Positions 1 through 54,659 of a stretch of DNA of 54,659 nucleotides are shown piece after piece. The first letter of the stretch is position 1. Each line of letters opens with the position of its first letter. Origin of the DNA: a virus; the IMG/VR virus record IMGVR_UViG_3300025913_000045, positions 1 through 54,659 of that record; one strand, written 5' to 3'. Position numbers and translations under genes: made by a program. The notes beneath the pieces were generated by a model. The model did no database searches. It had not been told where the DNA came from and worked only from the letters and a program-made list of their open reading frames with translations.

Positions 1-42
1 TTATTGCATGTACAATAGTCCGTACTATTGTACATGCAATAA
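1..42. repeat. Perfect 19-bp inverted repeat at the contig start
   Basis: Bases 1-19 are the exact reverse complement of 24-42, with a 4-nt loop (ccgt). The other end of the contig carries the same sequence only from base 15 onward (54534): the first 14 bases are replaced there by a different sequence. The native locus therefore probably has only a short inverted repeat (atagt/actat), and bases 1-14 look like a fold-back copy made during amplification or assembly. Confidence 0.85.
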
Positions 43-140
43 CGCATAACAAAAAACATTCTCAAAATGGAAACTTTAATCAACTCATTAACAGAACAAA
101 CACAAGAACTAAAAGCATTGTATCTTGAAGCTACAGAAGA
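15..140 (+). repeat. 126-bp terminal direct repeat, left copy
   Basis: Identical to 54534-54659. It covers the divergent promoter region and the first 24 codons of the 67-648 gene. An exact overlap of this size is what a de Bruijn assembly of a circular or circularly permuted molecule leaves. A true short terminal repeat is less likely because it cuts into a coding sequence. The unique genome length is about 54,519 bp. Confidence 0.9.
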
Positions 141-648
141 TTTTGCAAAAAAAGAATTTTCTAAAATAGAAAAAGCATCAAAAATGCCAGTCGAAAAATG
201 GTATGAAAAATTTGAAATACCAACCGAATTAAAATACGTTCACAACGGCTGCTTTGTACCTAAGCACATGTTGGAAAATATGCTTGCAAAATACTCACAT
301 GAATTAACCCAAACATTAACACCTGTAAGTTCAGCTTACAATGGCAAAGCGCTATACAAAATGAGGGACGCTCGGTATGCAGCGCAAAAAATAGCAAGCG
401 AAGGCGTTGAATCCCATGTAGCTAAAAAGCTAAAACTTGCAAACACTCACTATACTGACAGTATTGCTAAATTGGCTTTTAGGATTGAGAAAAAAGGTTT
501 GAATGAAAACAACCTAACATTATCTTCATCAAGAATAGCCATGAATTTTGAAACAAGGATTACAGACGGAGTTAAATCTGTTAGGGCATTTACAATATTA
601 GCATGGGGAGAAATTAACGCGCCTCACTATCGTTACTTAATAAAATAA
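67..648 (+). CDS. Hypothetical early protein, 193 aa
   Basis: I do not recognise a family. The protein is soluble, Lys/Glu-rich and predicted mostly helical, with an N-terminal stretch (residues 1-45) suited to a coiled coil and no signal peptide. It is the first gene right of the divergent promoter region at the contig junction, so it is probably transcribed early. The ATG at 67 follows an A-rich leader. A hairpin just after the stop (657-678) may reduce transcription into the next genes. The first 74 bases are duplicated at the right end of the contig only because of the circular overlap. Confidence 0.75.
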   Translation: METLINSLTEQTQELKALYLEATEDFAKKEFSKIEKASKMPVEKWYEKFEIPTELKYVHNGCFVPKHMLENMLAKYSHELTQTLTPVSSAYNGKALYKMRDARYAAQKIASEGVESHVAKKLKLANTHYTDSIAKLAFRIEKKGLNENNLTLSSSRIAMNFETRITDGVKSVRAFTILAWGEINAPHYRYLIK

Positions 649-656
649 CATTCACT

Positions 657-685
657 GCCCCGGTGAAATATCCGGGGCTTAATTT
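657..685 (+). terminator. Terminator-like hairpin
   Basis: GCCCCGG (657-663) and CCGGGGC (672-678) form a perfect 7-bp stem with an 8-nt loop, followed by ttaattt. The U-run is weak, so it may be only a partial terminator or an RNA-processing hairpin after the first early gene. Confidence 0.5.
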
Positions 686-692
686 AAAAAAC

Positions 693-902
693 ATGAGTTT
701 ATCAATCAGATACCACATAGTATTTATAATGGTAATGTTTAAAGACGGATTTACCGATAAGGATTTTTATTATTATCGCACCCGCTGTAAACAAGCCAAT
801 AAATTAACGCCAGAGCAATTTGAAAAAATAATACAGGAATGCAAAGATATGTCGCCCGATGAATTTAAGGAAAAACTTAAAGCGCATCAGGACGAATTAT
901 AA
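693..902 (+). CDS. Hypothetical protein, 69 aa
   Basis: No family recognised. The ATG at 693 follows an A-rich stretch and is preferred over a GTG at 663 because the GTG lies inside the hairpin stem. The N-terminus is hydrophobic (residues 4-12) and the rest is charged, with a TPEQFEKI motif in the middle; a small helical cytoplasmic protein is likely. It lies between a terminator-like hairpin and a structured noncoding stretch. Confidence 0.6.
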   Translation: MSLSIRYHIVFIMVMFKDGFTDKDFYYYRTRCKQANKLTPEQFEKIIQECKDMSPDEFKEKLKAHQDEL

Positions 903-935
903 AGACCCTGGTTTTTACCCTGAGAATGTTTTTAT

Positions 936-1000
936 CAGGCCGCGCCCCATACCTTGACAGGTTGGGGATTTGGCGGTAAGTAGCACTCGCTACTATTGTG
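936..1000 (+). ncRNA. Candidate structured RNA, locus A
   Basis: Nested stems are visible: CCGC (940-943) with GCGG (973-976); inside it CCCCA-t-ACC (945-953) with GGT-TGGGG (960-967); then GTAGC (980-984) with GCTAC (989-993). A terminator follows at 1018-1052. The order CGC(C), CCCCAT, TGGGG-AT, GGCGG, aagta recurs at 16715-16785 in another noncoding gap. I do not recognise the RNA class, and no ORF covers the stretch 903-1075. Confidence 0.45.
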
Positions 1001-1017
1001 AATAAGGTTTAGGTTTA

Positions 1018-1054
1018 AAGCCCTGAAAGCGCAAGGCTAACAGGGCTTATTTTA
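1018..1054 (+). terminator. Intrinsic terminator-like hairpin
   Basis: AAGCCCTG (1018-1025) pairs perfectly with CAGGGCTT (1041-1048), followed by ATTTT. It closes the structured noncoding stretch just before the gene at 1076. Confidence 0.65.
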
Positions 1055-1075
1055 AAAAGCAACAAATTAACAAAT

Positions 1076-1303
1076 ATGATAAAATTAAACGAAATAGGTA
1101 AAGAAGCAATTAAGGGCGACCGGGGATTGTTTATTGAAATTCAAAAGGTATTAGCAGTTTCTGAAAACGCGGTATACAGAATGATGAAAACCGACAGCAA
1201 CCGACTAACTGAAATTGATGTGCTTAACACCCTGGTAACGCAAACCGAAAGGCCGTTAAGTGATTTTGTGGACGGGAAATTTAGTAAACTATTACTGAAA
1301 TGA
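1076..1303 (+). CDS. Small protein with possible helix-turn-helix, 75 aa
   Basis: Residues about 20-60 (FIEIQKVLAVSENAVYRMM followed by a helical stretch) look like the recognition part of a Cro/XRE-type helix-turn-helix: helix, VSENAVYR turn and helix, then LTEIDVL. A DNA-binding role is inference. It opens a compact run of overlapping small genes; its TGA overlaps the next ATG. The gene lies directly after a terminator, so a promoter should exist in the preceding 60 bases, but I see no clear TAnnTTTG box. Confidence 0.65.
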   Translation: MIKLNEIGKEAIKGDRGLFIEIQKVLAVSENAVYRMMKTDSNRLTEIDVLNTLVTQTERPLSDFVDGKFSKLLLK

Positions 1304-1395
1304 CCCGCCTAACAGCCCTCATAACTCTAATTATCCTTTTACCCCTCATCCTCCTCGCCACAATCAACGACAGGAGAAATGGATTGATAAAATGA
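1300..1395 (+). CDS. Single-pass membrane peptide, 31 aa
   Basis: The ATG overlaps the stop of the previous gene (ATGA), which supports translational coupling. The product has a hydrophobic core (ALITLIILLPLILLA, residues 6-20) and a basic C-terminus (NDRRNG), giving one transmembrane helix with a positively charged tail. Function unknown. Several similar tiny membrane ORFs occur in the plus-strand arms (9391, 17336). Confidence 0.5.
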   Translation: MTRLTALITLIILLPLILLATINDRRNGLIK

Positions 1396-1401
1396 ATTGA
1401 T

Positions 1402-1719
1402 ATGAAAAAGATAACAAAAGAACAAGCAAAAGCATTCGCGCAGGTAATAAAGGCAATGGAAAGGGCTAAATCTAAAGGATTGCGTTTTTTCGGTAAACAA
1501 TGGAGTTTAGTAGCCTATAATGAGTCAACGGCTGCATATGAAGATGAACATGGACTATTAAATAGGCACGATTGCCGCGGCTCAAACAATCTTGAATACT
1601 TAAGTGAGCATATTTTAAATGATAGTGGAGCGGATGACTATGCAAGATATTTAAAAGATGCCGACGACCCATATAAAGGCGCGTATCAGGAAACACCTAT
1701 TTGGCAAGATTACATGTAA
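1402..1719 (+). CDS. Hypothetical protein, 105 aa
   Basis: No family recognised. A basic helical N-terminus (residues 1-27) is followed by an acidic, Tyr/Asp-rich C-terminal half. No signal peptide or membrane segment. The ATG at 1402 is preceded by gaattgat. It is part of the early small-gene run, with 10 nt to the next gene. Confidence 0.65.
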   Translation: MKKITKEQAKAFAQVIKAMERAKSKGLRFFGKQWSLVAYNESTAAYEDEHGLLNRHDCRGSNNLEYLSEHILNDSGADDYARYLKDADDPYKGAYQETPIWQDYM

Positions 1720-1729
1720 CCATAAAAAA

Positions 1730-2134
1730 ATGAACCCAACCCTAAAAGCCCAATTTGAGGCTAAAGACCCGTCCCAAATATTACGCGATTTGAAATCCAT
1801 ATTGGATGAATCGCAATGGGATGAAAATTGGCCTACTGGCACAGATTACATGCTCGCAATGATGGCTCGCGCCTACCACCTGCGCCAATCCGAAATAGAT
1901 GCCCTCCAAGCCAAGATAACCCAATTCGCGGGTATAATCCTTGACTATGAAACAAAGTTCGATGTGATAGCGGAGAATGAGGGGGAGAGGATGGTGGAGT
2001 TTGGGGAAAGAGTACAGCAATCGGCAGCAGCAAAAGTTGGTGCTCCGAATCTGATTAAAAACCGTAAGGCAATCAATGACATCAACATCAAACAACTGTA
2101 CACTAATTTTAAAAGGAAAGATAATGGAAAGTAA
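1730..2134 (+). CDS. Hypothetical helical protein, 134 aa
   Basis: Begins MNPTLKAQ at 1730, immediately after the previous stop; an upstream in-frame ATG at 1658 would overlap the previous gene and is rejected. The protein is predicted helical, with a likely coiled coil around residues 45-85 and a short basic C-terminus. Some small phage proteins from this kind of region bind other phage or host proteins, but nothing here identifies a partner. Its end overlaps the next gene by 11 nt. Confidence 0.65.
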   Translation: MNPTLKAQFEAKDPSQILRDLKSILDESQWDENWPTGTDYMLAMMARAYHLRQSEIDALQAKITQFAGIILDYETKFDVIAENEGERMVEFGERVQQSAAAKVGAPNLIKNRKAINDINIKQLYTNFKRKDNGK

Positions 2135-2432
2135 ACATACACCGGGGCCTTGGAAATGCAAGGCAATAAGCAGTTATATATTAAATCATAATCGCGGGTT
2201 TATGATAAGTGGATTTGAAACAGCGCAATCAATACGAGATGTGCTGCTAAATGAAATTGAGGCAAACGCCAACCTCATAGCCGCCGCACCTGATTTATTA
2301 CAGGCAATTAAGGACGGAGTTGAATTAATTGAATATTTAATCAACGCAACTCCAACAGGAAAAGTAAGAGACACAATGTGTGATTGGAATATTATTGCAA
2401 AACAAGCCATTAACAAAGCCCTTGACTTATGA
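2124..2432 (+). CDS. HTPGPW-family phage protein, 102 aa
   Basis: The N-terminus has the SKHTPGPW motif and residues about 48-58 read ANLIAAAPDLL. This pairing is typical of a widespread but uncharacterised family of small proteins found mostly in phages and prophages. Function unknown. The ATG at 2124 has an A/G-rich leader (aaaggaaag) and lies inside the end of the preceding gene. Its TGA overlaps the next ATG. Confidence 0.75.
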   Translation: MESKHTPGPWKCKAISSYILNHNRGFMISGFETAQSIRDVLLNEIEANANLIAAAPDLLQAIKDGVELIEYLINATPTGKVRDTMCDWNIIAKQAINKALDL

Positions 2433-2647
2433 AAACTGCAAAAGAAATAACCAAAGACCAAATCGAGGAAGTTTTAGACGTTCAACAATATGTTACACTG
2501 TTTGAAAAAAAGTCTGCAAAACTTTTTATTAATGTAATTCCATCTTTAAGTAAAGTTAACTACAGCGTTATAAACAGAAAAACATTTGATGAAGACACGT
2601 TTGATTTATTATTTGATGCCGCTAACTTTTACAATCAATTGCCATGA
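2429..2647 (+). CDS. Hypothetical protein, 72 aa
   Basis: Overlaps both neighbours by 4 nt (ATGA style), so it is a coupled member of the early cluster. Small mixed alpha/beta protein: N-terminal helix (EITKDQIEEVL), then alternating hydrophobic residues. No family recognised. Confidence 0.65.
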   Translation: MKTAKEITKDQIEEVLDVQQYVTLFEKKSAKLFINVIPSLSKVNYSVINRKTFDEDTFDLLFDAANFYNQLP

Positions 2648-2826
2648 AAACCTACCAAACCTTTACCAAAAACGGCGAAATTTTTTTGAGGTTGGAAAAT
2701 CCGTATGGAAACAGTAGCCGAACCGACAAGTTATTTTACGATGACTTCGAACAAACCGCCCTATCCGAAGCAACGGTATACGAGGATTTACTCTCAAAAA
2801 TTAACGACAATGAAAAAAACGATTGA
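2644..2826 (+). CDS. Hypothetical acidic protein, 60 aa
   Basis: Overlaps its neighbours on both sides. Short, acidic at the C-terminus (KINDNEKND), with a beta-rich first half. No family recognised. Supported by tight operon spacing rather than by similarity. Confidence 0.55.
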   Translation: MKTYQTFTKNGEIFLRLENPYGNSSRTDKLFYDDFEQTALSEATVYEDLLSKINDNEKND

Positions 2827-3091
2827 ACAGTTAGCGGAGGAATATGCCGATAATACAATAGGATTTAGTAACGAAAATAACCATTTATTAGAGCCATGTA
2901 AACGGGACTTCATCGCCGGTCACAACGCCAAATCAGAAGGGATGGTGAGTAAAGGTGAGGTGGTGGAGTTGATAAAATCACGTCTATCAATTCACGAATC
3001 AAATGTTTGCGATGGGTTTGGACGGATAGCCAACGAAGCAATTGTCGGCGAATATAAACAACTTTTAACCCTTATAAACGACATAAAATGA
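2810..3091 (+). CDS. Hypothetical protein, 93 aa
   Basis: The start at 2810 (MKKTIEQLAEEYA) is chosen over an in-frame ATG at 2705 because it keeps the short-overlap pattern. Contains EYA...F..GHNA around residues 11-41, resembling small phage proteins that begin with a helix and an AF..G-A element, but no named family is certain. Overlaps the next gene by 4 nt. Confidence 0.65.
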   Translation: MKKTIEQLAEEYADNTIGFSNENNHLLEPCKRDFIAGHNAKSEGMVSKGEVVELIKSRLSIHESNVCDGFGRIANEAIVGEYKQLLTLINDIK

Positions 3092-3348
3092 ACGACAAAA
3101 TATTAATCACACTTGATGAAATTAAGGCAGATATGTCGCCAATGGCAATTGAATCTATGAATGAGTTAACAGATGGATATATACGTAAATGGAAAAATCG
3201 TGGTTTAATGTCGCCTGAATTATGTTTCATAGGATTGCGTATTTTAGATCAATATTCTGATAATGCTAAAAGCATAATTAATGGTATGAAAAATCTTGAT
3301 AGATTAATGGCGGATGCCGATGAACTTTTAAAATCACTTCAACCATGA
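3088..3348 (+). CDS. Hypothetical helical protein, 86 aa
   Basis: Predicted all-helical; residues 25-60 carry evenly spaced hydrophobics and the C-terminus (LDRLMADADELLKSL) could form a short coiled coil. No family recognised. Coupled to both neighbours by 4-nt overlaps. Confidence 0.65.
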   Translation: MNDKILITLDEIKADMSPMAIESMNELTDGYIRKWKNRGLMSPELCFIGLRILDQYSDNAKSIINGMKNLDRLMADADELLKSLQP

Positions 3349-3773
3349 AACCAATCTTAACAACAATCCTCGTCTTAATGGTTTTGGCGGGGATGGGGCA
3401 ATCCCCAAAATGGAAATCAACTGGTTATCAAGATTACCGTGATACAACAACAAAAACATATTCCTTAATAGGAAAGGATAGTATATCTTTTCACATCGGT
3501 ATTTCTGAATGCGATTGCACTTTTTATATAGATGGCCTTACTAAAAAAAGAGCTACGTGCAAAGGGTTGAAGCGTGCGTTTTTAGAAACCATATACTGGA
3601 ATTGGCAAAAAGACAGCACTATATTTAACGGTAAAAAAATCAGAAATACTAAACCTCATTGGAACAGCAACATGTCAGGGGCTTCATTCATTCAAGGTAC
3701 TTATTTTAAAAACGGCAAGCAGATTTACCCTGAATATATATTTATTAAAGATAAATTATTTAAAATTGATTAA
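3345..3773 (+). CDS. Secreted protein with signal peptide, 142 aa
   Basis: Residues 1-19 (MKPILTTILVLMVLAGMGQ) form a standard signal peptide, with cleavage likely near MGQ. The mature part is beta-rich and has three cysteines (the CDC and TC motifs). A phage protein made early and exported to the periplasm or envelope might change the cell surface, for example against superinfection; that is inference. The large tail fibre (12200-15631) starts with a very similar export signal ending in MGQ. Confidence 0.7.
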   Translation: MKPILTTILVLMVLAGMGQSPKWKSTGYQDYRDTTTKTYSLIGKDSISFHIGISECDCTFYIDGLTKKRATCKGLKRAFLETIYWNWQKDSTIFNGKKIRNTKPHWNSNMSGASFIQGTYFKNGKQIYPEYIFIKDKLFKID

Positions 3774-3777
3774 AACC

Positions 3778-4002
3778 ATGAAACCCGAAACAAAACTAAC
3801 CCTCCTATTTTTCATAGGACTGGCAATTGGACTGGCATTCGTTTGCCACATTACGCCAACCGCGTCTCAGCAGGAAGAAATCGACTTCAAAATCAGGATG
3901 GATGACACCACGCTAATAAACCATTCTGAAATCCAGGTGCAGGAGTGGAGTGAAAGTGGTATGTGGTATAGGATGGTTGAACAATACGAAAGGGGTAAAT
4001 AA
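3778..4002 (+). CDS. Membrane-anchored protein, 74 aa
   Basis: Begins MKPETK at 3778, just after the preceding stop. One transmembrane helix at residues 6-23 (LTLLFFIGLAIGLAFVCH) is followed by an acidic soluble tail rich in Asp/Glu and Trp. Sits next to a signal-peptide protein, so the two may act together in the envelope. Function unknown. Confidence 0.65.
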   Translation: MKPETKLTLLFFIGLAIGLAFVCHITPTASQQEEIDFKIRMDDTTLINHSEIQVQEWSESGMWYRMVEQYERGK

Positions 4003-4003
4003 A

Positions 4004-4273
4004 ATGCCAGTACATAACCATATGCAGATACACGAATTAAAAACAATTGAGCCATATTTTTCACAGGTTGAAAAAGGCGAAAAAACATTTGAACTTAGGT
4101 TTAACGACCGGGATTATCAAGTTGGGGATTACTTGCTTTTAAAGCGATACAACAAGGAAAACAACACCTATAATGGCGTTACATTACTTGTGCGAATTAA
4201 GCATATTTTACGCGTGTTTGAAGGGCTTAAAGAAGGATGGGTATGCCTATCAATTTCAAAGCCATTAGATTAA
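4004..4273 (+). CDS. DUF3850 (ASCH/PUA-like) protein, 89 aa
   Basis: The sequence HELKT...YF..VEKGEKTFELRFNDRDYQVGDYLLL (residues 8-45) followed by ILRVFEGL matches the DUF3850 family, small ASCH/PUA-like folds expected to bind RNA or modified nucleic acid. Common in phages; a molecular role is not established. The start at 4004 gives the usual family length; an upstream ATG at 3950 lies in the preceding gene. Confidence 0.85.
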   Translation: MPVHNHMQIHELKTIEPYFSQVEKGEKTFELRFNDRDYQVGDYLLLKRYNKENNTYNGVTLLVRIKHILRVFEGLKEGWVCLSISKPLD

Positions 4274-4300
4274 TTAACCCCATTACCAAATTAAAACATT

Positions 4301-4483
4301 ATGAGCGACAAGGAATATGCTGAATGGGAATTATTAAATGAAATTCATACCCTATTGGCAAAATCAGATATAACAGCCAATAAATACCAAGAGTTATCTA
4401 TTAAAATAATTCACCTTAAGCAGTTAATAACAGGACAAAAGTTAGAATTAAATAACGGTTTTATTGATGAGTTCCAGGCCTAA
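4301..4483 (+). CDS. Hypothetical helical protein, 60 aa
   Basis: Short, acidic N-terminus, helical throughout, with a heptad-like run ELSIKIIHLKQLI (about residues 31-43). Preceded by the leader attAACCCCattacc...aaaacattATG, which resembles leaders of several minus-strand genes (see findings). No family recognised. Confidence 0.55.
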   Translation: MSDKEYAEWELLNEIHTLLAKSDITANKYQELSIKIIHLKQLITGQKLELNNGFIDEFQA

Positions 4484-4498
4484 AAACCGGGGCTTACC

Positions 4499-4741
4499 TT
4501 ACACCCCTTTATCAACCTTTGCCGATGTAGCAACTACAGAAGCATCGTTAACAGGATTGGGGATACTGCCACCAGTAACTGCCTTGTCCTTTGCACTGGT
4601 TAAGCCAGCAGCCACAAACAGCACTGATATAGCCGTTGCAATGGTAGGGGTAATAAATTTAGGAAACAGCAACGGTAATACTTGTGGCAATACTGCCAAC
4701 ACACCGAATAAACTTGTTTTCCAAGAGCCTGTAAAATTCAT
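4499..4741 (-). CDS. Holin-like small membrane protein, 80 aa
   Basis: Two hydrophobic segments (residues 10-27 and 32-49) are followed by AKDKAVTGG and a short polar tail. This arrangement, ending the second helix with AKD..VTGG, is common in small membrane proteins from phage lysis regions, so a holin or holin-accessory role is inferred. It lies antisense between plus-strand genes, about 1.1 kb from the GH25 endolysin, and has its own -7 promoter box at 4756-4763. Confidence 0.6.
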   Translation of the reverse strand: MNFTGSWKTSLFGVLAVLPQVLPLLFPKFITPTIATAISVLFVAAGLTSAKDKAVTGGSIPNPVNDASVVATSAKVDKGV

Positions 4742-4755
4742 ACGCTTTTTTATTC

Positions 4756-4763
4756 CAAATATA
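4756..4763 (-). promoter_or_regulatory. -7 box for the holin-like gene
   Basis: CAAATATA on the plus strand reads TATATTTG on the minus strand, a perfect match to TAnnTTTG, 15 nt before the ATG at 4741. No convincing -33 TTG is seen, so this is a moderate call. Confidence 0.45.
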
Positions 4764-4808
4764 GAAAATTAATTGTATATTAGTAGTTCATTAAAATAAC
4801 CACAAAAG

Positions 4809-5762
4809 ATGAAAATAAAATTCAGAAATATCCGATTGTCAGCGGATAACAAAGTAAAATTGCAGGTAATAAATGACATTATTGACGAGTACCAAAGTCA
4901 AGGCTATGTTTTAACACTTCGCCAATTATACTATCAGCTTGTTTCCCGCGACATTATACCTAACGCTTTACCGGAATACGCTAAGGTTTCAAAGTTGCTT
5001 AAAGAGGGTAGGATGGCCGGTATTGTTGATTGGGATGCAATTGAAGATAGACTGCGCCAACCTTATACGCCATCAGCATGGGAAACGGCAAAAGATATTC
5101 TTATTAGTACGATTGACCAATTTCAAGTTCCTCGTTTGAAAGGCCAAAATAACTACTTAGAGGTTTGGGTTGAAAAAGATGCATTAAGCGGGGTGTTAAA
5201 AAGGGTTACATCAAAATACCATGTACCCATATTAGTTAATAGGGGATATAGTTCCGCATCAGCTATGTATGATAGCTATAACCGTTTCAAGACCGCAGTT
5301 GAAAACAATCAGCGCGTAACAATTCTGTATTTAGGCGATTACGACCCTAGCGGCATTGATATGATACGTGATATACGCGACCGCATAACTGAATTTATGG
5401 CTGGCAGCGAAGACTTTGAATATATGTTTGATGATTGGGGGCATTATTCGTTTGATGACGTAAATGAACTCATTAACCAATATTTTGCCATTAAACCAAT
5501 AGCCCTAACAATCGAACAAATCAGGGAATATAATCCGCCGCCAAATCCAGCTAAAATAAGCGACCCAAGAAGCGGTAAATTTATTGCAGAGCTTGGTAAA
5601 ACCTCATGGGAAGTTGACGCATTAAAACCGGAAGTATTACACGCCTTATTGGAAGATGAAATTTTAAATTTTATTGACGTTGATTTGTATAATGAACGTG
5701 TCGAACTTGAGGAAAATGAGAAAAATATTCTTATTGGATTCAAGGACACACTTACCGATTAG
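4809..5762 (+). CDS. Spo11/topoisomerase VI A-like protein (Mini-A type), 317 aa
   Basis: Residues 36-80 (TLRQLYYQLV then YAKVSKLLKEGRMAGIVDW) match the winged-helix catalytic region of the Spo11/TopoVI-A family; Tyr41 or Tyr42 is the candidate nucleophile, after Arg38. The TOPRIM part follows: Glu121 in VWVEKDAL and the acidic cluster LGDYDPSGID (Asp176, Asp178, Asp183). No B-subunit ATPase is present in the window, so this is a stand-alone A-like protein of the Mini-A kind known from mobile elements. It may nick or cut DNA rather than act as a topoisomerase. It ends the first plus-strand unit and is followed by a strong terminator. Confidence 0.88.
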   Translation: MKIKFRNIRLSADNKVKLQVINDIIDEYQSQGYVLTLRQLYYQLVSRDIIPNALPEYAKVSKLLKEGRMAGIVDWDAIEDRLRQPYTPSAWETAKDILISTIDQFQVPRLKGQNNYLEVWVEKDALSGVLKRVTSKYHVPILVNRGYSSASAMYDSYNRFKTAVENNQRVTILYLGDYDPSGIDMIRDIRDRITEFMAGSEDFEYMFDDWGHYSFDDVNELINQYFAIKPIALTIEQIREYNPPPNPAKISDPRSGKFIAELGKTSWEVDALKPEVLHALLEDEILNFIDVDLYNERVELEENEKNILIGFKDTLTD

Positions 5763-5786
5763 GTCTGTGGTTATTCCTTTTCGGTT

Positions 5787-5824
5787 CAACGCGGTCTGTC
5801 CTCAAACAGCCGCGTTGTTTATTT
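5787..5824 (+). terminator. Intrinsic terminator of the first plus-strand unit
   Basis: CAACGCGG (5787-5794) and CCGCGTTG (5810-5817) form a perfect 8-bp stem followed by tttatttt. The stem overlaps the 3' end of the convergent endolysin gene. Confidence 0.85.
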
Positions 5825-6464
5825 TAGCAAAGTCCGTTTCTGTACCGGTGAAAACATCCCCGTCCATATCAGTACCATTCCAATTATAAGTATTCTGCCA
5901 AAACAAAGGCGGCTTTCCAGTATCAAACCTAACAGGACAAGTTTTTTGCAGCGATGACAACCACATAGGATTATCAGGAAATTTTGCACCGTGAAAATAT
6001 TCTTTTGGGTAATTATTGTAGGTATATATTAAACAATCCCGGCCTGTTACCCGTTTTACTTCGTTTAAAAAGTCATGTAGCCGCGATAAGGCCAGTTTCC
6101 AATTATCAGCAACCCATTTGTTTTGCGCGGCGGTATCAGCTTCATTATGGCCTACTAAATCCTCCACATCGACACATGGCATCATACACCCCGGCGAGTT
6201 GAAATTAACGCCTAATGATAGGTAATTTTTAGCCTGGATTAAACCGTCAACACGGGGCTGAAAGAAATGATAAACTCCGCGTGCTAATCCATGAATTAAT
6301 TTCGCTTCCTGCCATGCATCGTTAAACGTTGCATCTTTATACGCATCGGCTTGCGTTCCCTTAAACCAAATAAAGCGTATACCTTTAGGGATTAATGAGG
6401 CTAATGGTATTTTGCTATTGAGGTGACTCCGGTCAACGCCTTTAATATAATTCATACGGTGCAT
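5802..6464 (-). CDS. GH25 endolysin (lysozyme), 220 aa
   Basis: A glycoside hydrolase family 25 muramidase that should cut peptidoglycan at lysis. Residues 8-14 (KGVDRSH) contain Asp11; WFKGTQ..AYKD follows at 33-43; GVYHFF at 63-68; the catalytic pair lies in VDVED (Asp99, Glu101). No signal peptide is visible, so export needs a holin or pinholin. A second start (MNYIKG) 9 nt downstream is possible. Two tiny membrane ORFs precede it with overlapping codons, making a compact lysis cassette. Confidence 0.92.
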   Translation of the reverse strand: MHRMNYIKGVDRSHLNSKIPLASLIPKGIRFIWFKGTQADAYKDATFNDAWQEAKLIHGLARGVYHFFQPRVDGLIQAKNYLSLGVNFNSPGCMMPCVDVEDLVGHNEADTAAQNKWVADNWKLALSRLHDFLNEVKRVTGRDCLIYTYNNYPKEYFHGAKFPDNPMWLSSLQKTCPVRFDTGKPPLFWQNTYNWNGTDMDGDVFTGTETDFAKINNAAV

Positions 6465-6555
6465 TTAAAGCCACTAAGATAGCAAGAATTGAGATAACAA
6501 CCGCAATAGCCGTGTAAATTCGGGTGCGGAGTTTGTATGAGGCGATGCTATGCAT
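6442..6555 (-). CDS. Single-TM lysis-cassette peptide, 37 aa
   Basis: MHSIASYKLRTR, then a hydrophobic helix (AIAVVISILAILVAL, residues 16-30). The ATG at 6555 overlaps the stop of the preceding 25-aa ORF (TAATG), and the stop lies inside the start of the endolysin gene. This points to translational coupling in the order small TM peptide, small TM peptide, endolysin. Possible pinholin or spanin-like component; unproven. Confidence 0.5.
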   Translation of the reverse strand: MHSIASYKLRTRIYTAIAVVISILAILVALNAPYELY

Positions 6556-6632
6556 TAGTCCACCCGTTTGGTAAACACCATTGCGGTCATGACAGCAATT
6601 GAGAAAAGCATTAAACAGATGAAGTAGATCAT
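6555..6632 (-). CDS. Tiny membrane peptide, 25 aa
   Basis: MIYFICLMLFSIAVMTAMVF followed by TKRVD: one transmembrane helix with a short charged tail. The stop overlaps the next ATG in TAATG. It is the first ORF of the lysis cassette. Size, position and overlap support it, but there is no homology evidence. Confidence 0.45.
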   Translation of the reverse strand: MIYFICLMLFSIAVMTAMVFTKRVD

Positions 6633-6692
6633 ACCGCAATTTACAAAACTATTGGGAAATAAAAAAGCCCCTGTTGTTGAGAGGATAAAAAG

Positions 6693-6881
6693 TTATATTT
6701 CGGCGTAAAGTTGAATATTATTTAAATCGCCACCTGTCATATATTGACTATACTTATCTTCCCATTCCTCATAATTGTCGTCGTTATACCCATCTAAGTC
6801 GGAGTTAAACTCATCTTTCATTTCGAAAGGTATCACATACCAGTGGCCGCTTTCGTCTTGTGTTACATATACTTTTTTCAT
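6693..6881 (-). CDS. Small acidic phage protein, 62 aa
   Basis: The start KKVYVTQDESGHWYVIP and the end MTGGDLNNIQLYAEI match a small acidic protein type common in Bacteroidota phages, of unknown function. Very acidic middle (DLDGYNDDNYEEWEDKY). Its leader contains TTAACCCCC, shared with several other genes. Confidence 0.7.
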   Translation of the reverse strand: MKKVYVTQDESGHWYVIPFEMKDEFNSDLDGYNDDNYEEWEDKYSQYMTGGDLNNIQLYAEI

Positions 6882-6889
6882 ATCTCTTT

Positions 6890-7051
6890 TTATTTGCTTG
6901 TTAAATGGGGGTTAACAACTGTGTATTGCGTTTTTACATGGCCCTTGCCGCCGCAATTCATACATGTTAAAAACCCATAGCCATATACAGTCTTTTTGCC
7001 TGTTCCGCCGCAACATGGACATTCGGCGCTTTCATATAGTATTGTTAGCAT
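6890..7051 (-). CDS. DnaJ-like zinc-finger protein, 53 aa
   Basis: Contains two CxxCxGxG-type motifs, CPCCGGTG (residues 11-18) and CMNCGGKG (30-37), which together would bind one zinc as in the DnaJ central domain. No J domain or other part is present, so it is a free-standing zinc finger that could bind RNA or a protein partner. The ATG at 7051 has an A/G-rich leader. It lies between two short minus-strand genes of the lysis-side unit. Confidence 0.7.
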   Translation of the reverse strand: MLTILYESAECPCCGGTGKKTVYGYGFLTCMNCGGKGHVKTQYTVVNPHLTSK

Positions 7052-7062
7052 CTTTTCTTTGT

Positions 7063-7365
7063 TTAAGTGGTGGGGGTTAAAATGATTTTGTGTAACTCGT
7101 CTTTGGCAGATTGTAATTTGCGCATTACCACGTCAATTGAATTTTCATTATCAAAAACCATTATCATATCCGGAAATGTTTCATCGGTTGTTTGTCCTTT
7201 TAATAAATCACCACCTGAACCAATTTCGCGAGGCGGTTGATTTTTGAAAACTACGGCTACGTGTCCCGCTTTGTTTGCGCCCCATGTGACAGCTATATCA
7301 CCCTTGCCAAACTCTAAAAGTGTTGGTATAATAACTTTTCCGTATTTAATGTTGCTTAATATCAT
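7063..7365 (-). CDS. Hypothetical protein, 100 aa
   Basis: First gene of the minus-strand unit that runs toward the endolysin. Beta-rich, with AVTWGANKAGHVAVVF (residues 24-39), then a helical C-terminus. No family recognised. A perfect Bacteroidota-type promoter lies directly upstream. Confidence 0.65.
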   Translation of the reverse strand: MILSNIKYGKVIIPTLLEFGKGDIAVTWGANKAGHVAVVFKNQPPREIGSGGDLLKGQTTDETFPDMIMVFDNENSIDVVMRKLQSAKDELHKIILTPTT

Positions 7366-7382
7366 TCTCTCTTTCTTTTCCC

Positions 7383-7414
7383 CAAAGGTATATTAATTGG
7401 GGGATAGTTGCAAA
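7383..7414 (-). promoter_or_regulatory. Promoter for the 7365-to-5802 unit
   Basis: On the minus strand TTTG (7414-7411), 20 nt, then TACCTTTG (7390-7383). This is a full match to the Bacteroidota -33/-7 consensus. It is divergent from, and does not overlap, the promoter at 7422-7451. Confidence 0.75.
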
Positions 7415-7421
7415 TAAAAAG

Positions 7422-7451
7422 TTTGATATATCGAAAATAATTGTAACTTTG
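7422..7451 (+). promoter_or_regulatory. Promoter with operator-like site for the HTH gene
   Basis: TTTG (7422-7425), 18 nt, TAACTTTG (7444-7451), then only 4 nt to the ATG at 7456. Transcription would start at or next to the ATG, giving a leaderless mRNA. Between the boxes is an imperfect palindrome centred on GATATATC (7425-7432), flanked by TTT and GAAA, a candidate operator for the HTH protein itself. Confidence 0.75.
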
Positions 7452-7455
7452 CTTT

Positions 7456-7731
7456 ATGGAAAATGATAAACAAGCAAAATCTTTAGAAGAAATAAAGCAA
7501 TTGATACAGGATATACCGCATTATATAATTGTGGCAAATGAAACCGACATACCATCTAAACTAAAGGAATGGCGTGTATATCGAGACTTGTCGTTGCGGG
7601 ATGTGCAAATGGTCACAAATATATCCAACGCTTATTTAAGCCAATTGGAAAACGGAAAAACAAACAATCCTTCATTCCGCGATATTTGTAAATTATGCCG
7701 GGCTTATAATGTTAGATTGATAATTGATTAA
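7456..7731 (+). CDS. XRE-family HTH transcriptional regulator, 91 aa
   Basis: Residues 33-85 form a Cro/C1-type helix-turn-helix (LKEWRVYRDLSLRDVQMV, then SNAYLSQLENGKTNNPSF and ICKLCRAYNV). The N-terminal 30 residues are a short helical extension. It has no C-terminal cleavage or oligomerisation domain, so it is smaller than a lambda-type CI. The divergent arrangement with the lysis-side unit and the leaderless promoter suggest it controls the switch in this region, possibly including its own promoter. Confidence 0.85.
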   Translation: MENDKQAKSLEEIKQLIQDIPHYIIVANETDIPSKLKEWRVYRDLSLRDVQMVTNISNAYLSQLENGKTNNPSFRDICKLCRAYNVRLIID

Positions 7732-7734
7732 CTC

Positions 7735-7953
7735 ATGACAATAACGACAAAATTTTCGATAGGGGATGAGGTTGAAATAGATTTTTCAGGCACCCAATTC
7801 GAGGGTAATGACTTCATACCTAAAGTGGGTAAAATTGCGTACGTTCTAAACGATGCCATTAAAGATACTTGTTATTTAGTTAATGGATTTTGGTTTAATG
7901 ACTGTAATTTAACTCACGCCACCAAATCAGACCTTTTAAAATCATTAGAATGA
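7735..7953 (+). CDS. Hypothetical SH3-like small protein, 72 aa
   Basis: Beta-rich (FSIGDEVEIDF, GKIAYVLND, TCYLVNGFWF), consistent with a small SH3-like barrel. Follows the HTH gene by 3 nt and overlaps the next gene by 4 nt, so it is co-transcribed with the regulator. No family recognised. Confidence 0.65.
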   Translation: MTITTKFSIGDEVEIDFSGTQFEGNDFIPKVGKIAYVLNDAIKDTCYLVNGFWFNDCNLTHATKSDLLKSLE

Positions 7954-8318
7954 AGACAGAAATAAAGAGCGCGGAAGCTATTGTAGACACATATAAAGGC
8001 AGTAGCGAATATCCGCAACTAATAACACGCCACGAAGCGGAATTAGCTTGCGAAGCCTATCATGAGCAGTTTGAGCGGTGGAATAAGGTTGAAGACAAGG
8101 AGGCAAGCACAGAACCCTATTATCAATTGGCTGATAGGGACGATGTTTACTTGGATATTTACTATTATATTCCAAAAGGAATAGACGGCAACTCAATGGC
8201 TTATTTTAGAAGCGTAAACGATAATTCAACATTAGATTTATCAGAAGTAAGCCACTATAGAGAATTTAACACAGACGCGCCCGATTGGGCCGAACTTCCA
8301 ATCCCACCACAAAAATGA
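7950..8318 (+). CDS. Hypothetical acidic protein, 122 aa
   Basis: No family recognised. Acidic and Tyr-rich (DVYLDIYYYIP around residues 69-79), no membrane segment. Overlaps both neighbours by 4 nt. Confidence 0.65.
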   Translation: MKTEIKSAEAIVDTYKGSSEYPQLITRHEAELACEAYHEQFERWNKVEDKEASTEPYYQLADRDDVYLDIYYYIPKGIDGNSMAYFRSVNDNSTLDLSEVSHYREFNTDAPDWAELPIPPQK

Positions 8319-8383
8319 TAACACAACAACAAGCAGAAAACATGGTATATGAGCAATTAAGCCTTGACTATACCGAAGCCTAA
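8315..8383 (+). CDS. Very short ORF, 22 aa
   Basis: The ATG overlaps the preceding stop. The product (MITQQQAENMVYEQLSLDYTEA) looks like the N-terminus of a longer helical protein, so it may be a remnant or a real micropeptide. Evidence is spacing only. Confidence 0.35.
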   Translation: MITQQQAENMVYEQLSLDYTEA

Positions 8384-8392
8384 ATAAAACAA

Positions 8393-8503
8393 ATGCCATA
8401 TAAAGTAAAAGTGTCGGGCAACGAAGTTAAAGTAATTGGCGACAAGTGGTGTGATATTTATACGGTTGAAATGGTTGCGAAATTATTTTTAATAGGACAT
8501 TAA
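8393..8503 (+). CDS. Small hypothetical protein, 36 aa
   Basis: MPYKVKVSGNEVKVIGDKWC and a short helix. A regular beta-strand pattern and close spacing to neighbours support it; no family recognised. Confidence 0.4.
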   Translation: MPYKVKVSGNEVKVIGDKWCDIYTVEMVAKLFLIGH

Positions 8504-8513
8504 CTTTTTTAAA

Positions 8514-8921
8514 ATGATAACACTTGAAATATTAGCGGCGTACTATCCGCACAAACTTAAAGGCATCTTTACAGACTTGCCCGGAGAAATGCCATTTGAA
8601 GTTGTCGGAATAACAATCGAGAACGAAGAAGAACTCGAATTAATTAATGTTAGAGGATGTCCCGGTAGATATGGTGGTCATGCTTCTGACATTAGTAATT
8701 TTAAACCCATTTTGCAACCATTAAGTGAGTTGAAAGACGACAAAGAAACAGCCATTAAAATTTATGCCATATCTTGCCGTGAACACCATCAAGCGTATTT
8801 AGATATTGTCAAAGACGGTGGAGATTTTGACACATTACCCCGGTACATATTTGACGAACTGTGCCGTCGCCACTACAACGTCTTCAATTTAAAAGAAAAC
8901 GAATATATAAGGAAGGGATGA
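8514..8921 (+). CDS. Hypothetical protein, 135 aa
   Basis: Starts MITLEILAAYYPHKLKG; the first 70 residues are beta-rich and contain the LINVRGCPGRYG element, the last 45 are helical with Cys/His residues (CREHHQAYLD, ELCRRHYN). Unknown function. Its TGA overlaps the next ATG. Confidence 0.65.
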   Translation: MITLEILAAYYPHKLKGIFTDLPGEMPFEVVGITIENEEELELINVRGCPGRYGGHASDISNFKPILQPLSELKDDKETAIKIYAISCREHHQAYLDIVKDGGDFDTLPRYIFDELCRRHYNVFNLKENEYIRKG

Positions 8922-9100
8922 AAGAGCAACTACAAAATTGGATTGACGCTTTAAAAGAAGTGCCTATAATAGAAACAAAAGTTCTAATATCTGATGGGGT
9001 TATTATAAAAACTGGCCACTTTATAAATGGCAAGTGGAAAGTTAGTGGATATAAAATTACTGTCACGCACTGGATGTTACTGCCAGAATTACCAATATGA
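8918..9100 (+). CDS. DUF551-like protein, 60 aa
   Basis: Ends in VTHWMLLPELPI, the signature of the DUF551 family (ITHWMPLPEPP), with the usual earlier W....P element (NWIDALKEVPI) and a KVLI strand. Small phage family of unknown function. Start at 8918 (MKEQLQNW) chosen for the 4-nt overlap with the previous gene; the upstream ATG at 8861 is rejected. Confidence 0.75.
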   Translation: MKEQLQNWIDALKEVPIIETKVLISDGVIIKTGHFINGKWKVSGYKITVTHWMLLPELPI

Positions 9101-9375
9101 CTGTACAGCAAATTATAAACCAATTACAGGAAATTAAAGACAAATCAATGAATGTTGTATTTACAACACCTATTGGTTTTATTGATGTGGATGCCATTAA
9201 TTATTGCGATTGGGCAAATGTTACTGTTTTATCTACAGAGGAAAAGCCAATAATTGATACCAACCCGCAAAAATGTTGCGGACGTTGCTTTGGTGATGAT
9301 ATTTGTGTTTTTGATTTAAACGATGACGGCAATGAAAAACAACTCGATTACACTGATTTATTCCCCGGCGAATAA
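9097..9375 (+). CDS. Hypothetical protein, 92 aa
   Basis: The N-terminus (MTVQQIINQLQEIKDKSMNV, then a VVF strand) resembles the start of small phage proteins that modulate or bind others, but no firm family. The middle has KCCGRCFGDD, a possible metal site with three cysteines. Overlaps the preceding gene by 4 nt. Confidence 0.65.
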   Translation: MTVQQIINQLQEIKDKSMNVVFTTPIGFIDVDAINYCDWANVTVLSTEEKPIIDTNPQKCCGRCFGDDICVFDLNDDGNEKQLDYTDLFPGE

Positions 9376-9390
9376 TAATTTGAAAAAGAT

Positions 9391-9495
9391 ATGAAAAATT
9401 TTAAATGGTTTAATGTGGTAGGCTTTATGATATCTACACCATTGGTTATTTTGGGAGTCATAACAAATCACTGGTTATCGGCTATTGTAAATTAA
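9391..9495 (+). CDS. Single-TM peptide, 34 aa
   Basis: MKNFKWFNVVGFMISTPLVI...: basic start and one hydrophobic helix (residues 8-25), ending in AIVN. Close spacing (15 nt) after the previous gene. Function unknown. Confidence 0.45.
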   Translation: MKNFKWFNVVGFMISTPLVILGVITNHWLSAIVN

Positions 9496-9529
9496 TTGGC
9501 GCTATTCATGAACCTTGTTTCAGTTTACA

Positions 9530-9814
9530 TTAACGCAAATGCCCCCAAAAAAACCAACAAGCCCAAAGCATAACACCGCTACAAATGATACGCTCAACGA
9601 TGTTCCATTGGTCTAAAACACCTAAATCGTATAAAAGGTAGTGAGAACCAGCAAGTGTATAAACAAAGCAAATAGCACTGAACAAACGAATAGTTAACAC
9701 CCTCATACGCCCGTCAACGGATTTAAAAAATTTCCACGCGGTATGCCCTGAAAGCAATGCAACGCTCCAATAGCAAAATTGGGAAAGTATCATTTCTATT
9801 AGTGGTGGGCGCAT
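9530..9814 (-). CDS. Membrane protein with about three TM helices, 94 aa
   Basis: Hydrophobic segments at about residues 11-24, 39-62 and 74-90, with aromatic ends (ACWFFWGHLR). Lies alone on the minus strand between plus-strand genes, like the holin-like gene at 4499. A holin or superinfection role is possible but not shown. A second ATG, 7 codons in, is an alternative start. Confidence 0.6.
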   Translation of the reverse strand: MRPPLIEMILSQFCYWSVALLSGHTAWKFFKSVDGRMRVLTIRLFSAICFVYTLAGSHYLLYDLGVLDQWNIVERIICSGVMLWACWFFWGHLR

Positions 9815-9886
9815 GGGAATAAAGATAGGGAAAATTTGTATATTTACATAACGGCAATTTAGCCAAAATTAAAAGCTTGACAGCAA

Positions 9887-10518
9887 ATGAAAAAACTTAT
9901 CTTGCACTTGTGTGCGGACTTAGGTAGTGATAGTATTTACTACCAACAATCATCAGAGTATGTTGTATTAAAAATTGGAAAGGACATAGGTGTTGAAAAT
10001 TACAAACCTAATTTAATGCGTCCATGGTTACCGGTACATGGTGTTATAGCCAATCCTGTATGCACAGAATTTTCTACCTTAAAGGGATTTGAACATGTGG
10101 GGGATTTAGAAAAAGGCATGTTTTTAGTAAGACATTGCCAAAGGATAATTAAGGAATGCAATCCGAAATGGTGGGTTATTGAAAATCCGTTTAATGGCAG
10201 GTTAAAAGATATTTTAGGCAAGCCTGATTACGTTTACCAACCGTGGGAATTTGGTAGCCCTTGGACAAAGAAAACGGCACTATGGGGTAATTTAATAAGC
10301 CCGAAAAGATTTATAAAAAATGGGAAGAAGTGCCTAACAAGTTGGATTTGTGGAAAAGGAAAAATAGGAAAATACCATCTTTAGCTTACCTGCATAAATC
10401 AGCAGTAAATATTATTACTGAAATGGAATGGGCAAAGGACTATATAAAGTGCGATACGGATATACGTAGCATGTGTTCAAACGGTTTCGCAAGAGAATTT
10501 TATACAGCAAATCAATAA
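9887..10518 (+). pseudogene. Cytosine-C5-methyltransferase-like gene with a -1 frameshift
   Basis: Frame 1 (9887-10384) encodes ANPVCTEFS (motif IV, Cys59), WVIENPFNGRLKDIL (motif VI-like ENP) and QPWEFGSPWTKKTALWGN, typical of short phage Dcm-like proteins. The natural continuation, WEEVPNKLDLWKRK to FAREFYTANQ, is in the -1 frame and ends at 10518. The switch occurs at A AAA AAT (10315-10321), which has the layout of a slippery heptamer; a seventh A would also restore the frame. It is therefore either programmed frameshifting, a real mutation or a homopolymer sequencing error. The likely role is DNA self-methylation against host restriction. Confidence 0.75.
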
Positions 10519-10556
10519 TATTAGTTCGTAGTTCCGTCAAGCTCTGCGGACTACTT

Positions 10557-10589
10557 AGCCCTGTCGCCTAACAGCATAGGGCTTTTTCA
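10557..10589 (+). terminator. Intrinsic terminator
   Basis: AGCCCT (10558-10563) pairs with AGGGCT (10579-10584), followed by TTTT. It ends the plus-strand unit that carries the methyltransferase and abuts the convergent gene at 10587. Confidence 0.75.
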
Positions 10590-10841
10590 CTTCCCCTTCA
10601 TGCTCTTAACCAAGGTAGTCAACTCCGTTAACGCTTGCGTCCCTGTTATAGCCGTTCTGTTCATTTCCTCAAACTGCTTTTGGATGACTTGGTTTTGCTG
10701 CTCCCGTTCACGGCGATGCAGGTCGTCCAATTTTTCCTGTGTTTCCTTATTTGATTTTACAACGTCTTTAAACAACTTAAACCCGGCTACAAACCCGGCT
10801 ATTAATATGCCAATGATGCCAAGTTTTTCGTAGTCTACCAT
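10587..10841 (-). CDS. BhlA-like holin candidate, 84 aa
   Basis: One N-terminal transmembrane helix (residues 7-24, LGIIGILIAGFVAGFKLF) followed by a long charged coiled coil (residues 30-60). This TM-plus-coiled-coil layout resembles BhlA/UviB-type holin-like peptides. It is the last gene of the tail-fibre unit. The distance to the GH25 endolysin (4 kb, another transcription unit) leaves the role open. Confidence 0.55.
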   Translation of the reverse strand: MVDYEKLGIIGILIAGFVAGFKLFKDVVKSNKETQEKLDDLHRREREQQNQVIQKQFEEMNRTAITGTQALTELTTLVKSMKGK

Positions 10842-11195
10842 TTATTTCTTAATCGCAGCCATAACATTATCAAACTTCGTGTCAAAATGCTTACGGTCTT
10901 CCTCACGGTATTTAAACAAGATAACAATATCATTCTTCACATCGGTTAAAACGCTGTCTACAGTGGCTTTAACGCAAGCAATGGCAACCTTTTCAATAAA
11001 CTCTTCTGTCTCAATTTTCTTGGCGTTAATAGCGGCCAGTCTTGCGCTCTCCTTATCTTTAAAGTATTTACCCATATAAGCAAGCGTAGCCCAAAGAAAA
11101 CCACCAACTGCAATCAACACTTCAAGTATTTTATTAAAATCAAATTCGGGATTAGGTGTAGGTTGTACCATTGTTATATTTTTATATGTGTTCAT
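10842..11195 (-). CDS. Membrane-anchored coiled-coil protein, 117 aa
   Basis: A TM segment at about residues 24-44 (ILEVLIAVGGFLWATLAYMG) and a long helical C-terminal part. Same topology as the next gene (10587-10841) but longer. ATG at 11195 overlaps the previous gene by 14 nt; MVQPTP, 8 codons in, is an alternative start. Possibly a holin partner or a superinfection factor; no firm family. Confidence 0.55.
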   Translation of the reverse strand: MNTYKNITMVQPTPNPEFDFNKILEVLIAVGGFLWATLAYMGKYFKDKESARLAAINAKKIETEEFIEKVAIACVKATVDSVLTDVKNDIVILFKYREEDRKHFDTKFDNVMAAIKK

Positions 11196-11553
11196 ATTTT
11201 TTAAGGTTACGTAAAACGCCGATAGTGATGACCGAAACAGATATATAGAGTATTAGCAATAAATATACCGCGTTTGTAATTACCCCTTGAAAACTAAGAG
11301 CATAAATTATCGAATTAACCGCAATTGTTAGCATCCCGATAATGCAAAAACTACGCTGATATTCGTCTTTAAACTCTTTGTGAATATCTATAGAATAATA
11401 AATTAATCCGATTGATTGCCCTATATAAAATACAGTTTTAGCATTGGGTGAGTACCAACAAAAAAAACCATATCCTACCATATAAGTAGTGTACATTGCC
11501 ATTATAAACAAGAACACTACTACATTCATCCGGAGTTTAAAAAAGTTAATCAA
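11182..11553 (-). CDS. Four-TM membrane protein, 123 aa
   Basis: Four hydrophobic helices (about residues 10-32, 38-56, 68-88, 93-113) and a charged C-terminus (RNLKKYEHI). No family recognised. Overlaps both neighbours by a few bases, so it is translated as part of the fibre unit. Confidence 0.65.
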   Translation of the reverse strand: MINFFKLRMNVVVFLFIMAMYTTYMVGYGFFCWYSPNAKTVFYIGQSIGLIYYSIDIHKEFKDEYQRSFCIIGMLTIAVNSIIYALSFQGVITNAVYLLLILYISVSVITIGVLRNLKKYEHI

Positions 11554-11903
11554 GGCGTTTTAGTTGGAAAGTCATCAACGCATTTAGTTCCGTTCCATGT
11601 TTGTCCCGGTGGGCACGGGTGTATATCCAGCGTCTTTACCACCGTTACTATTTCGCCAGCATGCTTATGAAACAAGCCAGATATAGCCCCTTCACCAAGT
11701 TCGATAAGTTTTGGTAGGTTAGCTATAACAATACCCTCTAAAAGCTCTAATAGAGGGTTTAATTTTTCTTTGTCAGTTGCCATTGTTTCCAATTTATTTT
11801 TTATATCATTAATTACGTTTTCAAATTCACCATTATCATGCAGGTAGTGCAAAATAGGAAATATCCTATTGGTTTGATGCGTTATTTCGTCTTTTGAAAG
11901 CAT
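11550..11903 (-). CDS. Hypothetical protein with CPPGQTW motif, 117 aa
   Basis: A helical N-terminal domain (residues 1-75) with a hydrophobic patch, then HPCPPGQTWNGTKC near the C-terminus (two cysteines about ten residues apart, a small disulphide-type loop as seen in secreted carbohydrate-binding knots). Possibly a virion-tip or envelope protein. The context next to the tail fibre favours a structural or adhesion role. Confidence 0.55.
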   Translation of the reverse strand: MLSKDEITHQTNRIFPILHYLHDNGEFENVINDIKNKLETMATDKEKLNPLLELLEGIVIANLPKLIELGEGAISGLFHKHAGEIVTVVKTLDIHPCPPGQTWNGTKCVDDFPTKTP

Positions 11904-11905
11904 GG

Positions 11906-12193
11906 TTAATATAGCCTAAACCACTTCGCCGTTGTCGCTTCGTATTCATAACACATACAAGCCCCTGTAGCCGCCGATGTTGGCAAGCTACCTAAAATAG
12001 TACCAGTAAGTGTTAATAATGTCACACCGCCGTTAAAAAACATCAACAGGTTATCCCTATCGTTTGGTGATGCAGGGAATGTAACCGTTAATGAAGCTAT
12101 AAGCGAACCAACGCCTATTACTACTTTTCCTACGCCTGTGTTAATGGTTGCACTGCCCGATATATTTTGTTGCCCTTCCGGTCTTAGTATCAT
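11906..12193 (-). CDS. Small virion-tip-like beta protein, 95 aa
   Basis: Gly/Thr/Ser-rich beta protein ending YEYEATTAKWFRLY. The end resembles the C-terminus of the adjacent fibre (YMLESDGTNWLKLN), and both look like the small trimeric cap domains at the end of phage fibres. Seven bases separate it from the fibre gene. Likely a fibre-tip or accessory receptor-binding protein. Confidence 0.6.
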   Translation of the reverse strand: MILRPEGQQNISGSATINTGVGKVVIGVGSLIASLTVTFPASPNDRDNLLMFFNGGVTLLTLTGTILGSLPTSAATGACMCYEYEATTAKWFRLY

Positions 12194-12199
12194 GATATT

Positions 12200-15100
12200 T
12201 TAATTAAGTTTAAGCCAATTAGTTCCATCTGATTCCAACATATACACCGATGAATTTACCAGCGCAGTCAAAGTGTTATTTGCCGCATCCTTAACAGTCG
12301 CTCCGGTAAAAGACCAACTAAACGTTCCCGATGTATTTTGATTCCAAATGCGTATTATGCGTCCGGTATATGTTGATGCAGTTGGTATTGATACTGTTCT
12401 ATTTGCTGTAACTACCGGTAGTTTAACTAATTGATTTGCGGATGTGACTGTATAATTAGCATCGGTGGCGGTATTAACTACATCTGCGCTAATTTTTAAC
12501 GCCATTTGAGATGCAAGATTAGCTTTACTAACTATAGATGTTGCTGTATCTGATGCTAATGTTATTGAACCTGTACCATTTGTTACGGTAGTGCCATATC
12601 CAGCACTTAAAGTGGCTTTTGTAAGTGTATTGCCTGTTGTATTTCCTATTAGTAGCTGTCCATTTGTGTAGGTGCTTTGGCCCGTACCACCATTAGCCAC
12701 CGGAAGTGCCCCTGTAACCTTAGTTGTTAAGTCTACGGCGTTTGCTGCTATCATGGCTGTTGTAATCTTACTTGCACCAATAGCAGCTACCAAGGATGAA
12801 TTAAATGTAATATCTCCGGTAATATTACTATAGTCAAGTAACCTCTGCCAGCTTCCAAAGGCAGACGAAAAATAAAGCCTATACCAAATTCCACCATTCG
12901 TGCTATAAGGATATGCGAATTGAATATGATTATTCGTTGCTGCTATACCGGAGAACTGTATATTTTGCACATAGTAAAGATTTGCGGTAGCCCCAAACCC
13001 ATTAGTTGCATTGTCTCTTAGTAATGTCGGGCCATATCCAGGCAGATTATTTGTCGCGTCATTCCAGTCAAGTGTACCCGATGTTGAGTTAACAATAAAT
13101 ATAGCCCGGGCATCTCCTTTAGCCAGTGCCCGATATGTTACAGGCCCATTACTTCCATCAGGGGCAGCAAGTATAGTATTTGCTGCCTGCGTAGTTGACG
13201 GGTCGGCTATTTGCGTGCCAGCCAGAACCGGATTACTTACATTCCCTGTCGTTTGGTTTCCAGTAAGCTGATAGGTCGTTGTACCTTTAGCCACATGGTA
13301 GATACCGTATTGCTGTAAACCATTGCTCGCGCTTAGGTTATTGTCGGACAGAACGAGGGTTGTTACGCTATCCGCTAATAAACCTGTTCTTATTTTGACA
13401 GCGCTTCCTGTGTTCAATCCGTTGTTCGTAAACGAGTTATTGGTAGCGGTTAACTTTGCCGCATTGCCTACTAATAGGCCGGTATTTTGATTGCCCGTAG
13501 ATGAACTATTATTAACTGTTACATCAGTAAATGCATTCAAAAATCCCGATGAGTATTTAGATAGGTTAATACCATTTTTGCCGCCATTGACATTTACGTT
13601 ATTTAGCTTTACGGTTAATCCTGCTACTTGTGGCGGCATATATAACCCGGCTCCGGTGATATTGATGTTATTAAAAATACCGTTTGAGTTATATAGGTCT
13701 ATTTCGGCAGGTACACCAGTGTACGACGTATTTATGGTTAAGCCATTAACAGCTATCTTTTGAATGTTACCAGTAATATAAACACCATTTACACCTGACG
13801 CTGGCGGACGGTCATCAATGGTTACGTTTGATATGGCTAATGAATTAAGCGGGTACGTACTACGAATCCCCGTTGTCGCCGTATTTGCGACTGTGGTATC
13901 TGCTATAAAATGAGTGTTTGAAATAGTCACGTTGCAGGTAGTAGCACCAACAGCCTCATTGTTTGTCTGGTAGCCACTTAGGTTATTGTAATGGATGATA
14001 GAATTATCCATCGTGAAATTAGCAGCGGCGTTATCCACACCGCCAATGGCTGTTACGCCACTAATAACCATATCATGCACAATCCCGTGCGCATCCAATG
14101 CGCTAAATGTAGACGTGTTACTATTGGTAAACGTGCCGCCTGTAATGTAAACTTGTCCTGGAAAGGCTCCACCTAAAGAACCTGAACCCCCGAATACTGT
14201 TTGATATTCAAGTCCACCTCCAGCGGCAACCGCGTGGGCTGCACCTCTTATATCGCAATCTTTCAAGTAGACAACCGATAAATCAGAGGCGTCAAGTCCG
14301 TAGCTTTCTCCAGATAGATACTTATAGCTGTTATATGCTCTGTAAGAGCCTTTCATAAATGAACTCCCGGCAATTACGGCAGCGGCAGCGAAGTTATCAA
14401 CCTCACCGTTGATGTCGATATTTGCGTACAGACTCGAAATACCTGTCGCAACTACGGTTGGATTCCCGATAATGGTTACACCTGCGCCTAATTTAAAATA
14501 AGGCTGATAGTCATTCACCCACACGTATGCAGATGTGATATTATACCAAAACGGTTCATAAACATAAAGTATACCTGTGCTGCTGTCGTAGCTATCAACC
14601 GTAACACGCTGACCCTTAAAATAATCTGTTCGGTAAGCATTTGGGTTAGCTTCGTTTGCATAAATAAGTAATGTCTGACCAGGCTTAATATTCAGACCTG
14701 TATTAAGCGTAACGGTTTTGGTATTGGCCGTAAACGCAACACCGTTTTGCAGTAACGCTTTTGTGCCTGTAACTTGAAGTAATACGTTTGCTGACGGTGG
14801 GAAATTGCCGGACGTTATTGCTTTTGCATCAATAATTCCGTATCCACCTATTTCTGGAATACCCGTTATATCAACAGTCCCAGTTGGCGTGAATATATAA
14901 TGCTTTCCGCTTTTTAGCCAAATGCCTTTACCTGTCGATTTGGCATATGCAATAGTGGCTAAAATAGCGGCTGTGTTGTCAGTTGTTCCGTCAATTACGC
15001 AGGTCGGGCAATTTTCTTCAATGGTTGTGTATTGGACGTATTGAGGGCGTAAAAATGTGTTTCCCCATCCTGTAGTATCGCCTTGTAAGGCAGCTTTTCC

Positions 15101-15631
15101 GCTACTGTTAACATCAAGAGTTACTGTCGCGCCGGTCTGCCGATTCTTAAAAGCGAGTATGTGTAACCCCTGATTATAAACATCTACAAATGGGTCTGTA
15201 CCTACGCCACCCGATGGCTGTAGGTGAAGTACAGAGCCATTGTTTAGCGTCAACCCATTGCCACCCGCAAACACATCAACAGCATTGAACGCCGCGTATG
15301 GCGATGATATTTGGTCAATTGTCCATGTACCATAGGCATGTCGGCTTGTACTAAGAAGTTGAGTAATAAAATTCACGCTGTCAGCCCTACGCAACCACCT
15401 TACATCGCCACGGGGGTATAAATTTGCTATGGTTTGGATTAGCGCGGTAGTATCCAACAAATCCAAAGGTTGGTAATAGTATATCCCGACTTTAGGCACC
15501 CACCTATGTGTAACGCTGTTTGTATTTGATGACGCAGCCGGGGCTATAACCGTATTTGCCGGGGCACTTGTTGTTTGCCCCATTGCGAGTAGGGGGATGG
15601 ATAGGGTGAGGGCGAGGATTAGTTTCTTCAT
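12200..15631 (-). CDS. Large tail fibre/spike with beta-helix and export signal, 1143 aa
   Basis: Residues 1-19 look like a signal peptide ending in LLAMGQ, unusual for a virion protein. About residues 195-800 are rich in short Asn/Thr/Val/Ile-rich repeats (ISNVTI, NGLTI, NNVNVNGG), as in parallel beta-helix pectate-lyase-type spikes. Then comes GALPVANGGTGQSTYTNGQL, a well-known phage fibre motif, and a C-terminal cap (about 1065-1143). Function: adsorption and possibly polysaccharide degradation; no catalytic residues could be assigned. Own late-type promoter directly upstream; the gene leads the 15631-to-10587 unit. Confidence 0.85.
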   Translation of the reverse strand: MKKLILALTLSIPLLAMGQTTSAPANTVIAPAASSNTNSVTHRWVPKVGIYYYQPLDLLDTTALIQTIANLYPRGDVRWLRRADSVNFITQLLSTSRHAYGTWTIDQISSPYAAFNAVDVFAGGNGLTLNNGSVLHLQPSGGVGTDPFVDVYNQGLHILAFKNRQTGATVTLDVNSSGKAALQGDTTGWGNTFLRPQYVQYTTIEENCPTCVIDGTTDNTAAILATIAYAKSTGKGIWLKSGKHYIFTPTGTVDITGIPEIGGYGIIDAKAITSGNFPPSANVLLQVTGTKALLQNGVAFTANTKTVTLNTGLNIKPGQTLLIYANEANPNAYRTDYFKGQRVTVDSYDSSTGILYVYEPFWYNITSAYVWVNDYQPYFKLGAGVTIIGNPTVVATGISSLYANIDINGEVDNFAAAAVIAGSSFMKGSYRAYNSYKYLSGESYGLDASDLSVVYLKDCDIRGAAHAVAAGGGLEYQTVFGGSGSLGGAFPGQVYITGGTFTNSNTSTFSALDAHGIVHDMVISGVTAIGGVDNAAANFTMDNSIIHYNNLSGYQTNNEAVGATTCNVTISNTHFIADTTVANTATTGIRSTYPLNSLAISNVTIDDRPPASGVNGVYITGNIQKIAVNGLTINTSYTGVPAEIDLYNSNGIFNNINITGAGLYMPPQVAGLTVKLNNVNVNGGKNGINLSKYSSGFLNAFTDVTVNNSSSTGNQNTGLLVGNAAKLTATNNSFTNNGLNTGSAVKIRTGLLADSVTTLVLSDNNLSASNGLQQYGIYHVAKGTTTYQLTGNQTTGNVSNPVLAGTQIADPSTTQAANTILAAPDGSNGPVTYRALAKGDARAIFIVNSTSGTLDWNDATNNLPGYGPTLLRDNATNGFGATANLYYVQNIQFSGIAATNNHIQFAYPYSTNGGIWYRLYFSSAFGSWQRLLDYSNITGDITFNSSLVAAIGASKITTAMIAANAVDLTTKVTGALPVANGGTGQSTYTNGQLLIGNTTGNTLTKATLSAGYGTTVTNGTGSITLASDTATSIVSKANLASQMALKISADVVNTATDANYTVTSANQLVKLPVVTANRTVSIPTASTYTGRIIRIWNQNTSGTFSWSFTGATVKDAANNTLTALVNSSVYMLESDGTNWLKLN

Positions 15632-15639
15632 ATTATGTG

Positions 15640-15671
15640 TAAATATAGTTTGTCAAACGCTTTGAAACAAA
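15640..15671 (-). promoter_or_regulatory. Late promoter of the tail-fibre unit
   Basis: On the minus strand TTTG (15671-15668), 20 nt, TATATTTA (15647-15640). The surrounding 15-mer AACTATATTTACACA is identical in the portal promoter (41745) and nearly so at the tail-tube promoter (27487). Confidence 0.65.
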
Positions 15672-15691
15672 AAGTAAATTCTTTAGCTTTG
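15661..15691 (+). promoter_or_regulatory. Promoter for 15712
   Basis: TTTG (15661-15664), 19 nt, TAGCTTTG (15684-15691): a full match to TAnnTTTG. The transcript would start near 15698, giving a short leader (AAAGTTAAAA) before the ATG at 15712. Divergent from the fibre promoter and overlapping its -33 region. Confidence 0.75.
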
Positions 15692-15711
15692 TAAAGAGAA
15701 AGTTAAAAATT

Positions 15712-16152
15712 ATGGCTATATCAAAAGAGGAACTACAATTCAGGTCTCAATTTTGGGGACAGAAAATATTACATTATGATAAAGAAGATAGTTACATTAT
15801 AGATGAGTATAATATACTTTGCTCGCCAATGTATGTTGCGACTAAAAAAATTTCATGGATTACGATTGATGAAGTTAAAATAATAGCGCGACAGCTTGAT
15901 TTGATTTTTGATAAGCCGGGATATTTAACTATGGATAGTTTTAAGGACGCGATTACTACACTTGAATATAGGTGTTTTTTTAGCTTTGCAGATTTATTGC
16001 CCGTATATCAGATATTGCAAGCATGGGGTTATTTATTGCCATTCAGATATTTTGACAAAAACAACCAACTCATTACTTTACAACCCAACGAAATAGTTAA
16101 AAAAGGTTGGGCTAAAACACATCATCCAATAGACAAAGACTTAGCATTTTAA
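15712..16152 (+). CDS. Hypothetical protein, 146 aa
   Basis: No family recognised. Soluble, aromatic-rich, with many evenly spaced hydrophobics; residues 45-75 (ISWITIDEVKIIARQLDL) might hold a helix-turn-helix, but this is weak. First gene of a plus-strand unit from a perfect promoter divergent to the tail fibre. Confidence 0.65.
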   Translation: MAISKEELQFRSQFWGQKILHYDKEDSYIIDEYNILCSPMYVATKKISWITIDEVKIIARQLDLIFDKPGYLTMDSFKDAITTLEYRCFFSFADLLPVYQILQAWGYLLPFRYFDKNNQLITLQPNEIVKKGWAKTHHPIDKDLAF

Positions 16153-16154
16153 TT

Positions 16155-16331
16155 ATGATACAAACATTCCAACAATACGCCGCCGAGCGCAAAATCAAGA
16201 CACAGGCAATTAGCCAAATGAAAAAACTAACAATTGTGGAGTTGCCTACCTTTGTTGAGTACAAAGGTGAACGTCTTGAAGTAGGCAAAAGAAAAATCAT
16301 TGTGACTGATAATCAACAAGTTACAAAATAG
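16155..16331 (+). CDS. Hypothetical protein, 58 aa
   Basis: Two codons after the previous gene. Helical basic N-terminus (QQYAAERKIKTQAISQMKK) and a beta-strand tail. No family recognised; supported by spacing. Confidence 0.5.
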   Translation: MIQTFQQYAAERKIKTQAISQMKKLTIVELPTFVEYKGERLEVGKRKIIVTDNQQVTK

Positions 16332-16344
16332 TTTGTTCTTTTAC

Positions 16345-16375
16345 TTGTGAAAGTGAAAGTTAATTTGCACCTTTG
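16345..16375 (+). promoter_or_regulatory. Possible promoter for 16417
   Basis: TTG (16345-16347), 20 nt, CACCTTTG (16368-16375), one mismatch to TAnnTTTG. A short leader follows, ending TTAAAAACTATCAAAAATGA (16401-16420), a 20-mer repeated exactly before the gene at 16944. Confidence 0.45.
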
Positions 16376-16416
16376 TTATGTCAATAACGACAAAGGAATT
16401 TTAAAAACTATCAAAA

Positions 16417-16668
16417 ATGAGCACTCAATCATCAAACAGCAAAAGGGTTTACGAAATTGTAATTCATGAACCAACAGACGGCTTCCATCAATTCAAATTA
16501 AGCATTGATGAAATAATGTTTCCAAATGACAAAAACCCGTTTGAATATATCTACGCATTGCAGGAAATAACAGATACCATACTTGATTTACAACGCGGTA
16601 AATCAATGGTGTTTCGCCCTAACCGCGATAACGATACAGAACTCGGCATAATAGCAAGAGTTGAATAG
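16417..16668 (+). CDS. Hypothetical protein, 83 aa
   Basis: Mixed alpha/beta, starting after a Ser/Asn-rich tail (MSTQSSNSKR) with an EIVIHE strand and a helical segment. Shares its leader sequence with the gene at 16944 but not its protein sequence. No family recognised. Confidence 0.6.
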   Translation: MSTQSSNSKRVYEIVIHEPTDGFHQFKLSIDEIMFPNDKNPFEYIYALQEITDTILDLQRGKSMVFRPNRDNDTELGIIARVE

Positions 16669-16675
16669 ACACCGT

Positions 16676-16800
16676 GTTTCGTGATAGTTCACGGACTGCC
16701 AGTATCAATCCTCTCGCCTAAGTCATAAGCGACTTGATACAACCCCATCGCTCACAAGGCATGGGGATAAGGCGGCACTAAGTAACCCGTAAAATCGGAT
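16676..16800 (+). ncRNA. Candidate structured RNA, locus B
   Basis: Visible stems: CCGTG/CACGG (16673-16677 with 16689-16693), GTATCAA (16702-16708)/TTGATAC (16734-16740), or alternatively AAGTC/GACTT (16720-16724, 16731-16735); CCCCAT (16743-16748)/ATGGGG (16761-16766), enclosed by CGCC (16715-16718)/GGCG (16771-16774). The CCCCAT-TGGGG-AT-GGCGG-aagta core is shared with 940-983. No ORF covers 16669-16943. RNA class unknown. Confidence 0.5.
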
Positions 16801-16810
16801 GAACTAATTG

Positions 16811-16863
16811 AAAGGAGGTTTATATATTATGATTAAGCGTTAATGATTTTGAATATGATATAA
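16811..16863 (+). other. Strong Shine-Dalgarno followed by overlapping minigenes
   Basis: AAAGGAGG (16811-16818) is a perfect anti-16S match, rare in this genome. Ten bases later come ATG ATT AAG CGT TAA (MIKR) and, overlapping by one base, ATG ATT TTG AAT ATG ATA TAA (MILNMI). They lie between the structured RNA and the terminator. They could be translated micro-ORFs, or the AAAGGAGG could pair with 16S rRNA in an RNA function. Confidence 0.35.
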
Positions 16864-16865
16864 TA

Positions 16866-16909
16866 AAAAGCCCTGCTGACTGTATTAATTTACGGAGCGG
16901 GGCTTTTAG
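16866..16909 (+). terminator. Strong intrinsic terminator
   Basis: AAAAGCCC-t-GC (16866-16876) pairs with GC-g-GGGCTTTT (16897-16907). It ends the noncoding locus B before the next gene. Confidence 0.8.
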
Positions 16910-16943
16910 GTACCCGATGTTGGGTAATTAAAAACTATCAAAA

Positions 16944-17333
16944 ATGATACAACACGAACAATCAACCCGAACAGGTGCCTCTTTAAAGTCAATTGAACTA
17001 AATAAAGATACGCGCGAAATTCACATAGTTATAAATGCCAAAGGCAGTAATTTTGTAGAGGAACCTAAAGGACACGGCTTCCCGCAATTTTACAATGGTG
17101 CGTGCTTAGTGGACGGAATAAAAGAGATTTTAGAACGTGGCCACCTTGCGACAAATCAACTTACCAATCCCGGCGACTATCGTGAATTTGTAAAAGAAAA
17201 CCAACGGTTACGCCAGCTGCTTTGCGATGTAACAAATTTTGAACTTGGCGAACGTGTTACTGTTAACGGTTTAACTTATCAAAAAGCCATTAACGAAAAT
17301 TCATTTTATAACGGCATTAAATCAGCAATTTAA
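16944..17333 (+). CDS. Hypothetical protein, 129 aa
   Basis: No family recognised. A beta N-terminal half (REIHIVINAKG) and a helical C-terminal half. Residues 73-95 (REFVKENQRLRQLLCDVTNFE) resemble the coiled-coil element of short phage regulatory proteins. Same 20-nt leader as the gene at 16417, possibly a shared translation or regulatory signal. Confidence 0.65.
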   Translation: MIQHEQSTRTGASLKSIELNKDTREIHIVINAKGSNFVEEPKGHGFPQFYNGACLVDGIKEILERGHLATNQLTNPGDYREFVKENQRLRQLLCDVTNFELGERVTVNGLTYQKAINENSFYNGIKSAI

Positions 17334-17335
17334 TC

Positions 17336-17449
17336 ATGAAAACCCTCTTCACCATCAACAACATCGCCCCCTTAATCGCCATGCTATCAGCTGCTGCGTT
17401 CATAGTGTTGGCAGTAATTTACGGAATTAACCACCCTGAATTGTTTTAA
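17336..17449 (+). CDS. Single-TM peptide, 37 aa
   Basis: One hydrophobic helix (PLIAMLSAAAFIVLAVIYGI, residues 11-30) after a short start. Spaced 2 nt from the preceding gene. Function unknown. Confidence 0.5.
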   Translation: MKTLFTINNIAPLIAMLSAAAFIVLAVIYGINHPELF

Positions 17450-17452
17450 GAG

Positions 17453-17671
17453 ATGAAAAACGAAGAACTTCCAATAATGGGAAATAGATATTACCTTGAC
17501 GGAGAAAAAACCATTACAGGTACATTTATTGGGAAACATCCCACCGCAAACTTTGGCGCTTATTTCGATAGTATAGAGCCATTAGATACAAAAAACTTTA
17601 TCAGAGATGACGATTATGAAAATCTTATTGGCTTTAGTGAAGATACTAAATTTGAACTTGTAAATAATTAA
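17453..17671 (+). CDS. Hypothetical protein, 72 aa
   Basis: Beta-rich with acidic patches (TKNFIRDDDYENLIGFSED). No family recognised. Three bases after the preceding ORF. Confidence 0.6.
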   Translation: MKNEELPIMGNRYYLDGEKTITGTFIGKHPTANFGAYFDSIEPLDTKNFIRDDDYENLIGFSEDTKFELVNN

Positions 17672-17673
17672 CC

Positions 17674-17823
17674 ATGCGACCCCAACACACCCCCACAACG
17701 ATCCCGGCGCAATACACCGCGTCCCAAATTCGTTCCGCAAAGTTGCAGGGTATGACAGTTGAAGATTTTGTGAAAGGATTGCAGGCGATAAAGGATAGTA
17801 TTGAAAGGGGGAAGAAGAAATGA
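17674..17823 (+). CDS. Hypothetical protein, 49 aa
   Basis: Basic, Thr/Pro/Gln-rich start, then a helix (MTVEDFVKGLQAIKDSIE) and a Lys-rich end. The stop overlaps the next ATG. Supported by tight packing only. Confidence 0.5.
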   Translation: MRPQHTPTTIPAQYTASQIRSAKLQGMTVEDFVKGLQAIKDSIERGKKK

Positions 17824-18053
17824 AAAATATATTTGTAACCATTACCGAGTTCTTAGAGAATGGCGGCAAGTTAGAGATTGGTAGACAATTATTTTCAGAC
17901 AATGTATTTAATAAAGAAATAGAACCAGTAGGCACATACCTTTTTACCGATAGCGAAGATTATGTTGTTTATAACAAATCAAATAACGAACATAATGAAG
18001 ACGGGTTCGATTATTTATACGTTCAAATTAACTGTACACCTATATATCAATAA
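17820..18053 (+). CDS. Hypothetical acidic protein, 77 aa
   Basis: No family recognised; mixed alpha/beta, with a YVVYNKSNN segment and acidic patches. Overlaps the previous gene by 4 nt. Confidence 0.6.
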   Translation: MKNIFVTITEFLENGGKLEIGRQLFSDNVFNKEIEPVGTYLFTDSEDYVVYNKSNNEHNEDGFDYLYVQINCTPIYQ

Positions 18054-18057
18054 CCCC

Positions 18058-18240
18058 ATGAAATCAGCAAAAAAAGGCAAAGCGTATCCAGATACTACAA
18101 CGGTGTGGTGGATATACCAAAGGTGCTTATCATTACCGCCTTTCGCATTTAATATTGTTGATAAGGCATATACTATAATTAACCCCGTAGTGATGAAAAC
18201 GGTATTTACTAAAATCAGATTTAACCAATTATTTTCATGA
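18058..18240 (+). CDS. Hypothetical protein, 60 aa
   Basis: Start at 18058 (MKSAKKGKAYP) keeps operon spacing; the ATG at 17962 lies inside the previous gene. Basic first part and a hydrophobic stretch (PFAFNIVDKAYTIINPVVM). Its stop overlaps the next ATG. Confidence 0.5.
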   Translation: MKSAKKGKAYPDTTTVWWIYQRCLSLPPFAFNIVDKAYTIINPVVMKTVFTKIRFNQLFS

Positions 18241-18491
18241 ACACACAACCATCAAACTGGTCTTTCTATCTACCCGACTATCATTCCTCTAAAGGATGGG
18301 AAGTAGAAAAACTACAGGCGGAAATAACCGCGAGGGGAGAACTTAACAAAAGGCAGAACGATCGACTGCCATCATTACGCGGCACAATGGAGTTTCTTAA
18401 AGTTTGCGATAAGATACAATCCAATGTCGAAAAAATATACCTGCTTAACGAGCGTGTTTATGAGATTTGCAGGGAGGCGATAGGGGGATGA
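18237..18491 (+). CDS. Helical protein, 84 aa
   Basis: Residues 22-75 form a likely antiparallel coiled coil (VEKLQAEITARGELNKRQ, then KIYLLNERVYEICREA). No family recognised. Overlaps both neighbours. Confidence 0.6.
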   Translation: MNTQPSNWSFYLPDYHSSKGWEVEKLQAEITARGELNKRQNDRLPSLRGTMEFLKVCDKIQSNVEKIYLLNERVYEICREAIGG

Positions 18492-18742
18492 AAGTCATAA
18501 TAGCTACGCCTTGTTGCCATTGTTGCAAGCACTATAAAGAACCAAAAGAAATAAATGGTAAAACATGTTACCATCCTAATGCGCCATATGGAAATGACAG
18601 TCCTTCCGGTTATATGATAAATTGCCACGGTATTGGCTTTGAATGGACTGATTGGAACTCGCTTTCAATTGAAATAGATGTTCCCGATGATGTGGCTAAA
18701 TTGATTAATTCTCAAACAAGATACAGGGAGGTTAAATCATGA
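18488..18742 (+). CDS. Cys-rich metal-binding-like protein, 84 aa
   Basis: PCCHCCKHY (residues 8-16) together with CYHP and NCHG supplies enough Cys/His to bind zinc. Resembles small Cys-rich proteins of phages of unknown function. The ATG at 18488 overlaps the preceding stop. Confidence 0.65.
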   Translation: MKVIIATPCCHCCKHYKEPKEINGKTCYHPNAPYGNDSPSGYMINCHGIGFEWTDWNSLSIEIDVPDDVAKLINSQTRYREVKS

Positions 18743-18909
18743 AATACCGCCATGACGAAGTTCTCGACTTATTGGATGAGATTAATTGCTATCAGGATAT
18801 ACAGCACATCTCCATTGCCATGCTTGAGCGCCCCGAACTATTCCCGGCTTGGTGCTATCAGAAATATAAAGGGATATTGTTAACTTATGCTGATTTGTTT
18901 ATAAATTAA
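18739..18909 (+). CDS. Hypothetical protein, 56 aa
   Basis: Helical, with Cys and Trp residues (NCYQDIQHISIAMLERPELF). Overlaps the preceding stop by 4 nt. No family recognised. Confidence 0.5.
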   Translation: MKYRHDEVLDLLDEINCYQDIQHISIAMLERPELFPAWCYQKYKGILLTYADLFIN

Positions 18910-18916
18910 TGGAGAG

Positions 18917-19159
18917 ATGAAAACACCACGTGAATTAATACCAGAATTTGTTAAGTCGTCAATGTTGAGGCAACTTGAAGCTAATAAACACAAGGGCGAT
19001 AACTGGCATGAAATGACTGATAAGCAAATATTATTTGAATTATATTACCATGTCGGTAAGTTACAAGCCGCGTTAATGGCAAAAGATATCCTGTTAATAA
19101 ATGAGTACTGCGGTGATATTGCCAACATTGTTGGTTTTACTTTGGATATTAAATCATGA
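18917..19159 (+). CDS. MazG-like helical protein (degenerate?), 80 aa
   Basis: The pattern ML.QLEANKHKGDNW, LFELYYHVGKLQAALM and YCGDIANIVGFTLDI matches the helical layout of phage MazG-like/dATP-dGTP pyrophosphohydrolase domains (HKG-W, then E..E helix, then D.AN). The second helix has lost the usual Glu pair (VGKLQAAL), so catalysis is doubtful. A nucleotide-pool or house-cleaning role is inference. Confidence 0.5.
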   Translation: MKTPRELIPEFVKSSMLRQLEANKHKGDNWHEMTDKQILFELYYHVGKLQAALMAKDILLINEYCGDIANIVGFTLDIKS

Positions 19160-19326
19160 CCCCAACCGCCTGCAAAATAGCCCATGAAAAATGGGTGAGG
19201 AAGATAAGTGAAAATGATGTTAATTACGCATCATATAAGGCTTGGATATGCCTTAAATTTGATGCCAATATTATTAGGCAGGTTCAATTTGAAAGAAGAC
19301 AATTTAAACGATTACAATTGATATGA
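19156..19326 (+). CDS. Hypothetical basic protein, 56 aa
   Basis: Basic and helical (RQVQFERRQFKRLQLI at the end). Coupled to both neighbours by 4-nt overlaps. No family recognised. Confidence 0.5.
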   Translation: MTPTACKIAHEKWVRKISENDVNYASYKAWICLKFDANIIRQVQFERRQFKRLQLI

Positions 19327-19538
19327 AAAAGAAAAGAAAACACGCTGTAAAATGGGTGTTATTTAATTTTGAATGTGGACACTGCGATACGGGAGTGGTG
19401 CAAATTCACAGGGTAATTAACAGGAATAGTGATGTTACATCAACTATTTCCGGATGCCTTGACTGCGGTTATGAATACGGAATTAGGCAAGCACAGGATT
19501 TAAAACCGTATACACGTGATGATTTAACTTGGATGTAA
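19323..19538 (+). CDS. Zinc-ribbon-like protein, 71 aa
   Basis: Basic start (MKKKRKHAVKW), then CGHC (residues 18-21) and CLDC (45-48), a classic two-CxxC zinc ribbon of the kind found in nucleic-acid-binding phage proteins. Target unknown. Confidence 0.65.
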   Translation: MKKKRKHAVKWVLFNFECGHCDTGVVQIHRVINRNSDVTSTISGCLDCGYEYGIRQAQDLKPYTRDDLTWM

Positions 19539-19555
19539 AAACTTAAAGTAAAGAA

Positions 19556-19855
19556 ATGAAATCAATAAACATAACCTACGCCATCCTCGCAATAATTTGC
19601 ATAGTGGTGTTATTGCTATGTTCCTGCATCAAAAAGGAACTCCCATCCCACCACTTCAACAAAGGTGATTTAGTCCGGCTGGATGGCATCAATCCGCGTA
19701 AATCATTCCAACCTTACAATTGCTGTATATGCCCTTGCAAAATTGATTCGGTATACGTCTTATCAGACGCGCCGTATAACTACTTTTATAACCTACATGA
19801 TACGCAGGATAGCACGCTTGTGCACGTTATTGATTATCAGGTTAGGAGGTGGTGA
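19556..19855 (+). CDS. Putative lipoprotein, 99 aa
   Basis: N-terminal hydrophobic segment (residues 7-21) ends in LLLCSC, a plausible lipobox (LCS-C) for lipid attachment. The mature part contains CCICPC and a DGINPRKSF segment, so it may form disulphides in the envelope. Last gene of the plus-strand unit; it is convergent with the tail genes. A phage lipoprotein may act in superinfection exclusion; inferred only. Confidence 0.6.
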   Translation: MKSINITYAILAIICIVVLLLCSCIKKELPSHHFNKGDLVRLDGINPRKSFQPYNCCICPCKIDSVYVLSDAPYNYFYNLHDTQDSTLVHVIDYQVRRW

Positions 19856-19857
19856 GT

Positions 19858-20283
19858 TTAAAATCGAATATATCCGTCAGATGAAACACCCCAATCGAAC
19901 GTAACAGTATTAACCAATCCCGCTGAATAGTTCACTACAGGCAGCGTACCAGGATAAACATAATCACTGCCCGATGAAAGCAAAGCAACCACAGGGCGTG
20001 GGAAAAAGTTACCAAGCAAAGCGGCGTACGTGTGAACGCCATCGGCCAAATCAGTCTGCCAATTAATAGTTAGCCCTGTTTGTGCGGTAAATGACTTCTG
20101 TACCACATTAGAACCAATGCTCTCAATCCAGTATGATAAATCAGCCCATAAACCGGGGCCTACTTTGAAATCCTTTTTATCGGTAGACAAAGCCGCCTCA
20201 CCGTCGGCAATCATAGGGTTTACATACGCCCAATTTGCTTCGGTGTCACGCCTTAATAATACAACTCCGTTTACTGCTATCAT
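19858..20283 (-). CDS. Tail fibre/appendage protein, 141 aa
   Basis: The sequence GEAALSTDKKDFKVGPGLWADLSYW (about residues 26-51) follows the pattern of phage fibre proteins in which an ALSTDT-K-KVGDG-WNDLPY motif forms a small beta domain. Start at 20283 overlaps the preceding stop (TAATG); a longer in-frame start at 20334 is inside the previous gene. Distal gene of the tail-tip group. Likely a receptor-binding or baseplate appendage. Confidence 0.65.
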   Translation of the reverse strand: MIAVNGVVLLRRDTEANWAYVNPMIADGEAALSTDKKDFKVGPGLWADLSYWIESIGSNVVQKSFTAQTGLTINWQTDLADGVHTYAALLGNFFPRPVVALLSSGSDYVYPGTLPVVNYSAGLVNTVTFDWGVSSDGYIRF

Positions 20284-20858
20284 TAGTTTGCCTGCATTAT
20301 TATAAGTGGTGTGCTTTGTGTTGCGTGTCCGCAATCAATCGTATCAAACCGCAATACCGCGTACGAACCGGGCGCTAATACCGACGCCAATATAGTTCCG
20401 AATTGGTCTATGATATCAACCGATGAACCCGGCGGCGTTGGTGGTATATCGTAAAATATCGGCACAATTTCACCGTCACCAAGCATTGAGTTAGTAAATG
20501 TACTCATTGCCGCGTTTGGTGTTTCCATATCCACGCCGGTTATCAATACAGTCCCGGTATATTGCACCTGATTATTATCCCGGAATATAAAAGGCATTTT
20601 AACCGACTGCATGAGCGCAATTTGAAATTGGCCTATATTGGCAATATCAATAAAGTTGGTTATCCCTTTCAGCGAAACGGTGTAACCGTACTTACCGCGA
20701 TAATCGTATGTCTTGCCTTTTAAGCCGTCTTTTGTGGTTGTCTCCGTAGTTTCAGAAGTGAAAGATAGCGTTACGTCAGTAGCGTGGGCGGCAAGTTGAT
20801 TATAGCCGTTTATGACATAATACAAAAAAAAATCCTGCCCTTTTAGTAAGCTGCTCAT
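20283..20858 (-). CDS. Tail-tube-like protein, 191 aa
   Basis: Starts MSSLLKGQDFFLYYVINGY; residues about 25-60 contain LSFTSETTETTTKDGLKG, the arrangement seen in TP901-1-type tail tube proteins, and the genome has another tail tube at 27028. This second copy lies distal to the tape measure, so it may be a distal-tail or tail-tip component with the tail-tube fold. Confidence 0.6.
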   Translation of the reverse strand: MSSLLKGQDFFLYYVINGYNQLAAHATDVTLSFTSETTETTTKDGLKGKTYDYRGKYGYTVSLKGITNFIDIANIGQFQIALMQSVKMPFIFRDNNQVQYTGTVLITGVDMETPNAAMSTFTNSMLGDGEIVPIFYDIPPTPPGSSVDIIDQFGTILASVLAPGSYAVLRFDTIDCGHATQSTPLIIMQAN

Positions 20859-20895
20859 TGTGTGCTAAAGATATAAAAAATAAATTTTATAATTA

Positions 20896-23631
20896 CTACC
20901 CGTTTTCGCGGGAATTGCGCTGGTACTTCGCCACATAATTATAAAGCACCTGCGCGTCACTATCATCAAAGGCAACAATAACCACATGCACTTCGCTATT
21001 CCGTAAATCAGCCGATACGCTGAAAGGGTAAAACAGGTCACTATATCCATCAACCTGATAAACCGCATAGAATGGCACATTATCCGCCTTTAGGTCTCCC
21101 TCAAATATGGGTTGTGGCTGTTGATACGTCCGCGCCCATGAATTTATCACAGTCATCGGTAAACGGCCCTTTAGAGCGGTAGTTTGCAGCTTAAACCGCA
21201 ATGAATTAAACGTTGTAGCCGTGTCATAAGTCAACCCAAACATGAATTGTCCTGCAAGTCGCTTATTTGGCGGATAGGTAAATAGCGTTAAGTCAAGTGA
21301 TTTTGTTTCTGCCTTACTATAGTTGGTAACATTAGTTACAGTATGCGTTTCCCCTATCTGTACGTTTGTAGCAGCGCCAGCCTCTGACAATGTTATATTA
21401 AGTTGGTCTAATAAATAAAAACCGGAATCAGATGCAGGTACATCTAAAAAGAAACTACTGTTATACGATGGATGCGGAGGTGTTGTAACGTACTTTGATG
21501 TATCGTACATTTGTGCCTTTACACTATAAAAACGTACCGATACCGTACCAATACCACTTTCTGGAAAAATAGGCGAAGTAATGCTGTAAGATTGCCATGC
21601 AATGTAATCAGTGGTTGGCGCGGGTTTAATGCCTGTAGCGTCACCCTCACTGTAATAGGTATCTCCCAAATGCTCCCATATAATTTGAGATGGTTGATTT
21701 GGCGGATTATGACCGTTAGCTAAATAATCCTGATATGATATTGATTTGGTATCTGCAACCTTTAAAAAGTATGCGTTACCACTTGTGCTATCGATATACA
21801 CAGCTGTAAATGATGGAACGTACCCTATCTTTTGGCCTAAGATTAGATTAGTATTTTCAGGAACTTTCCAAACGAATGATATATTTAGTACTTTATTCGA
21901 TTGGTCAATATCAAAAAACGGGGAGTTATTTTCAAAGAAATTAGATGTGCCGTAAGTATAGTTTATCGGTTTAACTTTGATTTCCCAATCCCCATCATAC
22001 GCCCCGCTGCCTAAGTAAGGTGTAACCGGGTCGTAATTACAAAATGCATCTACAGTTCCGACGATGTGATTGTAGTCACTTGGTAATGAACCCTGAACAG
22101 CGCCTATTTCAAAAGATGGATTTTCATATAACAATGCCAATATTGAAAAGTCAACCGAGGCTTTCATGATGCCGAATGACAAATCGTAATTGATAGTCTG
22201 CATCGGGTTAATTGGCTTCAATATCCTGTTAGCGCCAATAGTTAATAATGACGGCTGATTGTTCATAGTGCTGATAATAGCGGACATATCAGCATTGAAT
22301 GTGTAGAATGCCGCGTTATAGTCAGCTAATTGTAACCCTTTGTTGATATAATACAGGTCATTCCAATTGCATAGCACAAATGAACCATTTACCTGTAATA
22401 TCGTTAGCTTGACCGATTTTAGCAAATCACTAAGCGCCGTGTAAACATCCTGCGGATTGCCGCTACCATCATAATAATTATCTCCCCACGTTGACACCAA
22501 AGCCCAAAACTGCTCATTAAAAACATCATTGTCACGCAATGAACTAACTAAAGTTGTTTGCCCATAATCGTAATTCAGCCAGTCAAGGCATATCCTAACT
22601 AAATAACTCCATCCAAATAAGCCATACCGTTGCGTATAAACCTTATTCATATTACTATCATAGGTAAATACCGAAGGATCGCCAAAGTTAACGCCCTTTA
22701 GCGATGCAAGTCCGTCAGTAGCGGTAAATGACAGGGGATAATTAGGGTCAGCGTAATTATCGTTTATCTGGTCTGGTAATAGCCATCCCTGAAAATCTAA
22801 TACTTCATCTTTAAATAGCTTCATGAACCATGTACGCTCGTCAGCCTTTGCAAATTCGGTATCTACATTGAATATCCCGGTATGCCAAATGTTTATATCT
22901 ACCGTTGTGGCCAATATTGGTTCTGTTTTATCTTCGTTTGGGTTCGCTGTAGTTTTTTTAATCGGCGTGTCGGTGCCTTCAAGATATATCGGATATAATG
23001 CCGGGTCATATTGATGTTTTTGATCTAAAAAGTCCAGCCTGTAAGTTATGCCACCTAATATTGATTTAAACTGTAATCGGTATTTGCAACGGGTTAATGA
23101 CGGGTCATAAGCAACGATAGTAAAAAACTGCTCTACAGTACAGGGGTTAGCATCCACGGCCTTAATTGAATAATCACCCGGTGCAAGTCCTGTGAATAGC
23201 CCTACTGTATTTGACGTAATCAGCGTTCCTAAATGGTCGTATAAAAAATAGGTTATTGGCGGATATGAAGACACGGCAAACATATTTGCAGTACCATCGT
23301 TAGCGCCGACTCCCGTTTCATCAGTCTTTTTAAATGACTTTATGAATATATCACAAGTTGGTGGCGTATAGCCGCAATAGTAAGAATTGCCCTCTGTTTC
23401 ATAAGTTGCATAAGACGGATTAGTTTTTACCTTATAGGTATATTTTGTTGTACCCTCGCAAACGACACTTATTGTAGTCCCCTCCGGCGGTTGTGATGGC
23501 CCACCTACTGCTGTGCTTGTGGTAAAATCAATAAACGTTAAATCGGTGTCATCCCTGACAACGGTGTAAAGCGTTCCAGCGCCGGGGCCTACAGGTGGTT
23601 TATAAAATGTGTAGAGGGTTACGTATGCCAT
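20896..23631 (-). CDS. Tail tip/baseplate hub protein with SprB-like repeat, 911 aa
   Basis: Lies directly after the tape measure, the usual place for the tail-associated hub. Residues about 183-500 (ITYRLDFLDQ... LDFQGWLLPDQIN) match tail proteins of Bacteroidota prophages. Residues about 93-172 (GANDGTANMF ... YPPITYFLYD ... GLAPGDYSIKAVDANPCT) closely follow the SprB repeat of gliding-motility adhesins, an Ig-like domain. It probably contacts the host surface. Its start at 23631 overlaps the tape-measure stop. Confidence 0.75.
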   Translation of the reverse strand: MAYVTLYTFYKPPVGPGAGTLYTVVRDDTDLTFIDFTTSTAVGGPSQPPEGTTISVVCEGTTKYTYKVKTNPSYATYETEGNSYYCGYTPPTCDIFIKSFKKTDETGVGANDGTANMFAVSSYPPITYFLYDHLGTLITSNTVGLFTGLAPGDYSIKAVDANPCTVEQFFTIVAYDPSLTRCKYRLQFKSILGGITYRLDFLDQKHQYDPALYPIYLEGTDTPIKKTTANPNEDKTEPILATTVDINIWHTGIFNVDTEFAKADERTWFMKLFKDEVLDFQGWLLPDQINDNYADPNYPLSFTATDGLASLKGVNFGDPSVFTYDSNMNKVYTQRYGLFGWSYLVRICLDWLNYDYGQTTLVSSLRDNDVFNEQFWALVSTWGDNYYDGSGNPQDVYTALSDLLKSVKLTILQVNGSFVLCNWNDLYYINKGLQLADYNAAFYTFNADMSAIISTMNNQPSLLTIGANRILKPINPMQTINYDLSFGIMKASVDFSILALLYENPSFEIGAVQGSLPSDYNHIVGTVDAFCNYDPVTPYLGSGAYDGDWEIKVKPINYTYGTSNFFENNSPFFDIDQSNKVLNISFVWKVPENTNLILGQKIGYVPSFTAVYIDSTSGNAYFLKVADTKSISYQDYLANGHNPPNQPSQIIWEHLGDTYYSEGDATGIKPAPTTDYIAWQSYSITSPIFPESGIGTVSVRFYSVKAQMYDTSKYVTTPPHPSYNSSFFLDVPASDSGFYLLDQLNITLSEAGAATNVQIGETHTVTNVTNYSKAETKSLDLTLFTYPPNKRLAGQFMFGLTYDTATTFNSLRFKLQTTALKGRLPMTVINSWARTYQQPQPIFEGDLKADNVPFYAVYQVDGYSDLFYPFSVSADLRNSEVHVVIVAFDDSDAQVLYNYVAKYQRNSRENG

Positions 23632-25598
23632 TATGAGGTTCTACCAATGCGTTTGTTAGTCCGTGAAGTTTGTCTAAACCACATTTCAGGGCCTATTTGG
23701 AATGGCTCAATTTGCACCTTTTGAGAACCACCGCCAGATATACCCGCAAAGTCCTGCAAGTGTTTAGGGGTTACAATGGCTTCGGGGCCAGCTTCACCAA
23801 ACATACCAACATGCGCTTGTGTGAATATACCACCGGATGCATGTTGAGGTACAATGGCAGACAGGCCGCTCAATGAGCCGAATAATGAACTGAATGAACC
23901 TGCACCGCCTAATGCAGCGCCGAACCCTGTTGCTTTCAATAGAACGGCTAATATAGCCGCTGCCGCCGCCGCTGCGATTAGTTTCTCAATAAGTTGTAAT
24001 AAGAATTGCCCCATAGCCTGTACAAATGATGCCGTACCGCTTAAAGCCTCTTGAAATGCACTCATTAGGCCCTGTCCGAAAACACGGGCAACCTCTAAGC
24101 CGGCTTTAGCTTGACGTTTCATTTCTTCGGTGTATTCTTTCTCATTGGCACGGCTTGAAATCTTTAAATCGGTATATTCTTTGAATAGCTTAACCTGTTT
24201 TTGCATATTGGCAAGGTCATCAGTGTTGCCAATAGGGGTTTGCTCTGTCTTTACATTCCTAATACTATCCTTATTAGTCGTATTACCAAATCCTAATCCA
24301 TCCTGAATAGTTTGCATATCCAGCTTGAATTTTTCGATAGCGCCTTGAGCGGCCTTGACTTTGCGAACTAACGGGCTATCAAAATCATCCGGTTTTGTTT
24401 TACCTGCTATGATTGAGTTTTCGAGGGCTGTTTCAGCGTCTTTCAATTCTTTTTGCAGTAAAGCCAACCCCTCTAATGGCTCTTTTATTTTTTTCTCTTT
24501 CTCATCCTTTAACCCTTGATTTTTCAATAATGTGCCGATTCCGTACTGCTCTAATAAGCCCTGAATAGCGGCCGCGTTATCTTTAATCTTGTTGGTAATT
24601 TCTTTTTTATAATCGTCTAATGACTGTGTTTCGCCCGTTTTTTCATCAGTTATATAACCATAATTTTGTGCCATGTGACGTGATGGCCCACTTAAATCAG
24701 GGGTTCTAAATCCGGGTGTGTTTGGCGTTGGTGTTCCGGTTGTAACGCCTGGTATCTGATTTTTCTTTGCCGCCTCATCGGCTGCTGACTTTTGTTCAGC
24801 GTATCTTCTTTTTTGCCGCGCCCAATTTTCATCAGCTACCCTTTCTTCATTTTGTAACGCAGCCTGTAATTGTATAAGGGGTTTAATCTGTTCTGCCAAC
24901 GCTTCCTGCCCTGCCTTTGCCGCCGCCGAAGCTATTATTGAATTAGTTAACCTATCGTACGCACCGGCTGCATCGCCTGCCAATATAGCCTCTTTAGACA
25001 TGTTGCCGAAATATGCAGGATATTCTTTCTGCAATTCCCTAACAGCCTCTAATCGTTGCTTGCGTGATAATGCATCATTTTGGCTAGCCTGATATAGCGC
25101 CATTAAATGAGCAAGTTCATCCGATGCGGTTTTAACGTTTGACTCCAATGCTTTTTGAAAATCAGTTTGTGATTGCGTTGCAGCCTTTTGATTGTCTTTC
25201 CATTTTATGAACAACTCCACCGCCAATGACAGCCCCAATATAATACCCCCTGGTCCCCATAACGACGATGTTAACGCTCCCAGCGCGCCTTTAAAAGAAC
25301 CCGTCTCATTAACTAAGCTATTGAAATGATGCCCCATAGCCAGCAACGAACGCTCAGCCGCTTGTCCTCCTACAGTAAAGGCTAATACACCATCTCTTGC
25401 AGCCGATATACCGGAACGCATTTGCATCATTTTTTGTGATGATGATAGGGCAGCGCCGCCGAGTTTATCCGTCTGCATTGCCGCGTCCGAAAGTGACTTT
25501 GAAACTTCGTTGCTTGCTGTCTGTGCGGTAGTGGCAACCTGTTTCATCGCCGCTTGAAATTGGCTTACATCAGCTCCGACTTGTACGTTTAATGGCAT
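23631..25598 (-). CDS. Tape measure protein, 655 aa
   Basis: Long helical protein with a typical start (MPLNVQVGADVSQFQAAMKQ), a hydrophobic stretch around residues 110-130 (WGPGGIILGLSLAVELF), a long coiled coil (about 150-450), and a C-terminal region with an alanine-rich hydrophobic helix (LIEKLIAAAAAAAILAVLLK). Ends with GLSAIVPQHASGGIFTQAHVGMFGEAGPE, a common tape-measure tail. It sets tail length and may help DNA pass the membrane. It lies downstream of the tRNA cluster and of two terminators. Confidence 0.88.
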   Translation of the reverse strand: MPLNVQVGADVSQFQAAMKQVATTAQTASNEVSKSLSDAAMQTDKLGGAALSSSQKMMQMRSGISAARDGVLAFTVGGQAAERSLLAMGHHFNSLVNETGSFKGALGALTSSLWGPGGIILGLSLAVELFIKWKDNQKAATQSQTDFQKALESNVKTASDELAHLMALYQASQNDALSRKQRLEAVRELQKEYPAYFGNMSKEAILAGDAAGAYDRLTNSIIASAAAKAGQEALAEQIKPLIQLQAALQNEERVADENWARQKRRYAEQKSAADEAAKKNQIPGVTTGTPTPNTPGFRTPDLSGPSRHMAQNYGYITDEKTGETQSLDDYKKEITNKIKDNAAAIQGLLEQYGIGTLLKNQGLKDEKEKKIKEPLEGLALLQKELKDAETALENSIIAGKTKPDDFDSPLVRKVKAAQGAIEKFKLDMQTIQDGLGFGNTTNKDSIRNVKTEQTPIGNTDDLANMQKQVKLFKEYTDLKISSRANEKEYTEEMKRQAKAGLEVARVFGQGLMSAFQEALSGTASFVQAMGQFLLQLIEKLIAAAAAAAILAVLLKATGFGAALGGAGSFSSLFGSLSGLSAIVPQHASGGIFTQAHVGMFGEAGPEAIVTPKHLQDFAGISGGGSQKVQIEPFQIGPEMWFRQTSRTNKRIGRTS

Positions 25599-25623
25599 GT
25601 GTTAAAGGTATAAATTTTAAAGG

Positions 25624-25662
25624 AATAAAAAAAGCAACAAATACCTCGCGTACCCGTTGCTT
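25624..25662 (-). terminator. Terminator upstream of the tape measure
   Basis: AAAGCAAC (25630-25637) and GTTGCTTT (25655-25662) form an 8-bp stem; on the minus strand it is followed by TTTTTATT. Second of two terminators after the tRNA cluster, so the tape measure probably has its own promoter, not identified. Confidence 0.75.
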
Positions 25663-25710
25663 TACCAGATTGATAAGAAAATGTGATTTGTATGGTGTAA
25701 AGGTAATAAA

Positions 25711-25746
25711 AAAACCGCAAAATCAAATTAATGATTGTTGCGGTTA
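25711..25746 (-). terminator. Terminator after the tRNA cluster
   Basis: AACCGCAA (25713-25720) and TTGCGGTT (25738-25745) form a stem; on the minus strand it is followed by a T-run. It ends the tRNA transcription unit. Confidence 0.75.
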
Positions 25747-25752
25747 AAAAGC

Positions 25753-25833
25753 GGTAGATATAGGATTCGAACCCTGCGCTTTCACGCCGCGCCTGTTTTC
25801 AAGACAGGATGCCCACCATAGGACGCTATCTAC
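25753..25833 (-). tRNA. tRNA-Ser (anticodon UGA)
   Basis: Acceptor stem GTAGATA/TATCTAC (25827-25833 with 25754-25760), anticodon arm CCTGT-CTTGAAA-ACAGG (anticodon TGA), a long class II variable arm, and T-loop GTTCGAATC. CCA is not encoded. Reads UCA (and UCG/UCU by wobble). Last tRNA of the cluster. Confidence 0.93.
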
Positions 25834-25839
25834 CAATTG

Positions 25840-25922
25840 CAGAAGTTGTGAGATTCGAACTCACGATACCCGAAAGTATTACAGATTAGCAGTCTGCTGC
25901 CGTACCACTTGGCTAAACTTCT
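25840..25922 (-). tRNA. tRNA-Ser (anticodon GCU)
   Basis: Acceptor AGAAGTT/AACTTCT (25916-25922 with 25841-25847), discriminator G, anticodon arm GCAGA-CTGCTAA-TCTGT (GCT), and a long variable arm with an ATAC/GTAT stem. Reads AGU and AGC. Confidence 0.93.
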
Positions 25923-25925
25923 AAG

Positions 25926-25998
25926 TACTCCCACCGGGATTCGAACCCGGACACTTGGATTTTAAGTCCAATACGACTACCGATTACGTCATGGGAGC
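25926..25998 (-). tRNA. tRNA-Leu (anticodon UAA) with a short variable loop
   Basis: Acceptor GCTCCCA/TGGGAGT with a G-U first pair, discriminator A, D-arm ACGTAATCGGTAGTCGT as in bacterial tRNA-Leu, anticodon arm TTGGA-CTTAAAA-TCCAA (TAA), then only GTGT before the T-stem CCGGG. Bacterial tRNA-Leu normally has a long variable arm, so the 4-nt variable loop is unusual. Reads UUA and UUG. Confidence 0.88.
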
Positions 25999-26002
25999 AG
26001 TG

Positions 26003-26075
26003 TACCCCTAATCAGATTCGAACTGATACACCCGGTGCCTAAAACCGGTGCGACTGCCAATTACGCCATAGGGGC
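26003..26075 (-). tRNA. tRNA-Leu (anticodon UAG) with a short variable loop
   Basis: Acceptor GCCCCTA/TAGGGGT (G-U first pair), discriminator A, D-arm GCGTAATTGGCAGTCGC, anticodon arm CCGGT-TTTAGGC-ACCGG (TAG, G37), variable loop GTGT, T-arm ATCAG/CTGAT. Paralogous to the neighbouring tRNA-Leu(UAA) and likewise lacking the long variable arm. Reads CUA and probably other CUN codons. First tRNA after the attenuator-like terminator. Confidence 0.88.
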
Positions 26076-26078
26076 AAT

Positions 26079-26112
26079 AAAAAAGCCTCTCGAAATTAAT
26101 CTAAGAGGCTTT
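26079..26112 (-). terminator. Terminator/attenuator before the tRNA operon
   Basis: AAAGCCTCT (26082-26090) and AGAGGCTTT (26104-26112) form a perfect 9-bp stem; on the minus strand the stem runs directly into TTTTTT at 26084-26079, and the first tRNA starts at 26075. It lies between the leader ORF and the tRNAs, so it fits a transcription attenuator. The 3' arm GAGAGGCTT can also pair with AAGTCTCTC inside the leader ORF. Confidence 0.8.
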
Positions 26113-26134
26113 GAATGTTTTAAAATTATATTTT

Positions 26135-26209
26135 TTAACCCATATAAGTCCCCTTATCGTTTCGTAACGAACTCAATAATGAGAGACTTGATAGATTTTT
26201 GTTTTTCAT
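26135..26209 (-). CDS. Leader peptide rich in Leu/Ser codons, 24 aa
   Basis: MKNKN, then LSSLSLLSSL (residues 6-15), then RNDKGTYMG. The ten-residue run uses CTA TCA AGT CTC TCA TTA TTG AGT TCG TTA. Nine of these ten codons are read by the four tRNAs encoded downstream (UAG: CUA; UGA: UCA, UCG; GCU: AGU; UAA: UUA, UUG); CUC is the tenth. It lies between a perfect promoter and a terminator, as leader peptides of amino-acid operons do. Translation is inferred, not seen. Leader region 26113-26134 and 26210-26293 holds no other ORF of note. Confidence 0.65.
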   Translation of the reverse strand: MKNKNLSSLSLLSSLRNDKGTYMG

Positions 26210-26293
26210 AATTTTAACAAAACGGGTAACAAACATCAAGTGATATTTTTCAATCCAAACGAAGTAACACTTAATTACGACACCGTTTCACTG

Positions 26294-26325
26294 CAAATAT
26301 ACATTACTATATAATAATATACAAA
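26294..26325 (-). promoter_or_regulatory. Promoter of the leader-tRNA unit
   Basis: On the minus strand TTTG (26325-26322), 20 nt, TATATTTG (26301-26294): a perfect match to the Bacteroidota consensus. Transcription should start near 26288, about 80 nt before the leader ATG. It overlaps the end of the tail-chaperone extension (stop at 26327). Confidence 0.78.
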
Positions 26326-26326
26326 A

Positions 26327-26653
26327 TTATTTTCCTCTCGGTATCATCGCCGCCCGTTCCATAGCCAATTTCATTAAGTTTTCTTTCTCTTCTGGAGAAA
26401 TCACTAAAGTTTCGGGGGGCGGGTCGGTAACTAATGGCAATAATTGAGCAGGTGTTTTTCGTTCTGTAGATGTATTGTTAACCAAGTATAACCACCATGC
26501 AATATACCGCGTATGCTCCCATTGATGGGCAGAACGTTTGATGTGACCTGTTATAATGCAGGAATATTCATACCATGTTAAGCAATAAAATTCATGTGCT
26601 GATAAACCGAGTTCGCCGGTTGCAAACTCTATGACGCTACGGAATGTGTCTTC
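26327..26653 (-). CDS. Tail assembly chaperone T-extension made by -1 frameshift, 108 codons
   Basis: This stretch has no start codon of its own. It continues the gene at 26629-27024 after a -1 shift in A9 (26662-26654): EDTFRSVIEFATGELGLSAHEF ... WWLYLVNN ... RGK. The ratio (131-residue short form, about 230-residue long form) and the frame shift copy the lambda G/GT arrangement. The long form should chaperone the tape measure during tail assembly, as gpGT does. Confidence 0.8.
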   Translation of the reverse strand, partial: EDTFRSVIEFATGELGLSAHEFYCLTWYEYSCIITGHIKRSAHQWEHTRYIAWWLYLVNNTSTERKTPAQLLPLVTDPPPETLVISPEEKENLMKLAMERAAMIPRGK

Positions 26654-27024
26654 TTTTTTTTTACGGGTTGTTCTACCTCTTTAACAGCTTGCGCCTCTAA
26701 AAATTCAGTTATGCCTGTAACCTTTTTGAAGTTTTCCCAAATTGGGGTAAAGTCATCCATGTTGCATATCGCTAATTCGGATGCAACTTGTTGGATAGTA
26801 ATTGTGGGTTTTAAAATGAATTGTGAACACTCGTAACCACGGAAACCTGAAAATAGCAATGCAGCCATTCCGGATAGCAGGTTTTCGCCTGCCAAGTTAA
26901 TTAACTCAACATGGGCGTTAATTGGGTCACATTGTAATATGTTACCCAATTCTATCAGCGCGTAATTATTGAAATGAAATATCCTGTCTTGTCCGGCGAA
27001 TTTTATCGAAATAGCGTCAACCAT
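26629..27024 (-). CDS. Tail assembly chaperone, short form (gpG-like), 131 aa
   Basis: Lies between the tail-tube and the tape-measure regions, the standard place for tail chaperones. Contains a FNNYALIELGNIL helix and ends in a Lys-rich tract (VKKKKTHSVAS) encoded by the slippery A9 run. Zero-frame codons read gta aaa aaa aag aag, so A AAA AAG is present in frame. Most ribosomes should end at 26629 and a fraction shift to make the longer product. A spacer of 3 nt separates it from the tail-tube gene. Confidence 0.85.
   Translation of the reverse strand: MVDAISIKFAGQDRIFHFNNYALIELGNILQCDPINAHVELINLAGENLLSGMAALLFSGFRGYECSQFILKPTITIQQVASELAICNMDDFTPIWENFKKVTGITEFLEAQAVKEVEQPVKKKKTHSVAS
26653..26662 (-). 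promoter_or_regulatory. Programmed -1 frameshift site (A9 slippery run)
   Basis: Minus-strand AAAAAAAAAG with zero-frame aaA AAA AAG, the most efficient slippery heptamer in bacteria. After the shift, reading resumes gaa gac aca (EDT), an open frame of 108 codons. Confidence 0.78.
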
Positions 27025-27027
27025 AAA

Positions 27028-27468
27028 TTAAGATACGGGTAAGAAGTCAAGTTTACCGTCACCATCGAATGTTACATCGAATGTGGCTTCGCTGTCGGTT
27101 GCTGCGGATAGTTTTGTTGAGGTAATGTAAGCATTACCTCCCATCCACAATCCGCCTGCTGCTGGATTTTGAAAAGTTACATAAAGCAATGTTTGCAATG
27201 CCTGTTTCTTCGCCAATGCCAAACCTGTTTCCTGTGTTGTCATTTGCTGCGAGGTTTGAACAGGCATAAGGCCGTTAACGGTTATTTTGAAACTGTTCTT
27301 TTGTGGAACATTTCGCTGCCATAGCACGCCGTTACTGTCAACATCACAATTAGTAGTAGCATCAGAAGTTGCGGTAGTTACCTCCGCTGTTAATGTCTTA
27401 GCGCAACCTATCGGCGTAGTGCCGTCATAAACCACGAAATTTCTACCCTGTATGTATGTTGTTGCCAT
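27028..27468 (-). CDS. Major tail tube protein, 146 aa
   Basis: MATTYIQGRNFVVYDGTTPIG with TLTAEVTTATSDATTNCDVDSNGVLW and later GGLWMGGNAYITSTKLSAATDSEATFDVTFDGDG: the beta-sandwich pattern of TP901-1-type tail tube proteins. It is the most abundant tail protein, expected to form stacked hexameric rings around the tape measure. Own promoter at 27487-27516. Confidence 0.8.
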   Translation of the reverse strand: MATTYIQGRNFVVYDGTTPIGCAKTLTAEVTTATSDATTNCDVDSNGVLWQRNVPQKNSFKITVNGLMPVQTSQQMTTQETGLALAKKQALQTLLYVTFQNPAAGGLWMGGNAYITSTKLSAATDSEATFDVTFDGDGKLDFLPVS

Positions 27469-27486
27469 TGCCTTTGATATTTTTTA

Positions 27487-27516
27487 TAAATATAGTTATT
27501 TTTTGGTAAATGCAAA
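27487..27516 (-). promoter_or_regulatory. Promoter for the tail-tube gene
   Basis: On the minus strand TTTG (27516-27513), 18 nt, TATATTTA (27494-27487), one mismatch to TAnnTTTG. The surrounding AACTATATTTA matches the fibre and portal promoters. Confidence 0.6.
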
Positions 27517-27520
27517 TTAT

Positions 27521-27955
27521 TTAATCTAACCCGTTCAGTCTATGGGTGTACCTCACAACCCGCCGCGCAATTGTTACAGTTTGTGTTTCAATCTCAATAT
27601 CGTGGCTATCTGAAAAGTTAGTCTGATAAACAGTGAATGGCGGTATTGAAATGTCGGTATGTGATGCAGTCCAAAGGTCAATCCGGTTGCTAATCAATTC
27701 CTCAATATCATCAATTGTCGCACTGTTTACAAATCCGGTAGGTTGTTCGCTGATAATGTCCAATAGTATCGAGCAGGTCCACCCTCTGCCGCAATTTGTT
27801 TGCGATGACGGTGAGTTTGTTTGACTTGAAATGACAATACGTGTCGCCGGTATTGGTGTTACATTTTTAGGTACGCGCCTGTCATATATGGGCACACCAA
27901 TATCAGCTAACAATGTTAGGTAGGCTTTTCGGATGTATTTTGAGGGGTTTTGCAT
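27521..27955 (-). CDS. Tail terminator/completion protein (DUF3168-like), 144 aa
   Basis: MQNPSKYIRKAYLTLLADIGVPIYD, then VPATRIVISSQTNSP-type strand and later DIEELISNRIDLW: the alpha-beta layout of tail terminator proteins that close the tail tube and join it to the connector. Order HK97 gp10-like protein, then this, then tail tube supports it. Family placement is approximate. Confidence 0.68.
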   Translation of the reverse strand: MQNPSKYIRKAYLTLLADIGVPIYDRRVPKNVTPIPATRIVISSQTNSPSSQTNCGRGWTCSILLDIISEQPTGFVNSATIDDIEELISNRIDLWTASHTDISIPPFTVYQTNFSDSHDIEIETQTVTIARRVVRYTHRLNGLD

Positions 27956-27956
27956 G

Positions 27957-28016
27957 CTATCTCCTTACCGATGTTGTTGGTTTATCCACCGTAGTTACTA
28001 CTATTTCTCTTGGCAT
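27957..28016 (-). CDS. Micro-ORF, 19 aa
   Basis: MPREIVVTTVDKPTTSVRR sits in the 74-base gap between two tail genes; its last codons contain AAGGAGA, the likely ribosome site of the next gene. Could be a real coupled micropeptide or chance. Confidence 0.25.
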   Translation of the reverse strand: MPREIVVTTVDKPTTSVRR

Positions 28017-28029
28017 ATTCAATGTTTAA

Positions 28030-28665
28030 TTAATAAAACTCACTATCGGCCGCACTCGGCGTAGGTGCATTGGTATATTGAAATTGCAACTGTGTAAATG
28101 CCTTAGCCAACATCGGCTCTAACTTTTGGATATTCTTAACATAAGCCGGGTATAAAAAAGGTTGCGGCTTTAACCCGTTTTTCAGAATGCTACGCGCAAT
28201 TGCATACGCCGTTGATTCATCTAAATCCCTTTTATTACCGCGCCCTATCCGTGTACGTGTGCTAACCTGGTACGCGCCAATAGGATTAATTCCATGTCGT
28301 TTTACCCACCCTGTCAATGCCAACACGAACGCCGCAAAATCGCCACCACTTGCGCCTTTAAACTCACTTGCAACATCAGCCATTTCTGCCGGTACCTCAA
28401 CCTTTCCGCCTGTCCCAAACTCCTGAAACGGGCTTTCCGGGGCGTTCGCGTTAATTGTTGCAATTGCGCTGGTATCAGTAACAACCATATCCTTTGCAAT
28501 CATTTGTCGGATATTACCCAAGTCTGCCGGGGCGTTAATCTTTGCATCAACAACAATCATATCTGCCACCGCGCCAACAATCGCATTGGCATACCTCGCA
28601 CCGTCAACGCTTATACGTTTAAGGTCGCTGATTAGTTCGGGTATGCCTGTTATGGTGACGCTCAT
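28030..28665 (-). CDS. HK97 gp10-like neck/tail-completion protein, 211 aa
   Basis: Starts with MSVTITGIPELISDLKRISVDG and has NAPADLGNIRQMI (about residues 50-62) and SPFQEFGTGGKVEVP (78-92), typical of the HK97 gp10-like family of tail completion proteins. The C-terminal portion (NGLKPQPFLYPAYVKN) is also family-typical. Overlaps the previous ORF by 4 nt. Confidence 0.82.
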   Translation of the reverse strand: MSVTITGIPELISDLKRISVDGARYANAIVGAVADMIVVDAKINAPADLGNIRQMIAKDMVVTDTSAIATINANAPESPFQEFGTGGKVEVPAEMADVASEFKGASGGDFAAFVLALTGWVKRHGINPIGAYQVSTRTRIGRGNKRDLDESTAYAIARSILKNGLKPQPFLYPAYVKNIQKLEPMLAKAFTQLQFQYTNAPTPSAADSEFY

Positions 28666-28841
28666 TTTATGATGACCTCGCTCGTTACTTCAACCGTTAA
28701 TTCATTATCTCCGCTTTGAATAAACCGCATGCCGTGAAACTTTTGCTCAATATTTAAATTGGTTAACACAAACCGTTCACCATTTTCGTTTATAAATACA
28801 GCTGTTTTATCGGCTACATTTTTCGCCTGTTCGTCTGTCAT
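28662..28841 (-). CDS. Hypothetical protein, 59 aa
   Basis: MTDEQAKNVADKTAVFINENG... a small two-strand protein; overlaps its neighbours by 4 nt on each side (ATGA pattern), which makes it a genuine coupled gene in the connector block. Function unknown. Confidence 0.6.
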   Translation of the reverse strand: MTDEQAKNVADKTAVFINENGERFVLTNLNIEQKFHGMRFIQSGDNELTVEVTSEVIIK

Positions 28842-29242
28842 GCCCTTTTAACCCCCAATACAAATACAAAATTCCTATCCTTATAAACCTTATCATCCAA
28901 ATTCTGAAACGTCACCTTTGCACCCGGCCAGTACGGTAATATTGAATGAACAGTATAAATATCGCCGGGTGTATTCAAGTCCTCAAATATCATATCCTTT
29001 GTAGGTGTGAAAAATGAACGAAAACGGATTGTTAAAATCTTGCTTTCATTCAACACCGATGCATATGCTTCCAAACTCGCTTGCTGATATTGGCGTATAG
29101 GCTCTAATCCGCCCCATGTTACATCGCCACCGGTATCATTAACCACTACAGGCGATTCGGTAGATGTAGCGCCGCCGTATTGGTCTGTAGTGCTATTGAG
29201 TTTCGCAAAGCGGATGCGATGGTTGAATTTGGCGGGATTCAT
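28838..29242 (-). CDS. Head-tail adaptor/stopper (SPP1 gp16-like), 134 aa
   Basis: Begins NPAKFNHRIRF and has DQYGGATSTE then VWGG-like VTWGGLEPIRQYQQASLEAYASVLN and ILTIRFRS: the SPP1 gp16-type head completion fold. It sits two genes from the gp6-like connector, as in HK97-type phages. Confidence 0.8.
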   Translation of the reverse strand: MNPAKFNHRIRFAKLNSTTDQYGGATSTESPVVVNDTGGDVTWGGLEPIRQYQQASLEAYASVLNESKILTIRFRSFFTPTKDMIFEDLNTPGDIYTVHSILPYWPGAKVTFQNLDDKVYKDRNFVFVLGVKRA

Positions 29243-29485
29243 TTAAAACAAAAGTTTTATTAATTGTTTGATATGCGAAAGCGTTACGTTTTTTATAGCG
29301 TAACATCCGGATGATGTTGCTGTGTGAAAATTAAAATCTAACCTACTACCCCCATAATCCGTTATAATACATGTATAGTTATATACACCAGTAAATGATT
29401 TTTTATACGAACGGAATGTATTATTCGATACAGTACTTTCAAATCCTTCGTTAATTACGCTGTTTAATACTCTAAAGCTTTCCAT
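29243..29485 (-). CDS. Hypothetical protein, 80 aa
   Basis: Wedged between two connector genes with no spacing, so it is expressed with them. Beta-rich, Ser/Thr/Tyr-rich. No family recognised; it may be an accreted moron or a small structural part. Confidence 0.55.
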   Translation of the reverse strand: MESFRVLNSVINEGFESTVSNNTFRSYKKSFTGVYNYTCIITDYGGSRLDFNFHTATSSGCYAIKNVTLSHIKQLIKLLF

Positions 29486-29487
29486 AG

Positions 29488-30042
29488 TTATAATATCGTC
29501 GCAAATCTCCTATAATTTGTCAATAACAAACCAACACTACTCAATAATTCCTCTTTTGTAGCTTCCCTATTTTCGTACGCGCTGGCTATAATTTCTTTTG
29601 CAGCGGTAATTAGATCGTTTGGAATGTCGCCAACGGTAGTATACCCAACATCGAGAGTTAACACATAATTTTGCGTACAACCTGATAAATTATATACATC
29701 AGGTGCAAAGAATTGATTATTATAATCAGTATACCAATAACCATTGCCCCAAAATAATTCCGTACGCAGCGACATCCATTTATATTTAACCGTGTAAATA
29801 TTTGTATCGGCGCTATCATGGTTAATGACTGAATATCCGTTTAATGGATATTGATACGCTTCGTAAAAAACCCTTGAAGTGTAAACCAATTCATCACGCT
29901 GATATAGCCGGTAATTAGTAGCCTGTTCAACCATTGCAATAGCCGCCGATATAAGCGAAGTTATCAGTGCGTCATCATCACCAAAATCTACTTTGATGTA
30001 ATTTTTAGCATCTGATAGGGATATGATATCGAGTGGGGTCAT
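29488..30042 (-). CDS. Head-tail connector (HK97 gp6-like), 184 aa
   Basis: SLSDAKNYIKVDFGDDDALITSLISAAIAMVEQATNY (about residues 7-45) is the classic gp6/gp15-like adaptor start, and the C-terminal ELLSSVGLLLTNYRR fits. It binds the portal to begin the neck. Its ATG overlaps the preceding stop (ATGA). Confidence 0.85.
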   Translation of the reverse strand: MTPLDIISLSDAKNYIKVDFGDDDALITSLISAAIAMVEQATNYRLYQRDELVYTSRVFYEAYQYPLNGYSVINHDSADTNIYTVKYKWMSLRTELFWGNGYWYTDYNNQFFAPDVYNLSGCTQNYVLTLDVGYTTVGDIPNDLITAAKEIIASAYENREATKEELLSSVGLLLTNYRRFATIL

Positions 30043-30215
30043 ACTAATTCCGGATGATTTTTCATGTATTCTTTTTTGGCGAAAATTATATCCCGTTCAA
30101 TTCGTCTGTGTTTTTCTTGAAGTTGCTTTAATGTTACTTCGCCTGATATAATTTTTGATATTAGTTGTTTCATTGGCTCAATATCGCTTAGAAAACTTTC
30201 ACTTACAATTACCAT
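30039..30215 (-). CDS. Hypothetical protein, 58 aa
   Basis: A helical, basic and acidic protein (KQLISKIISGEVTLKQLQEKHRRIERD). Overlaps both neighbours; it links the glycosyltransferase cassette to the connector genes. Unknown function. Confidence 0.55.
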   Translation of the reverse strand: MVIVSESFLSDIEPMKQLISKIISGEVTLKQLQEKHRRIERDIIFAKKEYMKNHPELV

Positions 30216-31243
30216 GCCTTTATCTTACTAATCCATTCATTCAATTTAACCATCTCACCCGCACTACCATGGGCGCAAAAATCAGCCCTTTGTTTACTTA
30301 GTTTCGATGCCAAATTATACGCTGATTCATTTTCTATCAAATATATAATTTTATTCGCATAACCTTGTATATCACCTCGCGAAATAAATATCCCTGCGTA
30401 CGATAGGTTTTCTTCAATACCTGGTGTTTTATTGGCTATAACAGGTATACCATACGTCAACGCTTCGGCGCAAGCCTGTGAATAGCTTTCAAATTGCGAT
30501 GGTGCTATAAGGATTTTGGTTTGGGTATACACGGCACCCATATCAGTACCGTTAGGCAGGTAACGCAGGTTTGTTAACCCCTCATGCACAACCTGGTCTT
30601 GATACCCGCCTAATACACCTAAAAATTGCACATTAGGCAGTAGTTTTGCTAATTCTACTAATACGTGACCGCCTTTGTTTAACGAGCAGTTGATTAGGGT
30701 AACGGTTTTGGCCTGTGGGTGTTGTTGCGCTGGCTTACGGCCCCGTTTTAAGGTTGGCGAAATCCTTTCGTTTGGCTGCTTTATCACAGGATGCACTACA
30801 ATGCTATCATACTGCCCGAACGTATTAAACAGCTCATTTCGCAAATTATACGAGTTGTAAATCACGTGTAACATCTCCGGTGGGCTATGCTTTGTCGGAT
30901 AACCAGTTGAGTTATTGTGCGCAATAAATATAAGCGGCTTTTTATGTCGGAATGCTATGTTATACCCTAACGGTGTGCCTAACAACTGCGTCACCATTAT
31001 ATCAGCCCATTCATAATGTTCGGTATTGGTGATAAACATTTGATGCGGTGAACCTTGCGGCATGCACTCGATACCGTTGTGGGTGTACTGGTTCTCGCTT
31101 CCTACTATTGCGCGTATAATGTGTCCCTGTTGCTGTAGGTAGGTGCATAATCGGGACAGGTAGACTTCGCCGCCGCTGATTCCAGCCGTATCTGGTTCGT
31201 GTTGGTGGAACCAATTGTATGGGAGTAATAATATATTGCTCAT
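30209..31243 (-). CDS. GT4-family glycosyltransferase, 344 aa
   Basis: GT-B type: N-terminal Rossmann part (SGGEVYLSRLCTYLQQQGHIIRAIVG), NSYNLRNEL (about 130-138), then the sugar-nucleotide domain with VTLINCSLNKGGHVLVELAKLLPNVQFLGVLGGYQ and APSQFESYSQACAEALTYGIPVIA, including the conserved E-x7-E motif of GT4. It lies among virion genes, so it may glycosylate phage particles or alter the host surface polysaccharide; not determinable here. Confidence 0.82.
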   Translation of the reverse strand: MSNILLLPYNWFHQHEPDTAGISGGEVYLSRLCTYLQQQGHIIRAIVGSENQYTHNGIECMPQGSPHQMFITNTEHYEWADIMVTQLLGTPLGYNIAFRHKKPLIFIAHNNSTGYPTKHSPPEMLHVIYNSYNLRNELFNTFGQYDSIVVHPVIKQPNERISPTLKRGRKPAQQHPQAKTVTLINCSLNKGGHVLVELAKLLPNVQFLGVLGGYQDQVVHEGLTNLRYLPNGTDMGAVYTQTKILIAPSQFESYSQACAEALTYGIPVIANKTPGIEENLSYAGIFISRGDIQGYANKIIYLIENESAYNLASKLSKQRADFCAHGSAGEMVKLNEWISKIKAW

Positions 31244-31686
31244 ATATCTATCAACCCGCTTTCTCCAATTGCCATTGATGGCTTTTCCATAAAGAATAAC
31301 TGTTCTGATTTTAGCTTGCTGAAAACCATAATTTCAGCAATGGCGGTTGTGATATGGATTTTAGTAAGTTTAAAAACAGAACCGTCTTGCGTATCCCACC
31401 AAAAGTTATAATATCCGTCGCCTAATTGCTCAAAAGTTATATTACACACACCGAATGGTGTTTCAACCTGTGGGCGTATCGGATGAAAGCAACTGCCATA
31501 TTGCGAAAAGTAAAAGCATTTAGATTGCGATATTTGTGCCAATTCAAGTTCGGTTAACTCATACTTGCAGGTATACTGATATATACTTTCGGAATCGGTT
31601 TGGTTAATAGCAATAGGCAAAACGCGGTATTGCGGCTGTCCTTTGCCTAATTTGCCTGTTTGTTGAGGAAATTCTATAGGGTTCAT
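31240..31686 (-). CDS. Hypothetical protein of the glyco-cassette, 148 aa
   Basis: Beta-rich protein without a signal peptide, containing several aromatic strands (YSFSQYGSCFH-like, YYNFWWDTQDG) that could bind sugar. Overlaps the GT4 gene by 4 nt and follows the GT2 fusion by 3 nt. Function unknown; possibly a modified structural protein of the virion. Confidence 0.6.
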   Translation of the reverse strand: MNPIEFPQQTGKLGKGQPQYRVLPIAINQTDSESIYQYTCKYELTELELAQISQSKCFYFSQYGSCFHPIRPQVETPFGVCNITFEQLGDGYYNFWWDTQDGSVFKLTKIHITTAIAEIMVFSKLKSEQLFFMEKPSMAIGESGLIDI

Positions 31687-31689
31687 AAT

Positions 31690-33600
31690 TTATACTTCAA
31701 ATATAAAATCCTTATTAGTCCATAATTCTCTGGTGTGCTCAAAATCTCTCTCTCCCCATGTTCTGCGCTTATACACATATACTGGCTTATTTAGCGTCAT
31801 CAACTCCAATAAATACATAATAGCTGTGTTGGCAGTGTGTATTTCTTGCGCTAATTCGCAAATATATAACCAATCAATTAGCGAAAACCTGTCAATTTCA
31901 CGCATTTCAACGATTGGATAAGATGAATTAATAGCAGTAGTTACTTTATACCCGTGTTCTTTTGCTGCGAAATTGCGGTTAACAAGCGTAAACTTATCAC
32001 TTGGTTTTAAATTCAAATACATTAACAATGTCGATTCAGAAACCCTATCGCGATGCCAATATAAATTACGCCATGTTAAATAATTATGCCCGTACAATTC
32101 ATATTTACTTTGCATGCACCGCGTCAAATCCCTGTGCATGTTTTCAGAGGCGAAACGGTACGGAACTAATTGCCCGTAATTGGTATGCGTCATATTTCGG
32201 CTATCATACGGCAAATTAAGCGTATCCATATCCCGGAAGTCAATATCGGGAAAGTGCTTTGCGATATTCATATACTCGCTAACAATGGGCCATATAACTG
32301 TATTGCCCTCGTTTATTAATTCACGTATCATAGGGATTAAAAATAGTATATCCCCAAGTCCTCTGAATTGATTTGGTAGATAGGTTCGGCGTGTTGCCGC
32401 TGGTTTAATAACCCTACTCCCATGTTTTCCAAACTGCTCACCCAAATTCTTATCCGGCTGCATATAACCCTCAAAAGAGAATCGTTCTGCAACCTCAACC
32501 GGCGCAAACTTAATCCCGTACTTAGCTTCCAAATAAGGCCGATACGTCCTGCAAATATGGTGGTCTTCAGGGTGGTGGAATTGGATATGTGGGTCAGTAG
32601 CAACTATTTCCATTAATCTCCGTGAGCGCAATGAGAAGCCACCGTTGCCGACTGCCATTCCATCGTTATAATGCCACGGAGCGCCTATGTAGTCGTATTG
32701 CAACCAATCGTTATCCCACGATTGCCAGTTGTGAACGTAGCCGTCGTGTTGGCAAATAAGCATGTGGGAGGTTGTGACGTGCTTGTATAATTCCTTTACG
32801 CAGAACTCGCTGTATTGCTCTTTTGAACTGATTGAATGGGTGATTTGCTTAACATCGCCAAACCTTATCCATTTAGTGCAAATATCCATTGCGGTTTTCA
32901 GACGTTCGTGTTGTGAGTCAACTCCAATAAGGGTAACATCAGGCAAATCCCAATAATAGAAATCGTCGGCAACGTCCGGGGCTTCGGTGTGTCCCATTGA
33001 ACTATCAAAGCCGATGTGTTGAATGACGGATTGTTTGAGGCAGTATGCGCCACCCGCCAATATACAGGCGTTATGGTCGAAATTACCCAGCATGTTTAAT
33101 GCTGGTTTTAAATATGATTCGTAAGCCTCTTTATCAATGCAGAAATTTATACCACCTACAGATTGTTTTCGATATGCAAAATTATATTCATTTAATATTT
33201 TATGCCTATCAGTTCCATTTGCGTTTTTAGTTACAGAATGAAAACCGGTTAATAACATCCCTTTTTCGTGCGCCCCCAGCAACCTATCCACAAAATCCGG
33301 CCTAACAATTGCATCGCTGTCGAGGTTGATGACGATGTCGAAGCCATGTGAAAATGCGTATTCATACCCAACGGTTAGTGAGTACTTAATCCCACTATTA
33401 ACATCGTTTATAAATGAAACCGTTTTAACGGCAAAAATTATAAAGTTTGAAATTAGCTTGTGGGTTTCCTTATCAGTGCTGCAATCATCAACAATTATTA
33501 TTTTATCTATTTTTGACAAATCAGCGCGTTCTAAGCTCCAAAGGGTTTGGCGGAGGTATTGGGGCCTATTGTATGTACAAATCAACAAAGCTACTTTCAT
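31690..33600 (-). CDS. Multi-domain glycosyltransferase (GT2 + DUF5672 + C-terminal GT-B-like), 636 aa
   Basis: Residues 1-235 are a GT2/GT-A domain (ALLICTYNRP, IIVDDCS at 35-41, LDSDAIVR with DSD at 94-96). Residues about 240-395 resemble DUF5672 (HDGYVHNWQSWDNDWLQYDYIGAPWHYNDGMAVGNGGFSLRS). Residues about 405-636 begin LPNQFRGLGDILFLIPMIREL, as in ADP-heptose-type GT-B enzymes, and may be a third domain. Such fusions modify long or branched glycans. Second gene pair of the embedded cassette. Confidence 0.78.
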   Translation of the reverse strand: MKVALLICTYNRPQYLRQTLWSLERADLSKIDKIIIVDDCSTDKETHKLISNFIIFAVKTVSFINDVNSGIKYSLTVGYEYAFSHGFDIVINLDSDAIVRPDFVDRLLGAHEKGMLLTGFHSVTKNANGTDRHKILNEYNFAYRKQSVGGINFCIDKEAYESYLKPALNMLGNFDHNACILAGGAYCLKQSVIQHIGFDSSMGHTEAPDVADDFYYWDLPDVTLIGVDSQHERLKTAMDICTKWIRFGDVKQITHSISSKEQYSEFCVKELYKHVTTSHMLICQHDGYVHNWQSWDNDWLQYDYIGAPWHYNDGMAVGNGGFSLRSRRLMEIVATDPHIQFHHPEDHHICRTYRPYLEAKYGIKFAPVEVAERFSFEGYMQPDKNLGEQFGKHGSRVIKPAATRRTYLPNQFRGLGDILFLIPMIRELINEGNTVIWPIVSEYMNIAKHFPDIDFRDMDTLNLPYDSRNMTHTNYGQLVPYRFASENMHRDLTRCMQSKYELYGHNYLTWRNLYWHRDRVSESTLLMYLNLKPSDKFTLVNRNFAAKEHGYKVTTAINSSYPIVEMREIDRFSLIDWLYICELAQEIHTANTAIMYLLELMTLNKPVYVYKRRTWGERDFEHTRELWTNKDFIFEV

Positions 33601-34355
33601 TTGTTATCAATTATATAATGGCCGTTAGGTATATCCGGATATTGACTTTTGTTTTCGGTGGTTACTTTGGTTATGGTTGGCTTATGGTCTTCTAAATGAA
33701 ACTTACCGTCTTTTATTGATTTATCAAAGCAACCCGGCATAAATACATCGCCATCGCCATTCGGAACGCCAAATTGCACATTAATTGTATGCTTTTTAGC
33801 CTCTTTCCATGCGTTTTGTAGCTCTTCCATTTGCGACTTGCTTAACCCTGTCTTTATATCCACTTTCTCACAAACCACCACAAAACTATTATTAAAATCA
33901 GGCCCGGAAACATAAACCTTATGCCCCAATCCGTCTAAATAAGCCTCAATTTCGCTGCCGTTAAAGCTGTGAATATGCTTACGGTTGCTTGACGGGTGCC
34001 AATATGATTGCGATGCGTGCGGTAGGTATAGAAACAGAATGCCACCGATTCGGATTTTTGATAGCCAGTAATCAATAACATCGTACCAGTTACGTTGCAC
34101 ATGCTCTAAACAGTGTGAAGAAAATATATAGTCAACTTCACCCGATGGTAATTTCATTGCATCCCATTGCGCGTCGATTGACGGTTCAATACCAATTGCG
34201 CCGGGTAACATCCATGCTTCTTTTGAATATCCGATGTCGTAGCCTTTACCTATGCAGTGATATTGTGATAATGGCAATATCCATCTTGCTGCATTACCCT
34301 CGGCTTGCCATGATGGGTATTTTTTGTTTTGGTGAGTGATGAAGTTTAATGGCAT
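33597..34355 (-). CDS. SAM-dependent methyltransferase of the glyco-cassette, 252 aa
   Basis: Residues 75-105 contain VDYIFSSHCLEHVQRNWYDVIDYWLSKIRIGGILFLYLP, the class I methyltransferase post-motif pattern (EHV, then GG-LF). The N-terminal GKGYDIGYS and IGIEPS resemble motif I/II with weakened glycines. The end (ITKVTTENKSQYPD) is an extra tail. Likely O-methylates sugar or another glycan residue; substrate inferred from neighbours. Confidence 0.72.
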   Translation of the reverse strand: MPLNFITHQNKKYPSWQAEGNAARWILPLSQYHCIGKGYDIGYSKEAWMLPGAIGIEPSIDAQWDAMKLPSGEVDYIFSSHCLEHVQRNWYDVIDYWLSKIRIGGILFLYLPHASQSYWHPSSNRKHIHSFNGSEIEAYLDGLGHKVYVSGPDFNNSFVVVCEKVDIKTGLSKSQMEELQNAWKEAKKHTINVQFGVPNGDGDVFMPGCFDKSIKDGKFHLEDHKPTITKVTTENKSQYPDIPNGHYIIDNK

Positions 34356-34356
34356 G

Positions 34357-34644
34357 TTACATTCTCATTAACAGTTCATAAGGTACGCCAAATGCGTTAC
34401 AAATAGCTCGTTCGTCGCTAATACCCATAGGCAACCATTCAATCGGCTGGTCAATTGGTATAAGCGGTATACGCAAATCTTCTTTTTGCTGTTCGGTTAA
34501 CACTCGGCGCTTTGCATTGTCGTATCCACACGTCATTGTGTTTGTATTTAACGACCGCTTTAATTCGGCAATATCTTTTTGCCTTTGTACCACATCGCAA
34601 AATGCCGCTAATGGCGATACGCCGTAGGTTGGTTTACTTTCCAT
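34357..34644 (-). CDS. Portal-C-terminus-like remnant protein, 95 aa
   Basis: Residues 48-95 (LTEQQKEDLRIPLIPIDQPI, then EWLPMGIS and ICNAFGVPYELL) resemble a core part of phage portal proteins, compare the real portal around ICNAYHVPITLM. It has no clip or stem, so it is probably a fragment left by recombination, or a small protein that reuses this element. Follows the ribbon-helix-helix gene with an 11-nt overlap. Confidence 0.45.
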   Translation of the reverse strand: MESKPTYGVSPLAAFCDVVQRQKDIAELKRSLNTNTMTCGYDNAKRRVLTEQQKEDLRIPLIPIDQPIEWLPMGISDERAICNAFGVPYELLMRM

Positions 34645-34804
34645 ACTCTTTCTTTTCTACAGGTTTACCCTCTTGTTTGGTGACGTGTTTCTCTAATACC
34701 TTGCCGATGTGATTTGACGCGGTAATGGCGTTTTCTTTGGCCTGTTCCTCAACTGCATCTTTTACCCATTGTGGAACCCTTGCATGTATGACTACTTTTT
34801 GCAT
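34634..34804 (-). CDS. Ribbon-helix-helix DNA-binding protein, 56 aa
   Basis: MQKVVIHARVPQWVKDAVEE... forms a beta strand then two helices (residues 3-44), the pattern of Arc/MetJ-type regulators. Too short for the usual 60-aa cut-off but well supported. It opens the glyco-cassette unit; a 14-bp palindrome covers its -7 box and may be its own operator. Confidence 0.7.
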   Translation of the reverse strand: MQKVVIHARVPQWVKDAVEEQAKENAITASNHIGKVLEKHVTKQEGKPVEKKEYGK

Positions 34805-34807
34805 GAA

Positions 34808-34823
34808 ACAAATGTATACATTT
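34808..34823 (-). promoter_or_regulatory. Leaderless promoter box with a 14-bp palindromic operator
   Basis: On the minus strand TACATTTG (34816-34809) is a perfect TAnnTTTG ending 4 nt before the ATG at 34804. AAATGTATACATTT (34810-34823) is a perfect palindrome that covers this box, as expected for autorepression by the ribbon-helix-helix protein. A -33 TTG is not clear. Confidence 0.6.
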
Positions 34824-34851
34824 TTATCAATAGGTTATATACGCTTTTTTA

Positions 34852-34890
34852 AAATAAAAAAATGGCCGCGCCTCTCAAAGCACAGCCATT
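34852..34890 (-). terminator. Second terminator after the capsid gene
   Basis: AATGGC (34861-34866) pairs with GCCATT (34885-34890); on the minus strand it is followed by TTTTTTATTTT. Tandem to the stronger terminator at 34926-34957. Confidence 0.55.
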
Positions 34891-34925
34891 AAAAACAAAA
34901 ATCTCAGATATGAAAAACGAATATA

Positions 34926-34957
34926 CAAAAAATCCGGCAACTTCACAGCGCCGGATT
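34926..34957 (-). terminator. Terminator of the capsid/head unit
   Basis: AATCCGGC (34931-34938) pairs with GCCGGATT (34950-34957), perfect 8-bp stem with an 11-nt loop; on the minus strand it is followed by TTTTTG. It separates the head genes from the downstream glyco-cassette. Confidence 0.82.
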
Positions 34958-34985
34958 CCCCCTATTACAAAACCAATTAAAAATA

Positions 34986-36422
34986 TTACGAACCTGGGTT
35001 TACAAAGGTGCCATGTATGAATGCATCGCTATAAAAAACGGGCAATGCTACCCTTCCCTCAACTCTCACAGTTATCTGATTATTCTTAACGTTATCCCCG
35101 TCCTGCTCAAAGAACTCAACGATTGGATCTTCGCGGAATAGCAACATAGCGCCTTTATCAAAGTCACCGGTTAAGAATGTATTGTCAACCTGTGCAGTTG
35201 ATTTCCAAACAGGTGCACCGGCAATGTTAAGCTGGTTGTTCTGCATTGAAACCATGCCTAAGCCAGGTAATGAATAGATACCGGAAGTTGAACCGCTCGA
35301 TTGTGATAACAGTATATCGTTATAACCGCGAGGGCGTAACAGAACGCCGTCGACGTTATGGTTCAATTCCTCTACAACGCTCATTGCGTCAACAAGCATT
35401 TCAACTGATTTAGTGCGTCCCGGTACATAAGCGATTGAGTTTGCCGAGGCATACAAACCAAGTAATTGCCCGTTTGCGCCTGTGCCGCTCAATATTTGGG
35501 TATCTTCAGCATCAAGGTATTTTTGCAGCAACCTTGCAGCCAAAGAAGATTTAAGCGCTGGTATATCATCCAATGATTTGCGGGAAATTTTAACATAACC
35601 AGCAATGAATTGAGATGGCGCACTTGCTTCAGTGTAACGAACGTCAAACTGTGGTTTGGCACCGCTGTTTTCCTGCCATACACCAATCGAACCGTCGAAG
35701 CCAATTTCTTTTAAGAAGTTGTATAGCGATGTTGACATACGGCCAGTTGCTAAAACGTCGCGCATGTGAACGTTACGGTTTGGCAGCATAACAATGCCTG
35801 GCGCTGTTTGCACGTTGGCGGTTGTTAAGTTTGAGATTGAACTCAAGCCCATATCGCCAACAGCCTTTAATTCAAATTGAACCGCAGCGCCTTTCTTTTG
35901 CCCGAATTTTAGAATTGCTTCTTCGTGTTCGTCGATGCCTTTATTTAGGGCTTCGGTGAAAGATATGCCTTTGTTAGCTGCATCTTGGCGCTCACTCCTG
36001 AAACGGTTTATTTCCAAAATTGCGGCTTCATGTTCAGCTGATTTAGTGTTAAAATCTTCGGTTAATTTATCAAGAGCTGACTTAAATTCGCCGTTTTGGT
36101 CAATGAGTTTTTTGGCCTCGTCTTTTAGTTTAGTGTCAAATGCTTCGCGGTCTTCTTTTGATTTGATAGTAAATTTACTTTCCAAGTCAGTGTGCAACCG
36201 GTTAAAAGTTTCCTTAGCCGCCTTTGTTTCGGCTGTATCAGTAGCATCAATAACCAAAAACTCACCTAAAATACCCTGTTTCTGCATGCCTAAAGAAAGC
36301 ACTACTGAACCGGTTAGTAGGATTGCGCCTATCATGTACATATTCGTTCCGAATGCCTGTGCAAGTATTGCCGACATTAACACCGTGAATAAAACGGATG
36401 TGAAAAGTTTAATTAATTTCAT
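34986..36422 (-). CDS. Major capsid protein (HK97 fold) with hydrophobic N-terminus, 478 aa
   Basis: Residues 1-46 carry two strongly hydrophobic helices (LFTSVLFTVLMSAILAQAF and MYMIGAILLTGSVVLSLGM), odd for a capsid protein. About 60-150 is a Lys/Glu-rich coiled coil, the delta domain that scaffolds assembly. From about 180 the HK97 shell domain follows (SISNLTTANVQTAPGIVMLP, then YVKISRKSLDDIPALKSSL, ILSGTGANGQLLGL, and the C-terminal VRVEGRVALPVFYSDAF). The adjacent protease should remove the N-terminal part. Last gene of the head unit, with a terminator 30 bases after the stop. Confidence 0.88.
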   Translation of the reverse strand: MKLIKLFTSVLFTVLMSAILAQAFGTNMYMIGAILLTGSVVLSLGMQKQGILGEFLVIDATDTAETKAAKETFNRLHTDLESKFTIKSKEDREAFDTKLKDEAKKLIDQNGEFKSALDKLTEDFNTKSAEHEAAILEINRFRSERQDAANKGISFTEALNKGIDEHEEAILKFGQKKGAAVQFELKAVGDMGLSSISNLTTANVQTAPGIVMLPNRNVHMRDVLATGRMSTSLYNFLKEIGFDGSIGVWQENSGAKPQFDVRYTEASAPSQFIAGYVKISRKSLDDIPALKSSLAARLLQKYLDAEDTQILSGTGANGQLLGLYASANSIAYVPGRTKSVEMLVDAMSVVEELNHNVDGVLLRPRGYNDILLSQSSGSTSGIYSLPGLGMVSMQNNQLNIAGAPVWKSTAQVDNTFLTGDFDKGAMLLFREDPIVEFFEQDGDNVKNNQITVRVEGRVALPVFYSDAFIHGTFVNPGS

Positions 36423-36429
36423 GTTCTTT

Positions 36430-37248
36430 TTAAAAGTTAAAACTGTAAACTGATTTTGTTGATATACCAGCTACACCACTCATTAAACTTTTCACGGCTT
36501 GCTCGTCTGAAGTGCTACTGTTATTCGCGGCTTCATCTTCACCAAGTGCTACTATCTTGCCTAAATTATAGTATTCGGTATTGATTTGTTTGATTGATAA
36601 TTCTAAAGCGGCATATGTTTCATCCCGCATGCCGTCAATACGCAAAGCCTTTAATAGCTTCGCTTCACGTGCGTTTAAATCTTCGCGGCTCATTGCTGAC
36701 TTTACACCAGTCATTTGTGCCTGTGGGTTTGCACCCCATGTTACCGCCGAATGCTCGTATAAGTTGAGTTCAATTAACTCACGATACCATGTTTCCCAAT
36801 CTTGCGCGTCCGGCTGCTGAATAACTGATTTAACCGTTTGAAAACCGATTGAGTTTTCCTCAACCAATCCACCTGCGATAAGTTTTAAAGCATCTTCTGC
36901 AAATGTTGCACCGCTGGTAATAGTTGCTTCGTAGTATAGCCCTTTGCTGTCCTCTTTTAATACTGACGGCTTAGCTAATACTTTGCCGGGGTTGTGTTGC
37001 CATAAAAAAAGTATGGTGTTTTTACCTTGTGGCCCGTTTTCGTTTATTGACTTTGCAAACGCACCTGGTAGTATAATATCATCGTCTAAATCCTTATTGC
37101 CAAAGATGGACGCATACCCGGTTACTGTTTTGCCGTCAGTATCGGTAATCATAGACGGGCTGCTAACGTTCTTAACCTCGATTATACCTTTCGGTATCTC
37201 GGTTAGCCCTGATTTGCTTTTAGTGAAATTGCCTATGATTTTTGCCAT
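36430..37248 (-). CDS. Prohead protease (HK97 family, S78-like), 272 aa
   Basis: Starts with a substrate-binding beta region (GYASIFGNKDLDDDIILPGAF, residues 44-64). The His is in FLWQHNPGK (His85), the Ser is in GGLVEENSIGFQ (Ser133), and Glu/His elements occur in ELNLYEHSAVTWGANPQA (about 160-177). It should mature the capsid after assembly by cutting off the scaffold-like N-terminus. Directly upstream of the capsid gene with a 7-nt gap. Confidence 0.88.
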   Translation of the reverse strand: MAKIIGNFTKSKSGLTEIPKGIIEVKNVSSPSMITDTDGKTVTGYASIFGNKDLDDDIILPGAFAKSINENGPQGKNTILFLWQHNPGKVLAKPSVLKEDSKGLYYEATITSGATFAEDALKLIAGGLVEENSIGFQTVKSVIQQPDAQDWETWYRELIELNLYEHSAVTWGANPQAQMTGVKSAMSREDLNAREAKLLKALRIDGMRDETYAALELSIKQINTEYYNLGKIVALGEDEAANNSSTSDEQAVKSLMSGVAGISTKSVYSFNF

Positions 37249-37314
37249 TGGGTTGATTTGGTAGTAAAAATAAAATAATGAAAGCTATTAGACTAAATAA
37301 AAAAAACGTACGTA

Positions 37315-37344
37315 TTTGAATATTTAATTTAATTATGTATATTG
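37315..37344 (+). promoter_or_regulatory. Promoter of the reverse-strand island
   Basis: TTTG (37315-37318), 19 nt, TATATTGC (37338-37345), two mismatches to TAnnTTTG, 4 nt before the ATG at 37349. The transcript would be almost leaderless, like those of the regulator genes. Confidence 0.5.
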
Positions 37345-37348
37345 CGGC

Positions 37349-37540
37349 ATGAATATAACGGACGCATTGAACGAAATACAGTCGCGAAGTAAGCCATATT
37401 TAGATGTTGGAATGTTGCAGGGCACGTTTAGTAATACCATAAAGGCCATTAAGTTTGGGTTTGCAAAGCCTAAAACGATTGATGATTTTATGGGTAAGTT
37501 TGGGTATGTTAAAAGTATTGAACAATGGGAGAAGAAATAA
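37349..37540 (+). CDS. Hypothetical protein, 63 aa
   Basis: First gene of a plus-strand island inside the minus-strand head unit. Contains a short helix and a basic central part (FGFAKPKTIDDFMGKFGY). No family recognised. Overlaps the next gene by 16 nt. Confidence 0.6.
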   Translation: MNITDALNEIQSRSKPYLDVGMLQGTFSNTIKAIKFGFAKPKTIDDFMGKFGYVKSIEQWEKK

Positions 37541-37812
37541 CCCTTATCGATTTTAGCTTCACTCCAGCAGTTTTGGATGAATTTCAAAAAGTTTTTGCAG
37601 GCGGTATAGGCATTAGATATAAACTGTCTGATAATACTTGGCATCAATATCAATGGCTATATGCTGCTGAATTTAAAAAAGATGTTGATGGTTTTAAATT
37701 TGCCCCTGCTATGATTTTGGAGTCGCTGAAACGTAGGATAGCACAATATAACCGCGCTATTATTCACATCGACAAAAAACAACAAATACCACCTGTATAT
37801 TTTAAAGATTAG
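37525..37812 (+). CDS. Hypothetical protein, 95 aa
   Basis: Mixed alpha/beta, with aromatic-rich strands (WHQYQWLYAAEFKKDVDGF) and a helical C-terminus. No family recognised. Member of the island. Confidence 0.6.
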   Translation: MGEEITLIDFSFTPAVLDEFQKVFAGGIGIRYKLSDNTWHQYQWLYAAEFKKDVDGFKFAPAMILESLKRRIAQYNRAIIHIDKKQQIPPVYFKD

Positions 37813-37816
37813 GTAT

Positions 37817-38146
37817 ATGAGTTACGACTATTCAACCGTTATGGGCTTTTTATCTTCATCCGAACTTAACCGGTGTAAAAAGAATGGATTAAAAGTTTGG
37901 GAGGCTAATAACTGGTTTGAGGTGATAAAATACCCGTGGTTAACGCGAAAGTTACGGCGTAAAATCGGGCATTTGTGGGCTTGTAATGCGTTGATTGAAT
38001 TGCCTCGTAAGCCTATAATTGGGTTATCGGATATGGATTATTCAGTATTCGATTTACCACAATTCAAAGGTATGGGCGAAAACTTAGCTAAGCAATTTTT
38101 AGACGCTGAAGATTATTACATTTTACACGGAAAATTACCAGAATGA
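37817..38146 (+). CDS. Hypothetical protein, 109 aa
   Basis: Basic middle (KYPWLTRKLRRKIGHLW) and an acidic end; no signal or membrane segment. No family recognised. Four-nt overlap with the next gene. Confidence 0.6.
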   Translation: MSYDYSTVMGFLSSSELNRCKKNGLKVWEANNWFEVIKYPWLTRKLRRKIGHLWACNALIELPRKPIIGLSDMDYSVFDLPQFKGMGENLAKQFLDAEDYYILHGKLPE

Positions 38147-38412
38147 TACACAAAATACAAAAGCCATTAATTAGTGAGAACGTAAAATATCCGCTTTACG
38201 AAAATATGTTACAGGCATTTTATACAATTAAAAGCGAAGATAAAAATCCGCAATCGTTTGTTATACATTCAGAAATTGCGCACGAATTTGTTTTAGAATG
38301 TCGGAAACAATATAATTTCGGCTTGGTTCCGGGCAATGCAAAGCTAGAGTTCATGGGCTTGCCAATATATCGCAGTTACGATGTGCCAAAAGACGAAATA
38401 CATATTTTTTAG
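38143..38412 (+). CDS. Hypothetical protein, 89 aa
   Basis: Contains AKLEFMGLPIYRSYDVPKDEIHIF near the end, a strand pattern seen in capsid and decoration proteins, but evidence is weak. Overlaps the preceding gene by 4 nt. Unknown function. Confidence 0.55.
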   Translation: MIHKIQKPLISENVKYPLYENMLQAFYTIKSEDKNPQSFVIHSEIAHEFVLECRKQYNFGLVPGNAKLEFMGLPIYRSYDVPKDEIHIF

Positions 38413-38415
38413 GTT

Positions 38416-38685
38416 ATGACAGAAAACGATTTTACGTTTGCCGAACGTTGGGGTAGTATCCCTAAAGAGCAATTAGAAGATGTGCCGAAAATAACTGAAT
38501 TAATGAATGAGTTACGATTTGGCTTTACTGAAAAATACGAAAAGCTAATAGCCGATAACGGCCTTAATCCTAATATGTACCATCCTGCCATTGGTTTCGC
38601 TAATTGTGAAGATGATTTCATTAAAAACACAATGACGGTTATTATTTATGCCGAACCGAATATTTTAACACCGAACGAAGATTAG
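38416..38685 (+). CDS. Hypothetical protein, 89 aa
   Basis: Acidic/aromatic, with FTFAERWGSIPKEQLEDVPK at the start. No family recognised. Three nt after the preceding stop. Confidence 0.58.
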   Translation: MTENDFTFAERWGSIPKEQLEDVPKITELMNELRFGFTEKYEKLIADNGLNPNMYHPAIGFANCEDDFIKNTMTVIIYAEPNILTPNED

Positions 38686-38709
38686 CACACTTTTTGCTAC
38701 ACAAACCAC

Positions 38710-38913
38710 ATGAAAGTAAAAGTAGACGCTTCGCACCCTTACAGTAATGGCGGCGAAACAATAGAGGTATCATCGGGTATGGCTGAATATATGGAAAAAA
38801 CAGGCACCGGGACAATAGTTGAAAAATATGGTGATATTGCGCATGATATGGGCACACCGTCGATTATGCCAAGTGCGCATATTACGGATATTAAGCCGCC
38901 GAAGAAGAAATGA
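38710..38913 (+). CDS. Hypothetical protein, 67 aa
   Basis: Starts MKVKVDASHPYSNGGETIEV and ends with PPKKK. Small beta/loop protein of unknown role. Overlaps the HNH gene by 4 nt, so both are translated together. Confidence 0.55.
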   Translation: MKVKVDASHPYSNGGETIEVSSGMAEYMEKTGTGTIVEKYGDIAHDMGTPSIMPSAHITDIKPPKKK

Positions 38914-39458
38914 TAGAAGAAATAGAGATTTGGAAAGATGTAGTTGGATTTGAAGGTATGTATGAAGTTTCCAACTTTGGTAATATCAAATCCTGTGAAA
39001 GAATAACTATCCGTGTATTTAAAAACCACCAAAGCAGATTGCCTGTAAAAGAAAAAATACTTTCACCTATTTTTAATAAAAAAAATGGTTATTTAAGAGT
39101 TTCGCTATCTGCTAAGTTATATCAAGTTCATACAATTGTTGCTGAGGCGTTTTTACCAAACCCTGAAGATAAGCCAACAGTTAATCACATTGACCTTAAC
39201 AAAAAAAATAATTCCTTATCTAATCTTGAATGGGCGACGCGCTCTGAACAAACAAAGCATGCGTATAAAATGGGTGCTATGTGTCAAAAATTAGGTAAAA
39301 ATAATAATGCAGTAAAGGTTAAGGATATTGAGGGCAATATTTATGATTCTATAAGGGAGGCCTGGAATGAGAATAAGGAAAAATTAAATCTGCATCCGAG
39401 ATTTAAAACATTTTGGCTTCATTATTCATTGGGCAAAACACCATTTAAAGCAGCTTAA
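38910..39458 (+). CDS. NUMOD4-HNH homing endonuclease, 182 aa
   Basis: NUMOD4 at residues 8-28 (WKDVVGFEGMYEVSNFGNIKS), then an HNH core: VHTIVAEAFLPNPED (73-87), TVNHIDLNKKNNSLSNLEWAT (90-110) with H74, NHID 92-95, N101 and the NLEWAT end. Residues about 123-175 form the second DNA-binding part. It lies at the 3' end of the plus-strand island and its stop overlaps the end of the head morphogenesis gene, so the island sits exactly at a gene boundary. It is a selfish element that could also nick related phages. Confidence 0.88.
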   Translation: MIEEIEIWKDVVGFEGMYEVSNFGNIKSCERITIRVFKNHQSRLPVKEKILSPIFNKKNGYLRVSLSAKLYQVHTIVAEAFLPNPEDKPTVNHIDLNKKNNSLSNLEWATRSEQTKHAYKMGAMCQKLGKNNNAVKVKDIEGNIYDSIREAWNENKEKLNLHPRFKTFWLHYSLGKTPFKAA

Positions 39459-40254
39459 GTATTGGTAACCCGTTCGCTCCGATTAATGGTATTATAGCTA
39501 AAGAACACCTACAATTTATACATTCTTTCGCTGACAATTTCACATCTCCTGGATATTGTGCCAATTCTGTTCCAACTTCAAAATCTTCGTTCATGCCAAC
39601 TATCTGACCATCTGCATCCATGTGCGTTGGCCTTGTATTTGCATCTTCTACAGCTATCCATCCTTTACCCGTTTCGTAATCGCTATCCTCCGCCCCTAAG
39701 AAAGCCCCTTTATTTGCCGCTGTGGTAGTTTCAGTACGCGCAATAACCAAAGCACGCGCGCGGTTAAAATCTGGGTCGTCTAATTGCTTTTCAATATACG
39801 TAGCGCGTTCTGAAATTGGCATGTTTTGCGACTCATCCAATAATGTCTGTATCCTATCCCGCGTGGTATCAGTTACGCCCTGCACCCGGTCGGCAGCTTC
39901 GGTATGATAAAATAGCGACATTAGTTTATGCCATGCCTGTGAGAAAAAACCTGGGCCACTCTTTTCAGCGCGTCTACCCATGCTATTAACGCGGGTCAAT
40001 ATCCAGCCAGCTTGTTTTACTCCAACCTGCGTATAACATTTCAAATACGCGGCTTGCATAGGTTGTTTTGATACCAACACGGTCAAATGCGAACTCAAAT
40101 CAGCAACCCCATACACTCGTACCCATTCAACTACAGGCTTAACCTGTGCATCCAACGCAGCTTTAAAGTTCCTATATTGCTGTTGCTCTAACCGGTGGTG
40201 TTGCCTACGCCAATCAATAGCCCATTGCTGTGAATTAAAGCGTACCGTTTGCAT
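39445..40254 (-). CDS. Phage head morphogenesis protein (SPP1 gp7/Mu F-like), 269 aa
   Basis: The C-terminal half contains RARALVIARTETTTAANKGAFLG and WIAVEDANTRPTHMDADGQIVGMNEDFEV, the classic minor head protein signature, ending with CINCRC. These proteins sit at the portal and help package DNA. Its end meets the HNH gene on the opposite strand, with 14 bases shared. Overlaps the portal gene by 20 nt. Confidence 0.85.
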   Translation of the reverse strand: MQTVRFNSQQWAIDWRRQHHRLEQQQYRNFKAALDAQVKPVVEWVRVYGVADLSSHLTVLVSKQPMQAAYLKCYTQVGVKQAGWILTRVNSMGRRAEKSGPGFFSQAWHKLMSLFYHTEAADRVQGVTDTTRDRIQTLLDESQNMPISERATYIEKQLDDPDFNRARALVIARTETTTAANKGAFLGAEDSDYETGKGWIAVEDANTRPTHMDADGQIVGMNEDFEVGTELAQYPGDVKLSAKECINCRCSLAIIPLIGANGLPILKLL

Positions 40255-41728
40255 TTTGTCCGGCTTGTGTGAATTGCTGGTCTGTTATACTTAAGTCGTC
40301 AATCAGCATCATGTTGTTAGGCACTAAAACCTTATCCATATTTGGCTCTAATGATGTACCAAAACCCATACCCTGTAGTTTCTGATTTGGAGTTAACCAC
40401 CACGCAGCGTTCATCCATTCGGCTACGTTTTTCATGTCTTCCTGCATGTCAGGCAATGTTGACGGGTCAAGCTGGATAACATATGTTTTGTTACCGTTAG
40501 CATAAGCCGGACAAATGTCGCGGGTTAATCTGTCGGATATGATATTAGCCAGTGGTGTTATAACGTTGTAAATAAACTGCTTCATATGTGCTGCAACGTT
40601 GTTATCCGTCGAAGCATCCATGTTGTTCATTAGCGTAATTGGCACATGGTAGGCGTTGCAAATATCCTTTGTATCAAAATTTAGCGATTCAATTAACATC
40701 ATATCGCCTACAGGCAAACCGATTTGTTGCCAATCCAACGGTGAAGCCCCGGCAAATATTCGTTCAATCAAATCGCCAGATGACCGGTGTTTGCTGGCTA
40801 TCTGTTCTTTTAGGTCACGCGCCTGGTCTGGGTTTAATGGCGGCGCACCCTGTTTTGGGGTCAGGATACCCATAGCGCCGCCGTTTTTCATTTGCTTATT
40901 AGCCTCTATTCGGCTATCATGGTTCTTCTGTAATGTTAGCCGGTATGCCATTAATGGCGATTGCCCGTATAATTGTGAGCCGTAGTTTGTGTAATTAGGG
41001 TTAAATGTTTTCAGGTGACTAACATCTGTAGCTGCAAAATCATATTCAGCAGCGCCAAAGAAACGCTGATTGATTACGCGATAACCCTTTATTGGCTGCA
41101 ATGCCCCGCCCGACATTATCAGTATAAACGGCGCTGGTAAAACGAACATCTCTTTCGGCTTACGTGATGATGGTATCAGGTAATTGTAATAATTGTACGT
41201 ATTACCTGTCAATAAGTAAAATCCTGCGTAATGTTTCAGCCATTCCCCATATGTTTGATATGGATTAGGCCTATAAAGCAAATCAGAAATTTCAGGCATG
41301 TAAACCTCTTTCATTGCCTTTAATTCGATTGCTTTAGCTTTAATACGGGCCTCGTCTGTATTCGCCTGTAGTAGATTTCGGTATTTCTGAACGCTGCCTA
41401 ATTTATCCTTAGTTACCTCGTAAACAATTGGTGTACACGCAGCAAGTTTTTGCAATATCAGGTCAACACACGAATAAACATCGGCATTGAATTGATAGCC
41501 CTGCTGGATATAGGTAAATGCATTGTCGCCTAACTGTACCGGCTGTCCGTTGTTTAGAAATCCATATAGCGCCGTTTGGTATGACGTGTTTAGGTTGGCA
41601 ACAACTTCTAATTGCTGGTTCAATCGCTTTACCTCATTCTGAACTTCGCTAACCTCTAAACTTTTTTCGAATGCGACTATATCAACATCTTCCTTTTTTG
41701 CTAATCCTAATGCCGATAATATTCCCAT
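40235..41728 (-). CDS. Portal protein, 497 aa
   Basis: Typical portal order: clip/wing region (RPNPYQTYGEWLKHYAGFYLLTGNTY), SPLDWQQIGLPVGDMMLIESLNFDTKDICNAYHVPITLM, then a C-terminal helix-rich stretch (ITPLANIISDRLTRDICPAY). Lies between terminase and head morphogenesis, as expected. Coiled coil at the start (SLEVSEVQNEVKRLNQQLE). A late-type promoter precedes it in the terminase gene. Confidence 0.88.
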   Translation of the reverse strand: MGILSALGLAKKEDVDIVAFEKSLEVSEVQNEVKRLNQQLEVVANLNTSYQTALYGFLNNGQPVQLGDNAFTYIQQGYQFNADVYSCVDLILQKLAACTPIVYEVTKDKLGSVQKYRNLLQANTDEARIKAKAIELKAMKEVYMPEISDLLYRPNPYQTYGEWLKHYAGFYLLTGNTYNYYNYLIPSSRKPKEMFVLPAPFILIMSGGALQPIKGYRVINQRFFGAAEYDFAATDVSHLKTFNPNYTNYGSQLYGQSPLMAYRLTLQKNHDSRIEANKQMKNGGAMGILTPKQGAPPLNPDQARDLKEQIASKHRSSGDLIERIFAGASPLDWQQIGLPVGDMMLIESLNFDTKDICNAYHVPITLMNNMDASTDNNVAAHMKQFIYNVITPLANIISDRLTRDICPAYANGNKTYVIQLDPSTLPDMQEDMKNVAEWMNAAWWLTPNQKLQGMGFGTSLEPNMDKVLVPNNMMLIDDLSITDQQFTQAGQNANGTL

Positions 41729-41744
41729 TGATAAAATATTTGTG

Positions 41745-41776
41745 TAAATATAGTTTTAGGTTTTCGTTTTTGCAAA
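41745..41776 (-). promoter_or_regulatory. Late promoter for the portal-to-capsid unit
   Basis: On the minus strand TTTG (41776-41773), 20 nt, TATATTTA (41752-41745). The flanking AACTATATTTACACA is identical in the fibre promoter. It lies just before the portal ATG, and its -33 end just meets the terminase stop. Confidence 0.65.
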
Positions 41777-43300
41777 TTACCAGAGTGATGTGTGTACATA
41801 TTGAGCGCCGACTGAAAAACGCTCTTTCATCATAAACATATCCATTAAATCGGGAGACTGCCCATTTAACTTTGTTTTCATTTCGTCTTTACCAATTATT
41901 TGTAACTTACCGTCCATGTCTGCTTTTTTCCGTTTTATCGCTTTTCGCTCAAACATAAAACGTTGCTTTACAGTCATTTTATCATCATACATTTTATTTG
42001 CCACATATTCAGATATTTTATATTTACCGGAGTTTACCTTGTCGCCTGAAATATAATAACATTGTGTTTTAAGATTTGGGTAGTTTTCAACTTGCATCTT
42101 ACCACGCTCCACAATCAATGCGTCGTTATTTTGCAATGGTGAACCACCATTTAAAAACGGAACTGCACCTACTATAAACCCGTCTATAAAACCACCAACC
42201 CCATCATTATCATAGGTTATATGGTCATTCGGTACTTTATATTGAACAGCAAACTTAGTTATTGCATCAACAACCTCTTTGCCGTTTGATTTGTCCATTA
42301 TCTCAATATCGGCCAACTCGTCTCCGTCAAAATAACCCACAATAAATTTGTCGGAGCCTTTCAACGCAATATCTGCTGTTATACACTTTACCGAATGGTC
42401 AACATCAAATAAATTACTAAACATACCGGCGAATGCAGGATAATTATAAATATCATTATCAGATACTATTGTTTTCCAGTTACCATGAAGTAGTGCCGCC
42501 TGTGTATCTTCATCCTGGCTTAATAGATTTCCTAAATAAGCAGGGTCAACTGATAGTAACTCTTTATTTTCATAAATATCACCACTAATGAATGTAACAG
42601 ATTTAACAAAATTATTTAAATCAATATCTGTCTTTTCTTTTACAACTTCAAAAACGTGAGCTGCCTTTTCAATAACTTCATCCCGCGTATCGCCCCAAAT
42701 ATAATTTTCACCGTCTCTTACAAGATAACGAATTACACCGTTTCGCTCTTTTATTGGAAACCCGGTCTCCTGGTCAATCCACCACGCTATAAATTCAGCA
42801 ACCCAACTATCAGGGTCTGGATTACATGTTGCCCTTATATATGGCTTTACACCGCAAACAGAACGGTTACGTGTCATAAGGTAAAAGAACATCCCTTTGC
42901 TAAAGTGTGTTAATTCATCAAAACCTATAAATGGTATTTGCGAACCCTGCCAATCAAATTTATTTTTTTCATATTCGATATGAGCGAACTTTAACTTTGA
43001 TTTATCACCGAAAAACCATTCATAAGAACTTTCACGAGGGGTTGTTTTTTGTACTTGAGTGTACAATTGCATTGATGTATCCCAAAGCCCCCCCTGCGCC
43101 TTTATTTGCGGTGATGTGCGGCGAAAGATAACAGTTCCGAACCCGTCAACATCTTTATATCGTAATGGCTCTAAAAGAAGTGTGTATGTTTTACCAACAC
43201 CAGCTGCACCGCCACCAATCACAATATCAGCCGAACTTGACAAAGCAAGTGTTTGATAGCCAGGCTGTGGGCGTATGAATTTAGCTTGAATTTCTGCCAT
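41777..43300 (-). CDS. Terminase large subunit, 507 aa
   Basis: ATPase: Walker A GGGAAGVGKT (residues 29-38), Walker B IPFIGFDEL with Asp128/Glu129, plus coupling motif. The C-terminal nuclease has ITADIALKGSDKF and YDNDGVGGF, with the usual Asp pair. It packages DNA with the portal and small subunit. Start at 43300 (MAEIQAKFIRPQ) gives the normal length; the in-frame start at 43372 adds 24 residues that overlap the small subunit gene. Confidence 0.92.
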   Translation of the reverse strand: MAEIQAKFIRPQPGYQTLALSSSADIVIGGGAAGVGKTYTLLLEPLRYKDVDGFGTVIFRRTSPQIKAQGGLWDTSMQLYTQVQKTTPRESSYEWFFGDKSKLKFAHIEYEKNKFDWQGSQIPFIGFDELTHFSKGMFFYLMTRNRSVCGVKPYIRATCNPDPDSWVAEFIAWWIDQETGFPIKERNGVIRYLVRDGENYIWGDTRDEVIEKAAHVFEVVKEKTDIDLNNFVKSVTFISGDIYENKELLSVDPAYLGNLLSQDEDTQAALLHGNWKTIVSDNDIYNYPAFAGMFSNLFDVDHSVKCITADIALKGSDKFIVGYFDGDELADIEIMDKSNGKEVVDAITKFAVQYKVPNDHITYDNDGVGGFIDGFIVGAVPFLNGGSPLQNNDALIVERGKMQVENYPNLKTQCYYISGDKVNSGKYKISEYVANKMYDDKMTVKQRFMFERKAIKRKKADMDGKLQIIGKDEMKTKLNGQSPDLMDMFMMKERFSVGAQYVHTSLW

Positions 43301-43727
43301 TATCAGGCAATTGGAAAAATGTGACTTGTGGTAATGGGTTTTCTGGGTCATTTGATAAGACCTGCTTATCACTCCATTTTGTTTTTTGACGGTTTTTTAA
43401 CCAATTTAAAGCAGCACCAGCGTCGGGAGCCATTTCTTTAACTACTGTTTTAGTTAATTCACCACCCTCGAATGTTTCCTCTTCATAGGTATAACCAACT
43501 GCTCTTTTATGAAATGAAACAGCTACTTCTGCATCAGCTATTGCCTTGCCTCTCTTGACTGACACGGAAAACTCTGGATGAACATTTTTCCATTCAGTTA
43601 TTGTATCTTCAACAACATCAAAAAACTCGGCCAATTCAGCATCGGTAAAACCCAATAAACATAGCTTATAAGCCTGTTCATTAAAACTCTCATCATACTT
43701 TGTAGGTCTTCCCCCTGCATGTGCCAT
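43281..43727 (-). CDS. Terminase small subunit, 148 aa
   Basis: N-terminal RPTKYDESFNEQAYKLCLLGFTDAELAEFF followed by DTITEWKNVHPEF (residues 7-54) is a helix-turn-helix typical of small terminases, then a helical oligomerisation domain and PDAGAALNWLKNRQKTKWSDK. Recognises the pac site; overlaps the large subunit gene by 20 nt. Confidence 0.85.
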   Translation of the reverse strand: MAHAGGRPTKYDESFNEQAYKLCLLGFTDAELAEFFDVVEDTITEWKNVHPEFSVSVKRGKAIADAEVAVSFHKRAVGYTYEEETFEGGELTKTVVKEMAPDAGAALNWLKNRQKTKWSDKQVLSNDPENPLPQVTFFQLPDNGRNSS

Positions 43728-43781
43728 ACCCGCTAATCTACCAACTATTTTTTACAATGTCAAATGTGAAATTTAATTGAC

Positions 43782-43808
43782 CTGCCCTAAGTATTACTGA
43801 GGGCAGCT
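43782..43808. terminator. Hairpin between nuclease and terminase genes
   Basis: CTGCCCT (43782-43788) and AGGGCAG (43800-43806) form a 7-bp perfect stem. The T-run after it is weak in either direction, so termination is uncertain; it may separate the replication side from the packaging side. Confidence 0.45.
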
Positions 43809-43811
43809 TTA

Positions 43812-44306
43812 TTACTCCGGATTATCCAAATCGTACTTCCGCTGAAATTCTTTCGCTGCCTTATCGGATGCGGCGCGGTGTTTGTTGATGTAAGGGGCGG
43901 CTTTTATATTCTGAAATATAGGACGACTATCCATATAAGCCTGAATAATATTATCAATGTGTTGTTCCCCACACCCAAACACAGCAGCAAATCCCTGTGC
44001 TTTTAGATATTCAAGGTATAGGTATTGTTCCCATAGATGAGCGTTATATTTAAGCGTAACGCCGTCTTTCAAAAAAACGGTATCTAACTTCACCTCAATA
44101 TACAAAGAGGCGTACAGGCCGTTATTATGGATGATATGTAAATCAGGGTAACCACTACCTGATTGCGCGTTGTTGAATTGCTCTTTTATGTGCGGTGGGC
44201 AGTAATGTCCGGCGAACCAATCAGACCGGTAGTGTATTCCTGGATATTGCTTTCGAAATTTTCGGATGATGTGGGTTTGTAGGCCCGCTTCGTTTGTGTA
44301 ACTCAT
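43812..44306 (-). CDS. VRR-NUC domain nuclease, 164 aa
   Basis: NEAGLQTHIIRKFRKQYPG at the start (Glu6), and SGSGYPDLHIIHNNGLYASLYIEVKLD (Asp55, Glu71, Lys73) form the PD-(D/E)xK core of the VRR-NUC superfamily. It cuts structured or flap DNA in many phages; its role with the exonuclease at 50397 is inferred. A preceding gene with an in-frame TGA overlaps its start (ATGA). Confidence 0.82.
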   Translation of the reverse strand: MSYTNEAGLQTHIIRKFRKQYPGIHYRSDWFAGHYCPPHIKEQFNNAQSGSGYPDLHIIHNNGLYASLYIEVKLDTVFLKDGVTLKYNAHLWEQYLYLEYLKAQGFAAVFGCGEQHIDNIIQAYMDSRPIFQNIKAAPYINKHRAASDKAAKEFQRKYDLDNPE

Positions 44307-44542
44307 TCTACTTTATATTTTTCTTTCAATTCGTCCTTAGTTGATTGATAGGTTGTTGTTTTCCAAATAACCCTATCCCTTTGCGTTAAATACTCCAACA
44401 GTCACGGCGGATGAACATAAGGCACTTTCGGCTTCGGCTTGGCTTTATATTTTGGCGTGTCGGGTTCGGCGGTTTCAAATGCCATTCTATCGACGCTGAA
44501 TGTGGTAACCGGCTTAGCATACTTTTTGTAACTCTTTGCCAT
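44303..44542 (-). pseudogene. Small gene interrupted by an in-frame TGA, 79 codons
   Basis: MAKSYKKYAKPVTTFSVDRM ... KVPYVHPP, then TGA at 44404-44402, then LLEYLTQRDRVIWKTTTYQS ... KEKYKVE and a final TGA that overlaps the next ATG (ATGA). Both halves are in one frame and the downstream half has no ATG, so the original gene probably carried TGG (Trp) or another sense codon. It is a nonsense mutation, a readthrough case or a sequencing error. Upstream part 46 aa alone; function unknown. Confidence 0.6.
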
Positions 44543-44739
44543 TATGACTTGCGCTTTACTTTATTACAATAACTAATCCGATAGTTTCCTTTATGCCGCG
44601 CTAAGAATATTCGACGCGCTTCGTCTTCGCTCATTGCCGCAATATTAGTGTGATAAGTATTCGATTTGCTTGGAGTTATAGGCAGTAGGTAATAAGCAAC
44701 GTGCCATAGTTTTGGTGTTTCTGATATTTTAGCCTTCAT
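44542..44739 (-). CDS. Hypothetical protein, 65 aa
   Basis: Basic, with KLWHVAYYLLPITPSKSNTY and a helix (SEDEARRIFLARH). The stop overlaps the next ATG (TAATG). No family recognised. Confidence 0.58.
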   Translation of the reverse strand: MKAKISETPKLWHVAYYLLPITPSKSNTYHTNIAAMSEDEARRIFLARHKGNYRISYCNKVKRKS

Positions 44740-44896
44740 CTTCGGTATTATCTATAAACGCTTTCAAAACTATTGCGTTCGGTGATTGAAAAACAGAGCA
44801 TACTACTCCACAATTGATATTGAGGCTTATTACCTCAACCTGCTGGTTTTTATCTTTAGCTAACTGTAGCTTGTCGATTAGGTCTTGTACTGTCAT
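44729..44896 (-). CDS. Hypothetical protein, 55 aa
   Basis: MTVQDLIDKLQLAKDKNQQVEV, then beta strands with two cysteines (NINCGVVCSVFQS). The start motif resembles the small-protein family beginning TVQ.L...L at 9097. Overlaps the next gene by 11 nt. Confidence 0.55.
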   Translation of the reverse strand: MTVQDLIDKLQLAKDKNQQVEVISLNINCGVVCSVFQSPNAIVLKAFIDNTEDEG

Positions 44897-44961
44897 AGTC
44901 TTGTCGTTACTGGTTTTGCGTATTTTTTGTAGGATTTCATATAATGGTTATCTGTTAAAAA

Positions 44962-45255
44962 TTACAAAGTTTGTCATAAAATTACAAAGAGTTACAAAGT
45001 TAAAAACGTGTTTGTAATCGATAACTTATTGATTATTATATATTTACTTAACGAGTTACTAAAGTTACAAACTTTTTATATATATGAAACTAAATATACA
45101 CATACACGCGCGATGTAGTAAATATTTGTAATTTTGGTAATTTTGGTAATTTTTACGCTTAACTATTTAATTATCAGAACTTTAAAAATTACAAAGTTGA
45201 AATGAACTTTGTAATTGTTTGTAATTTATGGCTCCAACTTTGTAATTGTTTGTAA
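44962..45255. repeat. Iteron-like TTACAAA repeat array, putative replication origin
   Basis: TTACAAA or its complement occurs at 44962, 44982, 44992, 45011, 45065, 45125, 45189, 45207, 45218, 45238 and 45249, in both orientations. A 23-nt direct repeat (ACTTTGTAATTGTTTGTAATT) recurs at about 45206 and 45237, and ttttggtaa is repeated at 45132-45152. The stretch 44897-45225 is AT-rich and codes for nothing. It directly follows the helicase gene, whose last 30 bases contain two of the repeats. A role as replication origin or iteron-controlled regulatory site is inference. Confidence 0.6.
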
Positions 45256-46677
45256 TTTTTCAAAGGTATAATAGCGAATTGACTGGTATATGTAGTCTTT
45301 TTCGGGCATTTTATAACCATGAAATGCAGCGTAAGACCTCAACCACTTTGTTAATTTCTGCTTGGTGAAAAATTTATCCCTTAGTTTTTCGGGATATTCT
45401 CTTGTAAAATCAAGGTAGAAATCATTCTTTGAAGTTGTTACCAGTTCGCGGGTTTCCATGAATTGTAAGAAATCATAGTCTGTTTCTGCCATTAATCGTT
45501 TCTCAGGCAAGTTTATAAGCTGTTGCTGTATTAACCCGTTTGATAAATAAAACTGGCAGCACTCAATTATAAATACGTCAAACAGGGAAAACTCATCCGG
45601 CCCCCATTCTACGAACATCATTTTTTTAAACTCATCAAGCGGTGTGCGTGTTTTATTATAGTACTGTGATATTTCCAATTCAAGTCGGCGGCGCTCATGT
45701 GAGTTGCCTACACCACGGATAGCATAATTGGTGGTGATAACAATTTTAGGCGTGTCGTAAAAATCATAGTGTATAGATTGTAACCCTTTCTTTTCAACGT
45801 TTATTCCATCTGTCAACACGCTGAATAACCGCTCAAAATCGAACGACTTATTTACATCCTGAAATGATAATAATTTCGTATCGCTGTTTACGGATTGATA
45901 AACAAAATTCTTATCAAAATTGAACGTTTTACCCTCAATTGTAACAGTTGTTAGAAACTGCTCGACAGCTTTTATAAGTATCCCTTTGCCGGTGCCTCCT
46001 TCAGGATGGTCGCTAATAACTTCATCGTTTAGGATTATTGCCGGACAGTATGACGGACTTTTAAAATTATGGATTAAGAACCCGATAACAGAACAAATTG
46101 ATTTATAACGCTCCGTGTCTTGGTTTGATATATTGAAGCAGAATTTTTTAAAATCACTATCTAATACAGTATCGGTCGGTAAATACGGACGGTTTAAAAT
46201 TTGCGACTCCCAAATATACCCGTCAAGTTCTGTATAGTCATGGGTAGTGATTTTATGTTGAGTTATTTTAACAATGCAATTTTGGTAGTAAATCTGCATA
46301 GCGTCTTTTTTATCCTTGCGAAATATCACATTTTTTGCTGGCAGCGTTTCTAAAAACTCATCGTTAACAGCCTTAGCAATATCCTTTAGCGCGAATTGGT
46401 GTATATATTCCGGACATTTGTCAACATTTATGAGAAACTCTAAAATCTCATCCTTGAGTTCTTTTTTCCCGACTTGCTTTACAATATTGTCAATTATTCG
46501 TATCGGAAAGAATTTATCTACAGACGTGCGAAATATAAAAAATCCCCTGGTTGTGAAAAACGCCGTAAGTTTTACAAAATCAAACTCGTAGCCGCCGTTA
46601 GGCTTTGGTTTATATAATGTAAAGTGCGGAAATTCTTTTTCGGCTGCAATATGGGCAACTGTCATTTTGTTACTCAT
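45226..46677 (-). CDS. SF3 helicase / primase-helicase (D5-like), 483 aa
   Basis: Superfamily 3 helicase: Walker A EGGTGKG (226-232), Walker B LLSFQDVNKS (269-278), motif C KIVITTNYAI (311-320), arginine finger SHERRRLE (327-334). The N-terminal 180 residues have no obvious primase motif, so this is a helicase or loader paired with the separate primase at 46683. It ends in the repeat-rich putative origin. Confidence 0.85.
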   Translation of the reverse strand: MSNKMTVAHIAAEKEFPHFTLYKPKPNGGYEFDFVKLTAFFTTRGFFIFRTSVDKFFPIRIIDNIVKQVGKKELKDEILEFLINVDKCPEYIHQFALKDIAKAVNDEFLETLPAKNVIFRKDKKDAMQIYYQNCIVKITQHKITTHDYTELDGYIWESQILNRPYLPTDTVLDSDFKKFCFNISNQDTERYKSICSVIGFLIHNFKSPSYCPAIILNDEVISDHPEGGTGKGILIKAVEQFLTTVTIEGKTFNFDKNFVYQSVNSDTKLLSFQDVNKSFDFERLFSVLTDGINVEKKGLQSIHYDFYDTPKIVITTNYAIRGVGNSHERRRLELEISQYYNKTRTPLDEFKKMMFVEWGPDEFSLFDVFIIECCQFYLSNGLIQQQLINLPEKRLMAETDYDFLQFMETRELVTTSKNDFYLDFTREYPEKLRDKFFTKQKLTKWLRSYAAFHGYKMPEKDYIYQSIRYYTFEKLQTITKLEP

Positions 46678-46682
46678 ATCGG

Positions 46683-47492
46683 CTAAAATTTTAAGGTTGC
46701 GAATTTATCCGTTTTACGATAGGCATTATTCAATACCTTTTCAATCTCAATTAATTGGAAGTCTTCCTGCTGAAACGCTGCGACTACTTGATGAGCATAA
46801 TCCTTTGAAACACCATAATCATTAAACGCGGCGCAAAGTTTAAAGACATTAGAATTTCGACCGCCAGAATATAGGCCATGTTTTCGATTCCACCACTTTA
46901 ATAAATTAGCCGCTGTTTTTTGCTCGTCTAAATCAGTTGTTAAATTTTTAAGCGTTGGCTTTGGTGTATATTCTTTTGCCTTATCCCATGTTGCAGAATT
47001 TTGATTAATAGTCAGGTAGGGGTCGTAGCTTTCGTAGCATATCCGGCAAACATCAGAACAATTTTTATCAAAATATTCACAGTTATAATAATCTTTTAGC
47101 GCGTCAAAATATTGTTTGTGTTTTTCTTTTACAGCAGGTATTTTCACCACGCATTTTAACCCGTACCCCGACGGGGAAAGGAAAACGCAATACGTGTAAT
47201 CATCTGCCTCTAATGTATCTTTCCACATTAATAGCGTTTCACTATCAGGAAATTTGTCGAAATCAATACAGATAAACCCACTATGCTCAATAATGCTTTT
47301 TGCATTACGATACGAAAAAGTGCCGCTGAATAAAATGCAAGGCAATTGCATTTTTAACTCCTTATTACCAGTTATCCGTATGCGGTCTATAAGTTCTTTT
47401 GATGAACCTGTTTTAATTCTGTTTAAAACATGGTTGATGTGCCGATGATGTGGTTTATCAGTATCGGCGTACTTAGGAAATATTGTTACCAT
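46683..47492 (-). CDS. BT4734-like/AEP-type primase, 269 aa
   Basis: Contains FICIDFDKF with Asp77 and Asp79 (residues 73-81), then FLSPSGYGLKCVVKI (104-118), the SPSG-GLK element of BT4734-like archaeo-eukaryotic primases (common in Bacteroidota elements, often joined to VirE). Residues 130-160 include CSDVCRICYESYDPY with further conserved positions. Here primase and helicase are separate adjacent genes with a 5-nt gap. Should prime phage DNA synthesis. Confidence 0.82.
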   Translation of the reverse strand: MVTIFPKYADTDKPHHRHINHVLNRIKTGSSKELIDRIRITGNKELKMQLPCILFSGTFSYRNAKSIIEHSGFICIDFDKFPDSETLLMWKDTLEADDYTYCVFLSPSGYGLKCVVKIPAVKEKHKQYFDALKDYYNCEYFDKNCSDVCRICYESYDPYLTINQNSATWDKAKEYTPKPTLKNLTTDLDEQKTAANLLKWWNRKHGLYSGGRNSNVFKLCAAFNDYGVSKDYAHQVVAAFQQEDFQLIEIEKVLNNAYRKTDKFATLKF

Positions 47493-47500
47493 AAAAATAT

Positions 47501-47541
47501 AAAAAGGCCGTCGATTGTGAAGCTTTTAATCGAGCGGCCTA
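47501..47541 (-). terminator. Strong terminator before the primase gene
   Basis: AGGCCG-t-CGATT (47505-47516) pairs with AATCGA-g-CGGCCT (47528-47540); on the minus strand it is followed by TTTTTATATTTTT. It lies in front of the primase ATG (47492), so it ends the upstream unit or acts as a leader attenuator. Confidence 0.8.
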
Positions 47542-47557
47542 ATTAATTTTTGAATTA

Positions 47558-47650
47558 CTAAATCCAATGCAAATATAACGCTTCACTGTTAATTTTGCTT
47601 TGATATTTTTCTCCCTGCAATTTACCAAATAAAAACGGCAAATCAAACAT
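47558..47650 (-). CDS. Small protein, 30 aa
   Basis: MFDLPFLFGKLQGEKYQSKI... The ATG overlaps the end of the previous gene by 8 nt, which is coupling-like, and the composition is protein-like. It lies just before the terminator. A TATATTTG sequence (47577-47570) inside it might instead be a promoter box. Evidence is limited. Confidence 0.4.
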   Translation of the reverse strand: MFDLPFLFGKLQGEKYQSKINSEALYLHWI

Positions 47651-47963
47651 TATTTGTTCGCGGTTTTCTTCCAAGCTCCAATATATCAGCTCGTTTTCTA
47701 AGCTGCCAAATAGGTTTATTAAGCCTGTTTGAAATTACCCGTAATGATTGGTTATTCCAATGTAACTTTAAATACCTGATCTGATACGGTATCCATCCAT
47801 CTTTTTTCACATCGACCGGTTTTGATAAAATATGAACCCTAAACATTTGGGCGCAAAAATAACAATCAGGTTTTGAGCAAAGTTGTTCATTGTACGCTAC
47901 CTGCATATTTCCGCCAGCGTTATCAATTAAGGTTTGCATTTCTGTTTTTAGTTGTGGGGGCAT
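47643..47963 (-). CDS. Hypothetical Cys-containing protein, 106 aa
   Basis: CSKPDCYFCAQ (residues 29-39) may bind a metal, and NQSLRVISNRLNKPIWQLRKRADILEL (about 70-96) looks like a homeodomain- or MerR-like DNA-binding helix pair. Likely a nucleic-acid-binding accessory protein of the replication unit. Spaced 2 nt from the methyltransferase. Confidence 0.6.
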   Translation of the reverse strand: MPPQLKTEMQTLIDNAGGNMQVAYNEQLCSKPDCYFCAQMFRVHILSKPVDVKKDGWIPYQIRYLKLHWNNQSLRVISNRLNKPIWQLRKRADILELGRKPRTNNV

Positions 47964-47965
47964 AG

Positions 47966-48919
47966 TTATAATAATGATGTGTTAAAAATTTCGCCTTTAC
48001 CATTCCAGAATATCTTTTCGATGATTTTCTTTTTATTGTTAGTTGCGGATAAACTGGAGCGGTGCGTAAAGGCGTATACTTGCTGAAACGGAGCGTCGTA
48101 TTCGCTGATATAAACCGGGTAAGTGCAGGCTGCAGCCCAGTCGTAAAAAGCATCATGGTTAAACCCACGCTCCTTATACTCCCCTGTTCCTTTATATGGA
48201 ATATCGCAATATATCACAGGATTGTTACCGGTAATTATTACATTTTCATAGCTTTTATTCGTAATTTGCAGGTTTTGCAGGTTTTGCAGGTTTTGCAGGT
48301 TTTGCAGGTTTTGCAGTCTGGCTAATGATTCAATAAAGACCAAACTTTCTAAGTTCTGCATATCAAAACGAGATTTTGTCAGTTTTTCAATATAATCGCA
48401 AAAAACAGTTCTACGCTTTTGAATGCCTTTAATATCAAACAAATTAGGTATTTCGATATTTAATTTTGCCATCGATTCAGCGCAGCAATTTACAACAACC
48501 TCGTGTCCTAATCGCTTTATCTCTTCAATATCAGCCCCATAAATATACGACGACTGTTTATTCCCAAAACTCCAGCAACTCATAACAAAACCGCTATACC
48601 AGTCAGCATCAGTACGCGAACATTGTTTAAAAAACTCTTCACGTGTTACCCATTCAAAGAATTTAGGCTCCAGTTCCTTATGTGTTTTGAGATATTCAAC
48701 TAAATGGTATATGTGGCTGTTTAGTTCGTTATAGTGTACAGTCATATTATCGCCGCAGTTTGCAATGGCGGTAAAAGATACACTACCACCGCCGCCAAAT
48801 AAATCATAAAAATCTGTTAAATCAGGATGTCGCCTGGTAATGAACTGAAGTATATCAATGGCGAGTTTGCGCTTGCTTCCCATATATGGAATACCCAAGC
48901 CTTCGGTTAACTCACCCAT
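47966..48919 (-). CDS. DNA adenine methyltransferase (Dam/D12 class), 317 aa
   Basis: Motif I DLFGGGGSVS (39-48), N-terminal GIPYMGSKRKLAIDIL as in D12 enzymes, and motif IV CDIPY (about 238-242, DPPY to DIPY). The middle holds a tandem LQNLQN tract (48268-48316) that lies in the region where the target-recognition domain would be. It methylates adenine, probably for protection against restriction; the recognition site cannot be read from sequence. Its end overlaps nothing; the start overlaps the clamp gene by 13 nt. Confidence 0.85.
   Translation of the reverse strand: MGELTEGLGIPYMGSKRKLAIDILQFITRRHPDLTDFYDLFGGGGSVSFTAIANCGDNMTVHYNELNSHIYHLVEYLKTHKELEPKFFEWVTREEFFKQCSRTDADWYSGFVMSCWSFGNKQSSYIYGADIEEIKRLGHEVVVNCCAESMAKLNIEIPNLFDIKGIQKRRTVFCDYIEKLTKSRFDMQNLESLVFIESLARLQNLQNLQNLQNLQNLQITNKSYENVIITGNNPVIYCDIPYKGTGEYKERGFNHDAFYDWAAACTYPVYISEYDAPFQQVYAFTHRSSLSATNNKKKIIEKIFWNGKGEIFNTSLL
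48268..48316 (-). repeat. 9-bp tandem repeat (5.4 copies) in the adenine methyltransferase gene
   Basis: Unit GCAGGTTTT on the plus strand, five complete copies at 48268-48312 plus GCAG. In the protein it encodes the LQN run. A 9-bp unit keeps the frame, so copy-number change would vary the tract length without knocking out the gene. Confidence 0.9.
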
Positions 48920-50046
48920 AACGGCATAACTAACATTAAATTCTCACTATCCCCAATAGGCTCATACTCGGTTATTACCATAGCTTTGTTATACGCCTTA
49001 AATGATAGCCAAAACTTATCGGTAGTAACGCGTTGTATTGATGAGGTTAACCAGTTAATATTTGTGCCTATAATAATATCGCCAACACCTGAACAAGACA
49101 CATCTTCAATGTTATCCCGGCTGTAGTTAGTATCTTCACCTTTCAATGTAATAGACGAAGGTGTAACATTCATTTGTATAAGGTTATTAAACTTATTACA
49201 GAAAATGGCAGCACGGGACAGAGCCGAAAGTATTTCATCCTTATCAACGCAGGTAATTATATTATTATCAACCGGAATTATTTGTTTGTAATCAATTACC
49301 TTTTCGTCAATTAAAAGACAGTTAATCTCGGTATTTGCAAAATTAACCTGTATCGATGTTTTAGATATAGATAACGAAATTTCGCCCATCAATGATAAGT
49401 CCTGAAATAGCTTAAGGCAGTTTTTTGGAATGATAATCTGCGCCTCTGTTTTTGACTTATAATCAAATATAAATGTCGATAAAACGTTAGCGTCACAACC
49501 TGAAAAGCGCAGTTTATCTTTTGCAACCTCAACTAAAACGCCAGTAAATACCGGCCTCAACTCATCGTTTGAACAGGCGTATAACGTACGGTAAATACCT
49601 TCATTAAGATCATCTGCTGAAATGGTTAGCACCTGTTCTGAATTGTGTTTTATTTCGGGAAAGTTTTCGCCTAATTCAAGTGGTAAATTAGCCTTTCCTT
49701 TTGAATAAAAAATAGTAGTTGAAAACGATATTTGCTCCGGTTGATGTTCGGTAGCTGGAATAATATGCGACTGTATTTCAAAATTTACAGGCTGTTCCGG
49801 TATGGCCTTTATTAAGGCAATCAACTCTTTGGCCGGGAATAAAAACGATCCGTCAAAATCTGATTTGCACGGGGTGTTTAACCTAATTTGTTCCCGCATG
49901 TTATTTGCGGCTATTGTTAATTTGTCTTTCGAAATATCAAACTTGTACATACTACAGGCTGATATAATAATATTATTATTATCCACCGCCTTACCTGTTA
50001 TTGATAAGGCGGTTAATAGTGTTGTGCGTGGGATTGTGAATTTCAT
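48907..50046 (-). CDS. dnaN: DNA polymerase III beta subunit-like sliding clamp, 379 aa
   Basis: Length and layout match DnaN: N-terminal MKFTIPRTTLLTALSITGKAV, ISADDLNEGIYRTLYACSNDELRPVFTGVLVE in the middle, C-terminal MLVMPLWVS (the usual M-MP end). The genome has no DNA polymerase gene, so a phage clamp probably captures the host polymerase. Expression just before the primase-helicase block fits replication. Confidence 0.88.
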   Translation of the reverse strand: MKFTIPRTTLLTALSITGKAVDNNNIIISACSMYKFDISKDKLTIAANNMREQIRLNTPCKSDFDGSFLFPAKELIALIKAIPEQPVNFEIQSHIIPATEHQPEQISFSTTIFYSKGKANLPLELGENFPEIKHNSEQVLTISADDLNEGIYRTLYACSNDELRPVFTGVLVEVAKDKLRFSGCDANVLSTFIFDYKSKTEAQIIIPKNCLKLFQDLSLMGEISLSISKTSIQVNFANTEINCLLIDEKVIDYKQIIPVDNNIITCVDKDEILSALSRAAIFCNKFNNLIQMNVTPSSITLKGEDTNYSRDNIEDVSCSGVGDIIIGTNINWLTSSIQRVTTDKFWLSFKAYNKAMVITEYEPIGDSENLMLVMPLWVS

Positions 50047-50361
50047 CTACATGAAGTTATAAGAGCGGTTACGTAATTCGTTAAACACATCGGTAAAATC
50101 TGCTAATGTTTTGCACTCGCTGAATTTTTCAACCACGAAATCATGGTTTGATTTTTCCTCGTTAATTGGTGGATTATCACTTTCATATTCAATCGCGCCG
50201 TCAACCATGCCCAAGTTATACCCAGCATCGTATGATTGTGAGCATAAATCTTGCGCCTCATCGATTACCGCGTCGAGTTCATCTTCCGGCAAATCGATTG
50301 TAATTAAATTTCGTATGTTCTGCGAAATTGTTCTGTCTGTTGGTTTTTCTGTCTTTTTCAT
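50047..50361 (-). CDS. Hypothetical protein, 104 aa
   Basis: Acidic, helical (ITIDLPEDELDAVIDEAQDL), directly upstream of the clamp with no gap. Leader contains TTAACCCCC, like several other genes. No family recognised. Confidence 0.6.
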   Translation of the reverse strand: MKKTEKPTDRTISQNIRNLITIDLPEDELDAVIDEAQDLCSQSYDAGYNLGMVDGAIEYESDNPPINEEKSNHDFVVEKFSECKTLADFTDVFNELRNRSYNFM

Positions 50362-50396
50362 TCTTTCTCTTTCTTTAATTTTCGCGTTAGCGGGGG

Positions 50397-51050
50397 TTAA
50401 ATTTTATCAAGTTGTTGTAATGCTAGTGATAGGTTGGCTTCGAGTTCGAGGGCGTTGTGACGGGCAATTTTTACCCATTCTTTTACCTGTTTTACGTTAG
50501 GTTTGGCTTTTGTGCCTAAGTCTATAAAGCTATCCAAAGTAATCAGCTTTACAAATAGCGGGTAATTGCTTTCCGGCCTGAACGAACTAAAATAATGCTT
50601 TTCTAACTTTTGATTTACGGTAAAGTAATGTAGTGATTGATGGATATTGTCGGCAGGAATATCTTTAGCATAAACAGTTGATATATGCTTTTTTGCGCCC
50701 GGTGATTTACCCTCCCACGAGACGGTTAAGTCGTCGCTGATTCCGTCCGGTGATATGCCGATAAGTGGTATTGTTTCGCTTTGTATCCATCCTGGCACGT
50801 TAAACTTAATCCCGGTATATTTTTCTATTTCGGTACGGTGTAGCGGCTCTAATTCAATCCCGCGCTGCATGTCGCCACTTACATAGTTATCATCTTCCAT
50901 AGTGAAAGGCTCGGTACGCTCGGCAAGTAATTCAAGCAACAAGGTATCGGTAGGCACAAACAAACCTTTGCTTGTGCTACCGCCTACTTTACCATATTTC
51001 AAAGCAAACCATTCCTCGGTGCCTTGTGAGATTTCGGTATATATTTTCAT
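50397..51050 (-). CDS. YqaJ/lambda-exonuclease-like recombinase, 217 aa
   Basis: QGTEEWFALKYGKVGGS (9-25), GDMQRGIELEPLHRTEIEKYTG (59-80), ISPDGISD (99-106, Asp102) and SWEGKSPGAKKH (111-122, Glu113, Lys115): the lambda exonuclease/YqaJ PD-(D/E)xK core. It resects double-stranded DNA ends for annealing-type recombination with its neighbours at 51050 and 51595. Confidence 0.87.
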   Translation of the reverse strand: MKIYTEISQGTEEWFALKYGKVGGSTSKGLFVPTDTLLLELLAERTEPFTMEDDNYVSGDMQRGIELEPLHRTEIEKYTGIKFNVPGWIQSETIPLIGISPDGISDDLTVSWEGKSPGAKKHISTVYAKDIPADNIHQSLHYFTVNQKLEKHYFSSFRPESNYPLFVKLITLDSFIDLGTKAKPNVKQVKEWVKIARHNALELEANLSLALQQLDKI

Positions 51051-51571
51051 TATAATAGTGTTGGTTTTATTTCGGCAACTGCTGCCAATACGGTTGGTAA
51101 TTTCTTTTCTTCGCTTGATAGCTTTTTCCAGTTATCTTGTAATTCAGCCAGCGTTGTAGATGATTTTATAACAGAGATTGCGTTTGTATCAGTAACCTGC
51201 GCGGGTGGATAGTAGTGCTTAAACCTTGCCACAAAACCGAAACGCTTATCGGGCTGCGCAAATAGCACAATTGGTTTATTATACCAATCTTCAATAAAGT
51301 CGCTGTTAAATTCCTTAGCGAATGTTTTAGCGTTAGATACATTCAATATAACCGGCTTATAAATTACCTGATTATTTGAAAGGTCTTTAAGCCATAGCGA
51401 AGTTTTAGTAACTTCTTTTTGGGTTGATTGGTCAAAGGTCGGCGCGTCTTTCATTTCGTGAACGCATACAACCATTTCGGGACGTAGCCCGTGTAATGAG
51501 TTTTTAAGGTCTTCACCTGACACGTAGCGAGGATCTAAATTTTTACGCCAGTGGGTCTTTTGTGTTTCCAT
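51050..51571 (-). CDS. Recombination-associated protein, possible ssDNA-binding, 173 aa
   Basis: Starts METQKTHWRKNLDPRYVSGEDL and continues with VILNVSNAKTFAKEFNSDFIEDWYNKPIVLFAQPD. A protein of this type lies next to the YqaJ exonuclease in many Bacteroidota phages and may bind single-stranded DNA or the exonuclease. C-terminal 30 residues helical (LAELQDNWKKLSSEEKKLP). Family assignment provisional. It overlaps the exonuclease by 1 nt. Confidence 0.62.
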   Translation of the reverse strand: METQKTHWRKNLDPRYVSGEDLKNSLHGLRPEMVVCVHEMKDAPTFDQSTQKEVTKTSLWLKDLSNNQVIYKPVILNVSNAKTFAKEFNSDFIEDWYNKPIVLFAQPDKRFGFVARFKHYYPPAQVTDTNAISVIKSSTTLAELQDNWKKLSSEEKKLPTVLAAVAEIKPTLL

Positions 51572-51594
51572 TTTGTTTGATTTATTGTGTTAAT

Positions 51595-52737
51595 TTATAA
51601 AAGTTTTTTACTATCCTGCACCAAGCCCTTAATAAGAATATCCAGTGCCTCTTTCATTGTTTTGCCGATTGCGATTCCTTCGGCGGTAGTAAACACCGGA
51701 ATTTCGATTGCTTTTAACGCGGTGTGTAGTACACGCACTTTTTCCTTATCGTTTGCATTTAACGCCGCTTTCTCCTTTGCCAACCTATCCGCTTCCTCCG
51801 CTTCAATCCGTTGCTTTTCAGCCAATAACCGGGCATCCTCCGCGGCTTGCTTTGCCTGTAGTTCTGCACGTAACTTATCGGCTTTATCCTGTTCGATTTT
51901 AGCTAACCGTTGCTGTTCTGCAAGTTTGGCTACATTTTCTTTGGCTAACTTTTCGGCGATAGCTGCGTTTTCCTTACGTGCCGCTTCCGCAATATCGGCA
52001 AGCCTTTGATTTTCCTTTGCAGCGGCTTCGCGTTCGGCCTGTAGTTGCTTTTCTTTAGCCTCATTCTCAACACGCAACCTTTCATTCTCTTTCGCCTGTT
52101 CCTCCCTCGCAATCCTATCTGCTTCAATTGCAGCTAACCGGGAAACTTCGGCCAAACGCTCGTTTTCAATGCGCTCTGCCTCTAATTTCTCCGCAGCAGC
52201 AACTCGCGACTCAAACGCAATCTTACCGTTATCTAAACACCGCTGATACTGTTCATCCGTCATAATATTTAACGGCAGGTATTCGGTGTCAACATCATAC
52301 TTAACCAATTCAGACCGGCGCGTTTCGGCAAGTTCTGCCTGTCTTTTTGCTTCGATACGTTCCTGATGTTTTTCAATTTCGGTAAATTCGTTTTCAGTAA
52401 CAAGGCAGGAATTTTTCACAACATTGAATAATGCCTGTATTAAATCCCCCTCGGCCTTAATACCCTCTTTACGCAGGTCTTTTATCTCTTCGGCTCCGGT
52501 TCTTACCTTTACCATTTTTAAGCGGTTCTCACGCGCTATTTTAGCGTCTGTTTCGCTCGGGTTGGTTTTATCCATGCCCTTTATCTTATCGGCCAATTCG
52601 ATGTAACTTGCCATGCTCGGCGCAAATGCCATAGCGTGACTTTCGGCCTTAGATAATTCGATTTTAGTGTCTTTCAATACCGGGGATAATTCAGCAGGGA
52701 TAATTTGGATTTCGGTCGTTGTGGTTTGTTTTGCCAT
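51595..52737 (-). CDS. Long coiled-coil protein in the recombination unit, 380 aa
   Basis: Residues 170-330 form a highly charged coiled coil (AEKLEAERIENERLAEV...KQRIEAEEADRLAKEK) flanked by globular ends (about 1-160 and 335-380). The beginning resembles DUF1351-like phage proteins found near exonuclease/recombination genes. Possible bridging or annealing-support role. Translationally coupled: its ATG overlaps the preceding stop (TAATG). Confidence 0.65.
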   Translation of the reverse strand: MAKQTTTTEIQIIPAELSPVLKDTKIELSKAESHAMAFAPSMASYIELADKIKGMDKTNPSETDAKIARENRLKMVKVRTGAEEIKDLRKEGIKAEGDLIQALFNVVKNSCLVTENEFTEIEKHQERIEAKRQAELAETRRSELVKYDVDTEYLPLNIMTDEQYQRCLDNGKIAFESRVAAAEKLEAERIENERLAEVSRLAAIEADRIAREEQAKENERLRVENEAKEKQLQAEREAAAKENQRLADIAEAARKENAAIAEKLAKENVAKLAEQQRLAKIEQDKADKLRAELQAKQAAEDARLLAEKQRIEAEEADRLAKEKAALNANDKEKVRVLHTALKAIEIPVFTTAEGIAIGKTMKEALDILIKGLVQDSKKLL

Positions 52738-53015
52738 TAGTCCTCATCCTCCCCATTATCTTCATCATAAATAGCCTGTAGTTCATCGCTGTCAAACATA
52801 GCTGCTTTTTCACCATACCCATCAGTTAAATATGGCATATCGTGTTCACCTTCGCACCAAAATGCCGTGTCATCTTCTAAAATGACTTTAACTAATTTAA
52901 AGGCTGGTTCTCCAAACTCCATAGAAATGTAACCTAATACATCTTTAATTGGTTTCCCTGTTAATTTTGATAGACTTATTGAATCATCTACCGTTACTTC
53001 TTTTAGTGTTTTCAT
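52737..53015 (-). CDS. Hypothetical acidic protein, 92 aa
   Basis: MKTLKEVTVDDSISLSKLTGKPI, then LEDDTAFWCEGEHDMPYL and a very acidic end (DEDNGEDED). No family recognised. Stop codon overlaps the coiled-coil gene. Confidence 0.6.
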   Translation of the reverse strand: MKTLKEVTVDDSISLSKLTGKPIKDVLGYISMEFGEPAFKLVKVILEDDTAFWCEGEHDMPYLTDGYGEKAAMFDSDELQAIYDEDNGEDED

Positions 53016-53054
53016 ATATTATCTATTAAGTTAATTCTTTTTCTCCCCTCCCAA

Positions 53055-53447
53055 TCACCCATTAAGCGATTGCATGGCTGTGTGGATTTCGCGGATGTGT
53101 TCAGACGAAAGCCAATAAAGCCCAACTTCTGCGCCACATGCACCAATGAATTTTACATTACCATTTGTTACCACAGCCTTATATACTTGGTTTATTTCAA
53201 TAATTATCTCATTAGGCGGCAATTGTATGCCAGCTATTGAGGCGAATGTTTCAAACGGTAGCACTAAATCAAATTCAGAGTTCCCATGAACCGCATCACA
53301 CATATCACAATATTGTATCCATGGATAATGAATGTGAAATTTTTCGCTTGCACCATGATTTTTTACCCAGCCTTTACTTTTGTAGTGTTCCATCAGCGCC
53401 TTAAACTCGCGCTCATTCTCAACTTTTATTGCAATTTTATTTTCCAC
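53055..53447 (-). CDS. Hypothetical protein, 130 aa
   Basis: Basic N-terminal helix (ENEREFKALMEHYKSKGW), central YCDMCDAVHG with two cysteines, beta-rich C-terminal half (ACGAEVGLYWLSSEH). Possible metal binding. No family recognised. Lies 39 nt from the next gene. Confidence 0.6.
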   Translation of the reverse strand: MENKIAIKVENEREFKALMEHYKSKGWVKNHGASEKFHIHYPWIQYCDMCDAVHGNSEFDLVLPFETFASIAGIQLPPNEIIIEINQVYKAVVTNGNVKFIGACGAEVGLYWLSSEHIREIHTAMQSLNG

Positions 53448-53448
53448 C

Positions 53449-53583
53449 TTATTTCAACTTTTTATTTTCCCTATGAATATATTCATACCATTTGTTCAGC
53501 CCGTCTGTTAGTTTTTTCGGGCATGTTTCCGGCCTGTATGTGGGCGGGATTACGGTGTGGGAGAGGCTTCGGTGTGTTTTCAT
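53449..53583 (-). CDS. Hypothetical protein, 44 aa
   Basis: MKTHRSLSHTVIPPTYRPET then a basic helix (NKWYEYIHRENKKLK). Overlaps the next gene by 4 nt. No family recognised. Confidence 0.5.
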   Translation of the reverse strand: MKTHRSLSHTVIPPTYRPETCPKKLTDGLNKWYEYIHRENKKLK

Positions 53584-53756
53584 GTGTTTTTCGGAATATT
53601 GTTAACGGCTTTATTAATGGCTTTAAGTTCGTCATCGTGTAGACAAAACCGCAAATCTTTACCGCTGTAAATATATACAGTACCATTTTCTATTACGGCG
53701 TAGTTTTGAGGATGCGAAAATTGAACCTTTACGCCCTTTAATTCGTTGGTTTTCAT
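53580..53756 (-). CDS. Hypothetical protein, 58 aa
   Basis: Starts MKTNELKGVKVQFSHPQN, then VYIYSGKDLRFCLHDDELKAINKAV: a small strand-helix protein. Overlaps both neighbours by 4 nt. Confidence 0.55.
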   Translation of the reverse strand: MKTNELKGVKVQFSHPQNYAVIENGTVYIYSGKDLRFCLHDDELKAINKAVNNIPKNT

Positions 53757-54046
53757 TCCCCATCCTCCTTATTTTCCGGCTGCGGGGTGTCTTCGTCTGG
53801 AGATTGCAGGTCGGCTTCGGAATGTGTGTATGATTGAATTATGTTAACTTCATCAACACCGCATTGGCGTTGCTCTGAAATTATACCACCTTTTGCACAT
53901 TCGTCACGGTCATGAAAGAACGGGAATTGAACATCGCAGCGATTTTCGCCTTGCTCATTTTGGTAAACATCAATCACAAAGCCAATTTTGCCATTGTAAC
54001 TACCGGCTTTTACCAATACCGTGTCAAGTTTTTTAATTGTTTTCAT
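53753..54046 (-). CDS. Hypothetical KOW-like protein, 97 aa
   Basis: The start KKLDTVLVKAGSYNGKIGFVIDVYQN resembles KOW/ribosomal L24-type strands (turn with V-G-YNGK-G-V), then Cys-containing beta strands and an acidic tail (PDEDTPQPENKEDGE). Could bind RNA; tentative. Leader contains TTAACCCCC. Confidence 0.55.
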   Translation of the reverse strand: MKTIKKLDTVLVKAGSYNGKIGFVIDVYQNEQGENRCDVQFPFFHDRDECAKGGIISEQRQCGVDEVNIIQSYTHSEADLQSPDEDTPQPENKEDGE

Positions 54047-54133
54047 CTTTTTATTTAAGTGTAATGGGGGTTAAAAATAGCCCGTATCGCCGGGACTATG
54101 CGCCGCTTAGAATTAGCGGAAACTAAACAGATT

Positions 54134-54409
54134 TTAGCAGTCTATAGCAGACTGTATATTATCAATCGCGCTATCACAGTCGCTTTCAATAGCCTCTAAT
54201 GTGCCAAATGCATCATCAAGGTTGGATATAGCATCTTCCATTCGGCTACCCATATCGGATTGCTGCAAGCCCTCACTAAGATTGTCGAACTTTTCTTGCT
54301 CTTCATCTTTTAATTGCTCGATTGTTTCTTTGGCTTGTGCGATAATGTCACGTGCCTTTTCTATTTCCTCAATTGCCTTTTGCAGGTCTTTTCTGTTGTG
54401 CTTGTTCAT
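54134..54409 (-). CDS. Coiled-coil early protein, 91 aa
   Basis: Residues 1-50 form a Lys/Glu coiled coil (DLQKAIEEIEKARDIIAQAK), followed by acidic helices. Start at 54409 (MNKHNRKD); the ATG at 54436 would add a short extension. It is the first gene of the left-going unit from the divergent region. The gap to the next gene (54047-54133) holds two small hairpins (CCCG/CGGG, CCGC/GCGG) but no ORF. Confidence 0.65.
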   Translation of the reverse strand: MNKHNRKDLQKAIEEIEKARDIIAQAKETIEQLKDEEQEKFDNLSEGLQQSDMGSRMEDAISNLDDAFGTLEAIESDCDSAIDNIQSAIDC

Positions 54410-54517
54410 TTTGCTAATTTTTAATTGACAATGCAAATATTACTTTTATTTACCGGAGTTGCAAATAAAAGTGAAAATAAATATTTTTGCTAAAAATGTA
54501 AAATAAATGAAAATAAA

Positions 54518-54549
54518 TTTGGTGGTTTCAAATATAGTCCGTACTATTG
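54518..54549 (+). promoter_or_regulatory. Possible promoter of the right-going early unit
   Basis: TTTG (54518-54521), 20 nt, TACTATTG (54542-54549; also 23-30), one mismatch to TAnnTTTG, about 36 nt before the ATG at 67 (54586 in the right copy). Divergent to the promoter at 54529-54558 and overlapping it. Confidence 0.4.
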
Positions 54550-54558
54550 TACATGCAA
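54529..54558 (-). promoter_or_regulatory. Promoter of the left-going early unit
   Basis: On the minus strand TTG (54558-54556), 19 nt, TATATTTG (54536-54529): a full consensus match. It should start transcription near 54521 toward the gene at 54409. Confidence 0.7.
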
Positions 54559-54659
54559 TAACGCATAACAAAAAACATTCTCAAAATGGAAACTTTAATC
54601 AACTCATTAACAGAACAAACACAAGAACTAAAAGCATTGTATCTTGAAGCTACAGAAGA
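54534..54659 (+). repeat. 126-bp terminal direct repeat, right copy
   Basis: Identical to 15-140. It shows that the contig joins end to start and adds no new sequence. Confidence 0.9.
54586..54659 (+). CDS. Second, partial copy of the first gene
   Basis: The first 74 bases of the 67-648 gene repeated by the circular overlap. It is not a separate gene. Joining the ends at the overlap gives one intact copy. Confidence 0.9.
   Translation, partial: METLINSLTEQTQELKALYLEATE

Follow-up and report, generated by a model that had tools for sequence, protein, structure and literature searches.

A putative leader-peptide attenuator ahead of a phage tRNA operon, and similar leaders in other phage tRNA operons

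Attenuation of amino-acid operons is known from the trp, his, leu, ilv, thr and phe leaders. T-box riboswitches sense tRNA charging as well and control termination. Phage tRNA genes are thought to restore tRNAs that are depleted in infection, and two papers on such genes deal with tRNA identity and escape from nucleases (PMC10264068, PMC11555353). The searched text of PMC10264068 contains no mention of attenuation, leader peptide or operon.

Here we analyzed a virus record of 54.7 kb (IMGVR_UViG_3300025913_000045; the whole stretch of 54,659 nt is called the window). It comes from a tailed phage; Flavobacterium phage 11b and other phages of Bacteroidota have similar portal and tape measure proteins (about 30% identity). 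A cassette on the minus strand, with the tail assembly chaperone on one side and the tape measure gene on the other, consists in this order of a promoter, a 24-codon ORF, a terminator, tRNA-Leu(UAG), tRNA-Leu(UAA), tRNA-Ser(GCU) and a probable tRNA-Ser(UGA) (Table 1). The cassette is best explained as a ribosome-mediated transcription attenuator, which would make the phage tRNA operon respond to a shortage of the charged tRNAs that it encodes. We put the probability of this reading at about 0.88. The anatomy, the alternative pairings, the match between codons and tRNAs and the preference of leaders for their own over swapped pairing partners are computed results. A first-pass annotation of this DNA had made the same core claim of a peptide attenuator on a phage tRNA operon, and both the folding of the window leader and the comparative set speak for it. 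All features of an attenuator that can be tested on sequence were found: control codons clustered between promoter and first gene, control codons that match the product of the operon, an intrinsic terminator, exclusive 1:2, 2:3 and 3:4 pairings, and a predicted exposure of segment 2 by a stalled but not by a passing ribosome (window, a set of 40 leaders and Cellulophaga phage phi4:1).

Table 1. Features of the window cassette and examples of leaders in other sequences (coordinates as given for the window)
Sequence	Feature	Position	Strand	Basis or remark
Window	Bacteroidota-type promoter TTTG-N20-TATATTTG (TTTG 26325-26322, TATATTTG 26301-26294)	26294..26325	-	consensus match only
Window	Leader ORF MKNKNLSSLSLLSSLRNDKGTYMG with stop (ATG 26209, stop ends 26135; second in-frame ATG at 26236)	26135..26209	-	24 aa; Leu/Ser run unique in window
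Window	Control codons 6-15, CTA TCA AGT CTC TCA TTA TTG AGT TCG TTA (Leu/Ser)	26165..26194	-	folding
Window	Protector hairpin (segments 1:2)	26137..26197	-	folding, -17.3 kcal/mol
Window	Segment 2 (UAAGGGGACUU) in codons 18-22, strand of the antiterminator	26146..26156	-	pairs with terminator 5' arm, -13.2 kcal/mol (predicted)
Window	Segment 3, terminator 5' arm, common to antiterminator and terminator	26102..26111	-	folding
Window	Intrinsic terminator (segments 3:4) ahead of first tRNA, T-run 26084-26079	26079..26112	-	predicted, -14.4 kcal/mol
Window	tRNA-Leu(UAG), short variable arm	26002..26075	-	ARAGORN
Window	tRNA-Leu(UAA), short variable arm	25925..25998	-	ARAGORN
Window	tRNA-Ser(GCU)	25839..25922	-	ARAGORN
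Window	Probable tRNA-Ser(UGA), odd fold	25753..25834	-	Rfam tRNA-Sec model, 32.2 bits, sub-threshold
Window	Terminator-like hairpin AACCGCAA...TTGCGGTT with T-run, 3' of tRNAs	25705..25743	-	read from sequence
L125	Leader MKNLSNNIMIQQQQQITV (QQQQQ) ahead of Gln, Gln, Gln
L193	Leader ..NQPQPQDQD.. ahead of Gln, Asp, Pro
L196	Leader MKTFNDIFAFNFAAFAAEEDD.. ahead of Phe, Glu, Asp, Ala
L190	Leader MRTIINIEAIGYAYEAG.. ahead of Tyr, Glu, Ile, Gly, Ala
L174	Leader MKNLVNIQPVPQQHPQMPEW.. ahead of Pro, His, Gln
L189	Leader ..SSSRSSR.. ahead of Arg, Ser, Ser, Ser, Ser
L337	Leader KQVKQIRKQQ ahead of Gln, Lys, Arg, Gln			similar to L383
L457	Leader SDSSSSSDSD ahead of Asp, Ser, Ser, Ser			dedicated scan; similar to L383
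L319	Leader IELPSLSLQRFYS ahead of Ser, Ser, Tyr, Pro, Glu, Leu, His
phi4:1	Leader 1 MKIQRLHLQELEQP.. ahead of Pro, Glu, Gln, His, Leu, Leu, Arg
phi4:1	Leader 2 VQLTKTGITVIDKTKGARAY.. ahead of Ala, Lys, Ile, Gly, Met, Asp, Thr, Val, Arg, Met			GTG start, within annotated gp075
phi4:1	Leader 3 MKTNYCTYNNSNWSFSY.. ahead of Tyr, Ser, Asn, Trp, Phe and more tRNA-like elements

The short ORF with the sequence LSSLSLLSSL and the intrinsic terminator with its T-run, both reported in the first-pass annotation, were found again. With all six frames of the window considered, LSSLSLLSSL is the sole Leu/Ser run of at least 8 residues, and not one of 10 residues arose in 60 Markov simulations of the window. 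The ten-residue run is not due to chance. The count of nine out of ten run codons read by the phage's own tRNAs, which had been put forward as a match, adds little, because 82% of the Leu/Ser codons of this phage are already read by the four tRNAs. The promoter had been called perfect and is present. By itself it is weak evidence, because the pattern TTTG-N18-21-TANNTTTG has 6 matches in the window and 2.8 are expected by chance.

Among the four tRNAs named before, the two Leu tRNAs and tRNA-Ser(GCU) were identified by ARAGORN, which misses the fourth. The gathering cut-off of Rfam for the tRNA-Sec match of this candidate is 47 bits, above its score. It has the anticodon loop CTTGAAA, in which UGA is legible by eye, and is probably, but not certainly, a tRNA-Ser(UGA). 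Another Ser(UGA)-like tRNA of unusual fold, also missed by ARAGORN, lies at 4594-4690 of L331, which derives from the phi4:1 record NC_021788. In phi4:1 such an element appears to underlie the gene annotated as gp076, possibly a false ORF. The two Leu tRNAs of the window measure 74 nt each and have the short variable arm of type I, which ordinary Leu tRNAs of bacteria do not, and several Leu tRNAs of contig L033 are likewise short.

The window leader is predicted to fold as a four-segment attenuator, in which the pairings 1:2, 2:3 and 3:4 are mutually exclusive. Segment 1 (AAGTCTCTC) holds the control codons and sequesters segment 2 (AAGGGGACTT) in codons 18-22. In the protector hairpin the control codons are paired with codons 17-25, and equal or better stability was reached in 8 of 2000 dinucleotide shuffles. 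Without a ribosome, the free leader adopts 1:2 together with 3:4 (z -4.0). Folding with and without ribosome blocking, as proposed in the first-pass annotation, yielded an antiterminator upon stalling. With the A site on codons 6-14, segment 1 is masked and the 2:3 pairing reaches -12 to -16 kcal/mol, computed for the transcript only up to the terminator 5' arm. The antiterminator is weakened to -6.7 kcal/mol by a stall at codon 15 and is lost at codon 16 (-3.2 kcal/mol), which coincides with the end of the Leu/Ser run. Among 2000 dinucleotide shuffles, 2 had both an antiterminator and a protector as good as these; among 2000 synonymous shuffles, which leave the peptide unchanged, there were none. 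A Leu/Ser stall would therefore lead to readthrough, since segment 2 pairs with the terminator 5' arm once segment 1 is masked. The equilibrium fold of the window favours the terminator even with a stalled ribosome. Because the terminator is more stable at equilibrium, the antiterminator must win by forming first, that is, kinetically. Switching in the known attenuators is likewise assumed to be kinetic. The logic of the switch, which had been left unsettled, is resolved by these predictions as stalling that turns the tRNAs on, by a route other than the one suggested before. The pairing of AAGTCTCTC with the terminator, noted in the first-pass annotation, is possible on paper and absent from the predicted folds. 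We rejected the pairing of AAGTCTCTC with the terminator 3' arm; 1:2 and 2:3 account for the data better.

Leader translation, stalling, termination, their kinetics and the physiological trigger we infer from the sequence as follows. RNA polymerase would start at the promoter, and a ribosome would translate the leader. If charged Leu- and Ser-tRNA is plentiful, the ribosome would clear the control codons and cover or release segment 2, the 3:4 terminator would form and transcription would end ahead of the tRNAs. A ribosome stalled in the Leu/Ser run would mask segment 1, so that segment 2 could pair with segment 3. Once 2:3 has formed, the terminator would come too late and the tRNAs would be made. 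Rising tRNA levels would then restore termination, giving homeostasis. Many other phage tRNA operons carry the same predicted device, with control codons rewritten for each tRNA set. The trigger may be starvation, the codon load imposed by late genes or the cutting of tRNAs by host defence (PMC10264068, PMC11555353).

For comparison, we searched for similar arrangements in other sequences. Loci sharing a Leu-tRNA motif gave the first further case, with five Leu tRNAs, a terminator and the leader MKNYNNIMNLVLLLNLLLCNKL... (L033, L056). Viral contigs were scanned for a promoter, a T-run and a tRNA T-loop at this spacing, with peptide content ignored. In total, 106 tRNA operons with promoter, short ORF, terminator and tRNAs were found, most of them in these peptide-blind scans, and 78 remain once near-identical leaders are removed. 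Many leaders have a common N-terminus such as MKNLxNI. A scan with a different promoter motif gave 24 more leader-like ORFs, which match their own tRNAs at 0.41 vs. 0.21 (0/5000). One of these phage loci, on a 201 kb contig (L383), has a TTGACA/TATAAT promoter, a Shine-Dalgarno sequence and the leader MVFNALLSLSLLSSWSNQLR before tRNA-Ser(GCU) and tRNA-Leu(UAA). Judged by its sequence, its LLSLSLLSS stretch is an independent Leu/Ser leader with a sigma-70 promoter. A strict filter for Shine-Dalgarno sequence and sigma-70 promoter retained only 4 leaders (p 0.04), which is a small number for strong statistics. The device is not universal, because the tRNA clusters of the cultured crAss-like phages crAss001 and DAC15 lack such leaders. 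No comparable leader was seen at the tRNA clusters of Klebsiella phage Pylas and Vibrio phage SBP1. In the stretches retrieved from bacterial genomes, at least 3 of 102 clusters of tRNA genes had a similar arrangement. These cases filed as bacterial (L319, L325 and L218) are short MAG contigs with a similar leader-tRNA layout and are possibly misbinned phage.

The amino acids of the leaders follow the tRNAs of their operons. Among 50 non-redundant leaders (similarity ≤0.55), a fraction of 0.444 of residues 8-20 corresponds to tRNAs of the same operon, compared with 0.161 after permutation of the sets (0/20000), and 97% of the encoded tRNA types are present in the own leader (49% for comparison). 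The nearest relative of the window found, contig L001, lacks the cassette. All amino acids but Met are 2.4-18.6 times commoner in leaders of operons with a matching tRNA. In operons with only one isoacceptor box, the leader codons follow that box for Arg (p 0.017), Ile (p 0.001) and Leu (p 0.056); the pooled figure combines different amino acids and is given no weight here.

The pairings also appear to be specific. For 67 divergent leaders, pairing between the second ORF half and the terminator 5' arm averages -10.46 kcal/mol when the arm is the leader's own and -6.49 kcal/mol when arms are swapped (0/20000); the window leader's own arm ranks 17th of 67. The first and second ORF halves pair at -15.69 kcal/mol (own) vs. 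-11.64 kcal/mol (swapped; 0/20000). As a control, the first half showed no preference for its own terminator arms in the same 67 leaders. The preference for own over swapped partners reads as covariation of exactly the pairings required by the model. In 40 leaders, the end of the control block differs from the last permissive stall codon by a median of 0 codons, and it lies within 2 codons of it in 77.5% of cases vs. 40% after permutation. Over 75 leaders, the arm pairing under stall exceeds that of shuffles (Wilcoxon p 1e-10), with only 17% of the leaders beating their shuffles one by one.

These comparisons bear on other explanations of the cassette. The stall might be set by a nascent arrest peptide or a small molecule instead of codons and tRNA supply, and the common N-terminus might make contact with the exit tunnel. 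Conserved residues would be expected of an arrest peptide, which is therefore disfavoured: the control residues vary freely and yet match the own tRNAs, and the codon box follows the isoacceptor. We consider this very unlikely. Even less likely is a moron-like unit, in which a short ORF with its own promoter and terminator would encode an unrelated small peptide and the tRNAs would be coincidental neighbours. The layout of promoter, ORF and terminator is typical of morons, and L001 has other small ORFs at the site between chaperone and tape measure gene. However, leader composition goes with the tRNAs that follow in dozens of operons, and leader RNAs prefer the terminator arm of their own operon as partner; neither is predicted by a free-standing peptide gene. 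Instead of an autonomous ORF unrelated to the downstream genes, we thus find an ORF whose content and pairing depend on the operon.

The leader might also be untranslated, with the hairpins acting as an RNA element (riboswitch-like, a processing site or an antitermination site) and the ORF being incidental. The alternative hairpins are strong, and no clear Shine-Dalgarno sequence precedes the window leader, whose translation is therefore not readable from the sequence. The in-frame match of amino acids to the tRNA set, the position of the control codons, which fits the ribosome-masking window, and the Shine-Dalgarno sequences ahead of leaders in other phages (e.g., L383) argue against this, and we regard it as the least likely of these explanations.

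A cultured example of the attenuator is probably present in Cellulophaga phage phi4:1 (L185, NC_021788). The tRNA cluster of this phage is divided into three successive operons, all of which have a leader and a terminator of their own; the predicted terminators lie near 87186, 88160 and 89919 of NC_021788. In computed masking, all three modules lose the antiterminator close to where the control block ends. The promoter stretch of module 1 recurs unchanged in module 2 (TTTGTTTTATCCAATTATTTGTTGTATGTTTGCCAA; L331; NC_021788 87020-88030), which suggests that the module may have been duplicated and its codons then rewritten. A broader reading is tentative and, in our view, somewhat doubtful: phages of different host phyla, with Bacteroidota-type and sigma-70-type promoters, would carry multiplexed and codon-resolved sensors of tRNA shortage, sometimes in series, which act as counter-defence so that the missing tRNAs are made. 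Anticodon nucleases or infection would deplete tRNAs, ribosomes would stall on the matching leader and those tRNAs would be produced.

The site of the cassette was also compared. L001 is the nearest relative found, at 84% for a tail protein; when viral contigs were searched with the tape measure protein, no relative came up. At the same site, L001 carries several small unrelated ORFs and zero tRNAs (6170-7400). By its gene content, the interval that separates the tail chaperone from the tape measure gene appears to be a cargo site. The tail assembly chaperone pair of the window (26327-27024, minus strand) resembles a programmed -1 frameshift at an A-run (CCCGTAAAAAAAAAGAAG), and the same A-run and overlap recur in L001 at about 5826. 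Two more terminator-like hairpins with T-runs follow in succession at 25631-25743 (minus strand), upstream of the tape measure gene, and a possible promoter lies ahead of the start of this gene. The structural operon seems to be split among several transcripts. Elsewhere in the window (47966-48919, minus strand), a DNA methylase-like protein with a tandem LQN repeat (LQNLQNLQNLQNLQNLQ) is encoded.

If true, a supply sensor would add a new layer to phage tRNAs that counter tRNA-depleting defences. A leader that lists its tRNAs would be the phage's own record of the shortages that matter, and the alternative of codon compensation or anti-defence becomes testable as the question of when the operons fire. 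The sequence signature can be used to annotate hidden regulatory ORFs, as in gp075 of phi4:1, which contains one, and the leaders may serve as ready-made multi-amino-acid sensors of tRNA charging.

To our knowledge, a peptide attenuator on a phage tRNA operon has not been described, and no published description was found in the open-access literature searched, in agreement with the first-pass annotation. As a mechanism, ribosome-mediated transcription attenuation is of a known kind. Like the attenuators of the amino-acid operons, the phage leaders combine a promoter, a short ORF, clustered control codons and protector, antiterminator and terminator pairings, and would be on when starved. T-box riboswitches bind the tRNA directly and without translation, whereas the phage leader would use a reading frame; in a scan of the region, no T-box family was among the Rfam matches up to E 1, and the leader is not classed as a T-box. 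In contrast to the amino-acid attenuators, the leaders described here are phage-borne and their targets are tRNA genes, not biosynthetic enzymes. They often list many amino acids (up to about 10), their codon boxes follow the isoacceptors, and the end product is the sensed molecule. Viral tRNA operons as target, many-amino-acid leaders and a closed loop in which the product is sensed are new, and widen the reach of peptide attenuation, known from amino-acid operons, to include viruses and tRNA genes.
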